Positions 1 to 64,000 of a DNA stretch of 64,000 bases are shown here, one piece after another. A program made the position numbers and the translations under genes. Positions within the stretch are counted from its first letter, which is position 1, and every line of letters starts with the position of its first letter. Location: positions 744,001 through 808,000 of the forward strand of contig NZ_CP025066.1 in the NCBI RefSeq assembly GCF_002952775.1. The letters run 5' to 3'. The notes under the pieces are model-generated. The model was not told the DNA's origin. It saw only the letters and a list, made by a program, of their open reading frames with translations, and did no database searches. Origin of the DNA: Halalkaliarchaeum desulfuricum (lineage in GTDB: Archaea > Halobacteriota > Halobacteria > Halobacteriales > Haloferacaceae).

Positions 1-92
1 AGGAGGAGGACGCGGTGTACAAGTATGAAAACGACGACAGCGACGGTCCGCGACGGGAGATCGAAGAGATCGTGTTCCGCGACGGGGACTGA
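1..92 (+). CDS. 3' end of an unidentified protein (partial)
   Basis: An open frame enters from the left edge and stops with TGA at 90-92. About 29 acidic residues are visible, ending in EEIVFRDGD. Their composition fits haloarchaeal coding sequence. The frame runs towards top6A and stops about 22 nt before the top6A stop codon on the other strand, so the two genes are convergent. Too little is visible to name a family. Confidence 0.5.
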   Translation, partial: EEDAVYKYENDDSDGPRREIEEIVFRDGD

Positions 93-113
93 ACCCAGCC
101 GAACCGGTGGTGT

Positions 114-1208
114 TTATATAACTCCCATCTCGTCGAGCCGCTCTGGCAGATACGTGTCGGTCACGAAGTCGAGCCCGCGGGACGCGAGCGCCTGCTGTTC
201 GGCCTTCTTGTCGATGTCGAGCTGGAGCTGAATCTGTTCTTCCCAGAACTCCGTCTGGAACCGCGGGTCCTCCAGTTCGGACTCCAGGGCGTTGACGTCC
301 GAATCCGACAGCGGGTCGGTGGGGAGGTCGTACTCGACGATGTCCTCCGGTCGGATGCCGACGTAGTCCGCCTCCGGCGTCGCCAGGTACTCCGAGAGGT
401 GCGCCGACTTGATCGACCCATACGCGACCGAGCCGTAGATCCGGTAGGACCACGGGTCGCCGTCGGTGAACACCAGCGCCGGGATCCCCTGCTCGTCGTG
501 GAGCCGCTTTATGATGCGCCGGGTCGCCCGGGCGGGCTGGCCCTTCAGGTGGACGACCAGGCAGTTGTACTCCTCGTCGAAGCCGTTCTCGACCAGACGG
601 TCCCGCATCCCGCCGGTTTCGACGGCCAGCATGAAGTCGACGTCGTGATCCAGGAACTCGATCGTGTCGGGGTTGTTCGGGATCTGGTACCCTCCCTCGC
701 CGACATCCTTCTGACAGTGGATCTCCCGCTCCCCGCGGCGGGTCTGCTCGCGGAGCTCGAGGGGCCCCATCAGGGTCGCACCCGACTCCTCGGGCCGCAT
801 GTGGAAGTCCTCGCGTGTTACCCCCGAGACGATCTCGAGGTCCTCGACGAGCTGGTTCGACTCGTCCTGCCCGGAGAACTGCGCCTCCTCGTTGTCCCAC
901 GACTCCGAGAGGTAGTACAGTTCACGCAGGGTCGAGGAACGGTCCTCCTCGAGCTGGTTGGCGAGGAATTCGATGGTGTAGATGGCCTTCAGCAGCTTCC
1001 GGGCGCCGCGAACGGAGTTCGCAGAGCGCGTCGAGGTCCGGTCCCCGTACACCCACACGCCCTTCTCCTCGTCGTACTCGATGTTGCTCTTCGTCCGGGT
1101 GGGCAGCGTCATTTCGGGGATCTGCCCGCCGGCGAACTGGTCGTAAAACTCCGCGGCGAGGTCGATGAGTTCCTCGCGTGCGTCCGTGTTTGGGTCCTGT
1201 GTGCTCAT
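114..1208 (-). CDS. top6A: DNA topoisomerase VI subunit A (Spo11-like)
   Basis: Catalytic subunit of the type IIB topoisomerase that relaxes and decatenates DNA. It makes the transient double-strand break through a tyrosine-DNA link. The 364 residues are the usual family length. The winged-helix catalytic region shows [10 protein letters not shown] at about 95-104, with the second Tyr (99) the likely nucleophile by comparison with Spo11. The Toprim domain shows the acidic [19 protein letters not shown] stretch. It starts 16 nt after the top6B stop, so the two subunits are almost certainly one transcript, with B translated first. This copy carries no intein. Confidence 0.97.
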
Positions 1209-1224
1209 GTGGATTCCTCCGTCG

Positions 1225-4200
1225 TTAGGCCTCGATCGTCAGTTTCTCGGCGTCGATCCCGTCGACGTTGATGTCGAAGGTCGCCTCCCCGTCGACATCG
1301 TAGCTGAGTCGGGCCTCCTCTCCGGCGGCGACCTCGACCGACCAGGTGAGGAAGTACTCCCCGTCGACCTCTACCGCCGACGCACCGTCGCCGATCGAGG
1401 AGGGCTCCCGGCTCACGATCTCGGTGATCTCGAGGTCCTCTCCCCGGTCGGAGTAGTTCTCGACGTGCAGCGTGACGCTGCCGTTCTCGACGGTCCGCTC
1501 GACGCTGACGTTGTTCATGATCCGCGCGAGCGCGCCGTCGATGTTGGGCGGTTCCCGGCCAGTCACCTCCGCGACCTTCTGTGCCATTTCAGGGAGGATC
1601 CGTCCGAGGACGTCCTGTTTTTCCCGCCGTTTTTGCATCGACCGCCGGCGGTTGAGATACGACTTCAGCTCCCGGGACGCCTCCCGGATCGCCAGTTCGA
1701 TCTCGTCTTCGATCTCGGGGACGTTCGCGATCGCGTCCTTCGACTCGCTCGTAAACGGGACGTTCGTCGACGCGACGTGCACCATGATCACCGCCGGTCC
1801 GTTGGGAACGCCGCTGCCGCCCGGCTGGTCGAGCCCGTAGTTTCGCCAGCCGATCCGTTTCACGACGTCGGTGGTCGCACACGCCCCGCGCTGGTAGACC
1901 AGTGGCACCCGGTTGGCGAACCGGAGCACGTCCGCGTTCCCCTCCGCCGGCAGGTCGCCGCCGTAGGCGATGCCAGCCTCGACGATGAACGGGTCTCCAC
2001 CGTGCACCTCGGCGTCGCGGGTCGCCGCCGCATAGAAGTCGGCGTCGAACTCCTTGCGAAGCCCCGCCTCGACGAGTTCGGCGGTGATCGGTGCCAGACA
2101 GTCCGTCGGTGGCGCGAGGATGTTCGTCTCCCGCATCCCCTCGAGCAGGTCTCGGACGGCGTTGCGATCGTCGGCCACCACGTTCACCTTCGGCGGATCG
2201 TCCGGGACGGTTACCATCGTCGACCACAGCTTCTCGGTGACGTTCTCGCGGGCGGTGTCGCCGACCGTAGCGCCGTCGTACTCGATCGTCGCCTCGGCCG
2301 CGTCGTCGACGTACTTCCGGAGCTCCTTGCGGGTGACACGGTGTCGATCGTTGCCCGACGCGAACTTCCGGGCGATCCGCCGGGAAAGCGCCTCCACGGT
2401 GGCGTCGTCCTTCCGCTTGCTCGTCGCCTCGTCAAGCAGGGCGTACAGGTCGGCTGTCAGCCGACTCCGGTCCGTCTCCTCGACCGTGGCGCCGTCCTTT
2501 CGGTTGCCGGCGCTTGCGTCCGCCCGGTCGGCCTCGTCGGCGTCCGGATCGTCGATCCCCTCCTCGACGATTTCGCCCCAGGCCGCATCGAGCGCCTTTT
2601 CTCGAACCGTTTCGCCGAACGTCTTCCCGGTCTCCTCCTCGATGGCGTCGGCCGCCTCCTCGATCAGTTCTCGAAGCTGGAAGTGCGTCACGCGGTCGCG
2701 GTCGGCCAGCGTCTCTGTGACCCGCGCGGCGAACGCGGCGGTCGCCTCCTTCCCCTTGTTGACGACCGCCGCCTCGAGGGCTCCCTCGACATCGGCGTCC
2801 TCGTGGGGCCGGGGCGGCGTCCAGGACATCTCCCGGCCGAAGTGGCGATCCCGGAACGCGGCCACGATGCTGTCTGTCGTCTTGCCGCCCACTCTAGTGA
2901 ACTCGGACTGGAGGAATCCCGACACGGAGTATGAGTCGGTCGCCTCCAGCATCTTGATGAGCGTCCCGAGCTCGACGCCGTGTGGGTGTGGACGGATCTC
3001 CTTTGTTTCGGCGGGCAGCTGATCGGTGGCGCGCTCGAACTTCAATGGCTCGTCGAGTTTGGGCTCACGGAGTTCGATTCGGGCGTGGGGGTTGACCACC
3101 GCAGTGTGTTTGATGTACTGGTGGAGCTGCGACCGGGCGCGCATGTTCGCCTCCATCTCGAGTTCGATTCGGGTCCCGTGAGGGCGGTCCCAGCTGGTCG
3201 GACGCGCCTCCTTGATCTCCGGCTCGTTGTCGTCGGTGTCGATGATCAACTCGACGTACTCGGCCTCCGAGGCTCCCTTGGGCCGGGAGGTGATCTTCGC
3301 GGGTTCGCCGGAGGTGAGCTGGGAGTACAGGACGGCCGCGGAGATTCCGATCCCCTGTTGACCGCGGCTGTTCTTGACGCTGACTGCACCCTCGTTGACC
3401 ACGACGAAGTTCTCGTCGTACCCCGTCGCACCCGGAACCGAGATGTCGTACACGTACTCCGGCGGCTCGGTCTCTGTTATCTCCCGTACCGGAAGGAGGT
3501 ACATGTCGGTGTCAGTAAGGCCCTGGAGGTTCTTGACGGCCTCCCATAGCTCCTCAAGTTGGGAGGTCGGTCGGTGCTCCTCATCCAGGAGCCCCATTTC
3601 GATCAGGTTGCTCACGTACCGGGGTTTCTCGACGTACTCCCCATCGAGAGCGCGTTCGATGAGCGACTGATATACCGCTGCGTGCTCGACGCTCGACCCG
3701 ACTCCTGCGCCGAGCAGCAGCCCCGGAATCGTGTCCGGTACCGTCTTGGCGGGAACGTGCCCGACCTGCACGGATTCGAGAAGGGACGTCGGGACCCGCT
3801 TGTATCCCTGTTCGCCGGCTTCTGTCGTTCTCTCGAACACGTCCGCCAGTTCGGCGTCTTCTCCGTACACCTTGGTTCGATATCGGGTTGCCAACTCGTC
3901 CGTGTACCCGGACGTTCCGTTCTGCGTTTCCGTGCTCGCGAGTATCCCTTGCATGTTCCACAGGACAGAGAGCTGGCGTGCAAGCGTCTCACTCGTGGTC
4001 GTGTGGGAAAGTTCGTTCGAGGGGTGACTGTCGGAGCCGTCGCCCTGATAGAGCGCTGCAATAAACCGTCGCTGTAGCGAGGGGGACACTCGGAAGATGA
4101 ACTCGGGAATGTGTTTGTTCTTCGCCGAGTCGCCACAGACCGATTCGAGGAAGAGGGCAAGTGGGGACCCGAACGCCTTGACTCGCGTTGAGTTCCGCTC

Positions 4201-6981
4201 GCGTTCGACAGTTGTCGTGGACCCTCCGACCGTTGCGACGGCCCGTTCGGTTGCCTCGATTAGTTCGGATTCGTGTGTACCGAAGGTGAATCCGACCTGC
4301 CGGTCCCCGGCGTGTCCCTCAGAAATGTAGTAGGCGAGCAACTCGACGAACGGCTCGTCGATGGGAACGGTGACGGGAATTCTCGTCTCCTCGCCGCCGA
4401 CCTTGTACGTTCGCAGTTCGCAGTCGGCAGCTTTCTGTTCCCACCCGAGATCCAGTACCGTCTCTACCGGTAGGTACCCCTTCTCGAGATAGTTGTTTTT
4501 CAGACTATCCCGGAGGATCTCGACTCCGTCGTAGCGATAGTAGTACCTCTTCCTCGAGCTATCGTCCTTCGGCTTTTTCCGGATTTTCTCATCCGTTTCG
4601 AGCTCGGCGAGTTCCTCCCTGTCGAATCCGTAGACGTAGAGCCGTCGCCCCTCCAGTTTCTCGCGATCGATGTGTTCGAGCAGGTTGACCTCCTCCACCG
4701 TTTCGTCGAATCCGGGGAGTTTGCGGGGCGTAAGCAGCGCGTCGCCGGGCTCCAAGTCGCCGGCGTCGACCTCAGTCGTCTCACCCTCTTTCGTGACGCT
4801 GAACAGACTGTGGTTCCCGGTTACCTCGACGGTGCGTCCCTTCTCGAGCGTAATCTCGTAGGTCGGCTCGTCGGTCTCGTGGCGGATCGCGTGGGTCACC
4901 GGTTGCCACGTCAGCTCGTGGGTTTCCCGGTCGAAGGAGGGTACCTCGATGTCGTCGGGAACCGGCGCCGTCCCTTCACCCTCCGGCTGCAGATAGGCGT
5001 CACACAGCACGCCGATCGAGACGAACTCCACGTCCCCGTTGCGCCGGATCAAGATCTTCTGATCAGGTGTCAGCGACTGCTCACGCTTGTGGAACCTGGA
5101 GCCGTACAGGAGTTTTCCGAACACCTTCGGCACCTCCTCTTTCGTGATACCGGGGCCGTTGTCTTCGATCACGAGCCGGTAGTAGTCGCCCGCTTCCTCG
5201 ATTTCGACGTAGATGTCGGGGAGGATTCCCGCCTCCTCGGTGGCGTCGAGCGAGTTGTGACACGCCAGCGGCGACGTCCCGGCCATGAAGTTCTCGTCGC
5301 CAGGAACCGAGACGTCGTACACCCACTCGCCGTCGTAGTCGATCCGCTCGATCCGGGTGACCGGCAGAGCGGTCAGGTCGCTGGCTGCGATCTCTTTTCC
5401 CTCGCTTCGGAACTCGACCCGTCCCCCGTCAGCCAGCGCCAGCGCGTGGCTGGTATCGACTCGGGTCTGTCGACCGTCGAGATTGTACGCCAGTTTCGCG
5501 TCGTCGACGGTGTCGAGGATCTCGTCCGCCGGGAGTTTCCGCTTCGATATCGACGACTGGTTCGTGCGTACGTATAGCAGATGTGATTCGCCGAACTCGG
5601 TTTCGGACCCTTCGAGTTGCCGTGTTTCGCCTTCCTGTAACTCCCGCGTGACGTCGTACCCGATCGAGGAACAGAGGTAGCTAAAACCGGAGGCGAGTTC
5701 GTCGGAGGCGGTCGCAAACGTGATCCGATCGGGAGCGACGTCGGAGATACCCTCGCCCGAACGGAGCGTACGGATCAACGCCGACGTCGGATATCCATCA
5801 CCGGAGCCGTAGCCCAACACGAACCGCTCCCGAATCTCGTGGGGGAAATCGAAGACGAACCGCGGGATCCGTTTGTTTCGGGCACCATCTCCGACGTCGA
5901 AGACGTCCGACAGCAGCAGCCCGACCATCTTCGAGGAGATCGTCACGTTCCGGGCAGTCTCGTGAGCGTCGGCGACGGTCGGGGAAACCCCGAACACGGA
6001 TTCGACGAGTGAACTCGCGTATTCGATCAGTTCGGTTTCGTGGGCACCGAGCGACAAGTAGACCTTTTCGTGGCCCGAGTCACTTCCCGTAGTACATCCC
6101 TCGGCGGTGTACAGTCCGAGGAACTCACCGAGTTCCGCAGTTACGGGAAGAACAGCCGGGACGTGATGCTTGCCGAACCGGTAGCCGATCTCACAGTCCT
6201 CGTACTCTTCGATGTCGAGATCCAGTTCTCGAACGATGTGGAAGGGGAGCCGATCACACTTCCGGAAATCGCTCATCCGATACTGTGCGACTGCCTGCTC
6301 TCTGATCTCGTTTTCGTACTGATCGAGGAGGTGATCGACGCCGTAGAGTCCGATCGGCTCCGTCTTTTCGTCCGGAAGCGAGCAGAGCTCCGACACCACG
6401 TCGATCCGTTCCCGGGAGTTTGTCCCCCACTCGGTATCGGGCAGCACAACGTAATCCCCCTCCTCGATACTGCTCGTTTCGACGGAGATGATCTCCCCGT
6501 CACGGAGGACGAACACGCTGTGGTAATCCGTGAGTTCGACTTCCCGGCCGCCTTCGACGGTGAGACGATAGATGTCGCTGTTGACCCGATGTCTGAAGAC
6601 GGAGCTTATCCGTCGGAAGTCCAGATCGTATCCGTCGTCGAACGACAGCGCGTCCATGTCGTCGACGCGGAGCTTCTCCAGGTCGCCGCCACGTTTTCGC
6701 TGGACTGCTGCTTCGTTCGATTCGATCAGCTGGTCGATCGTCCGCCCGATCGGTTCGTGTTTCGTCTCCCCGTTCGAGCGATAGACGAACGGGGTCGACC
6801 AGGTGAGCGAGTTGTCCACCCCTTCCTTTACCGCTGTAACAAGTCCCCGGGCACCTGAATCGAACCCGAGCATGTGCTTGTTCTTCTCGAAGAACTCGGC
6901 GATGGAGATCTGCCGCTGCCCCTCGGCCAGCTCCTCGGCAATCCCGGGGTCCTCGCCGAGCGACGACTGGAAGGACGTCAT
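1225..6981 (-). CDS. top6B: DNA topoisomerase VI subunit B with two inteins
   Basis: ATPase/transducer subunit of topoisomerase VI. The precursor is 1918 residues. Removing two inteins (519 and 569 aa) leaves an 830-aa product of normal size. The GHKL N-box EGVDN/SLDA is split by intein 1, and the ATP-lid [10 protein letters not shown] motif directly follows intein 2. The remaining C-terminal part matches the transducer and a haloarchaeal tail. The ATG at 6981 was chosen because [18 protein letters not shown] begins the conserved N-terminus; a longer open frame runs to 7098 but its extra residues look like non-coding sequence and reach into the next gene's stop. Top6A follows after 16 nt. Function depends on both inteins splicing. 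Confidence 0.96.
3370..5076 (-). mobile_element. Top6B intein 2 (569 aa, LAGLIDADG homing endonuclease)
   Basis: Second in-frame insertion, between HKREQ and [10 protein letters not shown] just before the ATP-lid glycine motif. It starts [10 protein letters not shown] (Ser1) and ends GAVSVKN, followed by Ser+1. Block B is EVTGNHSLF (His about intein residue 89). The dodecapeptides are LLAYYISEG (about 245-253) and [10 protein letters not shown] (about 338-347). Block F is [17 protein letters not shown]. The penultimate residue is Lys instead of the usual His, a change known from some naturally splicing inteins. It lies only 59 codons after intein 1 and is not closely similar to it, so this looks like two separate acquisitions and not a duplication. 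Confidence 0.94.
5254..6810 (-). mobile_element. Top6B intein 1 (519 aa, LAGLIDADG homing endonuclease)
   Basis: In-frame insertion between Asn57 and Ser of the GHKL N-box, read as VDN/SLTWST at the start and [12 protein letters not shown] at the end. Intein residue 1 is Ser, the last two are His-Asn and the +1 extein residue is Ser, which fits protein splicing. Block B is TDYHSVF (His about intein residue 98). The two dodecapeptide motifs are [12 protein letters not shown] (about 227-238) and [11 protein letters not shown] (about 329-339). Block F/G is [12 protein letters not shown]...ACHN. The codons AAC TCG CTC occur at both junctions. All blocks look intact, so both splicing and endonuclease activity are plausible; activity is inferred. 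Confidence 0.95.
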
Positions 6982-7094
6982 TCGTGTGCCCGCCTGTTCC
7001 CCGCCGGCACGTAAAACCTCTCCGCCATCTCGGTGAAAGTGAACGGAACCGTCGGACGGCTGCCGGCCGATCCACCACGATCGTGCTGTCGACG

Positions 7095-7736
7095 TCACAA
7101 TACGACCACTGTGTCGACGACGACGATCACCGCGAAGCCGACGAGGAACGCGGCGGTCGCGGCGTCGGCATAGCCGTGGCCGTGGCTCGACGGCACCATC
7201 TCCCGGAAGACCACCGCGAGCATCGCGCCGGCGGCGACCCCGGCAGCGAAGGCGAACCCGTCCGGGACGTTCTGGATCGCGATCACGATCGCGAGCACCA
7301 GGGCGACCTCCTCGAGCCCGGAGGCGTAGCCGACACCGATCGCCAGTCCCTCCGGGGCGTTGTGCATCGTGATCGCCGCGCCGACGAGCATCGCCCGCCG
7401 GATCGTCGGCGTCAATGACGCCTCCTCGTCGACACCGCCCTCGCCGACGAGCCCGCGGTACTGCGCGTGAAAGTGGGGGATCAATCGGTTGGCGACCAGC
7501 AGAAACCCTCCCCCGGCGAACACCCCGGCGACGACGACCGCCAGTGATCCCTCCTCCATGCCGGGGAGAATGAGACCGAAGACGCTGGCGGCGACCATGA
7601 CTCCGGCGGCGAGCCCCAGCGCGGCGTCGTAGGTCCGATGGCTGACGTCAGTCCGAAAGAAGACCGGAAGGGCCCCCACCCCCGTCGCCGCGCCGGCGAC
7701 GAACGTCACGACGACCACCGTTGTGAGATCCGTCAT
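7095..7736 (-). CDS. ZIP-family divalent metal transporter, apparently lacking one membrane segment
   Basis: Membrane protein of 213 residues resembling ZupT/ZIP transporters that import Zn, Fe or Mn. The two metal-binding helix signatures are visible: HNAPEG (125-130) and QNVPDG (155-160). In the family, QNxPEG is followed by another helix of about 45-50 residues before the AGAMLxVVxxELIP helix. Here FAFA runs straight into [18 protein letters not shown], so about one helix seems deleted in frame. The family usually has about 250-280 residues. It is divergent from the HD gene, with a TATA-like box between them. It may be a non-functional or re-folded variant. Confidence 0.85.
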
Positions 7737-7763
7737 TCGAGTCAGTTGCGGGTTTCGTTTTCA

Positions 7764-7777
7764 ATCATATAAAAGGC
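7764..7777 (+). promoter_or_regulatory. TATA-like box in the zip / HD intergenic region
   Basis: The stretch tcatataaaaggca is the only strongly AT-rich hexamer between the divergent zip and HD genes. On the plus strand it lies about 40 nt before the HD start at 7814. Assignment is by position and composition only. Confidence 0.45.
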
Positions 7778-7813
7778 AACAGCGTTTTCTCCCGGGGCTT
7801 CCTCGCAGACGAC

Positions 7814-8731
7814 ATGACCGAAAACGTCGACTCCGACGGCGTCGACACCGAGGCTGTGGACTCCAGCGGCGGTGACACCGAGGACGACACCGAGGCCGTC
7901 ACGCCCGACGAGATGGATCTCCCGCCGGAGTCCGGCGAGGGTGGCGGCGGCCGAGAGTACAATCCCGAAGCGGAACACGACTTCCCGGACGAAAAGCTCA
8001 ATCGTGTCCTGAAGGCGGTCGAGTCGGATCCGGAGATCCGAACGTACCTCCGGGCACAGAACATCAATCCGGTCGACCGGATGGGGTACAACGACCACGG
8101 GAAAAAGCACGTCGAGATCGTCCGCAACCGGGCGCTCAGGCTGTACGACCTGCTCAAACGTGGCGACGTGGAGTTCAACGGCGCCCGCGATCAGGGGCTC
8201 GAGGAGGCCGACGAGGCGGTGATCATCGCGCTGGCGGCGACACTGCACGACATCGGCCACGTGGTCCACCGGGACGAACACGTGTACTACTCGATTCCGC
8301 TCGCAGCCGACGTCCTCGATCGACTGTTGCCGGATTTTTACGGGCCCGAGGAGGCAGTCAAAGTGAAATCGGAGACGCTGCACGCGATCCTCTGTCACCA
8401 CACTGCAGAAGAACCACTCACCCGGGAAGCCGGGATCATTCGGGTGGCGGATGGCCTCGACATGGAGCGCGGTCGCTCTCGGGCGCCCTACGAACAGGGT
8501 GGTCGCGGGATCAACACGCTCTCCTCGCAGGCCATCCAGTCGGTTCGGCTGGAAGAGGGCGAAACGACGCCCGTGTACGTCGAGATCGAAATGACGAACG
8601 CGGCGGGGGTCTATCAGGTCGACAATCTCCTGAAAGCGAAGCTGCAGGGCTCACTTCTGGAGGACCTCGTCCGTATCATCGCGATAAACACCAAGCGAGA
8701 GGACCGACTCGTCGAGCGGATCGAACTGTAG
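7814..8731 (+). CDS. HD-superfamily metal-dependent phosphohydrolase
   Basis: Predicted soluble phosphohydrolase of 305 residues; the substrate cannot be told from sequence. The first 55 residues are an Asp/Glu/Gly-rich low-complexity tail typical of haloarchaea. The HD core is complete: His95 (YNDHGKKH), His145-Asp146 (LHDIGH) and Asp213 (RVADGLDM), with a further CHHT at about 194-197. This is the conserved archaeal single-HD type and not the RelA/SpoT type. It is divergent from the ZIP gene and followed 61 nt later by the EamA transporter on the same strand. Confidence 0.88.
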   Translation: MTENVDSDGVDTEAVDSSGGDTEDDTEAVTPDEMDLPPESGEGGGGREYNPEAEHDFPDEKLNRVLKAVESDPEIRTYLRAQNINPVDRMGYNDHGKKHVEIVRNRALRLYDLLKRGDVEFNGARDQGLEEADEAVIIALAATLHDIGHVVHRDEHVYYSIPLAADVLDRLLPDFYGPEEAVKVKSETLHAILCHHTAEEPLTREAGIIRVADGLDMERGRSRAPYEQGGRGINTLSSQAIQSVRLEEGETTPVYVEIEMTNAAGVYQVDNLLKAKLQGSLLEDLVRIIAINTKREDRLVERIEL

Positions 8732-8792
8732 CCTCCGCCACGTGTTTCGAATGCGGTCCGGGCGTCCGCAAACGTTCGGTTTACGGTGATCG

Positions 8793-9695
8793 ATGGCGAA
8801 CTCCGGGACAGTGAAGCGACATACCTTCGGCGTTCTGCTGATAATCGTTGCCTCTGCGGGGTTCGGTACGCTCGCCATCTTCGGCAAGTTCGCGGAAGCG
8901 GCGGGACTCAACACGACGACGCTTCTGGCCTTTCGGTTCACGATCGCTGCAGGCCTGCTGTGGATCGGCCTGGCAGTTCTCGGTCGAGCGCGTCGGCTCC
9001 CTCCAGGTCAGTTGAAGGTCGCGTTCGCGCTGGGAGTGCTGTACGCCTCCTTTTCGGCGCTGTTCTTCTGGGCTCTCCTGTACATCCCGGCCGGCGTCGC
9101 GGCGATCGCCTTCTACACGTATCCGGCGTACGTGTACGCCATCTCGGTGAGCTTTTTGAACGAACAGCTCACCCGGCTGAAACTGATCGCGCTCGTCGTT
9201 GCAGTGGTCGGGGTCGCGCTGATCGTCGGCGGCGACACCGTCTCTATCGACCCGTTCGGGATCTCGCTGATACTGCTCGCCGCGCTGGGATACGCCCTCT
9301 ACATCGCGGGAAGCCGCGCGGCGCTCGGGTCGATCGCCCCGGACCTCCTCGCGGGGGTCGTGCTGATCGCCACGTCGATCTCGTTTGCAGGGTTCGGGCT
9401 CGTTTCGGGTCGACTGTTCGTCCCCGTGGGCGGCCAGCAGTGGGGAATCATCCTCGGGATCGCGGTGGTCGGCACTGCCCTCCCGATCTTCCTGTACGTG
9501 ACCGGTCTCGAACACATCGAGGCCAGCCAGGCGAGCATCCTCGGCACCGCAGAACCGCTCGTGACTGTGATTCTCGGTGTAGCACTACTAGACGAAGTGG
9601 TCACGCCAGCAGTCGCCGTGGGCGGGGCACTGGTGCTGCTCGGGGTCGCGTTGATCCAGACGGACGCAGCAGGCGAGGTTCGCACCCCTCAATGA
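8793..9695 (+). CDS. EamA/DMT-family transporter
   Basis: Integral membrane protein of 300 residues with about ten hydrophobic segments in two repeated halves, as in the drug/metabolite transporter superfamily. The first half has GFGTLAIFGKFAEAAGL and the second LAALGYALYIAGSR; the second EamA repeat ends ILGTAEPLVTVILGVALLDE. Family members export amino acids, metabolites or toxic compounds, and the substrate is not predictable. It starts at ATG 8793, shortly after the HD stop. It may be co-transcribed with that gene, though no shared function is evident. Confidence 0.9.
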   Translation: MANSGTVKRHTFGVLLIIVASAGFGTLAIFGKFAEAAGLNTTTLLAFRFTIAAGLLWIGLAVLGRARRLPPGQLKVAFALGVLYASFSALFFWALLYIPAGVAAIAFYTYPAYVYAISVSFLNEQLTRLKLIALVVAVVGVALIVGGDTVSIDPFGISLILLAALGYALYIAGSRAALGSIAPDLLAGVVLIATSISFAGFGLVSGRLFVPVGGQQWGIILGIAVVGTALPIFLYVTGLEHIEASQASILGTAEPLVTVILGVALLDEVVTPAVAVGGALVLLGVALIQTDAAGEVRTPQ

Positions 9696-9849
9696 CAGAG
9701 CGGCGCGAGTCCATCACGAAAGACCACCAATAATTCACTCGTTTTCGGCGTTTTGAAGGGCTCACGCCCCCGTTTTCTTTCCTGGAAGCTTGGAACCGAC
9801 CGACCGGTTGAAGGGCTTCCTCCCCCATACGCCTGTGAGGGCTATTACC

Positions 9850-12800
9850 ATGGCAGGCAAGCCGACGGAATCCCCGACGATGGATCGCGGGGCGGATCCA
9901 GCCGAGGAGCGTCGCGCGAACTACGATTACCGCGGGGGTTCGATACACCGGCCGGACCTCGTCGAGGACCTTCGACCGCAGGTCGACGGCGATGTCCGCT
10001 TCGACGAGTTCACCCGGGAGATGTTCGCGACCGACGCGAGCATGTACGAGGCGATGCCGATCGGCGTCGTGTTCCCGAAACACACCGACGACGTAAGCGC
10101 CGTCGTCGAGTACTGCGCGAAACGGGAGATCCCAGTACTCCCCCGTGGTGGCGGAACGAGTCTCGCCGGACAGACGGTGAACGAGGCCGTCGTACTGGAC
10201 TTTTCCCGGTACATGAACGACGTGCTGTCGGTCGATCCCGACGAGCGTCTCGCGACTGCGGAGCCGGGAATCACGCTCGCACAGTTGAACGATCCCCTCG
10301 AGGCGCACGGGTTGAAGTACGCGCCCGACCCCGCCTGGGGCGACAAGAGCGTTCTCGGCGGCGCGATCGGCAACAACACCACGGGCGCACACTCCCTGAA
10401 GTACGGGAAAGCCGACTACTACCTCGAGGAGGCGGAAGTCGTCCTCGCGGACGGGACGGTCGCGACACTGGGCGAGGTACCCGTCGACGAGTTGGCAGAA
10501 CAGGGCGATCCGGACGGGAACCTCGAAGAACGACTCTACGCGGCGGCCAACTGGATCCTCGAGGAACACGCCGAGGAAGTGAAAGATCGGTATCCGACGC
10601 TGAAGCGCAACGTCTCCGGATACAACTTCGACATGCTGGTCGACGAGGCCGAAGGGAAACGCCGCCTCCCGGACAACTCGGGGCTCGATCCCGACAGCGA
10701 ACCCGGGACGGTGAACCTCGCCCGCCTGCTGGCCGGCAGCGAGGGAACCCTCGCAGTGGTCACGGAGGCGACGGTCTCGCTCGAGCCGATTCCCGAGACG
10801 AAGTCGGTCGTCATGCTGACGTACGACGACGTGATGGACGCGATGAACGACGTCGCACCGATCCTCGAGCACGACCCCGCCGCAGTCGAGGTGATGGACG
10901 ACGTCCTCCTGGATCTGGCGCGGGAAACTCCGGAGTTCGCCGACGTCGTCGACATCCTCCCCGAGGGGACGGATTCGACGCTGCTGGTGGAGTTTTACGC
11001 CGACAGCGACGCAGACGGGAAACGAAAGGTCGCAAACCTGCTCGCGGATCGACTGCCGGATGCGACGCCGACAGTCGATCCCGACGCCGACGCCGGTAAC
11101 GTCATGGACGACCCGGTGTACGCGAAGCAGGCGCTGGAAGCCCACGACGCAAAGACGCAAAAGGACTTCTGGACGATGCGGAAGGCCGGCCTGCCGATCC
11201 TGCTTTCACGAACAGGCGATGAGAAACACATCGCGTTCAACGAAGACACCGGGGTCCCGCCCGAGAACCTCCCGGAGTACGTCGCCGACGTCCGGGAGAT
11301 CATGGAGGAACACGACACCTTTGCCTCTTACTACGCCCACGCCGGCCCCGGCGTGCTCCACATCCGACCGCTCATCAACACGAAAACCGTCGAGGGGGTC
11401 GAGGACATCGAATCGATCGCCGAGGGGATCACCGACCTGGTCGTGGAGTACAACGGTTCGATCTCCGGAGAGCACGGCGACGGCCGCGCCAGAACCCAGT
11501 GGAACCGGAAGCTGTATGGCGAACAGCTCTGGGAGGCGATGCGGGAACTGAAGACGGCCGTCGATCCCGACTGGATCCTGAATCCGGGAATGGTGTGTGG
11601 GGACGTCAAACTCACCGAGAACCTCCGGTTCGGCCCGGAGTACGAGTTCGACTTCCCGTTCGAACCGACGCTGAACTGGGAGAACGACAACGGCTTCCAG
11701 GGGATGGTGGAGCTGTGTCACGGCTGTGCCGGCTGCCGTGGCGACCAGGAGCACACCGGCGGGATGATGTGTCCCACGTTCCGCGCCGCAGAAGAGGAGG
11801 TTCTCTCGACCCGGGGACGGGCGAACATGCTCCGGAACGCGATGAACGGCAACCTCGACGACGACGTGCTGTTCAGCGACGAGTTCGTCCACGAGGTGCT
11901 CGACCTCTGTGTGAGCTGCAAGGGCTGTATGAACGACTGCCCGAGCGGCGTCGACATGGCGAAGCTGAAGGCCGAAGTCGAGTACCACTACAAGCGAAAA
12001 CACGGCGGCGCGAGTTTCCGTGACAAACTGTTCGGCAACGCCGAAACGATGCTGAAGGTCGGCAGCGCCTTCGCTCCCCTGTCGAACGTCGCGATGCGGC
12101 TGCCCGGCGTCGGGGCCGTGATGGAGAAGACGGTTGGCATCGCCAGGGAACGGGCGTTACCTGAATTCAAACGTAACACCTTCACCGACTGGTTCGAGGG
12201 ACGCGGCGGCCCAGCGGTGCCGGAGGCCGACGCCGACCGTCGGGTGCTGTTCGTTCCGGATCCGTACACGAACTACATGTACGTCGAACGGGGCAAGGCG
12301 GCGGTCCGCGTGCTCGAGGCGGCAGGCTGTCACGTCCAGTTGCCGGCGGGAGTGACGGACACCGGTCGGCCGGCCTACTCGAAGGCGCTCGTGGACGTCG
12401 CCCGCGAGACGGCCCGCGAGAACGTCACGCGGCTCGCCCCGAAAATCAGCGAGGGGTGGGACGTCGTGACCGTCGAGCCATCGGCATCGGTGATGTTCCA
12501 GTCCGACTATCCGGACCTGCTGTCGGGCGAAGGCGTCGACGCAGTCGCACAGAACAGTTACTCGACCCTCGAATATCTCGACGCGTTCGGGCTCAGCGAG
12601 AACATGTCCTTCGGCGACGTCGACGAGTCGATCACGTATCACGGAAACTGCCTCCACAAAGCGACCAAGAAGGGCCATCACGCCGCGACTGTAATGGCCA
12701 CGGCCGGCTATGACGTCGAGTACCTCGACAGCACCTGCTGTGGAATGGCCGGGTCGTTCGGGTACGAGGCGGAACACTACTCGCTGAGCCAGTCGGTGTT

Positions 12801-12942
12801 CGCGATCCTGCGCAAACAGATCGACGACAGCGACGGCGACACCGTGGTCACCACCGGGGCGTCCTGTACGAAGCAAATCGGCGACGGACTCGGCGAGAAG
12901 CCATCCCATCCCGTTCAGAAGGTCGCAGACGCACTGGAGTAA
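9850..12942 (+). CDS. FAD-linked / (Fe-S) 2-hydroxyacid dehydrogenase (D-lactate or glycolate type), GlcD-GlcF fusion
   Basis: Single 1030-residue polypeptide joining a GlcD-like flavin part to a GlcF-like Fe-S part. FAD-binding PRGGGTSLAGQTV lies at about 98-110 and is followed by the FAD-oxidase C domain. Cysteine clusters CHGCAGC (about 623) and CVSCKGCMNDC (about 687) suit two Fe-S clusters, and a CCG domain carries TCCGMAGSFGYEAEHY (about 962). It would oxidise D-lactate (or a related 2-hydroxyacid) and pass electrons to the quinone pool at the membrane. The neighbouring lactate permease and LUD genes favour lactate. ATG 9850 is chosen; an upstream TTG (9790) is possible, and so is ATG 9880. 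Confidence 0.9.
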   Translation: MAGKPTESPTMDRGADPAEERRANYDYRGGSIHRPDLVEDLRPQVDGDVRFDEFTREMFATDASMYEAMPIGVVFPKHTDDVSAVVEYCAKREIPVLPRGGGTSLAGQTVNEAVVLDFSRYMNDVLSVDPDERLATAEPGITLAQLNDPLEAHGLKYAPDPAWGDKSVLGGAIGNNTTGAHSLKYGKADYYLEEAEVVLADGTVATLGEVPVDELAEQGDPDGNLEERLYAAANWILEEHAEEVKDRYPTLKRNVSGYNFDMLVDEAEGKRRLPDNSGLDPDSEPGTVNLARLLAGSEGTLAVVTEATVSLEPIPETKSVVMLTYDDVMDAMNDVAPILEHDPAAVEVMDDVLLDLARETPEFADVVDILPEGTDSTLLVEFYADSDADGKRKVANLLADRLPDATPTVDPDADAGNVMDDPVYAKQALEAHDAKTQKDFWTMRKAGLPILLSRTGDEKHIAFNEDTGVPPENLPEYVADVREIMEEHDTFASYYAHAGPGVLHIRPLINTKTVEGVEDIESIAEGITDLVVEYNGSISGEHGDGRARTQWNRKLYGEQLWEAMRELKTAVDPDWILNPGMVCGDVKLTENLRFGPEYEFDFPFEPTLNWENDNGFQGMVELCHGCAGCRGDQEHTGGMMCPTFRAAEEEVLSTRGRANMLRNAMNGNLDDDVLFSDEFVHEVLDLCVSCKGCMNDCPSGVDMAKLKAEVEYHYKRKHGGASFRDKLFGNAETMLKVGSAFAPLSNVAMRLPGVGAVMEKTVGIARERALPEFKRNTFTDWFEGRGGPAVPEADADRRVLFVPDPYTNYMYVERGKAAVRVLEAAGCHVQLPAGVTDTGRPAYSKALVDVARETARENVTRLAPKISEGWDVVTVEPSASVMFQSDYPDLLSGEGVDAVAQNSYSTLEYLDAFGLSENMSFGDVDESITYHGNCLHKATKKGHHAATVMATAGYDVEYLDSTCCGMAGSFGYEAEHYSLSQSVFAILRKQIDDSDGDTVVTTGASCTKQIGDGLGEKPSHPVQKVADALE

Positions 12943-12947
12943 GGAGA

Positions 12948-12986
12948 AACACGGTAGCGTGTCCCGTGTTCTGTTGGATCGTTTTT
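12948..12986 (+). terminator. Hairpin plus T-run after the dehydrogenase gene
   Basis: Stem AACACGG (12948-12954) pairs with CCGTGTT (12964-12970) around a 9-nt loop, followed by GTTTTT at 12981-12986. It lies directly behind the stop codon and in front of the convergent lctP gene. T-runs are the main archaeal termination signal; the role of the hairpin is inferred. Confidence 0.5.
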
Positions 12987-13061
12987 AAAAAATTAAATCC
13001 GGCCGGAGCCGGACGGGTTGACGACGAGCCGCGACCGCAAACCGGAGATCCTGTTGCGGCC

Positions 13062-14852
13062 TCAGAACAGGCCGGGGAACAGGATGTAGCTGAACAGCAT
13101 CGTCAGGATACCCACCATCAGCGCGTAGTAGAACAGCGGGATCAGATTGAGCCGCATCACGCGACCCTCCTGCCCGACGAGGCCGACCGTCGCCAGCGCG
13201 GCGACCACGTTGTGGATCGCCACGAGGTTACCGATCGCACCTCCGACTGCCTGCGCGCCGACGATGATCTGCGTCGAGATACCCAGTTCCTGTGCGGCGG
13301 TGAACTGGAAGCCGCCGAACGTGATGTTGGAGACGGTGTTCGAGCCGGCCATGGCCGCCCCGAGCGCGCCGATGAGCGATGCGATGAACGGATACGCGCT
13401 ACCGAGCGCGCCGGCAGTCGCGACCGCGAGCACCTCGATCATGCTCTGTTCGAACGCGGCGGTTCCGGCGAACGTTTCCGGATCGACTGCCGGCAGCCCC
13501 GAAGAGAGCATGACCTCCACCATCGCGATGACGAACACCAGCGCGATGAACGGCGAGACGATCTTTTCGGCCGCCTCGCCCCAGGCGTCTTTGACCTGCT
13601 GTCCACTCATGCCGAACAGCGGGATCGCAATGATCGCCGACAGGAGCAGCCAGAAGCCGGGGACGTTGACCCAGTCGATACTGTCAGTAAGCCCCGTACC
13701 CAAGATGTCTTCCCACACGAGAACCATTCCGATCGTCACGTCACCGATCGTGACGCCCAGATCCGCGTCGGTGATGAAGCCGCTGATCTGATCAGAAACA
13801 CGGGTGACCACGAGGAGCAGCACGAGGATGATGTACGGGGACCACGCCTTGAGCAGCCCCATGTCCTCGGTCTCCACGTTCGCCTGGACGCCCTCCGCAC
13901 CGGGTTCGATCGTCCCAACCCAGTGGCTCGGCCACTCTTCTCTCGGCGGGAAGTCCCATTCATCGTCTGGAAGCAGGTATCCTCTCCGCAAGAGTGCCAC
14001 CGTGATACCCCCACCGACCATCGATCCGATGAGCGCGGGGAACTCTGCTGTGATGAACCACGCCGAGGCCCAGTACGGAATCGAGAAGGCGATCCCGGCG
14101 AACAGGGCCAGCGGGATGATCTCCTTTACCGGTTCCAGCGACCGGTCGTCCGGATCGCCGAAGAAGTACACCACCATCCCGACGGCGAACAGCGGCATCA
14201 CGAACCCGACCAGCGCGTGGTAGGTCGCTGCCCACGCGGCAACGTCGTTCGAGAACTGTGTGACCGCCGCCGCCTCGTCGAGCCCCGCATACGGGGCCCC
14301 TTCCATGATGCGATCGATGTACGGGGGTCCGTCGAGCGGGTCCCGGATACCGATGACGATCGGCGTCCCAACCGCGCCATAGGTGACAGCGATGATGTGG
14401 CCGATCAGCGCAGCGACCACTGCAGCCAACGCCGGGAAGCCCAGCGCGAGCAACAGCGGTGCCACGACGGCTGCGGGCGTCCCGAAGCCTGCTGCGCCCT
14501 CAATGAACGTCGCGAGGAAGAACGCCAGCAGGATGATCTGGACGCGTCTGTCGTCGGATATTGCGGCGAATCCCTGGTTGATGACGTCGATGGCGCCCGC
14601 CTGCATCAGCGTATACAGCAACACCAGGGCGCCGAAGACGATCCAGAGGATCGTCAACGCCGTTATAACCCCGGTTATCGAGGCCCCCGTGAGCCATAAT
14701 GCGGAGTTTTCCCACACGAAGTAGCCGACCAACAGTGCCGCGATCCACGCGAGCGGCATCGCGCGGGTCGCCGGCCACAGGAACCCGACGAGCAGGATCC
14801 CGGCGATCAGCAACGGCGACGCCGCGAGGAATAGTTCGACTGCGCTAACCAT
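13062..14852 (-). CDS. lctP: L-lactate permease (LctP family)
   Basis: Large polytopic membrane protein of 596 residues with at least twelve hydrophobic segments. Family signatures are visible: FIEGAAGFGTPAAVVAPLL in the N-terminal half and GAQAVGGAIGNLVAIHNVVAA near the C-terminus, both typical of LctP/GlcA lactate or glycolate permeases. It imports lactate with protons. It is convergent with the dehydrogenase gene and divergent from the LUD genes, sharing a 251-bp promoter region with the latter, so import and oxidation of lactate are probably controlled together. Confidence 0.95.
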   Translation of the reverse strand: MVSAVELFLAASPLLIAGILLVGFLWPATRAMPLAWIAALLVGYFVWENSALWLTGASITGVITALTILWIVFGALVLLYTLMQAGAIDVINQGFAAISDDRRVQIILLAFFLATFIEGAAGFGTPAAVVAPLLLALGFPALAAVVAALIGHIIAVTYGAVGTPIVIGIRDPLDGPPYIDRIMEGAPYAGLDEAAAVTQFSNDVAAWAATYHALVGFVMPLFAVGMVVYFFGDPDDRSLEPVKEIIPLALFAGIAFSIPYWASAWFITAEFPALIGSMVGGGITVALLRRGYLLPDDEWDFPPREEWPSHWVGTIEPGAEGVQANVETEDMGLLKAWSPYIILVLLLVVTRVSDQISGFITDADLGVTIGDVTIGMVLVWEDILGTGLTDSIDWVNVPGFWLLLSAIIAIPLFGMSGQQVKDAWGEAAEKIVSPFIALVFVIAMVEVMLSSGLPAVDPETFAGTAAFEQSMIEVLAVATAGALGSAYPFIASLIGALGAAMAGSNTVSNITFGGFQFTAAQELGISTQIIVGAQAVGGAIGNLVAIHNVVAALATVGLVGQEGRVMRLNLIPLFYYALMVGILTMLFSYILFPGLF

Positions 14853-15103
14853 GGTTCTCCTCCTTCGATAGGCCGATCAGTACAACCCCGTTACGTGTGT
14901 GTGCCTGCCACATACCTCATCAAATCTGACAAAACCTCGTGACATAAAGACTTCCCTAATTGTCACCGTATAATTAGATATTCGGCGTCAAACTACACGA
15001 ATAATGGTTATAATAACGTGTCGGCGTCAATATAATTGTCTCGCGCCAGTCGAAAGAGGAATCCAGCCGCGCATTTATTGCGAACTCGATCGAACGTGAC
15101 GGC
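14853..15103 (+). promoter_or_regulatory. Divergent lctP / LUD promoter region with paired 10-bp repeats
   Basis: AT-rich 251-bp spacer between lctP (minus) and the LUD operon (plus). The decamer TCGGCGTCAA occurs twice in direct orientation, at 14982-14991 and 15021-15030 (39 bp apart). TAATT and AATTA arms lie nearby at about 14958-14977. A TATA-like TTTATT (15074-15079) stands 25 nt before the LUD start codon, suggesting a leaderless transcript. The repeats are candidate binding sites for a lactate regulator; no regulator gene is adjacent. Confidence 0.5.
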
Positions 15104-15658
15104 ATGGTAACGAGCGTTGTCGGGACCTTCACGTCGAAGCTCGACGAGATCGACGTGGCCGTCTCGCAGATCGAACGGGGAGAGCTCGCGGAAACGATCG
15201 ACCGGGTGGTTCGAACGCCGGCGGTGGGCGTTCCGGTCGATGTCGACGGTGGATCGCTCCCCGACGTCGTAGAGGTCGAGCCGACCGTCGACGACGTCCG
15301 GGCCGCTCGCACCGGCGTAACGCCGGCGACGCTCGGGATCGCCGAGTACGGGAGCGTCGTCCTCGAGGCGGATCCGTTCGGAAGCGAGGTGGCGAGCCTG
15401 TTTCCAGAGCTTCACGTCGCCGTCCTGCGGGAGTCGGACGTTGTCGGAGAGATGCGCGAGGCGTTCGAGTGGCTCGGGCCCAGACTCAGGGAGGATCGGT
15501 CCTCGGAAATCATCGCAACCGGACCGAGCGCGACCGCCGACATGGGTGGACTCGTACGCGGGGCACACGGTCCCGAGGCGGTGCACGTGATACTCCTTGC
15601 CGACCGAGTGGAGGAAACCGTCGAACGAGGATCGGAAACGGAGGTCGCCGATGAGTAG
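15104..15658 (+). CDS. LUD-domain protein (LutC-like), lactate utilisation
   Basis: Protein of 184 residues with a single LUD domain like LutC/YkgG, the small subunit of the three-part L-lactate dehydrogenase complex. Its C-terminal part shows the conserved ATGPSATADMGGLVRGAHGP segment. It starts at ATG 15104, 25 nt after a TATA-like box. Its stop codon overlaps the start of the next gene by 8 nt, a sign of translational coupling. The paired LutB/LutA functions are on the downstream protein. Confidence 0.88.
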   Translation: MVTSVVGTFTSKLDEIDVAVSQIERGELAETIDRVVRTPAVGVPVDVDGGSLPDVVEVEPTVDDVRAARTGVTPATLGIAEYGSVVLEADPFGSEVASLFPELHVAVLRESDVVGEMREAFEWLGPRLREDRSSEIIATGPSATADMGGLVRGAHGPEAVHVILLADRVEETVERGSETEVADE

Positions 15659-17933
15659 CGACGTTCATTCCGGGGACGGGAAGGCGAACCGTGGATCCAA
15701 ACGGGCAAAGAAGGCCGCCCGGATCCGCGAGATCATGGAATCGGAGGGCGACGCAGTCGGTGAGAACACCCGCGGATTCAACCAGGGGCGGTACGACTCG
15801 GTCGCGAAGCTGGAGGCCTACGAGGAGCTCAAATCGGAGGCCCGCGCGATCAAGGAGGACGCGATCGAACGGCTGCCGGAACTGCTCGATGAACTCGAGG
15901 AGACCGTCGAGGAGAACGGTGGGACGGTGTACTTCGCCGACGACGCCGAGGACGCGAACCGCTACATTCGGGAGGTCGTCGCCGGGAAGGACGCCGAGCG
16001 GCTGGTGAAGTCGAAGTCGATGACCTCAGAGGAGATCGAGGTCAACGAGGCGCTCGAGGCCGACGGCGTCGAAGTCGTCGAAACCGACCTCGGGGAGTGG
16101 GTGCTGCAGGTTGCCGACGAGGCGCCCTCCCACATCGTCGCGCCCGCGATCCACAAATCCAGAGCGGAGATCGCGGCCCTGTTCAACGAGGTGTTCGACC
16201 CCGAGGATGAGCTGGAGACGGCCGAGGAACTCACGAAGTTCGCCCGCGACCGTCTGGGCGAGTTGATCGAGGGGGCCGACGTCGGGATGACGGGCGCGAA
16301 CTTCATCACCGCCGACTCGGGAACGATCGCGCTGGTGACAAGCGAGGGCAACGCCCGGAAATCGGCGGTCGTCCCCGACACCCACATCGCGGTCTCGGGG
16401 GTCGAAAAGGTGATCCCGCGTGTCGAGGACCTCTCGCCGTTCGTCGAACTCATCGGCCGGTCGGGCACCGGACAGGACATCACCTCCTACATCTCGCTTT
16501 TGACGCCGCCGGGCGCCTCGCCGGTTCCAAACTTCGAGGACGGCGATTCCGCACTCGCGGGCGATCACGAGGGGATCGGCGCCGGCGCCAACCCCGATCG
16601 GGAGTTTCACCTGGTGTTGATCGACAACGGTCGGCTCGCGATGCGCCAGGACGCGGAGCTGAAGGAGACGCTGTACTGCATCCGATGTTCGGCGTGTTCG
16701 AACTCCTGTGCGAACTTTCAGAGCGTCGGCGGGCACGTCTTCGGGGGAGAAACCTACTCCGGCGGCATCGCAACCGGCTGGGAGGCCGGGATCGAGGGAC
16801 TCGACGTTGCCGGCGGGTTCAACGACCTCTGTACCAGCTGCAGCCGGTGTGTAAACGCCTGCCCGGTCAAGATCGACATCCCGTGGATCAACACCGTCGT
16901 CCGCGACCGGATCAACCGCCAGGCCGACGGGAACGCCGACTGGCTCGTCGAGGGACTGGTCCCCGACGAGGAGCCGGGCGGAATGGACGTCCAAAAGCGG
17001 CTTTTCGGAAACTTCGAGACGTTCGCTGGTCTCGGATGTGCGCTGGCTCCCGTCTCGAACTGGATGGCCGACCTCTCAGTCAGTCGCCGGCTCATGGAAC
17101 GCGTCTTCGGCGTCGACCGGCGGCGGGAGTTGCCCTCCTTCCAGCGAACGACCCTCAAGAAATGGTACGACGAGCGGGGGCCGAAGGTGTCGGCGCCGAG
17201 ACGGCAGGTCGTGCTGTATCCGGACCTGTACACGAACACGATGCAGGTCGATCGGGGGAAAGCCGCGGTACGGGCGCTGGAAGCGATGGGTATCCAGGTC
17301 GTGATCCCCGACGTCCGGTCGACGGGGCGGGCACCGCTCTCGCAGGGAATGATCGCGACCGCCCGCGAGCACGCGGAGGACGTCTACTCCGGGCTCGCGC
17401 TGCACCTGGACTCCGACCGCGACGTCGTGGTGATCGAGCCGAGCGATCTGGCGATGTTCAAAAGCGAGTACGAGAAGCTGCTTCCGGAGCGGTCGTTCCG
17501 GCGGCTCGCCGAGCACAGCTACGACGTGATGGAGTACCTCCTCGAACTGGCCGAGGAAGACGGTGGGCCAGGCTTCGAGGCGCTCTGTTCGCCCGATGAC
17601 GGCCGGTCCGGGGAGGTCGCGTACCACCCGAACTGTCAGCAGAAAACGATCCGGAAAGCGGAGTTCACGGTGGCGCTGCTCGAGGAACTCGGCTACGACG
17701 TCGTCACGTCGGACGTCGAGTGCTGCGGGATGGCCGGCTCGTTCGGCTACAAGACCGAATACTACGAACTGAGCATGGACGTCGGCGAGAGCTTGAAGGG
17801 CCAGTTCACGGCGCCCGAAACACGGGAACGGACAGTCGTCGACAGCGGAACCTCCTGTCACAAGCAACTCGAGTCGCTGCTACCGCGGGAGAGTCGCCAC
17901 GCCGTCGAGTTGGTGGCCCCGGAATCACGGTAG
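15651..17933 (+). CDS. LutB-LutA-like fusion: LUD domain + ferredoxin domain + CCG domain
   Basis: A 760-residue iron-sulfur protein. The order is a LUD domain with GMTGANFITADSGTIALVTSEGN-type core (about 205-230), then two clusters CIRCSACSNSC (about 343) and CTSCSRCVNACP (about 395), then a LutA/GlcF-like CCG part with CCGMAGSFGYKTEYY (about 690). Bacterial LutA and LutB are normally separate, so this is a natural fusion giving the electron-transfer arm of L-lactate oxidation. The C-terminal CCG region closely resembles the dehydrogenase at 9850, down to the CCGMAGSFGY motif. ATG 15651 overlaps the LutC-like stop; the longer frame from 15597 lacks homology. Confidence 0.9.
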   Translation: MSSDVHSGDGKANRGSKRAKKAARIREIMESEGDAVGENTRGFNQGRYDSVAKLEAYEELKSEARAIKEDAIERLPELLDELEETVEENGGTVYFADDAEDANRYIREVVAGKDAERLVKSKSMTSEEIEVNEALEADGVEVVETDLGEWVLQVADEAPSHIVAPAIHKSRAEIAALFNEVFDPEDELETAEELTKFARDRLGELIEGADVGMTGANFITADSGTIALVTSEGNARKSAVVPDTHIAVSGVEKVIPRVEDLSPFVELIGRSGTGQDITSYISLLTPPGASPVPNFEDGDSALAGDHEGIGAGANPDREFHLVLIDNGRLAMRQDAELKETLYCIRCSACSNSCANFQSVGGHVFGGETYSGGIATGWEAGIEGLDVAGGFNDLCTSCSRCVNACPVKIDIPWINTVVRDRINRQADGNADWLVEGLVPDEEPGGMDVQKRLFGNFETFAGLGCALAPVSNWMADLSVSRRLMERVFGVDRRRELPSFQRTTLKKWYDERGPKVSAPRRQVVLYPDLYTNTMQVDRGKAAVRALEAMGIQVVIPDVRSTGRAPLSQGMIATAREHAEDVYSGLALHLDSDRDVVVIEPSDLAMFKSEYEKLLPERSFRRLAEHSYDVMEYLLELAEEDGGPGFEALCSPDDGRSGEVAYHPNCQQKTIRKAEFTVALLEELGYDVVTSDVECCGMAGSFGYKTEYYELSMDVGESLKGQFTAPETRERTVVDSGTSCHKQLESLLPRESRHAVELVAPESR

Positions 17934-17982
17934 GCTACCCGGGCTACCCAGGCGTCGGACGGACGTCTGCCGACAACGAACG

Positions 17983-17989
17983 CTTATTA
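17983..17989 (+). promoter_or_regulatory. TATA-like box of the PRC-barrel gene
   Basis: CTTATTA lies 23 nt before the ATG at 18013, the spacing expected for a leaderless haloarchaeal transcript. Confidence 0.45.
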
Positions 17990-18012
17990 GCCGGGCACAC
18001 TACGTTCGGAGC

Positions 18013-18312
18013 ATGAACGGGGATCCACAGGAGATCACCACGCTCGTGGGTCGTGAGGTGTACTCGAACAACGGCGTATTCGTCGGCGAAATCGAGGACG
18101 TCAGACTCAATCTCGACCAGGAGGTCGTGACCGGCCTCGCGGTGGGGGAAATAAACAGGGAACTGTTCTCGACGCAGGTCGAACCCGGAAAGGGCGTCCT
18201 GGTCCCGTACCGTTGGGTTCGGTCGGTCGGGGACGTCGTGCTCGTAAACGATGTCGTCGAGCGGATGAAAACCGGCGACGAGAACTCAGAGGACGAAGAA
18301 GCAGTCGTTTAG
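18013..18312 (+). CDS. PRC-barrel domain protein, possibly CdpB-type cell-division adaptor
   Basis: Small 99-residue protein that is essentially one PRC-barrel: VGREVYSNNGVFVGEIEDVRLNLD at 12-35, the central beta-strands, then VPYRWVRSVGDVVLVND and a short acidic tail. Single PRC-barrel proteins CdpB1/CdpB2 act with SepF in FtsZ-based division in Haloferax, and from memory cdpB1 there also lies beside a DHH-family gene and LUD genes, as here. That synteny makes a CdpB role likely but it is inference. It has its own TATA-like box and is convergent with the DHH gene. Confidence 0.75.
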   Translation: MNGDPQEITTLVGREVYSNNGVFVGEIEDVRLNLDQEVVTGLAVGEINRELFSTQVEPGKGVLVPYRWVRSVGDVVLVNDVVERMKTGDENSEDEEAVV

Positions 18313-18343
18313 CGGTCGTCTAGCGGTCGTCTAGCGGTCGTCT
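18311..18343 (+). repeat. Three tandem 11-bp repeats behind the PRC-barrel gene
   Basis: The unit AGCGGTCGTCT occurs three times without interruption (18311-18321, 18322-18332, 18333-18343). Degenerate copies lie on both sides (GCAGTCGTTT before, AGTGGTCTTTC after). The array begins at the stop codon TAG of the PRC-barrel gene and lies between two convergent genes. Confidence 0.8.
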
Positions 18344-18384
18344 AGTGGTCTTTCACCGGTCGTTTGAACTGACTCGCCCCCAGG

Positions 18385-19857
18385 TCAGGAACCGTTCCCG
18401 CTTTCGCCCGTTCCCTCCACGCCCATCGCGTCGAACAGCCCCCGCCGAACCGCCTCTTCGGTGAGTTGCAGCAAGGTATCCCGGTTCTCCCCGCTGGATT
18501 CGATCCCCTGGAAGATGCCCAGCGGGATCTCCACGTTGCCCTGGGTGGAGTGGCCTGCGGCCTCGCCCATCTCCGTGAACGCGTCCTCGAGGACGCGGCC
18601 GATGTTGATCCGGATGTCCTTCGATCGGGCCGCGAGGTAGATCCGCTCGTCGGCGATTCCGAGCACGGCGGTCGTGGTGATCCCCTCCAGGTTCAGGAGG
18701 TGCTGTGCCGCCTGGCTGAGCGCCTCCCGATCCCGGATGAAGCCCGCCGAGGAGAACAGGTGTGATCCCTGTACCTGGCGGTTCTGGATCGCCTCCGCGA
18801 GCACGTCCAGCGTCTCGGGGCTCATCGACGGCGACTCCACCTGTTCGAGGGTGTCGTGGTTGGCAAAGGGATGGAGATACGCCGCGGCAGTGAGGTCCGC
18901 CGGGGTGGTGTCGCGCTTGAAGTCGAGCGTCTCCGCGCGGATGCCGTACAAAAGCGCGGTCGCGACCGTCTCGGAAGGGGAGAGGTTGAACTCCTGGAGA
19001 TACTTCGTCAGCACCGTCGACGTCGAGGAGACGTTCGTCCGGACGTCCGCAAACCGGGCCTCGAGTTCCTCTTCCGGCTCCACGTGATCGAGATAGACGT
19101 CGATGTCCGGCGGTTTTGGGGCGTCGCCGTCGGTGTCGCGTTCGGCGCTCGCGTAATCGACCAGAGCAATAGTGTCGTACTCCTCGATCGGGCCGGTTTC
19201 TTCGCGAGAGAGCAGTTCGATCCCGAGCAGGTTGACGAACGCCCGATTCTCCTGGTGGCCGATCTCGCCGTCGTAGACGATGTCGGCCTCGACGTCGTAC
19301 GCCTCGGCGATCGACCGCAGCGCCGTCGCGGAGGCGATGGCATCCGGATCGGGCGCGTCCTGGATGAGGATCGCCATCCGGCCGGTCGACTCGGTGAAGA
19401 TCTCCGCGAGCTGGCGGGCCTTGTACTCGAGTTCGCCGGTTTCGAGGCTCCGGAGCGCGGAGTCGGCGATCACCGTCGAGGGGTTGATGACAACGTCGGC
19501 ACCGAGCTCGTGGAGTTCGTCCTCGCTGATCGGATCGGAGGCCCGCGCGACGACGTACTGGTCGCCACCCCGGTCGCGGATCGCGGAGACGGCCGCCTTG
19601 TTGGCTTCGACGTCCGAGGCGAGCACGAGGATGATATCCCGATCCGAGACGACGTCCGCGACTTCGGGGTCGCTGATGTCTTGGACCTGGGCGTTGAGAT
19701 CCTGATCGCGAAGCGCCTCGACACGGGGTTCGTCGTAGTCGAGCAGGAGGACGTTCTCACCGTCTTCCACGAGTGATTCGGCGACTGCGTGACCGACGCT
19801 CCCGCAGCCCAAAATAGCGTACGTCGACCGCGAGGAGCCGATGCCGACAGCGCTCAT
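18385..19857 (-). CDS. RCK_N (TrkA-N)-DHH family phosphoesterase-like protein
   Basis: Protein of 490 residues. An N-terminal Rossmann domain, YAILGCGSVGHAVAES followed by VLLLDYDEP (about 13-45), is like the NAD-binding part of TrkA. It is followed by a DHH/DHHA1 module of the RecJ/NrnA type. Motif I reads DAPDPDAIASA, but the signature DHH is replaced by LDHVEP and motif II by VDYAS, so at least one metal ligand differs from typical members. DHH enzymes cleave oligonucleotides or cyclic dinucleotides; activity here is uncertain. ATG 19857 (MSAVGIGSSRST) is preferred over 19884. Confidence 0.82.
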   Translation of the reverse strand: MSAVGIGSSRSTYAILGCGSVGHAVAESLVEDGENVLLLDYDEPRVEALRDQDLNAQVQDISDPEVADVVSDRDIILVLASDVEANKAAVSAIRDRGGDQYVVARASDPISEDELHELGADVVINPSTVIADSALRSLETGELEYKARQLAEIFTESTGRMAILIQDAPDPDAIASATALRSIAEAYDVEADIVYDGEIGHQENRAFVNLLGIELLSREETGPIEEYDTIALVDYASAERDTDGDAPKPPDIDVYLDHVEPEEELEARFADVRTNVSSTSTVLTKYLQEFNLSPSETVATALLYGIRAETLDFKRDTTPADLTAAAYLHPFANHDTLEQVESPSMSPETLDVLAEAIQNRQVQGSHLFSSAGFIRDREALSQAAQHLLNLEGITTTAVLGIADERIYLAARSKDIRINIGRVLEDAFTEMGEAAGHSTQGNVEIPLGIFQGIESSGENRDTLLQLTEEAVRRGLFDAMGVEGTGESGNGS

Positions 19858-19955
19858 TACGCTCGTCTTTCTCCGGCACGACACTTAACGCCACTCGTTT
19901 GCGGCCGGTCAGGAATGGAAATCCCTTTACCGCCCCCTGTGTTATCCGGATTCGA

Positions 19956-20029
19956 GGGCCGGTAGCTCAGTTAGGGAGAGCGACGGACTCTTAATCCGTC
20001 GGTCGGGGGTTCAAATCCCTCCCGGCCCG
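19956..20029 (+). tRNA. tRNA-Lys (CTT)
   Basis: A 74-nt cloverleaf. Acceptor GGGCCGG pairs with CCGGCCC (20022-20028), with discriminator G. The D-arm is GCTC...GAGC, the anticodon arm ACGGA-CTCTTAA-TCCGT gives anticodon CTT, and the T-arm is GGGGG-TTCAAAT-CCCTC. No intron and no encoded CCA. The last 20 nt are copied in inverted orientation 42 nt downstream. Confidence 0.97.
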
Positions 20030-20070
20030 TGCAACGAACCGCCGAGTGACAACGAGGCGGTGAGTGAACC

Positions 20071-20222
20071 GGCCGGGAGGGATTTGAACCAGACAGCGAG
20101 GAGTCCCGAGCGAAGCGAGGGAAGCTCGCTGGCGAGGTTCAAATCCCGGTCGACGTACTCCCAATAGACGTGCGCCGACCGACTTCCTGCTCGATTGAAT
20201 CGCGGGAATCCCTCCCGGCCCG
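20071..20222 (+). repeat. tRNA-Lys 3'-end derived inverted/direct repeat element
   Basis: Downstream of tRNA-Lys an exact 20-nt reverse complement of its 3' end lies at 20071-20090. A direct 12-nt copy (GGTTCAAATCCC) follows at 20136-20147 and a direct 16-nt copy of the very end at 20207-20222. The first two form arms of an inverted repeat extended by AGCGAG / CTCGCT, with CGAGCGAAGCGAGG in the loop (about 20107-20120). No gene is present. The same plan is seen behind the other three tRNA genes. Confidence 0.85.
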
Positions 20223-20281
20223 CGTTTATAACGACGGACGCCGACGACACCGTTTTCTTTCACACTCCCGTCAAGCAAGCC

Positions 20282-20491
20282 ATGCTGGAGTGGCTCCGAT
20301 CGGACGCAGGCGTGTACACCCTTTCGGGGCTGTTCTCGGTGCTGGTGTTCGTCGGCGCCGTGGCGCTGGTGATCGGCACCGGGACCGCCAGTCCGGGAGA
20401 TCCGGCGTTTTCGGGGTTCCTGGTCGGGTTCGGAGCGTTCGTGGCGGTGTATTTCATCTCGCTGGGGATCTGGCACGCAGTGTCGGAGTGA
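20282..20491 (+). CDS. Small two-helix membrane protein
   Basis: Protein of 69 residues with two hydrophobic helices (about 14-38 and 46-66) joined by a short GTASPGDPAF loop. It starts at ATG 20282 (MLEWLRSDAGVYTL); the frame further upstream runs through tRNA-relic sequence and is not coding. The size and pattern are common among conserved haloarchaeal small membrane proteins. No function can be given. It stands alone between tRNA-Lys and tRNA-Phe. Confidence 0.7.
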   Translation: MLEWLRSDAGVYTLSGLFSVLVFVGAVALVIGTGTASPGDPAFSGFLVGFGAFVAVYFISLGIWHAVSE

Positions 20492-20561
20492 GGAATCGAC
20501 GAGATCTCGTTGCCGGCTTTCGAAATCCTTTTGTCCCGAATCGGCCTTGAGTAGGATGCAC

Positions 20562-20635
20562 GCCGCCTTAGCTCAGACTGGGAGAGCACTCGACTGAAGA
20601 TCGAGCTGTCCCCGGTTCAAATCCGGGAGGCGGCA
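20562..20635 (+). tRNA. tRNA-Phe (GAA)
   Basis: A 74-nt cloverleaf. Acceptor GCCGCCT pairs with AGGCGGC (20628-20634), with discriminator A. The anticodon arm CTCGA-CTGAAGA-TCGAG gives anticodon GAA, and the T-arm is CCCGG-TTCAAAT-CCGGG. No intron and no encoded CCA. Partial copies of its 3' end follow within 160 nt. Confidence 0.97.
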
Positions 20636-20919
20636 TTTTCCTGCGAACAAGGTGAGGGAGCGAAGCGACCGAACCGTAAGCAGTGAAAATGTCGCTTCCC
20701 GAGCGGATTTGAACCCTGGAAGTCACAGCCCGGGAGCGCAGTGAAGCGAGCACCCCGGACTGTCTTCCCCCGGTTCACAATCCGGGAGGCGACATTATAC
20801 CCACAGTTCAACTGCCTGCGAGCGTCGCGTCTACGGAGCAGGTGTCAGTCGGCCTCCCTTCGACGTGACAAGGGGTCGACTCGAATATGTACTGTTTCCG
20901 CAGCCTGCTCTTTGCTTGT
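20636..20919 (+). other. Gene-free stretch with the tRNA-Phe relic
   Basis: About 280 bp without a credible gene. Apart from the tRNA-Phe derived inverted repeat (20690-20794), nothing recognisable is present. Confidence 0.6.
20690..20794 (+). repeat. tRNA-Phe 3'-end derived inverted repeat element
   Basis: A degenerate inverted copy of the tRNA-Phe 3' end lies at 20690-20719 (core GGATTTGAACC). A nearly complete direct copy follows at 20767-20794, differing from the tRNA by one inserted C and one G-to-A change. The two are arms of one long inverted repeat that extends into flanking sequence (AATGTCGC / GCGACATT), with GTGAAGCGAG in the loop. A further GGAGCGAAGCGA lies between the tRNA and the first arm. 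Confidence 0.85.
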
Positions 20920-21435
20920 TCACTTGGAGTCGTCGATCTGATCATCGAGCGCGTCCATCATCTCCCACAGGAGCCCAACAACCGAGCGTGCGTCAAGCGA
21001 GACGGGTTCGTACGTGTACGTGTCGTTCTCGTGTCCCCGCTCCTGGTAGTGGAGCAAGCCATCCACGTGCGGGTTCGGTTCGCAGTGGAACCCACAGTCT
21101 AACCCGCCGGATTCGCTGTAATGGAGGGTGTAGTATGCCCGGATCGGCGTCCGCATCCACGTGTCGTTTGCACGGTCGGACGCCTCGGGACCAGGTGAAG
21201 GGTCCGGGATCCACGTTACCCGGAGTGACGCCGTCCCTGCTTCGCGACCGAACCAGGATGGATCGAGCGTCGCCTGTAATTCCCGGCTCTCCTCGGGCGG
21301 CTTACCTTCAACAGAGCGAACGGCAGGATGTCTCGTCAGCTCGCCGCGTAACTCGCGCAGTATTCGGTGTCGATCCGAACCAGAATTAGTCCCTCCATCG
21401 GGCCGGTTCCGCCGCGAATCTCGGCCACCGGTCAT
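20920..21435 (-). CDS. Haloarchaeal hypothetical protein paired with a wHTH gene
   Basis: Soluble protein of 171 residues that I cannot assign. It is acidic at the C-terminus (LLWEMMDALDDQIDDSK), and its centre contains IRAYYTLHYSESGGLDCGFHCEPNPHVDG-like sequence with two Cys and several His. The start ATG at 21435 overlaps the wHTH stop as ATGA, so the two are translationally coupled. The pair looks like a recurrent haloarchaeal accessory cassette. A regulator/effector or toxin-antitoxin-like relation is possible but not shown by sequence. Confidence 0.7.
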   Translation of the reverse strand: MTGGRDSRRNRPDGGTNSGSDRHRILRELRGELTRHPAVRSVEGKPPEESRELQATLDPSWFGREAGTASLRVTWIPDPSPGPEASDRANDTWMRTPIRAYYTLHYSESGGLDCGFHCEPNPHVDGLLHYQERGHENDTYTYEPVSLDARSVVGLLWEMMDALDDQIDDSK

Positions 21436-21974
21436 ACTGTAACCGACGACGAATCCGACATCCAAGTATCGTAGTTCTCGATCGCGTCCTGCACGAGCGA
21501 GAGCCGATACCGCGCGAGTTCCCAGTCGCTCGCGGCCTGAACAAGTTCGTACGCCTGATCGGCAGTGGTGTCGTCCGCGGCTGCTCGTTCACGCAATATA
21601 TCTGGGGAGTCAGCGTCGTACTCTGCCTCCCAGACTGCAATATCGTTTTTTAATTGGGCGGCCTGCTCCGAGAGTTCCCGTTTGGTCCTCTCCCGAAGTA
21701 ATTCCCGAACATCACGAAGTCGTGTGTATAGTGGATCCGGATAGTAGTGACGGGTTCCGTCTTTCTCGATTGGAGTCACTACACCGAGATCAATGAGTCG
21801 GTCGAGGTGATCCCGCGCCGTGTTCGGCGAGACAACAGCCTCCTCTGCGATCCATGGAGCAGGCCGGGGGTCCGTGAGCGTCATTGTGACCGATTTTACG
21901 CGGTCGAATGCTGATGCGTGCTCCTTCCAGGTCCGTTCCCAACTGGCTTCTCCATCGGCTTCATCCTCGGACAT
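21432..21974 (-). CDS. Winged helix-turn-helix regulator
   Basis: Protein of 180 residues. The DNA-binding part is WIAEEAVVSPNTARDHLDRLIDLGVVTPIEKDGTRHYYPDP (about 38-78), a clear winged HTH with a beta-wing ending in Arg-His-Tyr-Tyr. A long helical C-terminus follows. The start ATG 21974 gives MSEDEADGEASWERTW; the longer frame upstream is non-coding. A perfect 8-bp inverted repeat at 22002-22028 overlaps its AT-rich promoter and is a candidate autoregulatory site. It is the first gene of a two-gene operon. Confidence 0.85.
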   Translation of the reverse strand: MSEDEADGEASWERTWKEHASAFDRVKSVTMTLTDPRPAPWIAEEAVVSPNTARDHLDRLIDLGVVTPIEKDGTRHYYPDPLYTRLRDVRELLRERTKRELSEQAAQLKNDIAVWEAEYDADSPDILRERAAADDTTADQAYELVQAASDWELARYRLSLVQDAIENYDTWMSDSSSVTV

Positions 21975-22335
21975 CGTAGTCGAATATACCACCCCTAACG
22001 TAATAATTTCATTCCTACGCAAATTATTTCGTTTTGAAGCCGAGAACCCGGGCAATAGAGTTTTGCGTGACATCGGAGCCTGAACTGGTTTGCAGCCGTC
22101 GGACCAGACTATGTCGAACGGAGAAGAGGAACCCACAGCGTGTGAAGTCAGCTATCCCGAAATGCGCACGAGAGAGATTCCAGTAACAGACCGCCGAATG
22201 TGAGTCCGAAAACTGAAATCGACCAGGTTCCTTCCCAAACCCGAGACAATCCCGAGACAAAGCAATTTAACTCGGGTGAATCCCATCCGACGGTCTCTCT
22301 TCTTTATCCCGCTACACCCGCTGCTATTGAACACA
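21975..22335 (+). other. 361-bp intergenic region, wHTH promoter and upstream region of a small-protein gene
   Basis: No credible gene. It holds the wHTH operator-like palindrome (22002-22028), a directly repeated CCCGAGACAA at about 22239-22258, and a TATA-like CTTTATC at 22302-22308, 27 nt before the ATG of the small Ala-rich protein. Confidence 0.6.
22002..22028 (-). promoter_or_regulatory. Candidate operator of the wHTH operon
   Basis: AATAATTT (22002-22009) and AAATTATT (22021-22028) are perfect inverted arms with an 11-nt spacer. They lie 27-54 nt before the wHTH start codon, where a TATA box would be. The position suits repression by the wHTH protein; this is inference. Confidence 0.45.
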
Positions 22336-22572
22336 ATGGCACAACCAGAAACCGCGACCGAAACAGCACAGAACGGAGCAAACGACGCAGCGAGTCAGGG
22401 ACCGCCTGCCGGCCTCCCGGAAGGGGTTCCTGATTTCGTCAGTGATGTACTTGGTGAAATCAGTGCAGGCGCGACGGGCCTGGGAGAAGCAATCAGCGAA
22501 ATCGCATCGAGCGCCAACTCCGCCGAGGTCGCCGCCGTCGCCGCTGATGTCGCCGCGGCCATCCCGCTGTAA
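22336..22572 (+). CDS. Small Ala-rich protein of unknown function
   Basis: Protein of 78 residues with a polar, Thr/Ala/Gln-rich first third and an Ala/Ser/Val-rich amphipathic C-terminal half (EVAAVAADVAAAIPL at the end). There are no Cys and no clear signal peptide. ATG 22336 sits 27 nt after a TATA-like CTTTATC, a good leaderless arrangement, which supports a real gene. Its company of exported lipoproteins downstream suggests a surface or secreted-peptide context, but nothing in the sequence proves this. I do not recognise a family. Confidence 0.6.
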   Translation: MAQPETATETAQNGANDAASQGPPAGLPEGVPDFVSDVLGEISAGATGLGEAISEIASSANSAEVAAVAADVAAAIPL

Positions 22573-22701
22573 TACGGTGAATAACTGACACCCACAATGT
22601 GCCCTGCTACCGACAGCACTCACGGTGGGTGACTGTTGTAAACCATGGTGTATACTGCAACGAACTAACCCGAATTCAAAACATAATCAATAACGCAAAT
22701 C

Positions 22702-23286
22702 ATGACGAAAAACAACATCTCAACCGAAAGACGAACGTATCTGATCGCGGCCGGTGCCGTCACCGCCGGAATGGTCCCACTGTCGGGCTGTCTCGGCGAT
22801 GACCCCACCGGGACGCTCGCAACACAGGTCACCGACCAGCCTGGCGACATCGCCGACTTCGAGTCGTGTATCGTCACGATCGTCGGCATGTGGCTCGGCC
22901 CGGAGGACGCCGAAGCCGGCGACGACGAGGACGCCGAACCGGCGGGGCGAGAGTACCACGAATACGACGAACCACAAGAAGCCGATCTCGTCGAACTGCA
23001 AGACGATGCCACGCAACTTATCGATGAGCGCGAACTCGGGGTGGCCGAGTACGAATTCCTCCAGCTGGAGATCGACGAAATCGACGCCACGCTCACCGAT
23101 GGTGAATCCGCTGTCGTCGAGGTGCCGGGCGAGGCCCCGCTGACCTTCAACGAGCCCTTCGAAGTCCGGGAAGATACCCGAACCACCTTCGTCGCTGACT
23201 TCACCCCCGTCCGTCGCGGCGAAACTGACGAGTATCTACTCCAGCCCGTCGCCGAGGGGATCACCGTAAGCTACGAAGACGAATAA
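22702..23286 (+). CDS. DUF4382-type exported lipoprotein
   Basis: Protein of 194 residues. The N-terminus has a twin arginine (TERRTYLIAAGAVTAG) and a lipobox LSGC at about 28-31, so it is probably a Tat-exported, lipid-anchored surface protein. The mature part begins TGTLATQVTDQPGDIADFESC, the DUF4382 pattern, and continues with a very acidic loop and EYEFLQLEIDEIDATL. DUF4382 proteins are of unknown function. The next gene starts 9 nt after its stop, so the two are likely one operon. Confidence 0.82.
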   Translation: MTKNNISTERRTYLIAAGAVTAGMVPLSGCLGDDPTGTLATQVTDQPGDIADFESCIVTIVGMWLGPEDAEAGDDEDAEPAGREYHEYDEPQEADLVELQDDATQLIDERELGVAEYEFLQLEIDEIDATLTDGESAVVEVPGEAPLTFNEPFEVREDTRTTFVADFTPVRRGETDEYLLQPVAEGITVSYEDE

Positions 23287-23295
23287 CACAGGTCT

Positions 23296-23829
23296 GTGAA
23301 TCGCACGTATCTTATCGGCGGCGCCCTCGTCGTCCTCGTTGTCGCTGTAGCGATTGGTGCAGCTCTCTACACCGGTGTGGGCCCGGCTCCGGGAGGGAAT
23401 TCGGGGGACGAGATCGAGGACTTCCCCACCGAAGAAGATATGGACGACGGTGAAACGGAGACGACGCTAGACGACGACGCGGAGCCGTTCTCGTTTGTGA
23501 TCGACGATATCGAGGAGTGTGGGGCGACCTGCCGGGACGTCACCTCGACGCTCACGAATACCCAAAACGAAACCGCGACAGACGTCACCGTCTACATCCG
23601 TATCTTCGCCGGCGAGGACAATACCGCTACGGACGACATCGTCTGGGAAGGAACTGAAGAAGCTGGCACCTTGGCGCCTGCGGAGGAGCATACGACGACC
23701 GAGCGTGTCGAACTGTCGCTGCAAGACGCTCGAAAGATCGATCGTGAAGACGGATGGATCACCATCCAGACGACCGTCGAATCGGATGAGACGACCGTCA
23801 CCTACCAGGACAGCGAACAGGTGGCCTAA
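23296..23829 (+). CDS. Membrane-anchored extracellular protein, unknown function
   Basis: Protein of 177 residues with a GTG start (23296). One N-terminal helix (residues 4-26) is followed by an acidic linker (EDFPTEEDMDDGETETTLDDD) and a beta-rich domain resembling small Ig-like or FxLYD-type folds (CRDVTSTLTNTQNETATDVTVYIRIFAG). Two Cys (about 75 and 79) could form a disulfide outside the cell. It follows the DUF4382 gene by 9 nt. No function is assigned. Confidence 0.72.
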   Translation: MNRTYLIGGALVVLVVAVAIGAALYTGVGPAPGGNSGDEIEDFPTEEDMDDGETETTLDDDAEPFSFVIDDIEECGATCRDVTSTLTNTQNETATDVTVYIRIFAGEDNTATDDIVWEGTEEAGTLAPAEEHTTTERVELSLQDARKIDREDGWITIQTTVESDETTVTYQDSEQVA

Positions 23830-23905
23830 TCCCGATGACTGTGCTCACTCACATCCCGCTGCCCTTTGAGCAATCCCCTATCACCGGGACAATAATGGTA
23901 CTATC

Positions 23906-25984
23906 ATGACCACTGACGCCCCCACCGCCATCGATCGTCGAACGTATCTCGCGTCCCTTGCCGGGATCGGAACTGCGGCGCTTGCAGGATGCACGTTTCT
24001 CGAATCCGGCCAGGACGGCTCGACGACGAGGCTTGAGGATGCGGAGGCGCGGGCCCTTGCAGAGCGGTTCGCACCGTCGTTTTACTTCGATACATACGAA
24101 AAGTGGTTTCCGACCGATCCACGTCACTACGAGATCGAAGCCGACGGCGAATCTGTCGTGGGCGGGTTCGAGGCGTTCAACGGCTATCACGAGCGCTTCG
24201 ACGATCCGGATTCGCCGCCGGATCCCACCGTCTTCTACCACGCTGTCGAGTACGACGACTCGCCACTGGCGGTCGTGCAGTTCTGGCAGTACTCGGCGTT
24301 CGACCAGTTCAGCACGAACTTCCACTGGCACGACTGGGAAGTGCTCCACGTCTTCGTCGACACCGACTCCAACGAACCCCAACTCCACGTCGCGAGTTCT
24401 CACTCCCGGCGGGTTCCCAACAACGAGTTTCTCGACCCCGACCCCGATCGCATCCCGGCCATTCTCGTCGAGTTGGGCTCGCACTCGAATACGCTCTCGA
24501 TCAACGAGCAGCGCGAGCGGTTTCAGCGACTCCCACGCGGCGGCGTGCTGGCCGACATCACCAACGGGGCGTTCGATGGGCTCGAGGCCCTCGCAGACAT
24601 GCCGATCGCGTACGGCCTCCCCCGTGACGAGGGGGGACCCCTGCCGTTTGCACTCCCGGAGCTCGACGGCGTGCCGATCTACGAACACGACCGGCTTCCG
24701 TCGGTCGATCGAACCGACCTCCTCGAGGAGTCGCTCGTTATCCGGTCCTACGAAGCACTCGCGTCACCCCCGTCGGACCTTCCACTGCGGGAGACTGGAA
24801 TGGTGTTCGATCACGTCGACCGGAATGCACCGGACGCGGACGTCGAATACGACCTCGCGCCGGCCAGGGAACTCGAACACATCGAGGAATTCACTGGGCC
24901 ACAGTTGAGCTTCGAGTTCGCCGTCCCCCAGTTCCTCGAAGACGCGGTTTCCGGACACATCACGTCGGTCGGGGTTCCGTGGCACAGTCCGCGATACGAC
25001 AACCCGGCGGCGGATATTTCCGACCCGGATCACCGGGGCGCACTGGCCGAACGGTACGAGGCAATCGGAGAACCGTCTCCGGTCAACACAGTCGTCGCAT
25101 CGGTAACCGAGGCGATCACCACCGACGACGCGCCCGAAGACGAGGGACTCACGACGGAGGACTCCACGGTCGAAAGCGTCGTACTCCTGGAAAGCGAACC
25201 CGAGGTCGTCCCGACGTTCGCCGGCGGGGTAACGGTGTTCCGGGGCGTTCCCGACGGCGATCATCGACTAACCGTCAATGGTGCCGGTGTCGCGCCACAC
25301 AGCGAAGAAGTGTCCCCTCGAGAGGACGAAGAGATTACAGCGGCTGGCGTCAACGGTGAGGTCCCGCTGGTCGCCAACGAACACGCGATCAAACTCGAGG
25401 TGGATCCGACCGACGCCGACAGCGAACTCACCGATCTCGCGATCGAGGACGATTTCGCCGGCCGCCTCTACGATGCCCCACTCTCGGAACCAGACGCTGT
25501 CTACGTCCATCGGGGCGGCGCCTATACGACCGAGATCAGAGACAGCGACGACGAGATCGGCGCGATCCGGGTCAATCCCGGGAGGGAATCAGAGCGGGTT
25601 CGGGTCGAGGACCCACGGACGGGGAAAGCGTCGCTTGCGACGTTTCTCGCGACGATCGCCGAGGAGACGGCGGCGTCTGTCGCGTCCGTCGCAACCGACG
25701 AGACGACCGACGATCAGCAGGAGCGGAATACGATATCCGGACTCCAGCAGGCGTTGGCTGCTGTCGCCGACTCCGCACAGCGGGCAGCCGACCAGGCCGA
25801 GGCTGGCAACCGTGAGAACGCGGATGCGGCGCTCGATGAGGTTTCCACCCGGCTCGATCGAGTTGCAGAGAGGTTGACAGACGCACGGCAACCGCTCCCC
25901 GACGAAATCGCTCGGGCGGTCGAGCGGCGACTCGAACAAGCCCGCAGGCGCACGGAACAGGCGAAGAGATCCGAGAAGCTTTGA
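23906..25984 (+). CDS. Tat-exported lipoprotein with a Vps62-like domain and C-terminal coiled coil
   Basis: Protein of 692 residues. IDRRTYLASLAGIGTAALAGC gives a Tat motif and lipobox (Cys at about 29). A domain from about 45 to 260 has FAPSFYFDTYEKWFPTD, VVQFWQYSAF and HWHDWEVLHVF (about 140), resembling the W-x-Y-P...HEGDWE core of Vps62-like proteins. A middle beta-rich region follows (residues 420-540). The last 80 residues are a heptad-rich helix (LQQALAAVADSAQRAADQAEAG). Surface location is likely and function unknown. The Vps62 match is by motif only. Confidence 0.72.
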   Translation: MTTDAPTAIDRRTYLASLAGIGTAALAGCTFLESGQDGSTTRLEDAEARALAERFAPSFYFDTYEKWFPTDPRHYEIEADGESVVGGFEAFNGYHERFDDPDSPPDPTVFYHAVEYDDSPLAVVQFWQYSAFDQFSTNFHWHDWEVLHVFVDTDSNEPQLHVASSHSRRVPNNEFLDPDPDRIPAILVELGSHSNTLSINEQRERFQRLPRGGVLADITNGAFDGLEALADMPIAYGLPRDEGGPLPFALPELDGVPIYEHDRLPSVDRTDLLEESLVIRSYEALASPPSDLPLRETGMVFDHVDRNAPDADVEYDLAPARELEHIEEFTGPQLSFEFAVPQFLEDAVSGHITSVGVPWHSPRYDNPAADISDPDHRGALAERYEAIGEPSPVNTVVASVTEAITTDDAPEDEGLTTEDSTVESVVLLESEPEVVPTFAGGVTVFRGVPDGDHRLTVNGAGVAPHSEEVSPREDEEITAAGVNGEVPLVANEHAIKLEVDPTDADSELTDLAIEDDFAGRLYDAPLSEPDAVYVHRGGAYTTEIRDSDDEIGAIRVNPGRESERVRVEDPRTGKASLATFLATIAEETAASVASVATDETTDDQQERNTISGLQQALAAVADSAQRAADQAEAGNRENADAALDEVSTRLDRVAERLTDARQPLPDEIARAVERRLEQARRRTEQAKRSEKL

Positions 25985-26128
25985 CATCCTCCCGTATGAT
26001 TGATAGACATTTGATATGAGTATGCAGGAGGACGTCTATCACCTAATGATCCTCACGGGGAACCACATCGGTCAAAACAGGTAACGAAGGGTATCTGAAC
26101 TTTTATCGTTCGATCACGAACGTCCGGT

Positions 26129-26422
26129 TTACGCTACTTGAGCTACCTCGGGGGTGACATACTGGTTTTCCCACTCCCGGCGGGCGTTGAGTTCCCGCTC
26201 CCCGCGCTGGGTAATTACGTACAGGTTCGTCCGTTTGTCTTTCTGTCCCTTCTCGACGAGTCCCTTCTCGACGAGGGTGTCGAGGTTGGGGTACAGGTGG
26301 CCCTGGTTTATTTCGCTATCGTAGTAGTCCTCTATTTCATCTTTGATCGAGAGGCCGTGTGGTTCTTTTAGCCCCGCTATCGCGATCAGCAAGTCGCGCT
26401 GGAATCCAGTCAAGTCGTGCAT
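26129..26422 (-). CDS. PadR-family transcriptional regulator
   Basis: Protein of 97 residues, about the size of haloarchaeal PadR proteins. The winged helix is visible: LTGFQRDLLIAIAGLKEPHGLSIKDEIEDYY, then INQGHLYPNLDTLVEKGLVEKGQKDKRTNLYVITQRGERELNARREW. The LYPNLDTLVEKGLVEK recognition-helix/wing segment is diagnostic. ATG 26422 (MHDLTGFQ) is preferred over the longer frame. It may control itself or the nearby membrane protein gene; no operator is evident. Confidence 0.9.
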   Translation of the reverse strand: MHDLTGFQRDLLIAIAGLKEPHGLSIKDEIEDYYDSEINQGHLYPNLDTLVEKGLVEKGQKDKRTNLYVITQRGERELNARREWENQYVTPEVAQVA

Positions 26423-26618
26423 ACACAATGTTAACGATAGCCACAATATAGTTAGTATCCCTTGACTTACCATGTTATTTAAGTGAAGGGTGGAAGTCGA
26501 CGCAGGCTGATGTCGAGATCACCCCAGCCCCGTTCGCGGAGGGCAGCGCCGCCATTCGCTTCCGGAGACCGGGACCTCCGCCGGGAGGATAGTAACCGGT
26601 CCGACCGGCAGACCAGTC

Positions 26619-27080
26619 TCAGCGGAACGGAACGCCGGTCGCGAGCATCGCGACGGAAAGTGCCGACAGGACTGCGATCGCCGAGGCAATATAAAAGAGG
26701 CGCAGGTTCGCGTCCACCGACTCCTGCAGCCGTCCGCCGTCGAGGTCACTATGAAGTTTCCCGGCTCCGGCCTCGATCACGCCAGCCAGCGCGAGCCACA
26801 ATACGACTTTCCCGATTACCAGCCACCCGTCAGTCGTGTACAGCAACCGGTCGACAGTGTACAGATTTACACCCATCAAAATCCCCGACAGCAACAAGAG
26901 CAGAGCGCTCACGCGCGTCACCATGGTCAACTTGTCGAGAAGAGTCTCCAGAGAATCCCGACCCAGCGTCCCCTCGCGAGCCGACGGGAGCACTGCGTAG
27001 GTGAAATAGAGGACAGTTCCAACCCAGAGCATCGCGAACAGGTTGTGCAAGAACACCATCGCGGTGGCGAGAATTGACAT
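26619..27080 (-). CDS. Four-helix membrane protein (CopD/DUF2269-like)
   Basis: Protein of 153 residues with four hydrophobic segments (about 5-28, 57-72, 84-104, 128-150). The N-terminus MVFLHNLFAMLWVGTVLYFTYAVLP has a His and a GT pattern seen in CopD-like and related heme or copper membrane proteins. The conserved His10 and central acid residues suit that group. Function is uncertain. It is divergent from the carbonic anhydrase gene. Confidence 0.65.
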   Translation of the reverse strand: MSILATAMVFLHNLFAMLWVGTVLYFTYAVLPSAREGTLGRDSLETLLDKLTMVTRVSALLLLLSGILMGVNLYTVDRLLYTTDGWLVIGKVVLWLALAGVIEAGAGKLHSDLDGGRLQESVDANLRLFYIASAIAVLSALSVAMLATGVPFR

Positions 27081-27232
27081 ACTGCTACTGATTCATCGAC
27101 ACTCATCAATGTTGTCACATCTGACCGTAATGCGTCCACGGTTCGACGTGCGACAGCCACACGCACGAGACTGCAGCCGGGAAAACCCCGGTATGAAGGA
27201 AGTAAAAGGGGCTAGAGATCCCACCATCAGGT

Positions 27233-27979
27233 ATGCCCGAAACCACCCTGGCAGAACTGCTTGAACGCAACGCCCGCCACGTCGACTCGCTTCCGGAGGG
27301 ATACTTCTCGACGGTCGAATCCGAACAGGAACCCGCCGCAGTCTCCGTCTGTTGTTCCGATTCCCGCGTGTCCCAAGAAGGCATGTGGGACGTCACCGAA
27401 CCCGGATTCCTGTTTACCCCGAGTACGATCGGCAACCAGGTGTGGGACCGACACGACGAAAATCTCGTCGTCGACGGCAGCGTCCTGTACCCGGTGAAAC
27501 ACACGGACACCGGCGTGATTCTGGTCGTCGGACACACCGGCTGCGGTGCGGTGACTGCGGCCCTGGATGCGGTTCGACGGCGTCTAGGAGACGGACGGGA
27601 CCTCACAAACGGAAGCCACGAACGGGCAAACGAGGGCGAAGACGCCGACGAAGCACCCGGGATAACCAAGTGGGTCGACCTCCTGGCTCCAGTCATCAAG
27701 GACGGGCTTTCCGACGACCGAATCGATCCAGATAGGGAGGTAAGCCTCGTCGATCAACTCGTCGAGTACAACGTCGACAGGCAGATACAGTTCCTGCTCC
27801 AAAGTGACGACGTTCCCGACGACGAAACGGTGTACGGATTCGTCTACGATTTTCAGGGAGTGTACGGCGACGACCGTGGACGGGCGTACCTGGTCAACGC
27901 CGACGGGGAGACGGAACTAGACACGCTTCGGGCGCTGGCCCCTGATGCGTTCGCCGACCAGGTTGCGCGCCTTCTTTGA
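27233..27979 (+). CDS. Beta-class carbonic anhydrase
   Basis: Zinc enzyme interconverting CO2 and bicarbonate, 248 residues. Zinc ligands and the Asp-Arg dyad are visible: CSDSRVS (Cys41, Asp43, Arg45) and GHTGCGAV (His101, Cys104). The segment 105-165 holds an acidic insertion typical of halophilic versions. It starts at ATG 27233 with a TATA-like AAGTAAAAGG about 25-30 nt upstream. It is convergent with the PQQ-type dehydrogenase gene, whose stop lies 15 nt beyond. Confidence 0.93.
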   Translation: MPETTLAELLERNARHVDSLPEGYFSTVESEQEPAAVSVCCSDSRVSQEGMWDVTEPGFLFTPSTIGNQVWDRHDENLVVDGSVLYPVKHTDTGVILVVGHTGCGAVTAALDAVRRRLGDGRDLTNGSHERANEGEDADEAPGITKWVDLLAPVIKDGLSDDRIDPDREVSLVDQLVEYNVDRQIQFLLQSDDVPDDETVYGFVYDFQGVYGDDRGRAYLVNADGETELDTLRALAPDAFADQVARLL

Positions 27980-27994
27980 CGACGGGACCGCTCC

Positions 27995-29302
27995 TCACGC
28001 CGGATCGATCCGGACGATCACGTCGTCGGTTTCCCGCGGGAATTCGTCGTCTACTTCCGGCCTGATCGGTCCGGTGGTGTTCGACGTGAGCAGATACACC
28101 GATCCGTCGGGACCGGGGGCGGCGTGTCGGATCCGGCCGTACTCGTTTTCGTACAGTTCGTGACGCACGGCCAGCCGACGGTCGTCGAGCCACTCGTCGT
28201 CGTGAACCTCGGCGGCGTCTTCGGGTGGGCGTTGCTCTCCATCGAGGAACCGAAACAGATGCAACCGGTGTGAGATCAACCCCCCGAGCATGAACGTCCC
28301 CTCCCACTCCGGAATGGCGTCGGCGTCGTACACCGATCCGCCTGAGGGCGCCCAGGTGTTCTCGAGCCCGGAGGAGGCGACCGGCTTCGCGAAATCGTGC
28401 TCCAGGTACGATTCGTACTCGTCGTCTGCGGGACCGTTCCGTGCGACGTTCCAGCCGTAATCTTCCCCCTCCTGCAGCAGGTGGAGTTCGTCCCGCTGTG
28501 CCGGACCGTGTTCGGCGACGACCGGCGTCCCGTCCGGAAGCCAGTCGATTCCCTGTGGATTCCGGTGGCCGTGGGTGACCGTCCGGGGATCCCCGCCGTC
28601 GATATCCGCGCCGGCCGGCTCCCCATCGGGCGTAATCCGCAACACGGCGCCGCCCAGCGACGCCGGATCGCGGGCGAGTTCCTGCTGGCCACCGGTGCCG
28701 GCCAGGATCCAGAGTCGATCCTCCGGCCCGAAGGCGATCCGTCCCCCGTTGTGGATGTGTCTCCCCGGGATGTCGTCGACGAGGATCTCGATCTCCGGGG
28801 CGTCGTCCGTAGCGTCGTACCGGACTACCCGATTGGTGTGATCCTCGGCCTCCCCCGGCTCGCCCACGGTATAATAGACGTACACGTACGGCTCGTCGGG
28901 GTAGTCTGGATGCAGATCGATTCCCTGTGCGCCGGCCTCCCAGCTGCTGACGAACCCCGGGAGGTCGACCGGTTCGACCGGGAGCTCCTCGGGTTCTGCG
29001 GGGCCGCCCTCCGCAAGAACCTCCACTGGACCGCGCCGGATCCGTCCGACGCGTTCGGTGAAGAACACCTCGCCAGTCCCCGAGAAGACGATATCCCACG
29101 GGAGTTCGAGGTTTTGCATCGTCACCGTCTCGGTCACGTCGGCCCCGAGCGCCGAGATCGCTTCGGGGAGGTCCTCGTCGACGCCGTCGTCCCCGTTCGG
29201 TCCGACCGCCTCGTCCGCACCGTCCAGCGCTTCCGTACAGCCGGCGACGGTCGGGAGGAGCGCTGTTCCCGCAGCAACGGCCAGATACCGCCTTCGGTTC
29301 AT
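27995..29302 (-). CDS. PQQ-dependent sugar dehydrogenase-like lipoprotein
   Basis: Protein of 435 residues. MNRRRYLAVAAGTALLPTVAGC is a Tat-type signal with a lipobox Cys at 22. The mature part is a six-bladed beta-propeller like soluble aldose/glucose dehydrogenase: NLELPWDIVFSGTGEVFFTERVGRIRR, HNGGRIAFGPEDRLWILAG, HGHRNPQGIDWLPDGTPVVAEHGP. His residues in the latter are the usual PQQ-site catalytic positions. It oxidises aldose sugars at the cell surface if PQQ is available; no PQQ biosynthesis gene is in the window. Confidence 0.88.
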   Translation of the reverse strand: MNRRRYLAVAAGTALLPTVAGCTEALDGADEAVGPNGDDGVDEDLPEAISALGADVTETVTMQNLELPWDIVFSGTGEVFFTERVGRIRRGPVEVLAEGGPAEPEELPVEPVDLPGFVSSWEAGAQGIDLHPDYPDEPYVYVYYTVGEPGEAEDHTNRVVRYDATDDAPEIEILVDDIPGRHIHNGGRIAFGPEDRLWILAGTGGQQELARDPASLGGAVLRITPDGEPAGADIDGGDPRTVTHGHRNPQGIDWLPDGTPVVAEHGPAQRDELHLLQEGEDYGWNVARNGPADDEYESYLEHDFAKPVASSGLENTWAPSGGSVYDADAIPEWEGTFMLGGLISHRLHLFRFLDGEQRPPEDAAEVHDDEWLDDRRLAVRHELYENEYGRIRHAAPGPDGSVYLLTSNTTGPIRPEVDDEFPRETDDVIVRIDPA

Positions 29303-29443
29303 GGTTTGACGAGGAGTAGTGACGGAGCCCCATCACGTTTGGGGCTCGATCGGCTTCCCGTCCCCGGACGGCGGCTCGGGAACAGACGACCGAACCTGTC
29401 GATCCGCCGACAGCGTTAATCGTATTCAGTCCCTTGTCAACCC

Positions 29444-30643
29444 ATGACAATCGCCCGCCACGAGAGGGGATTACGGGCGGACGTGCGGGCGCTGCTCTCG
29501 CAAGTCCACCCCGTTTTTATGCTGCCGCCGCTTGCCGCCTCGTGGTTCGGCGCCGTCGTGGCCGGCGAGTTCTCGGTCGGGATCGGCGCCGTGCACATGG
29601 CGGCGATGTTTTTCGCAGTGTACACCGCTCACGTGAAGGACGGCTACGTCGACTACTACCGTCGCGGCGAGGACGACGACCACCCGATGACGGTTCGCGG
29701 ATGTCGAGTCGCGCTCGTCGGAGCGACTGTCGGCTTCGTGATCTGTACCGCAGTGCTCGGGATCGTCGTCGGGGTCGGTGCAGCGCTCGTCACGCTCCCG
29801 GTCTGGTTCATCGGCTACCTGCACGCCCCGCAACTCGACACCAATCCCATCACGGCGACGCTCGGCTATCCGGTCGGGATCGCGCTTGCGATCCTGGGCG
29901 GATTTTACGTTCAGACGACCGCAGTGACCCCGACAGCCCTGGGATTCGCGCTGGTGTTCCTGGTGACGCTTGCGGGAGTGAAAGTCATCGACGACGAGCA
30001 GGACTACGCGTACGATCGGTCGATCGAGAAGCGAACGGTTGCGGTGCTGTTGAATCCGGTTCGGGCACGGAGTCTGGCGCTTGGTCTCCTGTTTCTGGGA
30101 CTGGTTGGCGTTCTCTGGGGAACAGTTGGCGGCCTGTTCCCCCCGTCAGCTCCGGCGGGGGCACTCGCGTTCGGGTCAGTCGTACTCGTCGCCCGGCGGG
30201 CCCAGCCCACACTGGCGACGATGCTGCTGGTCCGGGGGGCGTACGTCTTCCTCGCGGTGTTGATCGTGTCGGTGTGGTTTCGACCGCTTTCGGGAACCCC
30301 GCTCCCCGACATCACGGTGCTGGGCCCCTACACGTATCTCGCCACGGAGGTGCTCTTCGGGGCGATCGCGTTCGGACTGCTGTACTACGCCGACGCATTC
30401 CGCAGCGCGGCCCGAACGATCGCGGCCCTGTACCCGATCGCGTATCTCTGGGACTGGTATACACTCGAGGTCGGCGTCTTCGAGATCACGATGCGAACCG
30501 GCTACGACCTGTTCGGAATTCCGATCGAGGAGCACCTGTTCATGATCGTCGTCCCGGCGCTCGTGGTGGGTTTCCACGAGACGATCGAGAAGGTTTCTGC
30601 GGTGCCGGACGACGGTTCGCCGCGGAAAGACGTCGGGGAGTGA
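29444..30643 (+). CDS. UbiA-like prenyltransferase fused to a lycopene-cyclase domain
   Basis: Membrane protein of 399 residues. The first 280 or so look like a UbiA-superfamily prenyltransferase: Asp-rich motif 1 is VKDGYVDYYRRGED (about 64-77) and motif 2 is VIDDEQDYAYDRSIEKRTV (about 182-200). The last 110 residues match the three-helix lycopene beta-cyclase domain: YPIAYLWDWYTLEVGVFEITMRTG, then GIPIEEHLFMIVVPA. Haloarchaeal UbiA-type enzymes elongate lycopene towards bacterioruberin, so a carotenoid role is plausible. The product is inferred. It runs into a decayed symporter gene on the other strand. Confidence 0.8.
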   Translation: MTIARHERGLRADVRALLSQVHPVFMLPPLAASWFGAVVAGEFSVGIGAVHMAAMFFAVYTAHVKDGYVDYYRRGEDDDHPMTVRGCRVALVGATVGFVICTAVLGIVVGVGAALVTLPVWFIGYLHAPQLDTNPITATLGYPVGIALAILGGFYVQTTAVTPTALGFALVFLVTLAGVKVIDDEQDYAYDRSIEKRTVAVLLNPVRARSLALGLLFLGLVGVLWGTVGGLFPPSAPAGALAFGSVVLVARRAQPTLATMLLVRGAYVFLAVLIVSVWFRPLSGTPLPDITVLGPYTYLATEVLFGAIAFGLLYYADAFRSAARTIAALYPIAYLWDWYTLEVGVFEITMRTGYDLFGIPIEEHLFMIVVPALVVGFHETIEKVSAVPDDGSPRKDVGE

Positions 30644-30663
30644 TCGGTCCGTTCGCCTCGAGT

Positions 30664-31290
30664 TTCCGTAAACGCAGTCAGCATGGCGTCCTTCGCTCCG
30701 CCGAATGACGCGATCGGTGATTGCCCGAGGATCCCGATCGTCATCACCCCGAGGTACGTGACGCTCATGCGGATGAGAATTCCGATCGCGATCACGGCCA
30801 CCAGGGCCCCGAGCTGGACGACGCCCCCGAGTCCCTCGGTGCCGATCGAGGCGGCCATCAACGCGAAGACGTGGCTGACGCCGTACTCCATCACGCCCCA
30901 GACGATTTTGAAAAGCGCCTGTGTTGCGGCACCGACGAACTCGAAGAACCCATCGATCGCGTCCTCGACCGAGTCCTCGGTCGCCGCCTCGCGGACCATC
31001 GATAGCGCCAACCCGAAGAGGACCACAACGAAGATCGTCGCGAGGATGTCGCCTTCGGCCATCGCCGCGATCGGGTTCCGCGGAACGATGCCAAACATCA
31101 CCTCCCCGACAGTCGGCGGCGTGGCCTCCCGGGCCTCCCCGCCCGTGAACTCGACTGCGCGTCCCGGATCGAACAGGTTTGCGACCGCGAGACCGATGAC
31201 GGCGGCGACCGTGGTCGTCACGACGTACAGGCCGACGGTGAGTCCACCGACCTTTCCGAGCTTCGAAGGAGTCAGTTTGCCGACGGGGAA
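30664..31290 (-). pseudogene. Fragment of an SDF (dicarboxylate/amino acid:cation) symporter
   Basis: Homology to GltP/DctA-type symporters begins at FPVGKLTPSKLGKVGGL (31290) and runs to SFGGAKDAMLTAF (about 30664). The first helices are missing, with an in-frame stop just upstream at about 31291. The C-terminal part, including the substrate- and Na-binding helices, is missing as well. What remains is about 209 codons of uninterrupted frame. The 3' cut lies beside the UbiA/lycopene-cyclase gene. It is a truncated remnant, not a functional transporter. Confidence 0.82.
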
Positions 31291-31415
31291 TCAAGCGCTG
31301 TCGCTATCGGTGAGACTCACCGGCGTCCGTGACGTGATCCCGGAAGACGAACCGGCGTAACGTATTTCGGCCAGTCGGGAGAACTGTCGCTTGCACCTTC
31401 GGAAGGTGCGTGTCC

Positions 31416-31871
31416 ATGACCGAACTGGCGCTCTCGAGCCCGGCGTTCGACGACGGCGAACGGATCCCGGAACAGTACGGATACACCGAAACGAACGTCA
31501 ACCCGCCGCTCTCGATCGACAACGTCCCCGACGACGCAGCGTCGCTGGCGCTCGTCGTGGACGATCCCGACGCGGTCGAGCCGGCCGGAAAAGTGTGGGA
31601 CCACTGGGTCGTCTGGAACGTTCCCCCCGAAACGACGACAATCCCCGAGGACTGGAACCCGACCGAGGCAGATGAGGGAACGAACGACTACGGCGAAGTC
31701 GGATACGGCGGCCCGAACCCGCCGGATCGGGAACACACCTACCGGTTCGAGCTGTATGCCCTCGACGCAACCCTCGATCTCCCGGCGAAGACGGACGCGG
31801 AGGGCCTCCGATCGGCGATGGAAGGGCACGTTCTGGATCGGGCGCTTCTCGAGGGGACGTATCCGGCCTGA
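31416..31871 (+). CDS. YbhB/YbcL-type (PEBP) protein
   Basis: Protein of 151 residues of the phosphatidylethanolamine-binding / Raf-kinase-inhibitor-like family. It has the bacterial/archaeal hallmarks SLALVVDDPDAVEP and WDHWVVWNVPPETT, plus YGGPNPPDREHTYRFELYALD. No precise role is known for the prokaryotic members. ATG 31416 is preferred over GTG 31410. It stands alone between a pseudogene and the MetE-like gene. Confidence 0.92.
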   Translation: MTELALSSPAFDDGERIPEQYGYTETNVNPPLSIDNVPDDAASLALVVDDPDAVEPAGKVWDHWVVWNVPPETTTIPEDWNPTEADEGTNDYGEVGYGGPNPPDREHTYRFELYALDATLDLPAKTDAEGLRSAMEGHVLDRALLEGTYPA

Positions 31872-32047
31872 CTGACCCGCCTGTGCGAGGCACCCGAGCC
31901 TCGCACGACGACTTTCGGATCAGTCGACCGACTCCCGGTGACGCGATACTGGACGTCCGGGCGGGTCTTCCGGCGACCTCGTCGCCAGCCCCCACTTATA
32001 AGCCTCCGGTGAAGGTACTACTGAAACGCATAATAATAAACAAAATC

Positions 32048-33175
32048 ATGCGTGATACTATTAAAACAACCCACGTCGGAAGTCTCCCCAGACCGGCCGG
32101 ACTGCGAGAACTGCTTTCCGGATCGGACACACCCGACCCCGTAGACCTGGATGCCGCCGTGACGGACGCTGTGAGGGCGGTCGTTCGCCGGCAGGCCGAA
32201 GTCGGGATCGACATCGCGAACGACGGCGAACAGGGTCGAATGGCGTATTCGGTCGGCGTGACGGACCGACTGACCGGCTACGGTGACCGGTACGCAGACC
32301 GGGAGCTACCGGCCGACCTCGCGGAGTATCCCGACTTCGCCGAGGAACTGTTCGGGGACATCGAGAACATCGGCGGTCCGGTCGCAACCGGACCGATCGA
32401 GTACGTCGGCGGGGAGGAACTCCGACACGAACTCAGTCGATTCGACGAGGCAGTCGGCGCCGAGGACGCCACCTTCTCGGGTCAGTTCCACACCGCCCCG
32501 TCGCCGGGGGCGGTGCTCAGGTTCACCGAATCCGAGTACCACGACTCGATCGAGTCGTACCTCTTCGACCTCGCCGACGCGCTCGCGACCGAGTACGAAC
32601 TGATCGTCGAATCGGGTCGGACGTTGCAAATCGACGCTCCCGAGCTGCTGGCCGCCTTTACGATCACCTACAGGGACGCCGGTCTCGAGGAGTTCCGCGA
32701 GGCCATCCGGACGTACGTGGAGGCCATAAACCGGGCGCTGTCTGACGTCGATGCGGACGAGATCCGCCTCCACGCCTGTTGGGGGAACTATCCCGGACCA
32801 CACCACCACGACGTCGACCTCGTGGACGTGATCTCCGAGTTCTACGAGGCCGACGTGGGCGGGCTGATTGTCGAGGGTGCGAACCCGCGACACCAGCACG
32901 CCTTCGAGGCGTTCGTGGAGCATCCCCTGCCGGACGGCTGGACACTGGTTCCGGGGGTGATCGACGTCAAGACGAACGTCGTCGAACATCCCGAGGTGGT
33001 GGCCAACCGCCTGGAACGCTTCGCCGACGCGGTCGACGATCTCTCCCGGCTCATGGCCGCCCCCGACTGCGGGTTCGAGACGGTGCTCGGCGCGGACTTC
33101 GTCCACCCCGAAATCGCCTGGAAGAAGCTCGAGTCGCTCGTCGAAGGGGCGGAAATCGCCTCCCGGCGGCTGTGA
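32048..33175 (+). CDS. MetE-like cobalamin-independent methyltransferase (C-terminal domain type)
   Basis: Protein of 375 residues with only the catalytic half of MetE, as in archaeal enzymes. It starts TTHVGSLPRP, the conserved N-terminal loop of this group. Zinc ligands are expected in LHACWGNYPG (His, Cys) and APDCGFET (Cys). Related archaeal proteins transfer a methyl group to homocysteine from an unsettled donor, and others are CoM transferases. ATG 32048 follows an AT-rich leader; the frame extends to 31883 but without homology. Confidence 0.85.
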   Translation: MRDTIKTTHVGSLPRPAGLRELLSGSDTPDPVDLDAAVTDAVRAVVRRQAEVGIDIANDGEQGRMAYSVGVTDRLTGYGDRYADRELPADLAEYPDFAEELFGDIENIGGPVATGPIEYVGGEELRHELSRFDEAVGAEDATFSGQFHTAPSPGAVLRFTESEYHDSIESYLFDLADALATEYELIVESGRTLQIDAPELLAAFTITYRDAGLEEFREAIRTYVEAINRALSDVDADEIRLHACWGNYPGPHHHDVDLVDVISEFYEADVGGLIVEGANPRHQHAFEAFVEHPLPDGWTLVPGVIDVKTNVVEHPEVVANRLERFADAVDDLSRLMAAPDCGFETVLGADFVHPEIAWKKLESLVEGAEIASRRL

Positions 33176-33199
33176 GACTCTCTTTTTTGAGGTTCGTTC

Positions 33200-34081
33200 T
33201 CACGCGTCGGGTTTCGGACGGATACCGTCGACGACGACGGGGTCACCAACCCTCAACCGCGATCCACGGCCAGCCGGCGGGACGTCGGTGTTTACCATCA
33301 CCCTGAAGAGGTGGTCGAACCGGTTGGCGTCGGTCCATTCGGGACGCGTCTCCCGCCGCTTTTCGACGAACGTTTCGCGAAATCCCGGCAGTTCCTCGCC
33401 GGTGTACGGGTCCCGTGACGGAACCACGCACCGCTGGCAGGGGTTCACCCCGTGAAGGGGAGTCTCGCCGATCCGGAACCGAACGACCTTCCCGTGATCC
33501 GCGACCAGACGGTCCTCCCAGAACGGCGGGACCCCGCCCACCTCGAGGTTGGCCCGGAATCGCAACCGGGTCTCGTGGACGTCGAACTCGAACCATTCGG
33601 CAATCTCGCGAATCGTCCCCGTCGAGATCACAGTCGGCCCCGGCCTCCCGGTGTCGTCTGGAAACCCGCCCGGGTCCCGACGACACAACCGAACCTCGAA
33701 TCCGAAGTAGTCGGCTAGCCAGTCGGCGGCGTCCTTCCGTCCCGACTCGCGGTCGAGGGCGAACTCCACGCCGGTTGCCTCGTTGGCTCCCTCCTCGTGG
33801 AGTCTGGCGGTTCGTCGGTCCGGGTCGAACGACGCCCGCAGGCGGTGGACAGCAGCAGTTCGTTTGCCGTTGACGAATTCGCCGTCGGTGTCGACGATCG
33901 CAAACTCTCGGTCGCCCGTCACCGCTCCCGGGCCGTCGTCGAGCCGGGCGGACTCCACGAAGACGGGATCCAGTGACTTGATCGGAAACTGTGCGATCCG
34001 AGTGAGGTGGGGACTCACGGTTTCCCGGTTCGATCCGATCGTCTCGTCGGCAACTGTGGAGTGCTCCGATCGATCGGGCAT
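33200..34081 (-). CDS. MOSC-domain protein (YcbX/YiiM type)
   Basis: Protein of 293 residues with an N-terminal beta-barrel MOSC_N domain (IAQFPIKSLDPVFVESARLDDGPGAVTGDREFAIVD) and a C-terminal MOSC domain. The key Cys is in NPCQRCVVPSRDPYTGEELPG. MOSC proteins bind molybdenum cofactor and reduce N-hydroxylated compounds or deliver sulfur. No partner gene is adjacent. It is divided from the convergent MetE-like gene by 24 nt. Confidence 0.88.
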   Translation of the reverse strand: MPDRSEHSTVADETIGSNRETVSPHLTRIAQFPIKSLDPVFVESARLDDGPGAVTGDREFAIVDTDGEFVNGKRTAAVHRLRASFDPDRRTARLHEEGANEATGVEFALDRESGRKDAADWLADYFGFEVRLCRRDPGGFPDDTGRPGPTVISTGTIREIAEWFEFDVHETRLRFRANLEVGGVPPFWEDRLVADHGKVVRFRIGETPLHGVNPCQRCVVPSRDPYTGEELPGFRETFVEKRRETRPEWTDANRFDHLFRVMVNTDVPPAGRGSRLRVGDPVVVDGIRPKPDA

Positions 34082-34147
34082 ACGTCACTCTCGAGCGCCG
34101 TGGAGTTATACTCGCGGCCATGGGTCGACCGCCGCCCCCCTTGCAGG

Positions 34148-35512
34148 TCACCACTCGGTGAGTGCGTCCGTGCCGTGGCCGTACACCAGCACGAGCAGGA
34201 ACGTCGCCGCGCCGGTGAGCGCGAACGCGCCGCCGACGTAGAACACCGCCCCCATGCTCACCTCGTACATGAGCCAGCCACCCAGAAGCGGCGCGATCAC
34301 GCTTCCGGGGCGCCACACGAGTTCGCGGATGCCGAAGCTCGAGGCGACGCCGCCCTCCTCGGTGCCCTCGTCTGCGAACAGCGCCATACTCGCCGGCTCC
34401 CGGAAGCTATCGGCGACCCCGAGCAATCCGGAAAGCACCAGGAGCGGAAGGAACGCCGGCGACACGTCACCCACAAGGTCGACGCGTCCGGGGACCGCCG
34501 CCTCGGAGACAACCGGGATCCACCCCGGAAACGTGATTCCGGCTACCGCACTGGGGACCGATAGCGTCAGCTGGGAGGGGAAGCCGATCGCAGCCCCGAT
34601 CCCCGGCGCGAACGGAACGAACAGGGCGACCACGCCGTAGGCCGCGCCGCCGAAGAAGACGAACAGCGCCCGGCCGTAGCCGTCCGAGAGCCGACCAGTG
34701 AACGGTTGACACACCATGTTGGTTGCCTTCTCTGCGACGACGGTGAGCGCGACCGCGAAGCCGCCGTACGCCAGCCCGCCCTGGGCGGCTGCAACCCCTG
34801 CGAAGATCGGAATCCAGGTGCGCACCAGCGTCACCGCGAAGGCGTACTGGAACCGGAACGTGGAGAGGGTGAGAATGCGGCGGTTGAGTGCCAGATCCGC
34901 AAACGGGAACCCCTCGATCCGCGTTTCGTCCGCGTCCAGAAACGCGAACGTCCCGACCCACGCAACCGTGATCAACGCCACGATAACGAGAAATATCGGC
35001 CCGAAACCGAACAGCTCGTAGAGGGTGCCGGCGCTGATGCTGCCCAGGATCGACGCGGCGAAGTTGGCGGCGTTCGCCTTCCCGATCGCGTTCGCTCGCG
35101 TGCCGACGTCGGCGAGTTGCCCCACAAGCGACAGCGTCATCAATCCGCCGCCGGTGACGGCGATCCCCTGTAGCGCCCGGATCGCGATGAACGATGCGCT
35201 CGAATCGACCTGCGGAAACAGCGCGTAGGTGATGGCGCCAAGTCCCAGGATCCCGAGCAACACCGTGCGTTTGTCGAACCGGTCGCCTGCCCACGCCAGC
35301 GGCACGACCGCGGCAGTCTGGGCCAGGGTGAACCCGGTGGTGTAGAGGCCGACGATGAGTCCGGCACCGATCGTCACGCCCAGGATCGTCGTGTCCGAGG
35401 GGTCGAGGACGTTGATGTAGTACGGCAACAGTGTGATCAGCGTAATGAACCCGAACCCTTCGGCGAACCGCGCGAGATAGAGCATCCAGAACTGCAGCCG
35501 GTCGTGGTTCAC
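34148..35512 (-). CDS. MFS transporter
   Basis: Major facilitator of 454 residues with about twelve hydrophobic helices. Motif A is WAGDRFDKRTVLL, between helices 2 and 3. The second half repeats the pattern with TGRLSDGYGRALFVFFGG. Substrate is unknown. It lies next to the decayed metal ATPase, and both may have belonged to a resistance segment; that is speculation. Confidence 0.88.
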   Translation of the reverse strand: MNHDRLQFWMLYLARFAEGFGFITLITLLPYYINVLDPSDTTILGVTIGAGLIVGLYTTGFTLAQTAAVVPLAWAGDRFDKRTVLLGILGLGAITYALFPQVDSSASFIAIRALQGIAVTGGGLMTLSLVGQLADVGTRANAIGKANAANFAASILGSISAGTLYELFGFGPIFLVIVALITVAWVGTFAFLDADETRIEGFPFADLALNRRILTLSTFRFQYAFAVTLVRTWIPIFAGVAAAQGGLAYGGFAVALTVVAEKATNMVCQPFTGRLSDGYGRALFVFFGGAAYGVVALFVPFAPGIGAAIGFPSQLTLSVPSAVAGITFPGWIPVVSEAAVPGRVDLVGDVSPAFLPLLVLSGLLGVADSFREPASMALFADEGTEEGGVASSFGIRELVWRPGSVIAPLLGGWLMYEVSMGAVFYVGGAFALTGAATFLLVLVYGHGTDALTEW

Positions 35513-35555
35513 AGGTCGATTTCCGGAAGTTCGAACATACGTATTTCGAATCGCA

Positions 35556-37032
35556 AGGGAGCGATGCTCCTGTTCCTGTTTTCGCTCTCAAACGTGTTAC
35601 AACACTACGCTATCGGGCGGTCCCGCCGGGCGATCGAGTCGCTCATGGAACTGCGCCCGGAGTCGGCGATCCTGCTCCGGGACGGCGAGGAGGTGTACGG
35701 CGGGACGATAAACGGCGACGGCAGCCTCGAGGTCCGGGTGACCCGCGAGGCTCACGAGTCGGCCATCGCCCGCCTGATCCACATGGTCGAGGAGGCCCAA
35801 AGCGAGAAAGCCCCGACACAGCGGCTGATCGACCGGTTCGAACAGCCGTACGTGCTGGGCGTGTTCGGACTCACCGCGGCAGCGATCGCGATCCCCCTGG
35901 GGTACGCGTTCGACAGCACCTTCTACCGTGCGATGACGCTGATGGTCGCCGCCTCCCCGTGTGCGGTGATCATCTCGACGCCCGCAGCCGTGCTTTCCGC
36001 GATCACTGCGGGCGCACGCCAGGGAGTCCTTTTTAAAGGCGGGAACACGTCGAGGTGGCCGCCACCATCGACGCGGTGGCGTTCGACAAGACCGGAACGC
36101 TCACGGAAGGCAATACACGGTTGACCGACGCGACCGCGAGGACGGGGGCAGCCGTCGACGGATCATCGGTCACGGACGACCGGCTGCTTTCGCTTGCGGC
36201 CGCCGTCCAGGAACGGTCGGAGCACCACCTCGCCCGGGCGACCGTCGAGGCCGCCGAGGAAAACGACCTGAGAATACCCGAGTCCGAAGGGTTCAGATCG
36301 ACACCCGGCAAGGGCGTCCGGGCAGCCGTGGACGGGGAAACGATCCACATCGGCAACACACGGTACTTCGCGTCACTCGCGGGAACGTCCGAAGAACCCA
36401 CCGGGGCGTTGGACGACGAACCGATTGAGGGGATCCGGGAGGGCACAGCAGCGCTGGAGTCGCTGCAGGCCGACGGGAAAACGAGCGTCCTCGTGGTCCG
36501 CAAGTCTGACGGCGAAGCGTCCGTGCTCGGCTGGCTTGCCTTCACCGACACGATCCGCACGGGCGCAGCCGAGACGATCGAGCGGCTCCGGGCGCTGGGC
36601 ATCGAACACGTCGTGATGCTGACCGGTGACAACGACCGTGTGGCCCAGCACGTCGGCGAGACCGTCGGCGTCGACGACGTCCGGTCGGAGCTGTTGCCCG
36701 AGCAGAAAGTCGAACACGTCGAAGCGCTGGTCGAGCGATACGACGGGGTGGCGATGGTCGGCGATGGCGTCAACGACGCGCCGGCGCTGGCGACGGCCGA
36801 CATCGTGTTGATGTCCGACGATCTCGAGCAGATCCCGTACGCGTTCGGCCTCGGGCGACGGACCCGACGGACGCTGTTTGCGAACTTCGGGATCGCCTTC
36901 GGCGCAATCGCGATCATGCTCGTCGCGATCCTCACCCGGGGGATCCCGCTCCCGATCGCCGTGGTGGGTCACGAGGGATCGACCGTCCTTGTCTCGTTGA
37001 ATGGGCTCCGGCTGCTCGGCTTTCGGGAGTAG
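35556..37032 (+). pseudogene. Decayed P1B-type heavy-metal ATPase
   Basis: Recognisable pieces of a Zn/Cd/Cu-type ATPase: SNVLQHYAIGRSRRAIESLM, VAASPCAVIISTPAAVLSA, AFDKTGTLTEG and VAMVGDGVNDAPALATAD. Three lesions are visible. The N-terminal metal-binding part and first helices are absent. The actuator domain with TGES is deleted in frame between LLRDGEE and VYGGTINGDG (about 35695). One G is missing at 36041-36043, which shifts the frame before the DKTGT motif. The G loss alone could be a sequencing error, but the deletions make this a pseudogene. Confidence 0.88.
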
Positions 37033-37057
37033 CCTCCGTCACCATCGGCGTCGCTGC

Positions 37058-37510
37058 TCAACTCCGCCGCCGCCAGAACAGCTTCATCCGGCCGATGACG
37101 CCACCCACGACGACGCCAAAGAAGACAAACCCAGGCAACAGCATCACCGCCTGGGAGATCGCGAGGGTGATGTACTCGCCGAACATCCACGTCGCGAGGA
37201 CGTACTCGAAGCCCGAGGCGACGTACACCCCGTAAACGAGCACGCCGAGTAGATACAGACACCCGCCGAACACGCCCGCCAGCGGGGCATCGACCCATCC
37301 GGCGTCGGGTTCGGTGAGCAGCGCAGCGACGGCCGGACCGACCGTCCCGGCGGCGAATATCTCCGGCTCCGTTCCGAAGGTGACGACGTACCACCCCAGG
37401 AGGACCGCCTGGAGGAGCCCGCCGACGATCACCGGCAGCCGGACGTGATCGCGAAGGCGGCTGTTGGAAGTGTGCGACCGAACGAACTCGGTCGGGAGGG
37501 CGTCGCGCAT
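37058..37510 (-). CDS. Membrane protein with about four helices, unknown function
   Basis: Protein of 150 residues starting at ATG 37510 (MRDALPTEFVRS). Four hydrophobic stretches are seen at about 24-45, 50-65, 78-100 and 117-142, ending in a basic tail MKLFWRRRS. Small haloarchaeal membrane proteins of this kind have no known role. It is divergent from the pilin-like gene, with which it shares a short promoter region. Confidence 0.6.
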   Translation of the reverse strand: MRDALPTEFVRSHTSNSRLRDHVRLPVIVGGLLQAVLLGWYVVTFGTEPEIFAAGTVGPAVAALLTEPDAGWVDAPLAGVFGGCLYLLGVLVYGVYVASGFEYVLATWMFGEYITLAISQAVMLLPGFVFFGVVVGGVIGRMKLFWRRRS

Positions 37511-37618
37511 ACGCCGCGTAACGCGCGGATTCCACATATAAATACTGCCGAACTGCCGGTGCGGGGACCGACCTCCGAAACGACGGCTCCGACGGCCGTG
37601 CGGATCGAAGTGCCCGCA

Positions 37619-37626
37619 CTTTTATC
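37619..37626 (+). promoter_or_regulatory. TATA-like box deciding the pilin-like start
   Basis: CTTTTATC lies 22 nt before the GTG at 37649. This spacing fits leaderless transcription and argues for the GTG start over upstream codons in the same frame. Confidence 0.45.
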
Positions 37627-37648
37627 CGAAAACGCGGGAGTCCGTGAC

Positions 37649-38191
37649 GTGTCGCTCGTCCCCTCTTCCGACAGGAACGGCCTCCGCGCCAGCGCGCCCC
37701 TCGGCGTGGTGTTGCTCGTCGGCCTCGCAGTCGCGCTCTCGACCGGCGTCGGTGCGGCCGCGCTGGGAATCGGCGTACTCGGTGCCGGCAGTCTCGACAC
37801 TGGGACTGCAGGCAGCGGCGAGTTCGGGCTGGGATCGACCGAATCGGCGTCGCTGTCCGCGTCGGCGACCGTCGAGGGACGGATACAACTGGAACACGAG
37901 GGGGGCGATACACTCGACGTCCGAACGCTCGATCTCCGGCTCCTGATCGACGGCGAGGAACTGGCTCGGCAGCCGCCGGTGCCGTTCTTCTCGGCTGAAG
38001 GGTTCAAAAGCGGACCGACTGGGCCGTTTAATCCGGCAGCGGATCAGACCTGGCGTGCGGGGGAGTCGGCCTCGCTGGAGGTTGCCGGCACGAACGAACC
38101 GGCCGTGAGGGACGGTTCTCGGATCGAAATCGAGCTGTACGCCGGCGGAGCGCCGGTGGCAAAAGTAGAGACGACCGCACAGAGAGAATGA
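37649..38191 (+). CDS. Type IV pilin-like protein
   Basis: Protein of 180 residues from GTG 37649. The N-terminus MSLVPSSDRNGLRASAPLG precedes a hydrophobic stretch GVVLLVGLAVALSTGVGAAALGIGV, the layout of haloarchaeal prepilins (RAVSP-(V/L)G...). The mature domain has the beta-rich pattern LEHEGGDTLDVRTLDLRLLIDGEEL seen in haloarchaeal pilin-like proteins. Cleavage by prepilin peptidase PibD is expected near AS/AP. It may form surface pili or be a minor pilin. No pilus assembly genes are nearby. Confidence 0.75.
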   Translation: MSLVPSSDRNGLRASAPLGVVLLVGLAVALSTGVGAAALGIGVLGAGSLDTGTAGSGEFGLGSTESASLSASATVEGRIQLEHEGGDTLDVRTLDLRLLIDGEELARQPPVPFFSAEGFKSGPTGPFNPAADQTWRAGESASLEVAGTNEPAVRDGSRIEIELYAGGAPVAKVETTAQRE

Positions 38192-38207
38192 CCCGGGTTC
38201 CGCGAGT

Positions 38208-38828
38208 TCACTTCGGGACGGTGGCGACCGTTGTGATCGCGACATCGGGGTTCCGCGGCGGACCCATGACGTGGTGTTCGATACCGGTGAAGCCGGCCTC
38301 GCGGAACATCCGGTCGGCTTCGTCCTCGTCGTAAAACAGCATGATCGCGTCGGCGATGCGCGCCTTGATCGGGTTCGTCGGGTGGTTCGGCCCCACGACG
38401 AGTACCTGACCGCCGGGTTCGACCACCCGTCGGAAATCGCGCAGCGTGGCCACCGGGTTGGGCCAGTACTCGATCGAGCCCGACGACCAGACGTACTCGA
38501 AGCTGTCGTCGGCGAAGGGGAGCCGTTCGGCGTCCCCGCGGTAAAACGCCACCCGGTCGTGTTTGCCGAACTTCTCGAACGCCTTTTCCATCTGGTGGCG
38601 GCTCTGGTCGAGACCGTGGACGTCGTCGGTGTACTGGAGCAGCCCTTCGGTTCCGAAGCCGGTGCCACAGCCGACGTCGAGTACCCGGTCGCCCTGCTGG
38701 ATGTCGAGCAGTTCCAGCGCCTCCGCCCGCATCTCCTCGGTCCAGAAGAAGGGATTCACGCGGTCGTACACCTTCGAGAGGTACTTGTAAAACAGCCGCG
38801 CGCGGTCTTTGTCCTCGAGGATTCCCAT
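38208..38828 (-). CDS. SAM-dependent methyltransferase (MPBQ/MSBQ-like)
   Basis: Protein of 206 residues. Class I SAM-binding motifs: VLDVGCGTGFGTEGLL (motif I), VHGLDQS, then YRGDAERLPFADDSFEYVWSSGSIEYWPNP. The final part (FYDEDEADRMFREAGFTG) resembles quinone-ring methyltransferases, so a role in menaquinone modification is possible. ATG 38828 (MGILEDKDRARLFYK) is the conserved start; the longer frame adds an unrelated Arg/Ser-rich tail. Confidence 0.82.
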   Translation of the reverse strand: MGILEDKDRARLFYKYLSKVYDRVNPFFWTEEMRAEALELLDIQQGDRVLDVGCGTGFGTEGLLQYTDDVHGLDQSRHQMEKAFEKFGKHDRVAFYRGDAERLPFADDSFEYVWSSGSIEYWPNPVATLRDFRRVVEPGGQVLVVGPNHPTNPIKARIADAIMLFYDEDEADRMFREAGFTGIEHHVMGPPRNPDVAITTVATVPK

Positions 38829-38889
38829 CGCCGTCGGATTGGGGTTCCGACGGTATAACTCCAGCTTTTTGCCGGTCCCGAAAGCGGAG

Positions 38890-39315
38890 TCAGTCCCGCT
38901 CGATTCGACTGGGATCGACCGGCTGTCCGTCCTCGGTCGGCGGTGCGACGTGGTCGACAAACGTCTCGACGTCGGGTTCGCGGACGATCACGTCGACCTC
39001 GATGTCGCCGAGTTCGTCCGGGTTACCCACGGCGAAGTTGATCACGCCCTGAAACGCCGCCTGTTTCTTGAGCCGGAACGAAAAGCCGCCCTTGCGGGCG
39101 TTTTTTAGGAACTCCCGGCGCGCTGTGTCGAGGATCTCCTGTTCGTGGAGCCGGTCGGAAAAGGGATCCAACGTGTGGGTTTCGGCAACGAGCCGTCCCG
39201 GCTGCTGTTCGATCTCGGCGTCCGGGAACAGGTTCCGGACCGCGTCGGCGACCCGATCGGTCACTTCGGTGTCGTTTACGGGCGCTTCGATGTGGACGTC
39301 GATGCTGTAGATCAT
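38890..39315 (-). CDS. UPF0201-type RNA-binding domain protein
   Basis: Protein of 141 residues of the archaeal UPF0201 / COG1325 group, predicted to bind RNA and often encoded with a dephospho-CoA-kinase-like protein. It shows IYSIDVHIEAPVNDTEVTDRVADAVRNLFP and FRLKKQAAFQGVINFAVG. The start ATG at 39315 overlaps the preceding gene's stop (39312-39315), so the pair is coupled. In some archaea the two are fused as UPF0200/UPF0201. Confidence 0.87.
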   Translation of the reverse strand: MIYSIDVHIEAPVNDTEVTDRVADAVRNLFPDAEIEQQPGRLVAETHTLDPFSDRLHEQEILDTARREFLKNARKGGFSFRLKKQAAFQGVINFAVGNPDELGDIEVDVIVREPDVETFVDHVAPPTEDGQPVDPSRIERD

Positions 39316-39872
39316 TGTTCGATCGCCTCGGGCCCCTCCTCGAGAATCCGCCGGATCGTCCGGCGGAACGCCTCGAGGGAGTCGGTGTTCTCGACGGTGA
39401 TGTCGGCGTGCTCCATCGCCTCGCCCATGCCGAAGGATAGTTCCCGTTCGTCGCGGGCCCGCAGTGCCTCGGTTTGAACGTCGGAGGCGTCCCGGCCGCG
39501 GTCGCCGAGCCGTTTCGCCCGGAGACCGAACGGCGCCTCGATGCTGACCAGGAGGAAGTCGTCGCCGAACGCCTCCCGGAACCGTTCGACCTCGACCATC
39601 GACCGGAGTCCGTCGACCAGCACCGTCTCGGCGGTCTCGAGTTCGCGTTCGATCAGCGGGAGCGATCGCTCGGCGACCGCGTCGGGGCCGTTCTCCTCGC
39701 GGAGCGCTTTCGCGATCTCGCCGTGGTGTGTTGCCGGATCGAGCCCGCGGTCGCGACACTCCTCTCGGATGACGTCGCCCATCGTCACGACCGGGATTCC
39801 CTCCTCGCGGGCGACCGACGCCGCTTCGCCCTTGCCGCTGCCCGGCAGGCCGACAGTCCCGATAACTCTCAT
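39312..39872 (-). CDS. UPF0200-type P-loop kinase (dephospho-CoA kinase-like)
   Basis: Protein of 186 residues. The Walker A is GLPGSGKGEAAS (8-19), and the lid and Walker B region reads TVLVDGLRSMVEVERFREAF. It belongs to the archaeal dephospho-CoA-kinase-related group annotated UPF0200, for which a CoA role has been suggested but is not certain. ATG 39872 (MRVIGTVGLPG) is clear from the P-loop. It is the first gene of a two-gene operon with UPF0201. Confidence 0.87.
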   Translation of the reverse strand: MRVIGTVGLPGSGKGEAASVAREEGIPVVTMGDVIREECRDRGLDPATHHGEIAKALREENGPDAVAERSLPLIERELETAETVLVDGLRSMVEVERFREAFGDDFLLVSIEAPFGLRAKRLGDRGRDASDVQTEALRARDERELSFGMGEAMEHADITVENTDSLEAFRRTIRRILEEGPEAIEQ

Positions 39873-39974
39873 CGGGTGATGATACTGGCGACGTGGACTT
39901 ATATACACGGATGTCGGTTCGGACGACTTGGACCCAAACTCCTTTAGTATCGACAGCGGGTACGGATACGGTGA

Positions 39975-40078
39975 GGGCACGTAGCTCAGCCAGGATAGAG
40001 CGTCGGACTTCTATCCCGTCCAGGTTTGTGGGTGGGGAAGACATCCGACGGTCGTGGGTTCGAATCCCACCGTGCCCG
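39975..40078 (+). tRNA. tRNA-Arg (TCT) with a 29-nt intron
   Basis: 104 nt in total, 75 nt after splicing. Acceptor GGGCACG pairs with CGTGCCC (40071-40077), with discriminator G. Anticodon stem TCGGA/TCCGA and loop CTTCTA(intron)A give anticodon TCT. The intron spans 40014-40042 at the canonical 37/38 position. A bulge-helix-bulge fits well: exon CTTC pairs with intron GAAG (40037-40040), with 3-nt bulges TA/T and AC/A holding the cut sites, and intron CCC (40015-40017) pairs with GGG (40034-40036). Confidence 0.93.
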
Positions 40079-40104
40079 CTGTCTGCGAGCGCAAGCGAGC
40101 AGCA

Positions 40105-40322
40105 GCGGGACTCGAGATTCGAAGCCTATCAGTCGCGCGCAGCGAACAACGTGAGCGAGTACGTCTGATTTCGGTTCGAATCCCACCGTGCCCGTAAAGC
40201 GAGGCGCGACCGGAGGGAGCGCCTCGAAGACGCGAACGGGGAGCCAAGCGACCCGTGAGCGAGCGATCGGCGAGCGCAAGCGAGCAGGACCGTCTCCACT
40301 CTGTTCGAATCCCACTGACCCG
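40105..40322 (+). repeat. tRNA-Arg 3'-end derived inverted/direct repeat element
   Basis: A degenerate inverted copy of the tRNA-Arg 3' end lies at 40105-40126 (core ATTCGAA). An exact 22-nt direct copy (same as 40057-40078) lies at 40173-40194. A second, decayed direct copy is at 40303-40322. The first two are arms of an inverted repeat extended by TATCAG / CTGAT, with GTGAGCGAG in the loop. GCGAGCGCAAGCGAGC occurs both before the first arm (40085) and before the third copy. About 300 bp hold no gene. Confidence 0.85.
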
Positions 40323-40397
40323 TGAGAAGCTAGTTGCGCTCGATGTCGGGACCAATATCGACAACGCTTATGGGTATTACGTAGGGAATACGAGCGT

Positions 40398-40762
40398 ATG
40401 TCCGACGCTAACGCCAGGGATAACGACGACCCCAAGATGACTACGATAACTGTCAAGGTCCCCCAGGCGTTCCTCGAGGACGGACGCGAACGTGGATCGT
40501 CCCGAGCAAAACAGCCGAAAACAACAACAGCGGAAGACACGCAGCGACGAACTCCGGGACCGACGAAAGGAGAAGTTCAGCAGCCCGGACGTCAATCCCG
40601 ACGGATCGCTGCAAACCCCCGAATACGAGGAGGACATCCAGGATATCGCAACAACACAGTAGAGAGATGAGTCGTCCTCGAACCAACTGCTCTCTCCATC
40701 GGCATGGCTCCTGCTGGCGGTAGTTCTCGTCTCAATCGTGGTTATCGTGTACGTCTCTTTAT
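40398..40762 (+). pseudogene. Hybrid remnant: RHH antitoxin N-terminus joined to an AN1 zinc-finger gene 3' half
   Basis: The first 28 codons read as a ribbon-helix-helix antitoxin start (MTTITVKVPQAFLEDG). At about 40490-40513 the sequence switches to a copy of the 3' half of the AN1 gene at 44024, in a different frame. This copy (40513-40762) is highly similar to 44282-44531, at a constant offset of 3769 bp, and has a TAG at 40659-40661 where the intact gene has CAG. The open frame of 90 codons is therefore a recombination artefact and unlikely to be functional. Confidence 0.8.
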
Positions 40763-40799
40763 AAACGGTCGCTCGGTTCGGAGTTAATTATCCGGACTC

Positions 40800-41085
40800 C
40801 CTCGTGGATTCAATCTACTTCACCAGGAGTTCCGCTGTCCGATGATCGCCCTCGCGACGAACGGTCTCGAACTCCCGTTCCCGTTCGATGAAGGCCTCAG
40901 GGTGTTCTCATAATACGCGAGCCCCGAACAGATCCCCAATCGAAACCCCCGTACTCACCGGCAAGAACGGGAGGATCGTCACCCCTGTCGAGGACCCGCC
41001 GTTTTAAATCCAGCAATGTTACCAGGGTCCCCTCGATTCGGGGCGTCCCGGATCGGATCTCCTCCTCAAGGACGATCCGAGGCGT
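40800..41085 (-). pseudogene. Decayed DUF433 antitoxin gene (relic 1)
   Basis: Read on the minus strand, frame pieces give RIVLEEEIRSGTPRIEGTL, LAGEYG and finally EREREFETVRREGDHRTAEL before a stop. These match successive parts of a DUF433 antitoxin but need at least two frameshifts. Its first codons overlap the 3' end of vapC. The tail segment is shared with a second relic at 45275-45375. Confidence 0.7.
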
Positions 41086-41482
41086 GGATAATATCGACGT
41101 CCAGCAACTGGTGAATCGGCACCTTGTCGAAGTCGTTTTTGTTCCGAGTGACGAGCGTGCAATCCGCCTCTCTGGCTGCGGCGGCCACCAGCAGATCGGG
41201 GACGGCAAGCGACGTACCGGCTGCTGCGAGTCGGCCCCGCATATTTGCCGCCTGTTGGGCGACGTCCGCGTCGACCGGGATGACACCGTCGACGGACTGT
41301 TCGGCCAGCCGTCGTTGTTCCCGAATCGTGTCGTGTGCCGAATACCGCTGGAGAAACTCGAACAGGACGACCGACGGGATCACCCAGATCTCAGTGCTGT
41401 GATCGGACAGGTAGGTCGTGACCGCCGGATAGGATTCCTGGGACGCGTAGCGACTGAATACGTCGTTATCCAGGCAAATCAT
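41066..41482 (-). CDS. vapC: VapC-type PIN-domain toxin
   Basis: Protein of 138 residues, a PIN-domain ribonuclease expected to cleave tRNA or mRNA. The acidic metal site is visible: MICLDNDVFSRY (Asp5), the central Glu in VVLFEFLQ, PDLLVAAAAREADCTLVTRNKNDFDKV (Asp in PDLL, Asp in NDF). Its start overlaps the antitoxin stop (41479-41482). The last few residues run into the DUF433 relic, so the C-terminus may be altered, but the catalytic core is complete. Confidence 0.9.
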   Translation of the reverse strand: MICLDNDVFSRYASQESYPAVTTYLSDHSTEIWVIPSVVLFEFLQRYSAHDTIREQRRLAEQSVDGVIPVDADVAQQAANMRGRLAAAGTSLAVPDLLVAAAAREADCTLVTRNKNDFDKVPIHQLLDVDIIHASDRP

Positions 41483-41694
41483 GAATCCATGCGCTCGTCC
41501 CAGTCACCACGTGCCGTCTCCCGGGCAGCCTCCATATCCGCGACGACGCCCTCGTCAGCGAACCCGCCGAGATCTTCGACGTCACGGTCCCGGCGAGCGA
41601 GACGGGCGAGAAACTCGTCCCAGCTCTCGTCTTCGTTTTTCAGGAGAGACAACATCGACTTTGTATCGTCTGATACCCTGATGGTTGTACTCAT
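41479..41694 (-). CDS. vapB: VapB-type antitoxin
   Basis: Protein of 71 residues. The N-terminus MSTTIRVSDDTKSMLSLLKNEDESWDEFLARL is a ribbon/AbrB-like haloarchaeal antitoxin pattern with a short beta-strand and helix. The acidic C-terminal part should bind the toxin. It precedes vapC with a 4-nt ATGA overlap. An AT-rich palindromic stretch GTATACGTTGTATACG lies directly upstream (about 41697-41712) and could be its operator. Confidence 0.85.
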   Translation of the reverse strand: MSTTIRVSDDTKSMLSLLKNEDESWDEFLARLARRDRDVEDLGGFADEGVVADMEAARETARGDWDERMDS

Positions 41695-41734
41695 GCGTAT
41701 ACGTTGTATACGCGTCCGCTAAATCGTTTCGGTG

Positions 41735-42000
41735 GGACGTGTTGTACACGTGGTAGCGGAATGCGTCGGTAGTATTCTCGAAATTCTGCTCCCACTCGAC
41801 AACGGCCTCCCGGTGTTCATCGTCGTACCAAAGACCCGCGAACAGGACCGCAATCGAGATACCGTACTCGCCGGCGAGGACTCGAGAGTCCTCACCTCCT
41901 CGATGACCCCCGCGTTAGATCCATCACCGGGACGCGTTTCATCTCGATTCGGGGCGTCCCGAATCGGATCTCCTCGTCACTGACGAGCCGAGCCATGGAT
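41735..42000 (-). pseudogene. Decayed DUF433 antitoxin gene (relic 2)
   Basis: On the minus strand LVSDEEIRFGTPRIEMKRVPVMDLT is followed, after frame changes, by LAGEYGISIAVLFAGLWYDDEHREAVVEWEQ. This is a complete DUF433 outline but with an in-frame stop and frame breaks. It is similar to relic 1 at the nucleotide level; the string ATTCGGGGCGTCCC occurs in both. The two relics flank vapBC on either side. Confidence 0.7.
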
Positions 42001-42128
42001 GGTTGTCGGCCCCGATCCCGTTGTTCTTGTGGCGGATGGGGCAATTTGGTCGAGTTACTCATCGTCAACAGTTTTCATACTTCATCGCGGCCCGTCACTA
42101 TATTATGCCGGGGATCCAACCGTCAGCC

Positions 42129-42563
42129 ATGCCCGAAGACGGGGCTCCGACGCTGGAAGGCGTGGATGTCGAGGGGATCCGCGAGTATCTCGAGGGGTGG
42201 GAGCTCGAGTTCGCGTTGCTGTTCGGTTCCCGTGCCCGAGGCGATAGCGAAGCGTCCTCGGACATCGATGTCGCGCTCCGGTTTCCCAAAGGGACGGACG
42301 AAGGTGAGCGGTTCCGCCGCCGAAACCGGATCGACGCCGCCCTCCAGGCGTATGCGGACGGGTTCGTCGACGTCAGCGACATCGATCGGGTCCCGACCCC
42401 TATCGCGTACCGGGCACTTCAGGACGGGGTGGTTCTCCTCGGAGACGAACGGACGGTGGAGGCGTATCGGAAGCGAGTCGAAGCCGAATACGAAGCGACC
42501 GCAGAGGAACGGGAGCGGGAACACCGAGAGTTTATCGATCGTCTCGCCAGCGGGGACGTCTGA
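42129..42563 (+). CDS. mntA: MNT-type nucleotidyltransferase (antitoxin of an MNT/HEPN pair)
   Basis: Protein of 144 residues with the minimal nucleotidyltransferase signature FALLFGSRARGDSEASSDIDVALRF (Gly-Ser and Asp-x-Asp). In such pairs the MntA enzyme adenylylates and silences the HEPN toxin. ATG 42129 is chosen because a TATA-like TATATTA lies about 30 nt upstream; ATG 42105 is an alternative. It ends directly before the HEPN partner at 42564. The domain is complete, while the partner carries a nonsense codon. Confidence 0.88.
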   Translation: MPEDGAPTLEGVDVEGIREYLEGWELEFALLFGSRARGDSEASSDIDVALRFPKGTDEGERFRRRNRIDAALQAYADGFVDVSDIDRVPTPIAYRALQDGVVLLGDERTVEAYRKRVEAEYEATAEEREREHREFIDRLASGDV

Positions 42564-42992
42564 ATGGTCGATGAAAACATCGTCGTAACTAAACTTCGGT
42601 ACGTCAACGAGTACACCGAGGACCTCAAGTAACTGCGGGGACTGACGAGAGAAGAGTACGTTTCGGACGTCGTTGTCCAACGGGCGGTCGAACGGACGTT
42701 CATGAACCTGATACAGTCCTGTATCGACCTGGCACAGCACATCAGAGCAGCTGAAAACCTCGCCCCCGATGGAACCTCGAAACAGGCGTTCGAGTCCCTG
42801 GGTGACGCCGGAATCATCTCGCGAGAGACACAGGAGAAACTGGCGGAGGCTGCCGGATTCAGGAACGTTCTCGCTCACAGATACGGGGATGTCGATCACG
42901 ACCTCGTCTACGACGTCTTGCACAACGACCTCCACTGGTTCGAACGGTTCCAACAGGAAATCGCACAGTGGATCCAACGCCGATCCGAGTGA
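42564..42992 (+). pseudogene. hepT: HEPN (HepT-like) toxin gene with a premature stop
   Basis: ATG follows the mntA stop by a base. MVDENIVVTKLRYVNEYTEDLK is followed by TAA at 42630-42632, then the frame continues LRGLTREEYVSDVVVQRAVERTFMNLIQSC...ending at 42992. GAA to TAA is the simplest explanation. The RNase motif R-x4-H is still present in RNVLAHRYGD. Re-initiation at ATG 42702 would give 96 residues with that motif but without the first helices. Most likely it is an inactivated toxin. Confidence 0.85.
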
Positions 42993-42993
42993 G

Positions 42994-43179
42994 TTACGCG
43001 TTTTCGTCGAGTTGCCGAACCTGGGCTGCCCAATCGTCGTATTTCCCGTATGCGTCGTCGCCGTACTCCGCCTCGATCTGCTGGAGACCCACCACGCTGC
43101 CCACCCGCGAGGCCGCAACGTCCTCGGCGAGCGCCCAAGAGGAAACGACCTTGGGACGAGTTCCGAAAACCCCGTTCAT
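42994..43179 (-). CDS. Small unknown protein (possible antitoxin fragment)
   Basis: Protein of 61 residues, MNGVFGTRPKVVSSWALAEDVAASRVGSV..., with an acidic, Tyr-rich C-terminal half. A perfect TATA-like palindrome lies 29-40 nt upstream on this strand, which supports expression. It sits in a toxin-antitoxin island between a HEPN relic and RelE. I do not recognise the family; it could be an orphan antitoxin. Confidence 0.45.
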   Translation of the reverse strand: MNGVFGTRPKVVSSWALAEDVAASRVGSVVGLQQIEAEYGDDAYGKYDDWAAQVRQLDENA

Positions 43180-43207
43180 CGAGGATCCGTCCCCTCTGGC
43201 GGAACCG

Positions 43208-43219
43208 CTTTTATAAAAG
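43208..43219 (-). promoter_or_regulatory. Palindromic TATA box CTTTTATAAAAG
   Basis: A perfect 12-bp palindrome CTTTTATAAAAG lies about 30-40 nt before the minus-strand ATG at 43179 and just behind the relE stop. Because it is palindromic it could direct transcription both ways. Confidence 0.45.
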
Positions 43220-43228
43220 ATCGAGTGG

Positions 43229-43513
43229 TCAGTCGTCGTCAGCCGTATACGAACCGCCGCGACGCTTGATTCGAGCGACCACTACCCGGCTTTCGTCCCT
43301 TTTAAAAACTACGGAGCACCGAAACTCGCCGATACAGATCTTCCTGTAGGGGCTGTTCCGAAGTGGTTCGCCGTAGTCGGGAGGATCACGCCACGGAGAG
43401 GTACAGATCTCGTCGAGTTTCTCAAGGATGCGGTCCTGCTCTTTCGCCGGGAGTACCCTCAGATCATCCTGGGCCGTCGATGAGAGTTCCCACGTCCACT
43501 CGCCCTCACTCAT
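43229..43513 (-). CDS. RelE/ParE-type toxin
   Basis: Protein of 94 residues of the RelE/ParE superfamily: WELSSTAQDDLRVLPAKEQDRILEKLDEI (N-terminal helices), GEPLRNSPYRKICIGEFRCSVVFKRDESRVVVARIKRRGG (beta-sheet with Arg-rich last strand). RelE proteins cut mRNA on the ribosome, ParE poisons gyrase; the two cannot be told apart here. It overlaps the antitoxin gene by 8 nt (43506-43513). No lesion is seen. Confidence 0.9.
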   Translation of the reverse strand: MSEGEWTWELSSTAQDDLRVLPAKEQDRILEKLDEICTSPWRDPPDYGEPLRNSPYRKICIGEFRCSVVFKRDESRVVVARIKRRGGSYTADDD

Positions 43514-43787
43514 CGTCCGTTCCGAACCGCTCGCGGGCCTCCTCCGCCTGCATCGTTCGCCCGTCCCGGATATCCGCCTCGGCCTGGAGAAGGGCGACGA
43601 GTTCGTCGCGGTCGAACGTCGGGGTCTCGACGGCGTCCCGCAGCGCGTAGCGAATGAACTCGCTCCGACTGTTGAATCCACGTCCCTGCCACGTGTCGTC
43701 GATCGCTTCGAGGAACCCCTCCGTGGTCTTGAAATTTACCGTGACGATCTCGTCCTCTCCACCCCCGCTCGTGGTTGCTTCGGACAT
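43506..43787 (-). CDS. Ribbon-helix-helix antitoxin of the RelE pair
   Basis: Protein of 93 residues. The RHH fold is visible in IVTVNFKTTEGFLEAIDDTWQGRGFNSRSEFIRYALRDAVE, with the beta-strand Val-Asn-Phe-Lys for DNA contact. The C-terminal acidic helix (FDRDELVALLQAEADIRDGRTM) would wrap the toxin. It is the first gene of the pair and likely represses its own promoter. The RHH start at 40398 resembles this family. Confidence 0.88.
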   Translation of the reverse strand: MSEATTSGGGEDEIVTVNFKTTEGFLEAIDDTWQGRGFNSRSEFIRYALRDAVETPTFDRDELVALLQAEADIRDGRTMQAEEARERFGTDDE

Positions 43788-43990
43788 ACGTGTGTAATAC
43801 GTTAGTCTTACTGATAGTCGTTTCGTCGAATGGCCGAACTCTCAATACGCTGCCGTAGATCCTCCGTCTCGGACGCTATTTGGAAAACCGGATATCGCCG
43901 AACGGGCAGATGCCAACGACGTTCAGGAATTCTGTACGTAATCGAGCAAACAGTTTGACCTGCGGTGCCTACCACGCCGATCCAGCCATA

Positions 43991-44001
43991 CGTTTATATT
44001 T
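43991..44001 (+). promoter_or_regulatory. TATA-like box of the AN1 zinc-finger gene
   Basis: CGTTTATATTT lies 22 nt before ATG 44024, consistent with a leaderless transcript and with that start codon. The rest of the 43788-44023 spacer shows no gene. Confidence 0.45.
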
Positions 44002-44023
44002 ACTCCCGTTTCACGTCAGAAAA

Positions 44024-44533
44024 ATGACTGACTCCTGCTCCGTTTGCGGCGAGTCCGTCGCCGGTCAATTCAGCTACACCTGCTCCTACTGCGATCGAAC
44101 CCACTGCACGGACCACCGGCTCCCCGAGAAACACGACTGCCCATCCCTGTACGGCCACAGGTCGTTCGAGACTGCCCGAGACGGGACACCGCCGAAACCC
44201 GCCGGCCATCGCCCGACTGAGGAGTCTAGATCGCAATCGACCTCGAAGACGGACGCGACCGGGGATCACCGCGAGTGTAACAGACGAAAACAGCAACAGC
44301 GGAAGACGCGCCGTGACGAACTCCAGGCCCGACGGAAGGAGAAGTTCAGCAGCCCGAACGTCAATCCCGACGGATCGCTGCAAACCCCCGAATACGAGGA
44401 GGACATCCAGGATATCGCAACAACACAGCAGAGAGATGAGTCGTCCTCGAACCGACTGCTCTCAAGATCGACATGGCTCCTGCTGGCGGTGGTTCTCGTC
44501 TCAATCGCGGTTATCGTGTACGTCTCTTTTTAA
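44024..44533 (+). CDS. AN1-type zinc-finger membrane protein
   Basis: Protein of 169 residues. The N-terminal AN1 finger is complete: CSVCGESVAGQFSYTCSYCDRTHCTDHRLPEKHDC with six Cys and two His. A basic, Gln/Arg-rich linker (KQQQRKTRRDELQARRKEKF) and an acidic stretch follow. One C-terminal helix, STWLLLAVVLVSIAVIVYVSF, anchors it in the membrane. Function is unknown; AN1 fingers often bind protein partners. Its 3' half is duplicated at 40513-40762. Confidence 0.85.
   Translation: MTDSCSVCGESVAGQFSYTCSYCDRTHCTDHRLPEKHDCPSLYGHRSFETARDGTPPKPAGHRPTEESRSQSTSKTDATGDHRECNRRKQQQRKTRRDELQARRKEKFSSPNVNPDGSLQTPEYEEDIQDIATTQQRDESSSNRLLSRSTWLLLAVVLVSIAVIVYVSF
44282..44531 (+). repeat. Right copy of a 250-bp direct repeat (left copy 40513-40762)
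   Basis: The two copies align without net gaps at an offset of 3769 bp and differ by scattered substitutions. They bracket relics, vapBC, the first MNT/HEPN pair and the RHH/RelE pair. Recombination between them would excise about 3.8 kb. Confidence 0.8.
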
Positions 44534-44609
44534 GTTCGTCAGGAATTCGTTGGATTACGTCAATTCGTGAAAATGCTCGGTGGAGTTCACTCGCCGAATC
44601 CAGAACTGC

Positions 44610-44930
44610 TCAGGCCCACCCGTTCGGGACGTGCCAGACCTCCCCCGCCAGATCCCCGACGTGGCGATCGATGCGCTGAATGGCAGTCACGACAGTTCGG
44701 GGCGGTGTTCACTGTTCGTCGAGAAACAGAATGCCCGGGTGATCGCCGAATTCGAAGAAGTCATCGTCATTCGTCAATAGGATCCGATCGGTTTCGCGGC
44801 AAAAGCGCACGATCTCCTCGTCTTCGAAGCCGATATCGAGTTTATCCTGCACGCGAACGACATTGAATCCTTCCTGAGTGAGAAGCGTCGTGATGGACCG
44901 TTTTTTATTCTCATCGCAGCAGAGTTTCAT
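44610..44930 (-). pseudogene. DUF5615 PIN-like toxin gene with a premature stop
   Basis: The frame reads MKLCCDENKKRSITTLLTQEGF...ILLTNDDDFFEFG...GILFLDEQ, then TGA at 44709-44711. It continues in the same frame with TPPRTVVTAIQRIDRHVGDLAGEVWHVPNG to a second stop at 44610-44612. The length to the second stop (106 aa) is normal for DUF5615 toxins. CGA to TGA is the simplest change. The acid residues of the PIN-like fold (DEN, NDDDF) precede the stop, so residual activity cannot be excluded. Confidence 0.82.
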
Positions 44931-45211
44931 ACACGTTCCGAAGCGGAATCTGGACGATGCTGGTCGTCTCGACCCTCACGAAGTCGACGCTGGCGACGCT
45001 CGCGCCAGGGATCCATCGACTCGACGTTGTCGTAATAGTAGGCGAGTGCACGATAGATATCGGCCATGTCGAGGTCGAACTCCGCAGCGACGGTTTCCGG
45101 GTCCATCCCCTCTTCGTGGACCCACTCGACGATCTGCAGGACGCTGATTCGACGACCTTCGATCCGGGGCTGGCCGCCCATCACGCCGTCCGTCGAAACA
45201 ATTCCTCTCAT
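44927..45211 (-). CDS. DUF433 antitoxin
   Basis: Protein of 94 residues with the full DUF433 pattern: GVMGGQPRIEGRRISVLQIVEWVHEEGMDPETVAAEFDLDMADIYRALAYYYDN. The HTH-like region should bind DNA. It pairs with the DUF5615 gene, which starts within its last codon (44927-44930). The gene is intact, unlike its toxin partner and unlike the three DUF433 relics in this island. Confidence 0.87.
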   Translation of the reverse strand: MRGIVSTDGVMGGQPRIEGRRISVLQIVEWVHEEGMDPETVAAEFDLDMADIYRALAYYYDNVESMDPWRERRQRRLREGRDDQHRPDSASERV

Positions 45212-45274
45212 ACGAATTCGTTGTCCCTCATCACTGATAAACGGTCGCCCGGCTCGGATCAAACTATACGGACA

Positions 45275-45375
45275 ACCGCAGCGATCTAGTCTCGTTCGCC
45301 AGGAGCTCCGCAGTCCACTGCCCGCCCTCGCGACGTGTTGCCTCGAACTTCCGCTCCCGCTCGGAAAACGTACCT
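45275..45375 (-). pseudogene. Tail fragment of a DUF433-like antitoxin (relic 3)
   Basis: On the minus strand SERERKFEATRREGGQWTAE matches the tail of relic 1 (EREREFETVRREGDHRTAEL). The matching DNA, including the start TAAACGGTCGC, extends from about 45238 to 45370, versus 40766-40893. Only this piece remains. Confidence 0.6.
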
Positions 45376-45467
45376 GAACGAACAACCGACGAGGAAAGAC
45401 GAGTGAGGAAACGAAGACACACCCCAGTAATACTTTTAGTGAGCACGACGGAGATTCCGGTAGAGAC

Positions 45468-45836
45468 GTGTCGACCGACGACCATTCCGACCGCGAAGCC
45501 CGGGAGCCGGCTCGGCTACGAGAGGCAGCAGCTACTGCGACGGAACGAATCCAAAATCGACTTGGTGACGTTGTCGAGACCGTCACACTGTTCGGCTCGG
45601 TCGCCCGGGGTGACGCGACGGCAGACAGCGACGTCGACTTGCTCGTCGTCATCAACGAGACGGCAGAGTTCACCCACGTCGACGATCAGCTTCTCGAAAT
45701 CGCCTACGACGTGAGCCTCGAATACGACTGCCGCGTCGAGATCCATTCGCTTCGGGCCGATGAATTCACCGCCCGCAAAGAACGGGGAGAGCCGTTCGTG
45801 AGTGCCGCCGTCACGGAGGGCAAATCGGATGTCTGA
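45468..45836 (+). CDS. mntA: MNT-type nucleotidyltransferase (second MNT/HEPN pair)
   Basis: Protein of 122 residues with a GTG start at 45468. The signature is VTLFGSVARGDATADSDVDLLVV. A conserved acid sits further on in CRVEIHSLRADEF. A TATA-like ATACTTTTAG lies about 30 nt upstream. It overlaps the HEPN gene start by 8 nt (45829-45836). The gene is intact; the partner is frameshifted. Confidence 0.87.
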   Translation: MSTDDHSDREAREPARLREAAATATERIQNRLGDVVETVTLFGSVARGDATADSDVDLLVVINETAEFTHVDDQLLEIAYDVSLEYDCRVEIHSLRADEFTARKERGEPFVSAAVTEGKSDV

Positions 45837-46246
45837 CGGCGACGATTCGACCGACGTGCCACGGGTCGATATCGAGCGGGAGCTGGAACGAGCCGACCAA
45901 ATGCTCTCGGACGCTGAAACAGCCGTTGACATCGGAATTTCGAAGGCAACGGTCGTCAACCGTCTGTATTATGCGTGTTTCCACGCCGCTCAAGCTGCGC
46001 TATACGCCCGCGGCCAGAATCCACAGTCCCACGGTCAGGTGCAGACACTCCTCGGGAAGAGCTGATCAAACCTGGAGTTGTTCCCCGAGAATTGGGGCGG
46101 TTCCTCAACGAATGGAGACGTATCGGCGCCGAGTCGATTACGGCACGGGTGGCGTCGAGCGCAACACGGACGAGCTTCTGGAGGGAACACGACGATTTCT
46201 CGATGCCGTGCGTGCCGTCACCGAAAATAAAGGCCGCTCCGAGTAA
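45829..46246 (+). pseudogene. HEPN toxin gene with two frameshifts
   Basis: Three successive frames are needed: MSDGDDSTDVPRVDIERELER...QSHGQVQTLLG, then EELIKPGVVPRELGRFLNE, then METYRRRVDYGTGGVERNTDELLEG...ENKGRSE to TAA 46244-46246. Breaks lie near 46055 and 46108. Joined, they give a typical HEPN protein of about 138 residues with RLYYACFHAAQAALYARG as its core helix. As it stands translation ends at about 46065 (79 residues). Confidence 0.85.
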
Positions 46247-46306
46247 CGTGTGAGCCGACCGGACCGCCATAATCAAGGAAACCGCCGTCGTCGTCCCGCC
46301 AACGCC

Positions 46307-46507
46307 ATGGTAAACTCCCGAATGATACTCGCGCTGGTGCCACACTACCTCGCCATGCTTGTGGCCATCGTGATCGCCGTCTTCCTCCTCCGGACGTACC
46401 TGGGACAGGTCGTCCTGCTCGCCGAGTTCGCCCTCGCACTGGTGATCGTCTTCCTGTACCCGTTTGCCGTCCGCCGCCTCGGGATCGAACCCGGAATCTG
46501 GGAGTAG
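46307..46507 (+). CDS. Small two-helix membrane protein
   Basis: Protein of 66 residues with helices at about 4-26 and 31-53. ATG 46307 (MVNSRMILALVPHYLAML) is chosen; an extended frame to 46250 lacks homology. Small conserved haloarchaeal membrane proteins next to mutY are of unknown role. It begins 60 nt after the HEPN relic and marks the right edge of the island. Confidence 0.68.
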   Translation: MVNSRMILALVPHYLAMLVAIVIAVFLLRTYLGQVVLLAEFALALVIVFLYPFAVRRLGIEPGIWE

Positions 46508-46564
46508 GAGGCTCGCACCTGAGATAGCCACACTAATTAGCGTCGAACCCTCCCCCGAACGCGT

Positions 46565-47584
46565 ATGCCGACCACCGGCGACGACGCCGAGACCGCCGAC
46601 GCCGAGACCGGCGACGCCGAGAACACCAACCCCGAGACCGCCCTCCCGTCGGATCTAGAGCCGATACAGACGGCCCTCGTCGAGTGGTACGAAGATGATC
46701 ACCGCGAGTTCCCGTGGCGGGAGACGACCGACCCGTATCCGGTGCTCGTCTCGGAGGTGATGAGCCAGCAGACCCAACTCGACCGGGTGGTCGACGCCTG
46801 GGAGGCGTTCCTCGAGGAGTGGCCGACCGTCGACGCGCTCGCGGCGGCCGACCGGGCCGACGTGGTGGCGTTCTGGAGCGATCACTCGCTGGGATACAAC
46901 AACCGGGCGCGCTACCTCCATGAGGCTGCAACCCAGATCCGCGAGGAGTTCGACGGCGACTTCCCCGAGACGCCGGCGGAACTCCAGGAGCTGATGGGCG
47001 TTGGCCCCTACACCGCCAACGCGGTGGCGTCGTTCGCCTTCAATGCGGGCGACGCCGTCGTCGACACCAACGTGAAACGGGTGCTGTATCGCGCCTTTTC
47101 AGTGACGGACGACGACCGTGCGTTCGAGGAGGTCGCTGATCGACTCCAGCCCGCCGGACAATCCCGAATCTGGAACAACGCGATCATGGAACTGGGCGGG
47201 GTCGCCTGTGGGCAGACGCCCCGATGTGACGAGGCGGGCTGTCCGTGGCGGTGGTGGTGCCGCGCGTACGAAACCGGCGACTTTACCGCGCCCGACGTCC
47301 CCGAACAGCCGAGCTTCGAGGGGAGTCGACGGCAGTTCCGGGGGCGCGTTATCCAGGCGCTTTCGGAGTACGACGAACTCGTACTCGACGAACTCGGGCC
47401 GCGGGTTCGGGTCGACTACTCGCCCGACGGGAACTATGGCAGGGAGTGGCTCCGGGAACTGCTCGACGGGCTGGAAGACGACGGGCTCGTCGAAGTCGAA
47501 GCCGACAGCGGGGACCCAACAACCGATCGAGACTCCGAGTACGGCACAGAACGCGACGGACCGACAGTCCGATTGCGGCGGTGA
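46565..47584 (+). CDS. mutY: A/G-specific adenine DNA glycosylase
   Basis: Base-excision repair enzyme removing A opposite 8-oxoG, 339 residues with an acidic N-terminal tail. The HhH-GPD core is complete: SEVMSQQTQLDRV with the catalytic Glu, LMGVGPYTANAVASFAF (hairpin) and AVVDTNVKRVL with the catalytic Asp. Four Cys for a 4Fe-4S cluster are in CGQTPRCDEAGCPWRWWC; spacing C-x5-C-x4-C-x5-C differs from the bacterial C-x6-C-x2-C-x5-C. The C-terminal 90 residues are a haloarchaeal winged-helix-like part and not the NUDIX domain. Confidence 0.93.
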   Translation: MPTTGDDAETADAETGDAENTNPETALPSDLEPIQTALVEWYEDDHREFPWRETTDPYPVLVSEVMSQQTQLDRVVDAWEAFLEEWPTVDALAAADRADVVAFWSDHSLGYNNRARYLHEAATQIREEFDGDFPETPAELQELMGVGPYTANAVASFAFNAGDAVVDTNVKRVLYRAFSVTDDDRAFEEVADRLQPAGQSRIWNNAIMELGGVACGQTPRCDEAGCPWRWWCRAYETGDFTAPDVPEQPSFEGSRRQFRGRVIQALSEYDELVLDELGPRVRVDYSPDGNYGREWLRELLDGLEDDGLVEVEADSGDPTTDRDSEYGTERDGPTVRLRR

Positions 47585-47648
47585 CCACTGCTCGGGGGCG
47601 GCGGACACACGACCGGCCGGTTATATTTCCGGAGCCCCATCGCCGTTT

Positions 47649-48206
47649 ATGGGCCATCACACGTTCGACATCGACCAGGCCGAAAACCTCGAGGACGAAG
47701 GACGCTACCGGTATCTCTCCGCCGAAGAGTTCCGGTCGCTGGTTCGACCAGCCGACGGCGAGACGCTCGCAGATCTCGGCTCCGGAACCGGCTTCTACAC
47801 CGATCTGATCGCGCCGGACATCGAGCGGCTGTACGCCGTCGACGTTCAAGCGGAAATGCACGAGTACTACCGCGAGAAGGGGCTGCCGGAGTCGGTCGAA
47901 ACCGTCACCGCCGACGTGGCGGACCTCCCGGTTGCAGACGACGAACTCGACGGCGCGTTCTCGACGATGACCTATCACGAGTTCGTCGGCGACGACGCGC
48001 TCGCGGAACTCGCCAGGGTGATCCGTCCGGGCGGGCGGCTAGTGGTCGTGGACTGGTCGGCGCGCGGCGACGGCGAGTCCGGGCCGCCGGTCGAAGAACG
48101 GGAGGATCTCTCCGCGGCTGCCGGCGCGCTCGCCGACGCCGGATTTCGGGTCACGCGGGGCGAGGAACGCAACGAGACCTTTCTCGTCGCGGCGATCCGG
48201 TCGTAA
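47649..48206 (+). CDS. Class I SAM-dependent methyltransferase
   Basis: Protein of 185 residues. Motif I is LADLGSGTGFYTDLIA, motif II region YAVDVQAEMHEYY, then DVADLPVADDELDGAFSTMTYHEF and RPGGRLVVVDWSARG. It is of the UbiE/Methyltransf_11 type; the substrate is unknown. ATG 47649 follows a TTTAT stretch. It lies between mutY and bolA on the same strand, with short spacers. Confidence 0.88.
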   Translation: MGHHTFDIDQAENLEDEGRYRYLSAEEFRSLVRPADGETLADLGSGTGFYTDLIAPDIERLYAVDVQAEMHEYYREKGLPESVETVTADVADLPVADDELDGAFSTMTYHEFVGDDALAELARVIRPGGRLVVVDWSARGDGESGPPVEEREDLSAAAGALADAGFRVTRGEERNETFLVAAIRS

Positions 48207-48261
48207 TCTGACAGTTGCGTGACCCCGTCTCTTATACCGCTCGACCCCTGTCCCTACGGGC

Positions 48262-48531
48262 ATGGAGATCGAAGCCATCGAAGGGCGGATCGAGGAGGCG
48301 ATCGCGGACTCGGAAGCGACCGTCTCGCGCCCGCGCACCTACGACGAGAACCACGAGGACGAACACTTCGCAGCCGTCGTCGTCTCCCCGGCCTTCGATG
48401 GGCTCTCGCTGGTCGAGCAACACCAGCTCGTGTACGACGCGCTCGACGAGTGGATGACCGAGCAGATCCACGCGCTGGAGATCAAGACCTACACGCCCGA
48501 GGAGTACGAGGAGTTCGGGAGCGAGTCGTAG
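48262..48531 (+). CDS. bolA: BolA-family protein
   Basis: Protein of 89 residues: MEIEAIEGRIEEAIADSEATVSRP, then AAVVVSPAFDGLSLVEQHQLVYDALDEWMTEQIHALEIKTYTPEEY. The FDGLSLVEQHQLVYDAL block is the BolA signature with its conserved His. BolA proteins bind monothiol glutaredoxins and take part in Fe-S cluster handling; among archaea they are mainly haloarchaeal. It starts at ATG 48262 and precedes fumC by about 80 nt. Confidence 0.92.
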   Translation: MEIEAIEGRIEEAIADSEATVSRPRTYDENHEDEHFAAVVVSPAFDGLSLVEQHQLVYDALDEWMTEQIHALEIKTYTPEEYEEFGSES

Positions 48532-48613
48532 CCGTCCGAGCGCGGGCGCGAACCCATCGGTTTTCTGACCGATGTAGGTAGTTTTTACTCGCCGACCGGC
48601 GGAGGTTCGATTT

Positions 48614-50020
48614 ATGGGAGAGGATTACCGAACCGAATCGGACAGTCTCGGCGAGATGCAGGTACCGGCGGACGCCTACTGGGGGGCCCAGACCCAGCGC
48701 GCGGTGGAGAACTTCCCCATCTCGGGGATCACGTTCGGGCGACGGTTCATCCGGGCGCTCGGTGTGGTGAAGAAGTCGGCCGCACAGGCAAACCGCGAAC
48801 TGGGGCTGCTCGAGGCGGACATCGCCGACGCGATCGTGGCGGCCGCAGACGAGGTGATCGCGGGGGAACACGACGATCAGTTCCCGGTTGACATCTTCCA
48901 GACCGGCTCGGGCACCTCCTCGAACATGAACGCAAACGAGGTGATCGCCAACCGCGCGGCCGAGATCATGGGCGCCGAAATCGGCGACCGGATCGTCCAC
49001 CCGAACGACCACGTCAACTACGGCCAGTCGAGCAACGACGTGATCCCGACGGCGATGCACGTGGCGGCCCTGGAGGCCGTCGAGAAGGATCTCGTTCCCG
49101 CCCTCGAGACGCTCCAGGCCGCGCTCGCGGAGAAGGAGGCCGAATTCGACGGCGTCGTCAAGACCGGTCGAACCCACCTCCAGGACGCCACCCCCGTCCG
49201 GCTGGGCCAGGAGTTCGGCGGCTACCGCACCCAGATCGAGAAGGGGATCAAACGCGTCACCGACGTCCAGGATCACCTCCGCGAGCTGGCGCTGGGGGGG
49301 ACTGCAACGGGAACCGGGCTGAATACCCACCCTGACTTCCCCGGACTCGCCGCAGAGTACATTTCCGAGGAGACCGGCACGGAGTTCCGGGAGGCCGACG
49401 ACCACTTCGAGGCGCAGGCGGCCCACGACGCGATGGGAGAGGCCCACGGCGCGCTCCGGACCGTCGCCGGCTCGATGAACAAGATCGCAAACGACCTCCG
49501 CCTGCTGGCGTCGGGTCCACGAAACGGGCTCGGCGAGATCGAACAGCCCGAAAACCAGCCCGGCAGCAGCATCATGCCCGGGAAGATCAACCCGGTGGTG
49601 GCAGAGGCGGTCAACCAGGTCCACAAGCAGGTCGTGGGCAACGACGCCGCCGTTTCCGCCGGCGCCGCGCGTGGGGAACTGGATCTCAACCTCTACAAGC
49701 CGGTGCTGGCGCACAACTTCCTGCAGTCGAGTGAGCTGCTCGCGAACGCGGCCGAGACGTTCGGCGAGCGGTTCGTCGCGAAACTCGAAGCCAACCAGCA
49801 GCATTGCGCCGAGCAGGTCGACCAGGCGATGGCGCTGGCGACCGCACTCAATCCGGCGATCGGCTACGACAACGCCGCAAAAGTCGCCAAAAAAGCGCTC
49901 GAGGAGGGCAAGACCGTCCGCGAGGTCGCGATCGCCGAGGGACATCTCACCGAGGCAGAGGCCGACGAGGTGCTCGATCCCGAGAGGATGACTCACCGGG
50001 GCATCCTCGGCGACGACTGA
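48614..50020 (+). CDS. fumC: Fumarate hydratase, class II
   Basis: TCA-cycle enzyme converting fumarate to malate, 468 residues as in the family. Signatures are clear: TGSGTSSNMNANEV, HPNDHVNYGQSSND, KTGRTHLQDATPV and the SS-loop GSSIMPGKINPV with the catalytic Ser. The homotetrameric active site is built from these. It starts at ATG 48614 with a TTTTTACTC stretch upstream. No fused or missing part. Confidence 0.97.
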   Translation: MGEDYRTESDSLGEMQVPADAYWGAQTQRAVENFPISGITFGRRFIRALGVVKKSAAQANRELGLLEADIADAIVAAADEVIAGEHDDQFPVDIFQTGSGTSSNMNANEVIANRAAEIMGAEIGDRIVHPNDHVNYGQSSNDVIPTAMHVAALEAVEKDLVPALETLQAALAEKEAEFDGVVKTGRTHLQDATPVRLGQEFGGYRTQIEKGIKRVTDVQDHLRELALGGTATGTGLNTHPDFPGLAAEYISEETGTEFREADDHFEAQAAHDAMGEAHGALRTVAGSMNKIANDLRLLASGPRNGLGEIEQPENQPGSSIMPGKINPVVAEAVNQVHKQVVGNDAAVSAGAARGELDLNLYKPVLAHNFLQSSELLANAAETFGERFVAKLEANQQHCAEQVDQAMALATALNPAIGYDNAAKVAKKALEEGKTVREVAIAEGHLTEAEADEVLDPERMTHRGILGDD

Positions 50021-50106
50021 GAGGCGCTTTACGCCTCTGCTCGTGGATTCACCCCAGTATCATTTGACAGATAGGTCAATCAGCGTTTTTGAACGGAAGC
50101 GCTCCG

Positions 50107-50307
50107 CTATGCGGGGGTTATCACATCTGGTTGAACTGAACGAGACTCGATCGTACTTCCACAGTCGGGACAAGCGTAATCGACAGTGGTTGAGTTGACC
50201 TGGATTATCCAGTCACCAGTAATACGACTTTCGTGTAAGCAATTCGGGCAATAGAGCGTTGCCTTGTGAGGCAGCTGACGCTCAGCGTGGTCAGTTGGGG
50301 GAACCAT
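50107..50307 (-). CDS. Small zinc-ribbon protein
   Basis: Protein of 66 residues: MVPPTDHAERQLPHKATLYCPNCLHES then ...DYACPDCGSTIESR. Two CxxC knuckles form a zinc ribbon. Such haloarchaeal mini-zinc-finger proteins are abundant and uncharacterised. ATG 50307 is chosen; the longer frame to 50427 reads through non-coding sequence. Confidence 0.75.
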   Translation of the reverse strand: MVPPTDHAERQLPHKATLYCPNCLHESRITGDWIIQVNSTTVDYACPDCGSTIESRSVQPDVITPA

Positions 50308-50526
50308 TATCTGTTCTACTGCCTGGATCGGGATAACGATGCCGTTGTCCATCCAGTACAGGATCGAGAACAGATCTCCGAAAATGTGATAGATTCGATA
50401 CTGGACTTGGTCCGCATTCCGATGCAAGATATGCGTCCTGACTCTTGCAGGTTTCGACGAACTCCCGTGTTGCTTTCAAAATTGGTGTGTGAAAGAGAGG
50501 CTGCGTTCAGCAGAAAGAAGAATCTG

Positions 50527-51120
50527 TCAAAACTGCCGTTCGAATTCAATTGGGTTGGCAATAGTGTAGTACGGGCCGCCCAATCGACCGACGGTATGAA
50601 GTTTTTGTGAGTCTATTTTCCTGTCCTTCAATACGTCCTCAGCAATGTGGTAGTGCTGTACGTCACCGAGGATCATCAATTTCTCATATACCTCGATCGT
50701 ATCGTGCAGCGTACATTCCATCGTAACAGCGGCCTCAGCCACCCGTGGCGGAGTGATTTGCCGACACGCTGCTGGTTCCACCGTAGCGAACTCGAATTCA
50801 CTCTCTCCCGGGGAGAGGCTCGCAGCTGTCCGGTCCATCTCCTCAATGAGCGCTTCAGTGACGATGTTTACGGCGAACTCTTCGGTTTCCAGCGCGTTTC
50901 GAGCAGTGTCTTTCATCCGGCCGGACGCTTCGCTGGGTGAATTGAAGACGACGACTGGCTGGCTCGACCCAACGTAAGTATACGAGCTAAACGGTGCAAG
51001 GTTCTCATTGCCTCGTTCGTCCACGGTACTGATCCAGGCAATCGGCCGAGGGGTGACGGCAGTCTGAATAATTCGTTTGTTCTCGTTAGAATCGAGAGCG
51101 TTGGCGCTATATTCGTTCAT
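50527..51120 (-). CDS. Flavin reductase-like FMN-binding protein
   Basis: Protein of 197 residues. AVTPRPIAWISTVDERGNENLAPFSSYTYVGSSQPVVVF is the FMN-binding split-barrel signature. A second conserved segment reads LETEEFAVNIVTEAL and a third YEKLMILGDVQHYHIAEDVL. Family members reduce flavins or act as flavoredoxins. Upstream 51121-51367 shows AT-rich sequence but no gene. Confidence 0.87.
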   Translation of the reverse strand: MNEYSANALDSNENKRIIQTAVTPRPIAWISTVDERGNENLAPFSSYTYVGSSQPVVVFNSPSEASGRMKDTARNALETEEFAVNIVTEALIEEMDRTAASLSPGESEFEFATVEPAACRQITPPRVAEAAVTMECTLHDTIEVYEKLMILGDVQHYHIAEDVLKDRKIDSQKLHTVGRLGGPYYTIANPIEFERQF

Positions 51121-51367
51121 CCTACCTCACCGCGATTCAACCATACCGGTTAAAACCTCGTGTCGGGGGAACCGGTTGTTCACCCGATCAGTACCAAACG
51201 GTAAACAGCGTACGTCTGTCTCTACCGAATCGAGCCGTATCTTTCCGAAGACAACCTATTTTGAATATTCGCTCTGTATCTTGCAGGCGGCGAGATACCC
51301 CGCAAATACTGGATGAATCTCTCCAGAACTACGGCGACATCGATCTGTTAGAGTACTCGAATCCCCG

Positions 51368-52252
51368 TTACAGTTCGTCCAGCAGCGCCCGAAGCTGCCC
51401 GCGTGCCTCGGCGTCGGGCTCCCGATGTGGCGCCCGTGGATATCCCGCCGGCGCGCCGCGCTCGCGCATCGCCCACTTCAGGCCCGGGACGCTGTAGTCG
51501 GCGGTGATCGCCGTGTTCAGCTCCACGAGATCCTCGTTCAGTTCTCTGGCGCGCTCGGGGTCCTCCTGGTGGGCCTCGAACACTTCCGCCGTCGCCGCCG
51601 GTGCGAGGTTCGCCAGCGCGAGAACGCCGCCGACAGCGCCGGCGGAAAGCGCCTGCGCGAGGACGCTCCCGCTCCCGATCATGAGGTCGAACTCCCCGGC
51701 CGAGCTGACGACGTCGGCTGTCGACTCGGCGATCCGCCGCTTCGTCCGGACGAACTCCGGCAGCGACGCGTGGGAGTCTTTCATCCCGACGAGGTTCGGG
51801 TGTGACGCGAGCCTGCCGACGGTGTCCGGCTCCAGTCGGACGCCGGTGTACGCCGGCACCGAGTAGAGGTAGATCGGTAGTGAACTCTCGCTTGCCAGCT
51901 CCCGGTAGTACGCCTCGAGCGTCTCCTGGTCGTGATCATAATAAAAGGGCGTGACGACGAGGGCGGCGTCGGCGCCGGCGTCGGCCGCCGCGCGGGTCGC
52001 CTCGAGCGTCTCCCGGAGTCCCGGGTTGCCGGTCCCGGCGAGCACCGGAACCGACGCCTCCTCGGCGACTGTCTCGATCACCCGCGCCCGTTCGGCGGCG
52101 GTCATGAGTTCCGCCTCGCTGTTGGACCCACACGGCACCAGGAAGTCGACGCCCCGGCCCTCGATCCAGTCGACGAGCTCGCGGAGCCGTCGGTAATCGA
52201 CGCCGCCCGCCTCGTCGAACGGCGTTACCAGCGGCGGTCCGATTCCGTTCAT
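51368..52252 (-). CDS. DapA/NanA-family class I aldolase (possibly KD(P)G aldolase)
   Basis: TIM-barrel protein of 294 residues. The N-terminus is NGIGPPLVTPFDEAGGVDYRRL. The carbonyl-binding loop reads VPCGSNSEAELM in place of the GTTGE of DapA. The Tyr is in IYLYSVPAYTG and the Schiff-base Lys in LVGMKDSHA. Replacement of GTTGE argues against dihydrodipicolinate synthase; haloarchaeal KDG/KDPG aldolases of the semi-phosphorylative Entner-Doudoroff pathway are candidates. ATG 52252 is supported by the conserved start. Confidence 0.85.
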   Translation of the reverse strand: MNGIGPPLVTPFDEAGGVDYRRLRELVDWIEGRGVDFLVPCGSNSEAELMTAAERARVIETVAEEASVPVLAGTGNPGLRETLEATRAAADAGADAALVVTPFYYDHDQETLEAYYRELASESSLPIYLYSVPAYTGVRLEPDTVGRLASHPNLVGMKDSHASLPEFVRTKRRIAESTADVVSSAGEFDLMIGSGSVLAQALSAGAVGGVLALANLAPAATAEVFEAHQEDPERARELNEDLVELNTAITADYSVPGLKWAMRERGAPAGYPRAPHREPDAEARGQLRALLDEL

Positions 52253-52278
52253 GTCGACCCCTACGTTCAGGGGGGTCT

Positions 52279-53145
52279 TTATTCGTCCGGACGGTGCGTC
52301 TCGCCCTCGTCGCTTTCCTCCGCCCGGAGTCGTCGGATCGTCGCCGCCGCCTGCGAAGCGTCGTAGCCGAAGAAGACGTCCTTGGCGTACCGGTTTGCGA
52401 CGTCCGTCGCGTGAGCCAGGTTCTCGACGTCGACGTCGACCGCGTACAGCTCGACCGAGAACGGCACCCCCGAGGGTTCCCCGTCGGGATCGTACGAGCC
52501 GCCAAGTCGCGACCGGAACCCGCGGGCGATCGACTCGAGCCAGTATGTCGTCCCGTAGTCCAGATCGTACAGCGGAACGACGAACTCGTCGACCACGTCG
52601 GCGAGCGCGTCGACGTCCAGCCCCGATCGTTTCGAGAGGTGATCGGGGTACGGGTCGGGATACAGCGTCAGGTACGACCGGCCGGGAATCCGGTCGACCG
52701 CGTCCTCGACGAACTCGGTGATGGCTGCCTCGCGCCACTCGTCGCGGTCGGCGTACGGACTCTCGTCGAACAGGCGATCACACCGGTCACACCGGCAGTA
52801 CCCTTCCCGAGGGAAGCCGACGTCGTCGAGCCTGACGTCGGGTTCGGCGGCAGCACAGTCCACAATCGTCTCGAGCAATCCCTCTCGATACCGCTCGTGG
52901 GTCGGGCAGACGTACGACCAGTCGAAGTACGGGCGCTCCCGGGTGGCAGGCTCGCCGTCGGCGTTGACCGCCGCAAGCGACGGGTCTCCCCGAACCGCGG
53001 CGTTGTCCCCGAAGCACGACACCATGTTGACCGCGTCAGCGATCGGCTCACCGCCGCGTCCGGAGACGTCTTTCACCTCGTAGAACCCGCGATCGAACTC
53101 CGGCCAGCCGGTCTCGTCTTCGTTCCGCGTGACGACTCCGTACAT
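52279..53145 (-). CDS. Haloarchaeal hypothetical protein with a glycosidase-like outline
   Basis: Soluble protein of 288 residues. Central segment YVCPTHERYREGLLETIVDCAAAEPDVRLDDVGFPREGYCRCDRCDRLF has a CxxC pair and the look of a (beta/alpha)8 barrel strand with acidic tips; later LTLYPDPYPDHLSKRSGLDVDALADVVDEFVVPLYDLDYG. This resembles uncharacterised glycoside-hydrolase-like proteins but I cannot name the family. It starts 26 nt before the aldolase on the same strand, so one operon is likely. Confidence 0.6.
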   Translation of the reverse strand: MYGVVTRNEDETGWPEFDRGFYEVKDVSGRGGEPIADAVNMVSCFGDNAAVRGDPSLAAVNADGEPATRERPYFDWSYVCPTHERYREGLLETIVDCAAAEPDVRLDDVGFPREGYCRCDRCDRLFDESPYADRDEWREAAITEFVEDAVDRIPGRSYLTLYPDPYPDHLSKRSGLDVDALADVVDEFVVPLYDLDYGTTYWLESIARGFRSRLGGSYDPDGEPSGVPFSVELYAVDVDVENLAHATDVANRYAKDVFFGYDASQAAATIRRLRAEESDEGETHRPDE

Positions 53146-53154
53146 CCAGCCGCG

Positions 53155-53259
53155 TTACTCCTGGACTTCGACCTCGACGGGCTCTTTGTCGCCCGAGAAG
53201 AGGACGTACACTAATGTCAGGAACACTACGACCAAAAGCAGCTTCGCTTTCGTGGACAT
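53155..53259 (-). CDS. 34-residue single-helix membrane protein
   Basis: MSTKAKLLLVVVFLTLVYVLFSG followed by an acidic tail DKEPVEVEVQE. One helix (about 5-22) with Lys before and acids after suggests an N-in, C-out microprotein. ATG 53259 and TAA 53155-53157 frame it, and its stop lies 9 nt before the next gene's start. Such tiny haloarchaeal proteins are common and of unknown role. Confidence 0.6.
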   Translation of the reverse strand: MSTKAKLLLVVVFLTLVYVLFSGDKEPVEVEVQE

Positions 53260-53322
53260 ACCCGTACGTGCAACCCCCGACGGCTAAAACGCTTCGGCGA
53301 TCCAGTCCACGCCGGGAGAGCC

Positions 53323-53784
53323 TCACTCCACCGCGAGGTGATCGGCGATGTCCTCGTGGATGATCGTCCCGCAGTAGTTACACCGAACGCCGTCGGAGAT
53401 GACCTCGAAGGCGGTCTCGACGGGCTCGTCGGCGTTCGTGATGCAGTTGTGGTTCGGACACGACAACAGCCCCGAAACGCGGTCGGGACGCTCGACGCGG
53501 TTCTTCTCGATGACCTCGAAGTCGCGGACGATGTTTATGGTCGCCTCCGGCGCGATCAGCGAGAGGACGTCCACCTCGGACTGACTCAGTTCCCTGTCTT
53601 CGATCTTCAGGATGTCCTTTCGGCCGAGCCGGCCGGAGGAGACGTTCATCGCGATCGACAGGCCGTAACCCTCCGAGCCGTCGATCCCGAGGATCGCGAG
53701 CACGTTGAGCGCCTGGCCGGCGGCGATGTGATCGATGACGGTGCCGTTCCGGATCTTCGAAACGCGGAGTTGGTGGTCACTCAT
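53323..53784 (-). CDS. pyrI: Aspartate carbamoyltransferase regulatory chain
   Basis: Regulatory subunit of ATCase, 153 residues. N-terminal nucleotide-binding domain: [27 protein letters not shown]-terminal zinc domain: [12 protein letters not shown] and [10 protein letters not shown] provide four Cys. It binds CTP/ATP and joins catalytic trimers in pyrimidine synthesis. ATG 53784 overlaps the pyrB stop by 4 nt, so pyrB-pyrI is one coupled operon. Confidence 0.97.
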
Positions 53785-54704
53785 GAAATCCCCCCATGGT
53801 TCTCCAGCAGCATTTCCAACAGCGCCATCCGTACGGGGACGCCGTTGTGCGCCTGCTGGAAGTAGCGTGCGTGGTCGGTCTCGTCGACGTCCGGTGCGAT
53901 CTCGTCGACCCGCGGGAGCGGATGCATGACCGTGAGGTCATCGCGCCCGGCCGCGAGCGTGTCGGCGTCGATCTGGTACTCGCCGGCGACGGCACGGTAC
54001 TCGCTCTCGTCGGGGAACCGTTCGCGCTGGATTCGGGTCACGTACAGGACGTCCAGTTCCGACAACACCGGCTCCAGTTCCGTGTGTTCCCGGACCTGTG
54101 CGCCGGCCTCGTGGAGGTCGAACCGGACGCTGCGGGGGAGTCGAAGCGACTCCGGACTGATGAAGTGTTGGCTTACCTCGAAGTTCGCCAGTGCCGCCGC
54201 AAGCGAGTGGACGGTCCGCCCGTACTTCAGATCGCCCATGATCCCGACCGTGAGGTCGTCGAGGCCGTTCTCCTCACGGATCGTGTACAGGTCCAAAAGC
54301 GTCTGGCTCGGGTGCTGTCCGGCGCCGTCGCCCGCGTTGATCAGTGGCACGTCGACGAAGTCGCTGGCGAGTTTCGCAGCCCCCTCGCTGGGATGTCGCA
54401 ACACGAGCGCGTCGGCGTATCCCTCGATAACCCGTACCGTATCGGCCAACGATTCCCCCTTGGTGACCGACGAGGATTCGACCGACCCCATGTCGATCGT
54501 GCTCCCCCCGAGTCGCTTTGCGGCCGCATCGAAGCTCATCTTCGTTCGCGTGCTCGGCTCGAAAAAGCAGAGCCCGAGGACGAGGCCGGGACGACTGTCC
54601 CGGTAGGCCGCGAGGTCGTCGGCGATCTCGCCGGCCCGGTCGAGCACCGCCTCGACGTCCGACCGGGACAGCTGTGCCGCCGAGATAAGATGGTCGTGAC
54701 GCAT
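53781..54704 (-). CDS. pyrB: Aspartate carbamoyltransferase catalytic chain
   Basis: Catalytic subunit, 307 residues, forming N-carbamoyl-aspartate from carbamoyl phosphate and aspartate. Active-site motifs are intact: [30 protein letters not shown], and [13 protein letters not shown] 54704 ([11 protein letters not shown]) is preferred; a GTG one codon upstream is also possible. A 19-bp tandem repeat array lies 64 nt upstream, between it and the ferredoxin gene. Confidence 0.97.
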
Positions 54705-54767
54705 CACTGTACACCGCGTGGGTCATCGACTTGAATCTCACGGGTCTCGAATCCGAAGGCGTATCCA

Positions 54768-54843
54768 CGGACGTGGATGAACGCCCCGGACGTGGATGAA
54801 CGCCCCGGACGTGGATGAACGCCACGGACGTGGATGAACGAAG
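54768..54843 (+). repeat. Four tandem 19-bp repeats upstream of pyrB
   Basis: Unit CGGACGTGGATGAACGCCC occurs at 54768-54786, 54787-54805, 54806-54824 (last base A) and 54825-54843 (last three bases AAG). The array ends 3 bp before the ferredoxin stop (54846). It lies in the leader/promoter region of pyrBI. The unit length is not a multiple of three, so it is not coding. Confidence 0.9.
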
Positions 54844-54845
54844 CG

Positions 54846-55190
54846 TCAGTCGTCGGCGCCGGCGACTTCCTCGCCGGCTGCGGGCTCGCTTTCGTCGCCG
54901 TCGATGCTCGGGGGATACTCGCCGCGCCGGAGCCGCAGGTCCGACTGGGGACGGGCCATACACGTCAACGCGAACTCCTCTGCCTCTTTTTCGGTGAGTC
55001 CGCGGGCGACTGCGGCCTGCTGGGCCACCTCGCCCTCGAGGATCCGCGCCGAGCAGGCGAGACACATGCCGACGCGACACGAGTACTCGTGGGCGATGCC
55101 CTCCTCGATACAGGCGTTGAGAATCGTCTGCGTGTCCGACACTCGAACGCGCTCGCCGGTGCCGGCGAACTCCACGGTGTACTCGGCCAT
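54846..55190 (-). CDS. [2Fe-2S] ferredoxin
   Basis: Plant-type ferredoxin of 114 residues. Cluster ligands follow YSCRVGMCLACSAR (C-x4-C-x2-C) and the fourth Cys in LTCMARP. The C-terminal 30 residues are an acidic extension (DGDESEPAAGEEVAGADD). It carries electrons in the cytoplasm; the partner is not defined by context. It is divergent from the phosphomevalonate decarboxylase gene. Confidence 0.93.
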   Translation of the reverse strand: MAEYTVEFAGTGERVRVSDTQTILNACIEEGIAHEYSCRVGMCLACSARILEGEVAQQAAVARGLTEKEAEEFALTCMARPQSDLRLRRGEYPPSIDGDESEPAAGEEVAGADD

Positions 55191-55321
55191 GTCGGATCGC
55201 TTCGGACAGCGGTAGCAAAACTCTTGTCACTGTCGGCGCGTCCCCGGGATGCGGACAGTTCCCGGAAGCGACACGAAAAACGGAACGACTAACCGCTCTC
55301 CGACCCCCAACCCGGTAAACG

Positions 55322-56317
55322 ATGAAGGCGACAGCGAGAGCACACCCAATCCAGGGGCTCGTGAAGTATCACGGACTCAAGAAAAGCGACCCGCGGATCC
55401 CGTACCACGACAGCATCTCCGTGTGTACCGCGCCGACGCACTCGACGACGACGGTGGAGTGGCAGCCGGACGCCGCCGAGGACGTCTTCTACATCGACGG
55501 CGAGGAGGTGGAGGGCCACGCCGCAGACAGGATCCAGCTCGTGGTGGACCACGTGCGGGAACTCGCCGGGATCGATCATCCGCTCCGCTTCGAGTCGGTG
55601 AACTCGTTCCCGTCGAACATCGGGTTCGGCTCCTCGTCGTCCGGCTTCGCGGCGGCAGCGCTGGCGCTGACCGAGGCTGCGGGCCTGGACTTCTCCCGCC
55701 AGGAGGTCTCTGCGGTCGCCCGCCGCGGTTCGCTTTCGGCCGGCCGGTCGGTCACCGGCGCCTACTCCCAGCTGTTTGCGGGCCTCAACGACGAGGACTG
55801 CATCTCCCGACGGCTCCCGACAGGCACGGGAGAGGACGGCTTCCACCCGGAGACGGATCTCCGGACGGTCGCAGCGCACGTGCCGGCGTACAAACAGACG
55901 GAACGGGCCCACGAGGAGGCCGAACAAAGCCACATGTTTCAAGCGCGGATGGCACACGTCCACGAACAGCTCGCGGAGATGCGCGACGCGCTCCGGGCGG
56001 GGTCGTTCGACCGAATCTTCGAACTCGCCGAACACGACTCGCTGTCGCTCACCGCGGCGACGATGACCGGGCCGTCCGGGTGGGTGTACTGGCAGCCGGA
56101 GACGATCGCCGTCTTCAACGCGGTCCGGGAACTCCGAGAGGAGGAGGACGTCCCCGTCTACTTCTCGACGGATACCGGCGCGTCGGTCTACGTAAACACC
56201 CGAAAGAGACACGCGGACCGGGTCGAAGAGCGGATCGCGGAGATCGGCGTCGACACCGAGGTCTGGAGTGTCGGCGGTCCCGCGGAGCTCCTCGGACCCG
56301 GCGACGCGCTGTTTTGA
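55322..56317 (+). CDS. Phosphomevalonate decarboxylase (MvaD family)
   Basis: GHMP-type enzyme of 331 residues: IQGLVKYHGLKKSDPRIPYHDSIS at the N-terminus, SFPSNIGFGSSSSGFAAAALAL as the ATP loop, and VYFSTDTGASVYVNTR near the C-terminus. The homologue in Haloferax volcanii was shown to act on phosphomevalonate and not diphosphomevalonate, giving isopentenyl phosphate in an alternative mevalonate route for archaeal lipids; the same is inferred here. ATG 55322. The next gene starts about 95 nt after its stop. Confidence 0.9.
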   Translation: MKATARAHPIQGLVKYHGLKKSDPRIPYHDSISVCTAPTHSTTTVEWQPDAAEDVFYIDGEEVEGHAADRIQLVVDHVRELAGIDHPLRFESVNSFPSNIGFGSSSSGFAAAALALTEAAGLDFSRQEVSAVARRGSLSAGRSVTGAYSQLFAGLNDEDCISRRLPTGTGEDGFHPETDLRTVAAHVPAYKQTERAHEEAEQSHMFQARMAHVHEQLAEMRDALRAGSFDRIFELAEHDSLSLTAATMTGPSGWVYWQPETIAVFNAVRELREEEDVPVYFSTDTGASVYVNTRKRHADRVEERIAEIGVDTEVWSVGGPAELLGPGDALF

Positions 56318-56411
56318 GCTGACGGACCGCCGGCGATGTACCGGCAGAGACGAAGCGACAACTGGGCGACCGCCCCCGGTGCTCAAGAGGTTGCAGACCC
56401 TCCGTTCGGGT

Positions 56412-57644
56412 ATGCGAGTCGTGGTTTTCGGCGCGGGCTATGCGGGACTGACGCTCACACAGCAGCTCGAATCGAGCCTCCCGGACTCCGTGGAGTTGCT
56501 CCTTGTCGACGAGACGGAAACGCATCTCGTTCGACACGAACTCCACCGCGTGATCCGGCGTCCGGACGTGATCGACGCGATCGAGGTGCCGCTCGGATCG
56601 GTGCTCGATCGCGCCCGCGTCGTGACGGGGCGCGTCGACGAGATCGATCCCCAGACCGGTCTCGCGACGTTTCAGGAGGGACACGCGCCGGGGATCGCAA
56701 GTGAGGACGGAACGCTTTCGTACGATTACGGTGCGGTCTGTCTGGGCTCCGAGACCGCATTCTACGATCTTCCGGGAGTCTGCGAGCACGCGATCCCGCT
56801 GAAGCGGAAAGCACACGCACTGTCGATCCGGGACCGATTTCTCGACCTTTGTGAGGCTGTCGAACAGGGAGAAACGGGTCGCGTCGTGATCGGCGGCGGT
56901 GGACTCTCTGGCATCCAGATCGCCGGGGAACTCGCCGCACTTGCCGGAGAGCGGGGCCTTTCGGTCGGCCCGGTCGACGAACCGGACGCCACAGACGAGC
57001 CACTGGTCGAGATCGTGCTCCTCGAACAACTGGAGACGCTCGCCCCCGGGTTCGGTTCCGCGTTCCAGCGGGCGATTCGGTCGGCGCTCGTCGACCACGG
57101 CGTCGACGTCCGGACTGAGACGCCGGTGCGCGAGGCGACCGCCGACACCGTCGAGACCGACGCGGGAACCCTCGAGAGTGATCTGTTCGTCTGGGCCGGC
57201 GGCATTCGGGGGCCGGACGCCACCGCGGGGGAACGACCGACGGTGCGTTCCGACCTCCGGCTGTCCGAGTCGACGTTCGTCGTCGGCGACGCCGGCCGGA
57301 TCGTCGACGCGGACGGGCGGTCGGTTCCGGCGACGGCCTCGGCAGCCATCCGGGCAAGCGAGACCGCCGCCGAGAACCTCACGCGGCTCGTCGAGCACGA
57401 CCTCGAGGGAAGCGCCGAGTTCGAACCGTCGCTCGAGCGATACCGGTATTCGGTCCCGGGATGGGCAGTCTCCGTCGGCGACGAGGCCGTGGCTGTCGTC
57501 GGCGGACAGGTGCTCACCGGACAGCCCGCCCGGAAGCTGAAAGCCGCCATCGGCGGCGGCTACCTGGCGTCGACCCGCGCGACACGGCAGGCAATACAGC
57601 TCGTGCAGTCCGAACTCGGTCTGCCCGGCTTCCCGGGACAGTAA
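56412..57644 (+). CDS. Type II NADH dehydrogenase-like FAD oxidoreductase
   Basis: Protein of 410 residues. FAD-binding VVVFGAGYAGLTLTQQLE (2-19) and NAD-binding RVVIGGGGLSGIQIAGELAAL (about 157-178) are clear, as is the STFVVGDAGRIVDADGRSVPATASAAI segment contacting FAD. NDH-2 enzymes pass electrons from NADH to quinone without pumping. The C-terminus (GGGYLASTRATRQAIQL) is membrane-associating in the family. ATG 56412 is chosen; an earlier frame overlaps the preceding gene. Confidence 0.9.
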   Translation: MRVVVFGAGYAGLTLTQQLESSLPDSVELLLVDETETHLVRHELHRVIRRPDVIDAIEVPLGSVLDRARVVTGRVDEIDPQTGLATFQEGHAPGIASEDGTLSYDYGAVCLGSETAFYDLPGVCEHAIPLKRKAHALSIRDRFLDLCEAVEQGETGRVVIGGGGLSGIQIAGELAALAGERGLSVGPVDEPDATDEPLVEIVLLEQLETLAPGFGSAFQRAIRSALVDHGVDVRTETPVREATADTVETDAGTLESDLFVWAGGIRGPDATAGERPTVRSDLRLSESTFVVGDAGRIVDADGRSVPATASAAIRASETAAENLTRLVEHDLEGSAEFEPSLERYRYSVPGWAVSVGDEAVAVVGGQVLTGQPARKLKAAIGGGYLASTRATRQAIQLVQSELGLPGFPGQ

Positions 57645-57684
57645 AGCGGTGTGAGAAAACTGAGAGTGCGATACGCCTCGCGAC

Positions 57685-59022
57685 TCACTCCTCGGGGCGC
57701 CGATCGGGTTTCGGATCGTCGATCCGGCGGCTCACGTCCAGATGGTAGTGTTTCAGCACGTCGCGACCGAGCAACAGCGGGTGACTCATGTGTGCCCTGT
57801 CCACGATGCTGGCTTCGACGGTGTGCTGGGTGCCCCCGATCCCGAGCACGATATCCACGACCGGCCGGGATCGTCCCGTCTTCTGGCTGCCGGAACGCAC
57901 TTTGCTTACGGTGTGGATCGGCCCCGCGCCGATGTCTGCGGCCAGTTGGAGATCGATCGAACTCCGGTCGGCGCCCGTGTCCGACTTCCCGACGACAGTT
58001 CTGGTCCCCCTGGTTCCGGTGACGACGACTTGCTCGGTGAAGCCGATGACGGGGGGATCGACGTATCGTTCCGGCTCGTCTGCGGGCATACAGGAAGGGA
58101 CAGAGTCGTCGAGCGTCGCCGCCAGGTCGAGCACCTGCTCGTCGTCGACCGAACCGCCGCCGCGTTCGATCGCCAGTTTTGCGATGTAGGGAGCCGGGCT
58201 GGTTTCGGTTGCCTCGTAAAGCCCCCGGAACCCAGCGGTGGGGTTTACTTCCAGAACGTGCCAGCCGTCCGGCCCCTCGATGAGGTCGACGCCGGCGTAG
58301 TCCAGTCCCAAAACGTCGGTCGCCTCGAGCGCATAGGCCGCCGCCTCCGCCGAAATGGTGTCGGTACAGTCCTCGACCCGTCCACCCCGGGCGACGTTCG
58401 TTCGCCACTCCGACTCGGCCGCATGCCGGATCATCGCGCCGACGATTTCCTCGCCGACGACGTACACCCGGAGGTCGCGAGGGGTCCGATCGCCCACCGC
58501 AAGCAGTTCCTGCAGGAACGCCCGACGCTGTCCGACCACCGGGCTGAGCGGCTCTGTCGTGTCGACTTTCCATGCACCGCCTCCGTGGGTCCCGATCGCA
58601 GTCTTGTACACCGCCTCCGGGCCGAACCCCTCTCGGTTCCGGTTGAGTAGTTCCCCACTAAGCGCGAAGAGAGTGTCGGGGATCGGGATACCGGCGCCCA
58701 CCAGTCGCGTCGCGCTCGCGATCTTGTGGGTTGCAAGTGCCGTCGTGTGTGGATCGTTGAGTGTCGGCCGCAACGCAGCGATCGTCTCCGCGATTCCGAC
58801 GTGTTCGGCAGGCTGTTCCGTGCTCGAAAGCAGGAGACGATTGGCGACGACATCGACGTCGGGTTCGAGCCGGATCTCCCCGCCGATCATGTGCACGGCA
58901 GTGTTGGCCTCCCGGAGCCACTCGGGGTGATGGCCGAGCGCCTCGATAGCGTTGCAGATGGCCTTGGATTCCTTGCTGTCGTGCAAACTCAACACCCCCA
59001 CACGAACCGGATCAGGTTCCAT
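57685..59022 (-). CDS. RimK-like ATP-grasp ligase fused to a retropepsin-like (RimB/Zn_protease) domain
   Basis: Protein of 445 residues. The N-terminal 290 form an ATP-grasp ligase: TALATHKIASATRLVGAGIPIPDT, AVYKTAIGTHGGGAW, and GVDLIEGPDGWHVLEVNPTAGFRG with metal ligands. The C-terminal 130 form a retropepsin-like domain with GKSDTGADRSSIDL (Asp-Thr-Gly-Ala) and LLLGRDVL. In bacteria RimK adds glutamates to a protein and RimB trims them, as separate proteins. The fusion predicts a ligase/protease pair acting on the same tail; the target is unknown. Confidence 0.85.
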   Translation of the reverse strand: MEPDPVRVGVLSLHDSKESKAICNAIEALGHHPEWLREANTAVHMIGGEIRLEPDVDVVANRLLLSSTEQPAEHVGIAETIAALRPTLNDPHTTALATHKIASATRLVGAGIPIPDTLFALSGELLNRNREGFGPEAVYKTAIGTHGGGAWKVDTTEPLSPVVGQRRAFLQELLAVGDRTPRDLRVYVVGEEIVGAMIRHAAESEWRTNVARGGRVEDCTDTISAEAAAYALEATDVLGLDYAGVDLIEGPDGWHVLEVNPTAGFRGLYEATETSPAPYIAKLAIERGGGSVDDEQVLDLAATLDDSVPSCMPADEPERYVDPPVIGFTEQVVVTGTRGTRTVVGKSDTGADRSSIDLQLAADIGAGPIHTVSKVRSGSQKTGRSRPVVDIVLGIGGTQHTVEASIVDRAHMSHPLLLGRDVLKHYHLDVSRRIDDPKPDRRPEE

Positions 59023-59629
59023 GTGTTTTCATCGAGGGGACGGGAGTTAACCATAACTATCGATAATGATAGTATCTGCCTGTAAACGCTCCATCGCCCG
59101 GATCCGGGTACCGGAAATAGTCGGGGTGGACGTGAAGTTCACTCCAATCGTTGAGGGGTTCTCATAATGATTATTGTAGCGATTTACCGGTCGATCGGCC
59201 ACCCGGTGGGCCGATCGTCCGGTTACGGCCTAGAATAATCATTATCAGGGGCGGCCGTCACCACTCGGGCCGCCGCCAGGCCACACACGAGCGGCAGCTT
59301 CGACGGGAGCGTCGCTCAAACAGTTCGAATCCCGCGTCGTTTGCGAGCCGGACGACGACGGAACGGTCGACCGCGAAACGACGGTTCTACTTGTCTTGGA
59401 CCGACGACCGTGCGTCGCCAGCGGGGCACGATCTGGTCAATGCGGCCGCGTCCGGGCTCGATGATCCAGATCCGGAAATCGACGTGGAATCGACGCCCTC
59501 GTCGGACGGTGCTTTTCCTGTCCGATTCGGGGGACCGGGGTCTCAGGTTCCTCCGACAAGCCCCTGGACCAGTGATCGAGTCGCATCCGGTTGGGAACTA
59601 TTTTGAGGCCGCTTCGACAAAAGTGAGAT
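59023..59629 (+). other. 607-bp gene-free region with a palindromic element
   Basis: No credible gene. It contains the 82-bp palindrome at 59164-59245. The part from 59260 to 59600 has GC-rich open frames in all phases with no recognisable homology; they may be remnants of a lost gene. Confidence 0.5.
59164..59245 (+). mobile_element. 82-bp near-perfect palindrome, MITE-like
   Basis: Outer arms ATAATGATTATT (59164-59175) and AATAATCATTAT (59234-59245) are exact inverted repeats. Inside, ACCGG(T/A)CGATCGGCC and its complement pair again around a short ACCCGGTG loop. In all about 37 bases each side can pair with few mismatches. It is AT-rich at the tips and GC-rich in the middle. It resembles a non-coding miniature element; no clear target duplication is visible. 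Confidence 0.6.
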
Positions 59630-59752
59630 ATGCTGAGTACACTGACCACAGTATTGATGTGGGGCCTGCTGATCATCGTCGGCCTCATCGCCATCGGGTC
59701 GATCCTGTTTTTCACCTACGACACCGTGGCGACGTTCATGAAAGGGACGTGA
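59630..59752 (+). CDS. 40-residue single-helix membrane protein
   Basis: MLSTLTTVLMWGLLIIVGLI continues to a short tail TYDTVATFMKGT. One long helix (about 5-30). ATG 59630 and TGA 59750-59752. Composition and neat start/stop suggest a real gene; function unknown. Confidence 0.55.
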   Translation: MLSTLTTVLMWGLLIIVGLIAIGSILFFTYDTVATFMKGT

Positions 59753-59781
59753 TTTCCGCGCGAGCGAAGCGAGACGAGTGA

Positions 59782-59868
59782 ACTCGGCGGGATTTGAACC
59801 CGGAGGAAGACGGTCGCCTCGCTTCGCTCGGCGCTGCGTCTTCCAGGGCTTCAAATCCCGCTCGTCCA
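59782..59868 (-). repeat. tRNA-Ala 3'-end derived inverted repeat element
   Basis: Seen from the minus-strand tRNA-Ala, an inverted partial copy of its 3' end comes first (59846-59868) and a direct partial copy next (59782-59801, GGGATTTGAACCC core). The arms are extended by GGAAGACG / CGTCTTCC, and the loop holds CTCGCTTCGCTCG. A further GAGCGAAGCGAG lies at 59762-59773. Order and layout match the other three tRNA loci. Confidence 0.85.
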
Positions 59869-59901
59869 TTCTCGCTCCCTCGTAAAACTCGGTCGCTCCG
59901 A

Positions 59902-59973
59902 TGGACTCGCTGGGATTTGAACCCAGGGCCTCTTCCTTGCGAAGGAAGCGATCTACCGCTGATCTACGAGCCC
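59902..59973 (-). tRNA. tRNA-Ala (CGC)
   Basis: A 72-nt cloverleaf on the minus strand. Acceptor GGGCTCG pairs with CGAGTCC including the G3-U70 pair that marks tRNA-Ala, with discriminator A. Anticodon arm CTTCC-TTCGCAA-GGAAG gives CGC. T-arm CTGGG-TTCAAAT-CCCAG. No intron, no encoded CCA. Confidence 0.97.
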
Positions 59974-59996
59974 GCATACGGTCGAAGTCGTCGCGC

Positions 59997-60593
59997 TCAC
60001 TTGTACCTTCTGTTTCGATTTGTCACCGACAGGAGCCCGAGCCGTCCGGCAATCAGGCCGAGCACGAGCCCAGTGAAGTGCGCCACCAGCGCGATGCCCG
60101 GCCCCCATGTCGCGATCGTAACCACGACCGCGAGCCCGACGAACAACACCAACTGCATGCGCGGGCTCACCTCGATCCGGTCGAACAGCGCCGCAGACAC
60201 CCGGTTGCCGGCCAGGAGATACCCCATCAGCGCGAACACTGCCCCGGAGGCGCCCAGCACCGCCCGCGCTCCCACGAGACCGCCGAACCACACCTCCGCG
60301 ATCCCGGCAATCGCGCCAGTCGAGACGAAAAACAGGTGAAACCGGAGTCGGGTCGTCCGGCGCGCCACGAGCGGGCCCACGATCACGAGCGCGAGAGCGT
60401 TCCCGAACAAATGTGCCAGGTTCGCATGAGCATACACGCTCGTGACCACCGTCCACGGCGCGATCGAAACGGGCGCCGACAGCACGAACAGAACCGCCGC
60501 AAGCCCTGCCAGCGCCGTGAGACGCTGGAGAATGTACACGATGACGAACGCGGCGAGCGTCTCGAGCGTTGGACTGCGACGGAGCGACGACAC
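59997..60593 (-). CDS. Rhomboid-family intramembrane protease
   Basis: Membrane protein of 198 residues with about six helices. HANLAHLFGNALALVIVGP is the helix-2 motif, VLGASGAVFALMGYLL holds the catalytic Ser (GxSG) and ALVAHFTGLVLGLIAGR the catalytic His. It cleaves membrane-bound substrates within the bilayer; substrates unknown. Its start lies about 80 nt from the uS10 stop on the same strand. Confidence 0.92.
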   Translation of the reverse strand: MSSLRRSPTLETLAAFVIVYILQRLTALAGLAAVLFVLSAPVSIAPWTVVTSVYAHANLAHLFGNALALVIVGPLVARRTTRLRFHLFFVSTGAIAGIAEVWFGGLVGARAVLGASGAVFALMGYLLAGNRVSAALFDRIEVSPRMQLVLFVGLAVVVTIATWGPGIALVAHFTGLVLGLIAGRLGLLSVTNRNRRYK

Positions 60594-60675
60594 ATCCCCC
60601 AGTTACAACTCTCAATATATAAACGGAGAAGATAGCGTGTGAGATGGGCTCGTGCCCGTGTGACGCCTTAGCGCT

Positions 60676-60984
60676 TCAGTCTTCCAGGACGATCTCGATG
60701 CTCACGTCGTTGGGCACCTGAATGCGCATGAGCTGGCGGAGCGCGCGTTCGTCGGCGTCGATGTCGATGAGACGCTTGTGGACGCGCATCTCCCAGTGCT
60801 CCCAGGTCGCCGTGCCCTCTCCGTCCGGGGACTTTCGCGACGGAACCTCCAGCGTCTTCGTCGGAAGCGGGATCGGGCCCGCCAGCGAGACGCCGGTCGA
60901 ATCGGCGATCTCGCGGACGTCCTTACAGATGTCGTCGAGGTCCTCGGGGCTGGTACCCGCGAGGCGGACGCGTGCCTGCTGCAT
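60676..60984 (-). CDS. rps10: Ribosomal protein uS10
   Basis: Small-subunit protein of 102 residues: [76 protein letters not shown], the archaeal S10 outline with the His-Lys-Arg loop. It follows EF-1alpha by 3 nt, an ancient archaeal pairing, and is surely co-transcribed with it. Confidence 0.98.
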
Positions 60985-60987
60985 CGA

Positions 60988-62253
60988 TTATCGCTCGTTG
61001 ACCTCGAGCACCTTGCCGGCGGCGATGGTCTGACCCATGTCGCGGATGGCGAAGGAGCCGAGCTCCGGGATCTCCGAGGACGGTTCGATGCTGAGCGGCT
61101 TCTGCGGGCGCACGGTGACGACCGCGGCGTCGCCGGACTTGATGAAGTCCGGGTTCTCCTCGGCGACCTCACCCGAGGCGGGGTCGATCTTCTGGTCGAT
61201 CGACTCGATGGTACACGCCACCTGTGCGGTGTGGGCGTGGAACACCGGGGTGTAGCCCGCGGTGATGACGCTCGGGTGCTGCATCACGACGATCTGTGCG
61301 CTGAACGTCTCGGCGACCGACGGCGGGTCCTCGGCGGGACCACAGACGTCGCCGCGGCGGATGTCGTCCTTGCCGATGCCGCGGACGTTGAAGCCGACGT
61401 TGTCGCCGGGGCCGGCCTCCGGCACTTCCTCGTGGTGCATCTCGATCGTCTTCACCTCGCCGCCGACGTCCGACGGCTGGAAGGAGACGTTGTCGCCGGT
61501 CTTCATCACGCCGGTCTCGACGCGGCCGACCGGGACCGTACCGATGCCGGAAATGGTGTAGACGTCCTGGATCGGAAGCCGGAGCGGGGCGTCCGTCGGC
61601 GGTTCGGTTTCCGGCAGGTCGTTGAGCGCTTCCAGCAGGGTCGGGCCGTCGTACCAGGTCAGTTCGCCGGAGCCCTCCGAGACGTTGTCGCCCTCGAAGG
61701 CGGAGATCGGGATGAACGTGGCGTCGTCGGCCTTGAAGCGGACCTGCTTGAGGAGCTGTTTGACCTCCTCGACGACCTCCTTGTACTTCGTCTCGTCGTA
61801 GTCGACGAGGTCCATCTTGTTGATGCCGATGATGAGCTCGCCGATCCCCAGCGTGCGAGCCAGGAAGACGTGCTCGCGTGTCTGGGGTGCGACGCCGTCG
61901 TCGGCCGCGACGACGAGCACCGCGTTGTCGGCCTGCGAGGCGCCCGTGATCATGTTCTTCACGAAGTCACGGTGGCCCGGACAGTCGACGATGGTGAAGT
62001 AGTACTCGTCGGTGTCGAACTCCTGGTGGGCGATGTCGATGGTAACCCCGCGCTCGCGCTCCTCGGCGAGGTTGTCCATCACGTAGGCGAACTCGAATCC
62101 GCCCTTGCCCTTCTCTTCGGCTTCCTCTCGGTGCTGCTCGATTACGTGCTCGGGAACGCTCCCCGTTTCGAAGAGGAGACGGCCCACGAGCGTACTCTTG
62201 CCGTGGTCGACGTGGCCGATGATGGCCAGATTCTGATGCGGTTTGTCACTCAT
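60988..62253 (-). CDS. tef1a: Translation elongation factor 1-alpha
   Basis: GTPase bringing aminoacyl-tRNA to the ribosome, 421 residues. G1 [16 protein letters not shown]3 [10 protein letters not shown]4 NKMDL, G5 SAFEG all present; domains 2 and 3 follow ([29 protein letters not shown]). ATG 62253. A TATA-like CTTATATTTGG on the minus strand (62384-62394) suggests a leader of roughly 100 nt, longer than usual here. Confidence 0.98.
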
Positions 62254-62383
62254 GGGTAATCACGCGCTAAGGCGCTGTGTAGGGGTTCTTTCGGTTGAAT
62301 CCACTAAAACGGTTTCGATACGCACCACAGCGCACCCTATCGCCCTCTTGCGTTTTTCTCCACACCGACGTGGTGGTGGATAC

Positions 62384-62394
62384 CAAATATAAGA
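62384..62394 (-). promoter_or_regulatory. TATA-like box of the tef1a-rps10 operon
   Basis: Minus-strand CTTATATTTGG about 130 nt before the tef1a start codon. If used, the transcript has an untranslated leader of about 105 nt. No better box is seen closer to the start. Confidence 0.4.
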
Positions 62395-62448
62395 AACTCG
62401 TCACGTCCGTGGCGGGCGAAAATCGCCCACCCACCTTGCCCGTCCCCT

Positions 62449-62524
62449 CTCACGGGAGTCGGCCGACGTCCCCGCTCACGGGGGTCGGCCGACATCCCCG
62501 CTCACGGGAGTCGGCCGACGTCAG
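62449..62524 (-). repeat. 26-bp tandem repeat, two full copies plus a 24-bp third copy over the hom 3' end
   Basis: Copies at 62449-62474, 62475-62500 and 62501-62524 share TCGGCCGAC with changes at two positions. The third copy contains the last codons and stop of hom (ADVGRLP, stop 62502-62504). The two further copies lie behind the stop codon, each carrying an out-of-context copy of the same ending. Confidence 0.88.
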
Positions 62525-63485
62525 CCAGCACGGCGCTTGCGGTTTCGGGTCCGCCGGCGCCGCGGCCGCTCACGTTCAGGCGGCCGGCGTGGTCGGTGTC
62601 CAGTTGGACGATGTTCTGGGTGCCGGTCACCGCGAGCGTCCCGTTTTCGGGGACGAGCCGCGGTCCCACCCGGACCGACTCCCGGCTTGCCTCGCCGACG
62701 AGCCGGACGGTTCGACCGTCCTCGGCTGCGAGCTCCAGCGCGCTCCCGGGCACGTTTTCGATCCCCTCGACCGCCGCGTCCGCGAGCGTGAACTCCCGGG
62801 CGTCAGCGGGATCGTCGGCCGTCCCGAACGAGAGCACGTTCGCCAGGATCACGCACTTCAGCGCCGCGTCCGTCCCGTTGACGTCGAAGGAGGGGTCGGC
62901 CTCCGCGACGCCGAGGTCCTGCGCCTCCGCGAGCACGTGATCGTAATCGAGGCCTTCGGCAGCCATCCGGGTCAAGATGAAGTTCGCGGTTCCATTGAGC
63001 ACGCCGCGAACCGCCGACACGCGGGCGGGACCGACGTCCTCGACGGTCGAGATCGCCGGGATCGCGCCCCCTACAGTGGCCTCGAACCGCACGTCCCCGG
63101 CGCTCTCGCGGGCCAGCGCGGCGAGGTCGCCGTACCGTTCCGCGACGGGGCCCTTGTTCGCGAGCACGACGTGTCTGTCCCGCTCGAGCGCTGCTGCCGC
63201 GTGGGAGAACCCGGGCTCTGCGTCCCCCAGCGTCGTCGGCGTCGCCTCCACTAGGACGTCGTAGTCGGCCGCGAGCACGTCGTCGGGATCCGCGTCGCCG
63301 ACGGTGCCGGCGTCCTCCTTGCGGGTTGAGACGGCGTCGACATCGAGGGCGGCGTTCCCGGACGCCGAGTCGGCCAGAACCGCGCTCTTCGAGTCCGCGA
63401 TCGCCGTCACGGTGTGGCCGTACGCCCCGGCGAGTTCGGCGACCGATCGGCCGACCGCACCGAACCCGAGGATCGCGAGTTTCAC
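62502..63485 (-). CDS. hom: Homoserine dehydrogenase
   Basis: Enzyme of threonine/methionine synthesis reducing aspartate semialdehyde to homoserine, 327 residues. NAD(P)-binding LAILGFGAVGRSVAEL (2-18), HVVLANKGPVA with the catalytic-site Lys, and VRGVLNGTANFILTRM with AEADPSFDVNGTDAALKCVILA are diagnostic. ACT-domain control is provided by the separate gene upstream, which overlaps by 4 nt (63482-63485). Confidence 0.95.
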   Translation of the reverse strand: MKLAILGFGAVGRSVAELAGAYGHTVTAIADSKSAVLADSASGNAALDVDAVSTRKEDAGTVGDADPDDVLAADYDVLVEATPTTLGDAEPGFSHAAAALERDRHVVLANKGPVAERYGDLAALARESAGDVRFEATVGGAIPAISTVEDVGPARVSAVRGVLNGTANFILTRMAAEGLDYDHVLAEAQDLGVAEADPSFDVNGTDAALKCVILANVLSFGTADDPADAREFTLADAAVEGIENVPGSALELAAEDGRTVRLVGEASRESVRVGPRLVPENGTLAVTGTQNIVQLDTDHAGRLNVSGRGAGGPETASAVLADVGRLP

Positions 63486-64000
63486 GGCTCCACCCCCACG
63501 AGCGGCTCGACGACGTCGAACCCTTTCTCGTCGGCCACCGCCCGCACCGTCTCCAGCGCCCGTTCGGTCTCGCCCGCCCTGGTCACGAGGCGGACTCGCG
63601 CGCTGGAGGCGCGTTCGGTTCCTTCCGGCGCGGAAAGCGAGACGTCGGCCACCGACGACGCCTCGCAGTCCTCGATCCGGCGGAGCGTATCCGAGAGGCC
63701 GGTGTCGATCAGGTGACCGACGAGGACGACTGTGAGCTCCTCGCTGTACCGCTCCGTGCCGGCCTGAATGACGTTCACGCCGGCGTCCCGGAGCGCGTCG
63801 ACGATACCCTCGAACCGGTCGTCCGGCGCCTCGAGGTCGATCTCGACCGGGATCCGACCGCGCGGGGTGATGTTTCCGCGCTCGTGGTAGATCGAAAGCA
63901 GGTTGCCGCCGTTGTCGGCGATCGGCCGCAGCGCCCGGAGCAGTTCGCCCGGCTCGTCCGCGAGTTCGAGTCGAACGGTGTGAGTCGACGTCGACGCCAC
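63482..64000 (-). CDS. ACT-domain amino-acid-binding protein (may extend beyond the window)
   Basis: 172 residues visible. The ACT domain is in HTVRLELADEPGELLRALRPIADNGGNLLSIYHERG (8-43) and a second ACT-like half follows (LTVVLVGHLIDTGLSDTLRRIEDCEASSVADV). Such proteins lie before hom in haloarchaea and probably sense threonine or another product. The first codon at 64000 is GTG and may be the start or an internal Val; the window ends there. Confidence 0.88.
   Translation of the reverse strand: MASTSTHTVRLELADEPGELLRALRPIADNGGNLLSIYHERGNITPRGRIPVEIDLEAPDDRFEGIVDALRDAGVNVIQAGTERYSEELTVVLVGHLIDTGLSDTLRRIEDCEASSVADVSLSAPEGTERASSARVRLVTRAGETERALETVRAVADEKGFDVVEPLVGVEP

Follow-up and report, generated by a model that had tools for sequence, protein, structure and literature searches.

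Hairpin units behind haloarchaeal tRNA genes as a candidate class-wide family of very short mobile DNA cassettes

Many tRNA genes across the class Halobacteria are followed by hairpin units flanked by copies of the tRNA's own 3' end, which, on balance, probably constitute a class-wide family of very short, non-coding and non-autonomous mobile DNA cassettes recognised as one folded strand. The general plan of these loci runs from the tRNA gene through a trailer hairpin, an inverted T-arm and a conserved imperfect hairpin to a direct copy of the tRNA's own 3' end. At about 67–86 nt, the cassette is an imperfect hairpin whose ends, GATTYGAA (inverted) and GTTCRAATC (direct), correspond to the T loop. 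It sits directly behind the tRNA gene, which is left intact, and the 3' end of the gene is duplicated from the T loop to nt 73. As far as open-access full text reaches, no published description of this family was found, in agreement with an earlier sequence-only reading of the locus that knew of no named element of this kind.

The window that we analysed is a 64,000-nt stretch of the Halalkaliarchaeum desulfuricum genome (hereafter G000), in which that reading had reported an inverted and two direct copies of the tRNA-Lys 3' end. All coordinates and the loop given for this locus were verified. The host gene tRNA-Lys(CTT) (19956–20029, + strand, as are all features of this array) is followed by a trailer hairpin (hpA, 20030–20070) that connects it to the cassette and lies outside the segment common to other tRNAs, and then by 20 nt that repeat the tRNA-Lys 3' end exactly in inverted orientation (20071–20090) and are separated by the loop CGAGCGAAGCGAGG from a direct 12-mer (20136–20147). 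The mobile hairpin cassette, in the order T'-core-T, spans 20080–20146, and a 16-nt exact direct copy of the tRNA-Lys 3' end (20207–20222) forms the right end of the array. The exact 20-nt inverted copy is exceptional in its length and ranks among the best preserved of the 47 units examined. The direct copy starting at 20136 has an acceptor resembling that of tRNA-Gly and not that of tRNA-Lys. The stretch 20136–20193 leads from the T-loop direct copy to a tRNA-Gly-derived acceptor and trailer and thereby forms a foreign cassette within the Lys array, and its top nine matches among 207 tRNA loci compared were all tRNA-Gly arrays. Judged from these alignments, the tRNA-Lys array is a mosaic holding a piece of a tRNA-Gly array, a feature that the sequence-only reading had missed along with the class-wide sequence conservation of the inner hairpin.

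The same order was reproduced behind the three other tRNA genes to which it had been attributed in the window. At tRNA-Phe(GAA) (20562–20635, + strand), a trailer hairpin (20636–20689) precedes the inverted tRNA-Phe 3' end, or T' (20690–20715), the core hairpin of the cassette (20716–20771) and a direct copy of the tRNA-Phe 3' end with an additional C in the T loop (20772–20794). The intron-containing tRNA-Arg(TCT) gene (39975–40078, + strand) is followed by a cassette comprising T' and core hairpin (40114–40172), an exact 22-nt direct copy of its 3' end (40173–40194) and a degenerate second unit that terminates in a partial T-arm copy (40195–40315). On the opposite strand, tRNA-Ala(CGC) (59902–59973, − strand) is accompanied by T' (59849–59868), the core hairpin (59802–59848) and a diverged direct copy of the tRNA-Ala 3' end (59779–59801). 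The window also contains close direct repeats bearing no relation to tRNAs at 54765–54840 and 62449–62522 (19 and 22 bp exact, respectively).

The specificity of these copies was assessed by aligning the last 30 nt of each of the 44 tRNAs found with Rfam to the 400 nt downstream, a comparison against shuffled sequence that the sequence-only reading had proposed. At nearly all positive loci the own tRNA ranked first of 44 and its score exceeded that of every shuffle. A uniform test detected the own direct copy downstream of 21 of 45 tRNAs in G000 and upstream of none; the corresponding figures were 15/28 and 0/28 in the congener G001 (28 tRNAs sampled), 11/17 and 1/17 in a genome of the same family, and 8/32 and 1/32 in a halobacterial metagenome-assembled genome (MAG), a type of sequence that possibly carries assembly errors. 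Foreign tRNA ends passed the threshold in 2.6–6.2% of downstream tests. Absence of the plan from other tRNA genes had been named as a point against it: in the complete genomes checked, roughly every second tRNA gene does lack a unit, and the marked asymmetry in G000 (21/45 downstream, 0/45 upstream) speaks in its favour. The claim that each array is built from its own tRNA holds for the direct copies at nearly all positive loci. The inverted part usually consists of the T loop and a few T-stem bases followed by a decayed copy of the own acceptor; the stretch past the inverted T stem favours the own acceptor stem across 47 units (Wilcoxon P=4e-7), with clearly own copies in only 14 of them. Chance or generic T-arm similarity, the alternative raised at the outset, could draw on the likeness of T loops in all tRNAs and on the shortness of the inverted part in many units. 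We regard it as vanishingly improbable, given that own copies come first of 44 and above shuffles, that the upstream flanks are nearly empty and that the profile of the core is class-specific.

This last property emerged from a sequence-only profile of the inner hairpin (R1), which was made from the copies of this genome and is therefore biased in its reach. R1 matched 30 sites in G000 at E<0.01, and all matches with E<1e-3 adjoin tRNA genes or island-end tRNA fragments; tRNA-Trp and tRNA-Pro(CGG), overlooked by the Rfam search, also adjoin R1 matches. Across the class, R1 matched 233 of the 242 Halobacteria genomes sampled and 69 of 74 genera; a sample of the phylum gave matches in 50 of 53 Halobacteria and in not one of the 242 genomes from other classes. 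At least 80 named records among the core-pattern matches listed were all from Halobacteria. When the top match per genome was inspected in 29 other genomes, 27 lay 29–167 bp behind a tRNA, with its own 3' end exact in most. Of 179 R1 matches at the loci retrieved, 145 follow a tRNA on its own strand and one on the opposite strand; for the remaining 33, the 800 bp upstream contain no tRNA, and many of these matches stem from a separate repeat context. In this context, found in Halorubrum, Halorussus and others (L148, L150, L154, L160, L161, L179 and further loci), the core GAAGTCGCAGCCCG..GGACCGTCTTC is repeated away from tRNAs within a larger repeat whose start lies near TTTATAA and GCGGTGGCGCGTGCC and whose end lies near GGGACTCAAAGGGGC or GGGGCTTTG. 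The tRNA plan held in few of 77 loci with such non-tRNA copies, which were accordingly set apart. At one further locus (L187; 5770, + strand), the core lies behind an apparent aspartyl-tRNA synthetase gene and is flanked on either side by direct but diverged copies of the 3' end of that gene, possibly reflecting the same process at a protein gene. Behind tRNA-Val(GAC) (L016, G000:C1:557.4 kb), TTTCAATCCCGTGCTGGGTTTTCTCCCTGCTGCGAC repeats with CRISPR-like spacing start ~130 bp past the tRNA.

Comparison of cores between loci and between congeners provided evidence for movement. The mobile part measures about 67–74 bp, from GGATTTGAACC to GGTTCAAATCC, and across this stretch the Lys, Trp and Pro copies are 89–98% alike, differing outside it. 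Alignment of the Lys, Trp and Pro(TGG) loci showed that they have in common exactly GGATTTGAACC..GGTTCA(C)AATCC and nothing beyond, the trailer and acceptor copies being local. The tRNA-Lys core is 98% identical to that of tRNA-Trp and 91% to that of tRNA-Pro(TGG), yet only 45% to that of the orthologous tRNA-Lys of G001, where another core is common to the Gly-GCC, Asp, Lys, Val and Arg loci (84–94%). Such turnover is not universal, since the Ala, Arg-TCT and Val-TAC cores are kept at the orthologous tRNAs of both genomes, with 91% identity for each of the Arg and Ala cores of the window. The comparison of related strains for presence and absence that had been suggested earlier yielded one pair: at tRNA-Phe, the site is empty in G001 (GGGAGGCGGCA followed by TCATACTCACGGTTCAA), and G000 carries a 159-bp unit with the tRNA copy at its end, followed by TTATACCCACAGTTCAA in a conserved flank. 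This empty/filled pair, the sole one aligned in detail, shows a clean 159-bp insertion. In addition, at tRNA-Gly(GCC) of G001 an extra unit separates the tRNA from one that is related to the G000 unit, and at tRNA-Asp the trailer hairpin is kept between the two genomes with the core replaced. Identical tandem arrays of three 125-bp units at tRNA-Thr and four 156-bp units at tRNA-Pro indicate recent amplification. One of the tandem arrays of G000 lies at C1:120349–120889. The small palindromic element capturing the tRNA end that had been envisaged comes close to this picture, in which a conserved hairpin between inverted and direct host copies has moved between tRNAs.

We then examined the fold on 15 length-matched cassettes, each taken from a different locus. 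Pairing cells amounted to 94%, and nine pairs have changes on both sides; the covariation score was 0.300, against 0.111 for shuffles, none of 500 reaching the observed value, and ≤0.077 for slid versions. The positions that stay unpaired are conserved as well, with T facing T, CAG facing AC, GA facing GA and a GNA loop at the tip. The pair closing this mini-loop is C-G in 70 of 71 cases (two pairs below the loop Watson-Crick), which matches d(GCGNAGC), an exceptionally stable DNA mini-hairpin; GCGAAGC is in use as such. A k-turn or a splicing bulge-helix-bulge does not fit the internal loops, as judged by eye. G.T does not outnumber A.C in the two inner helices (2 versus 3, with a conserved C.A position left out) and does so in the outer arms (27 versus 3). 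Stem covariation, the 145:1 strand bias and the GNA mini-loops argue for recognition of one folded strand, and the inner-helix counts together with the GNA mini-hairpin favour DNA rather than RNA. Hence, with moderate confidence, this strand is more likely recognised as DNA than as RNA, bearing in mind that some of the stem covariation could also arise through templated palindrome repair and that the outer-arm G.T excess could also be explained by RNA. A second unit type, in which the GNA hairpin is antisense and the direct copy begins at the 3' side of the T loop (about nt 60–61), was observed at tRNA-Gly, Arg and Cys loci (L005, L013, L042, L080, L091).

These structural data also bear on a functional RNA element, whereby the hairpin would serve as terminator, processing signal or tRNA-like decoy and the copies would be kept by selection. 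The occurrence of the hairpin on the sense strand only, the outer-arm G.T excess, the covariation and the T run with which trailer hairpins often begin would all suit such a role. It is nonetheless difficult to reconcile with the lack of a unit at about half of the tRNAs, the differing presence between congeners, the movement of cores between tRNAs and the lack of a G.U excess in the inner helices; moreover, a search of the window against Rfam 15 returned nothing above the gathering score except tRNA. We thus deem it quite unlikely.

Returning to a mobile cassette recognised as one folded strand, the junctions suggest how it might be joined. The tRNA-derived part of the direct copy begins at G53/T54 or a few bases later, and many direct copies, in various tRNAs and species, contain one extra T-loop base (GGTTCAC^AATC), as if the cassette end had been joined there. 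In the incomplete MAG QS_4_69_31 (L198, − strand), a T'-core hairpin at G53^T54 splits the sole tRNA-Asp found; this may be an assembly error, a pseudogene or an intron-like insertion. We propose that a trans-acting recombinase or copying enzyme would recognise one folded strand, namely the tRNA-sense strand, and join it at the universal T loop, upon which T and T' sites would trade cores. Were this enzyme a strand-specific recombinase active at the T loop, it would explain why the orientation is fixed, why the junction is precise, why units are added beside the tRNA and why cores are exchanged. A search for generic phage integrases gave 10 matches in the genome, none of them in the window, which counts against this proposal. 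A simple integrase reaction would not be the whole story because of the inverted copy of the own acceptor, which might be produced by outward copying from both T-loop ends or by palindrome repair. The earlier idea of copying primed or templated at the tRNA 3' end gained no support, the junction lying in the T loop (nt 53–60) and not at the CCA end; copying outward from the T loop would be possible.

Slippage is a known consequence of palindromes and short direct repeats, and template switching might generate the arrays with no dedicated enzyme. A stalled nascent strand would fold back in the trailer hairpin, jump at GATTTGAA into the core of another array and return at GTTCAAATC to its own tRNA, whose 3' end would be recopied. 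This path accounts for the derivation of both inverted and direct flanks from the host tRNA, for exchange exactly at the T loop and for the Gly mosaic of the Lys array. Nevertheless, it requires three switches per event, and inverted T-loop ends would permit both orientations of the core, of which 145 of 146 cases show one; furthermore, the class-wide conserved unpaired positions (T.T, CAG/AC, GA/GA, GNA) imply recognition. Overall, this route appears rather unlikely.

Since tRNA genes are classic landing pads of mobile DNA, the units might alternatively be scars of tRNA-targeted integrative elements with tyrosine integrases (for example of the Halobacteria-restricted SNJ2, HSTV2 or pR1SE families), their att site containing this hairpin. 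The direct copy from T loop to nt 73 resembles the targets of archaeal tyrosine recombinases as set out in passages of PMC8371274, that is, the T stem-loop and the 3' end, and some of the haloarchaeal integrase families treated there are confined to Halobacteria. Two probable integrated islands with an integrase gene at one end occur in G000, at tRNA-Leu (~29 kb; G000:C1:2307.1–2336.3 kb) and tRNA-Cys (~82 kb; G000:C1:1643.9–1726.0 kb), and hairpin cassettes lie beyond the distal tRNA copy of each. They are displaced units beyond the far end of the islands, not att sites, which goes against the scar reading. Neither viral contigs nor phages searched yielded the core, and it was nearly absent from the plasmids searched, with few haloarchaeal megaplasmid matches. 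Inverted own copies and cores common to many tRNA types would also be unexpected, and we concur with the sequence-only reading that simple integrase scars, as left by plain site-specific insertion, give a direct copy only. All this renders scars very unlikely.

If the cassette interpretation is true, it would entail a new mode of DNA spread in which tRNA 3' ends are copied in both orientations behind about half of the tRNA genes, making haloarchaeal tRNA flanks a natural record of recombination. The family would then account for many apparent tRNA fragments otherwise labelled integrase scars.

Several known systems invite comparison. Tyrosine-integrase elements of the SNJ2, pT26-2 and SSV types likewise target the 3' part of tRNAs, with a direct copy restoring the tRNA, and a direct repeat of the tRNA 3' end does flank the insert here. 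The units differ from them in being gene-free (70–180 bp), in placing one core family on many tRNAs, in the inverted copy and in their absence from viruses, and the core was not identified as an att site on an integrase-bearing virus, plasmid or island. No such tRNA hairpin units are described in the passages of PMC8371274 on these recombinases and their Halobacteria-restricted families. PATE, MITE and SMR elements of Haloquadratum and REP/BIME sequences are also short non-coding palindromic repeats, with recognition of single-stranded DNA hairpins in the case of IS200/605-type transposases; however, these repeats are not known to sit at tRNAs. In Haloquadratum, PATEs and small mobile repeats leave their target unduplicated (PMC3119063), whereas each insertion here duplicates 20–23 nt of the tRNA, which sets the units apart from IS200/605-derived elements, with their subterminal palindromes and lack of target duplication. 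MITEs and transposons with target duplication have terminal inverted repeats and a short duplication at varied sites; the present units have inverted T-loop ends and the 20–23 nt duplication, but these ends come from the target itself and the insertions lie at tRNA genes. CRISPR arrays and casposons resemble the units in the addition beside a fixed leader or tRNA with duplication of the repeat. Unlike the constant repeats and unrelated spacers of CRISPR, the spacers here are related hairpins, the repeat is the tRNA 3' end, an inverted copy is present and some arrays are fully identical.

Archaeal integrons have been reported in a study whose main text mentions neither Halobacteria nor tRNA (PMC9668308). 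With respect to integrons, the outer boxes of the units, GATTYGAA(C) and GTTCRAATC, depart from the attC consensus, as the fourth position of the GTTRRRY box is C. This consensus comprises R''/R' boxes of the form RYYYAAC ... GTTRRRY. The cassettes here are gene-free (70–180 bp of hairpins) and integron cassettes usually gene-bearing, and the anchor is a tRNA gene whose own 3' end is copied both ways. Like attC sites and CALINs, in turn, the arrays are bounded by an imperfect palindrome that folds as a single-strand hairpin with conserved unpaired bases on a fixed strand, units are added at an anchored end with the junction beside G-TT, and exchange takes place between loci. We tentatively raise the possibility of a third single-strand hairpin recombination system beside integrons and IS200/605, in which a class-wide enzyme of Halobacteria would shuffle gene-free cassettes among all tRNA genes via docking at their universally conserved T loop.
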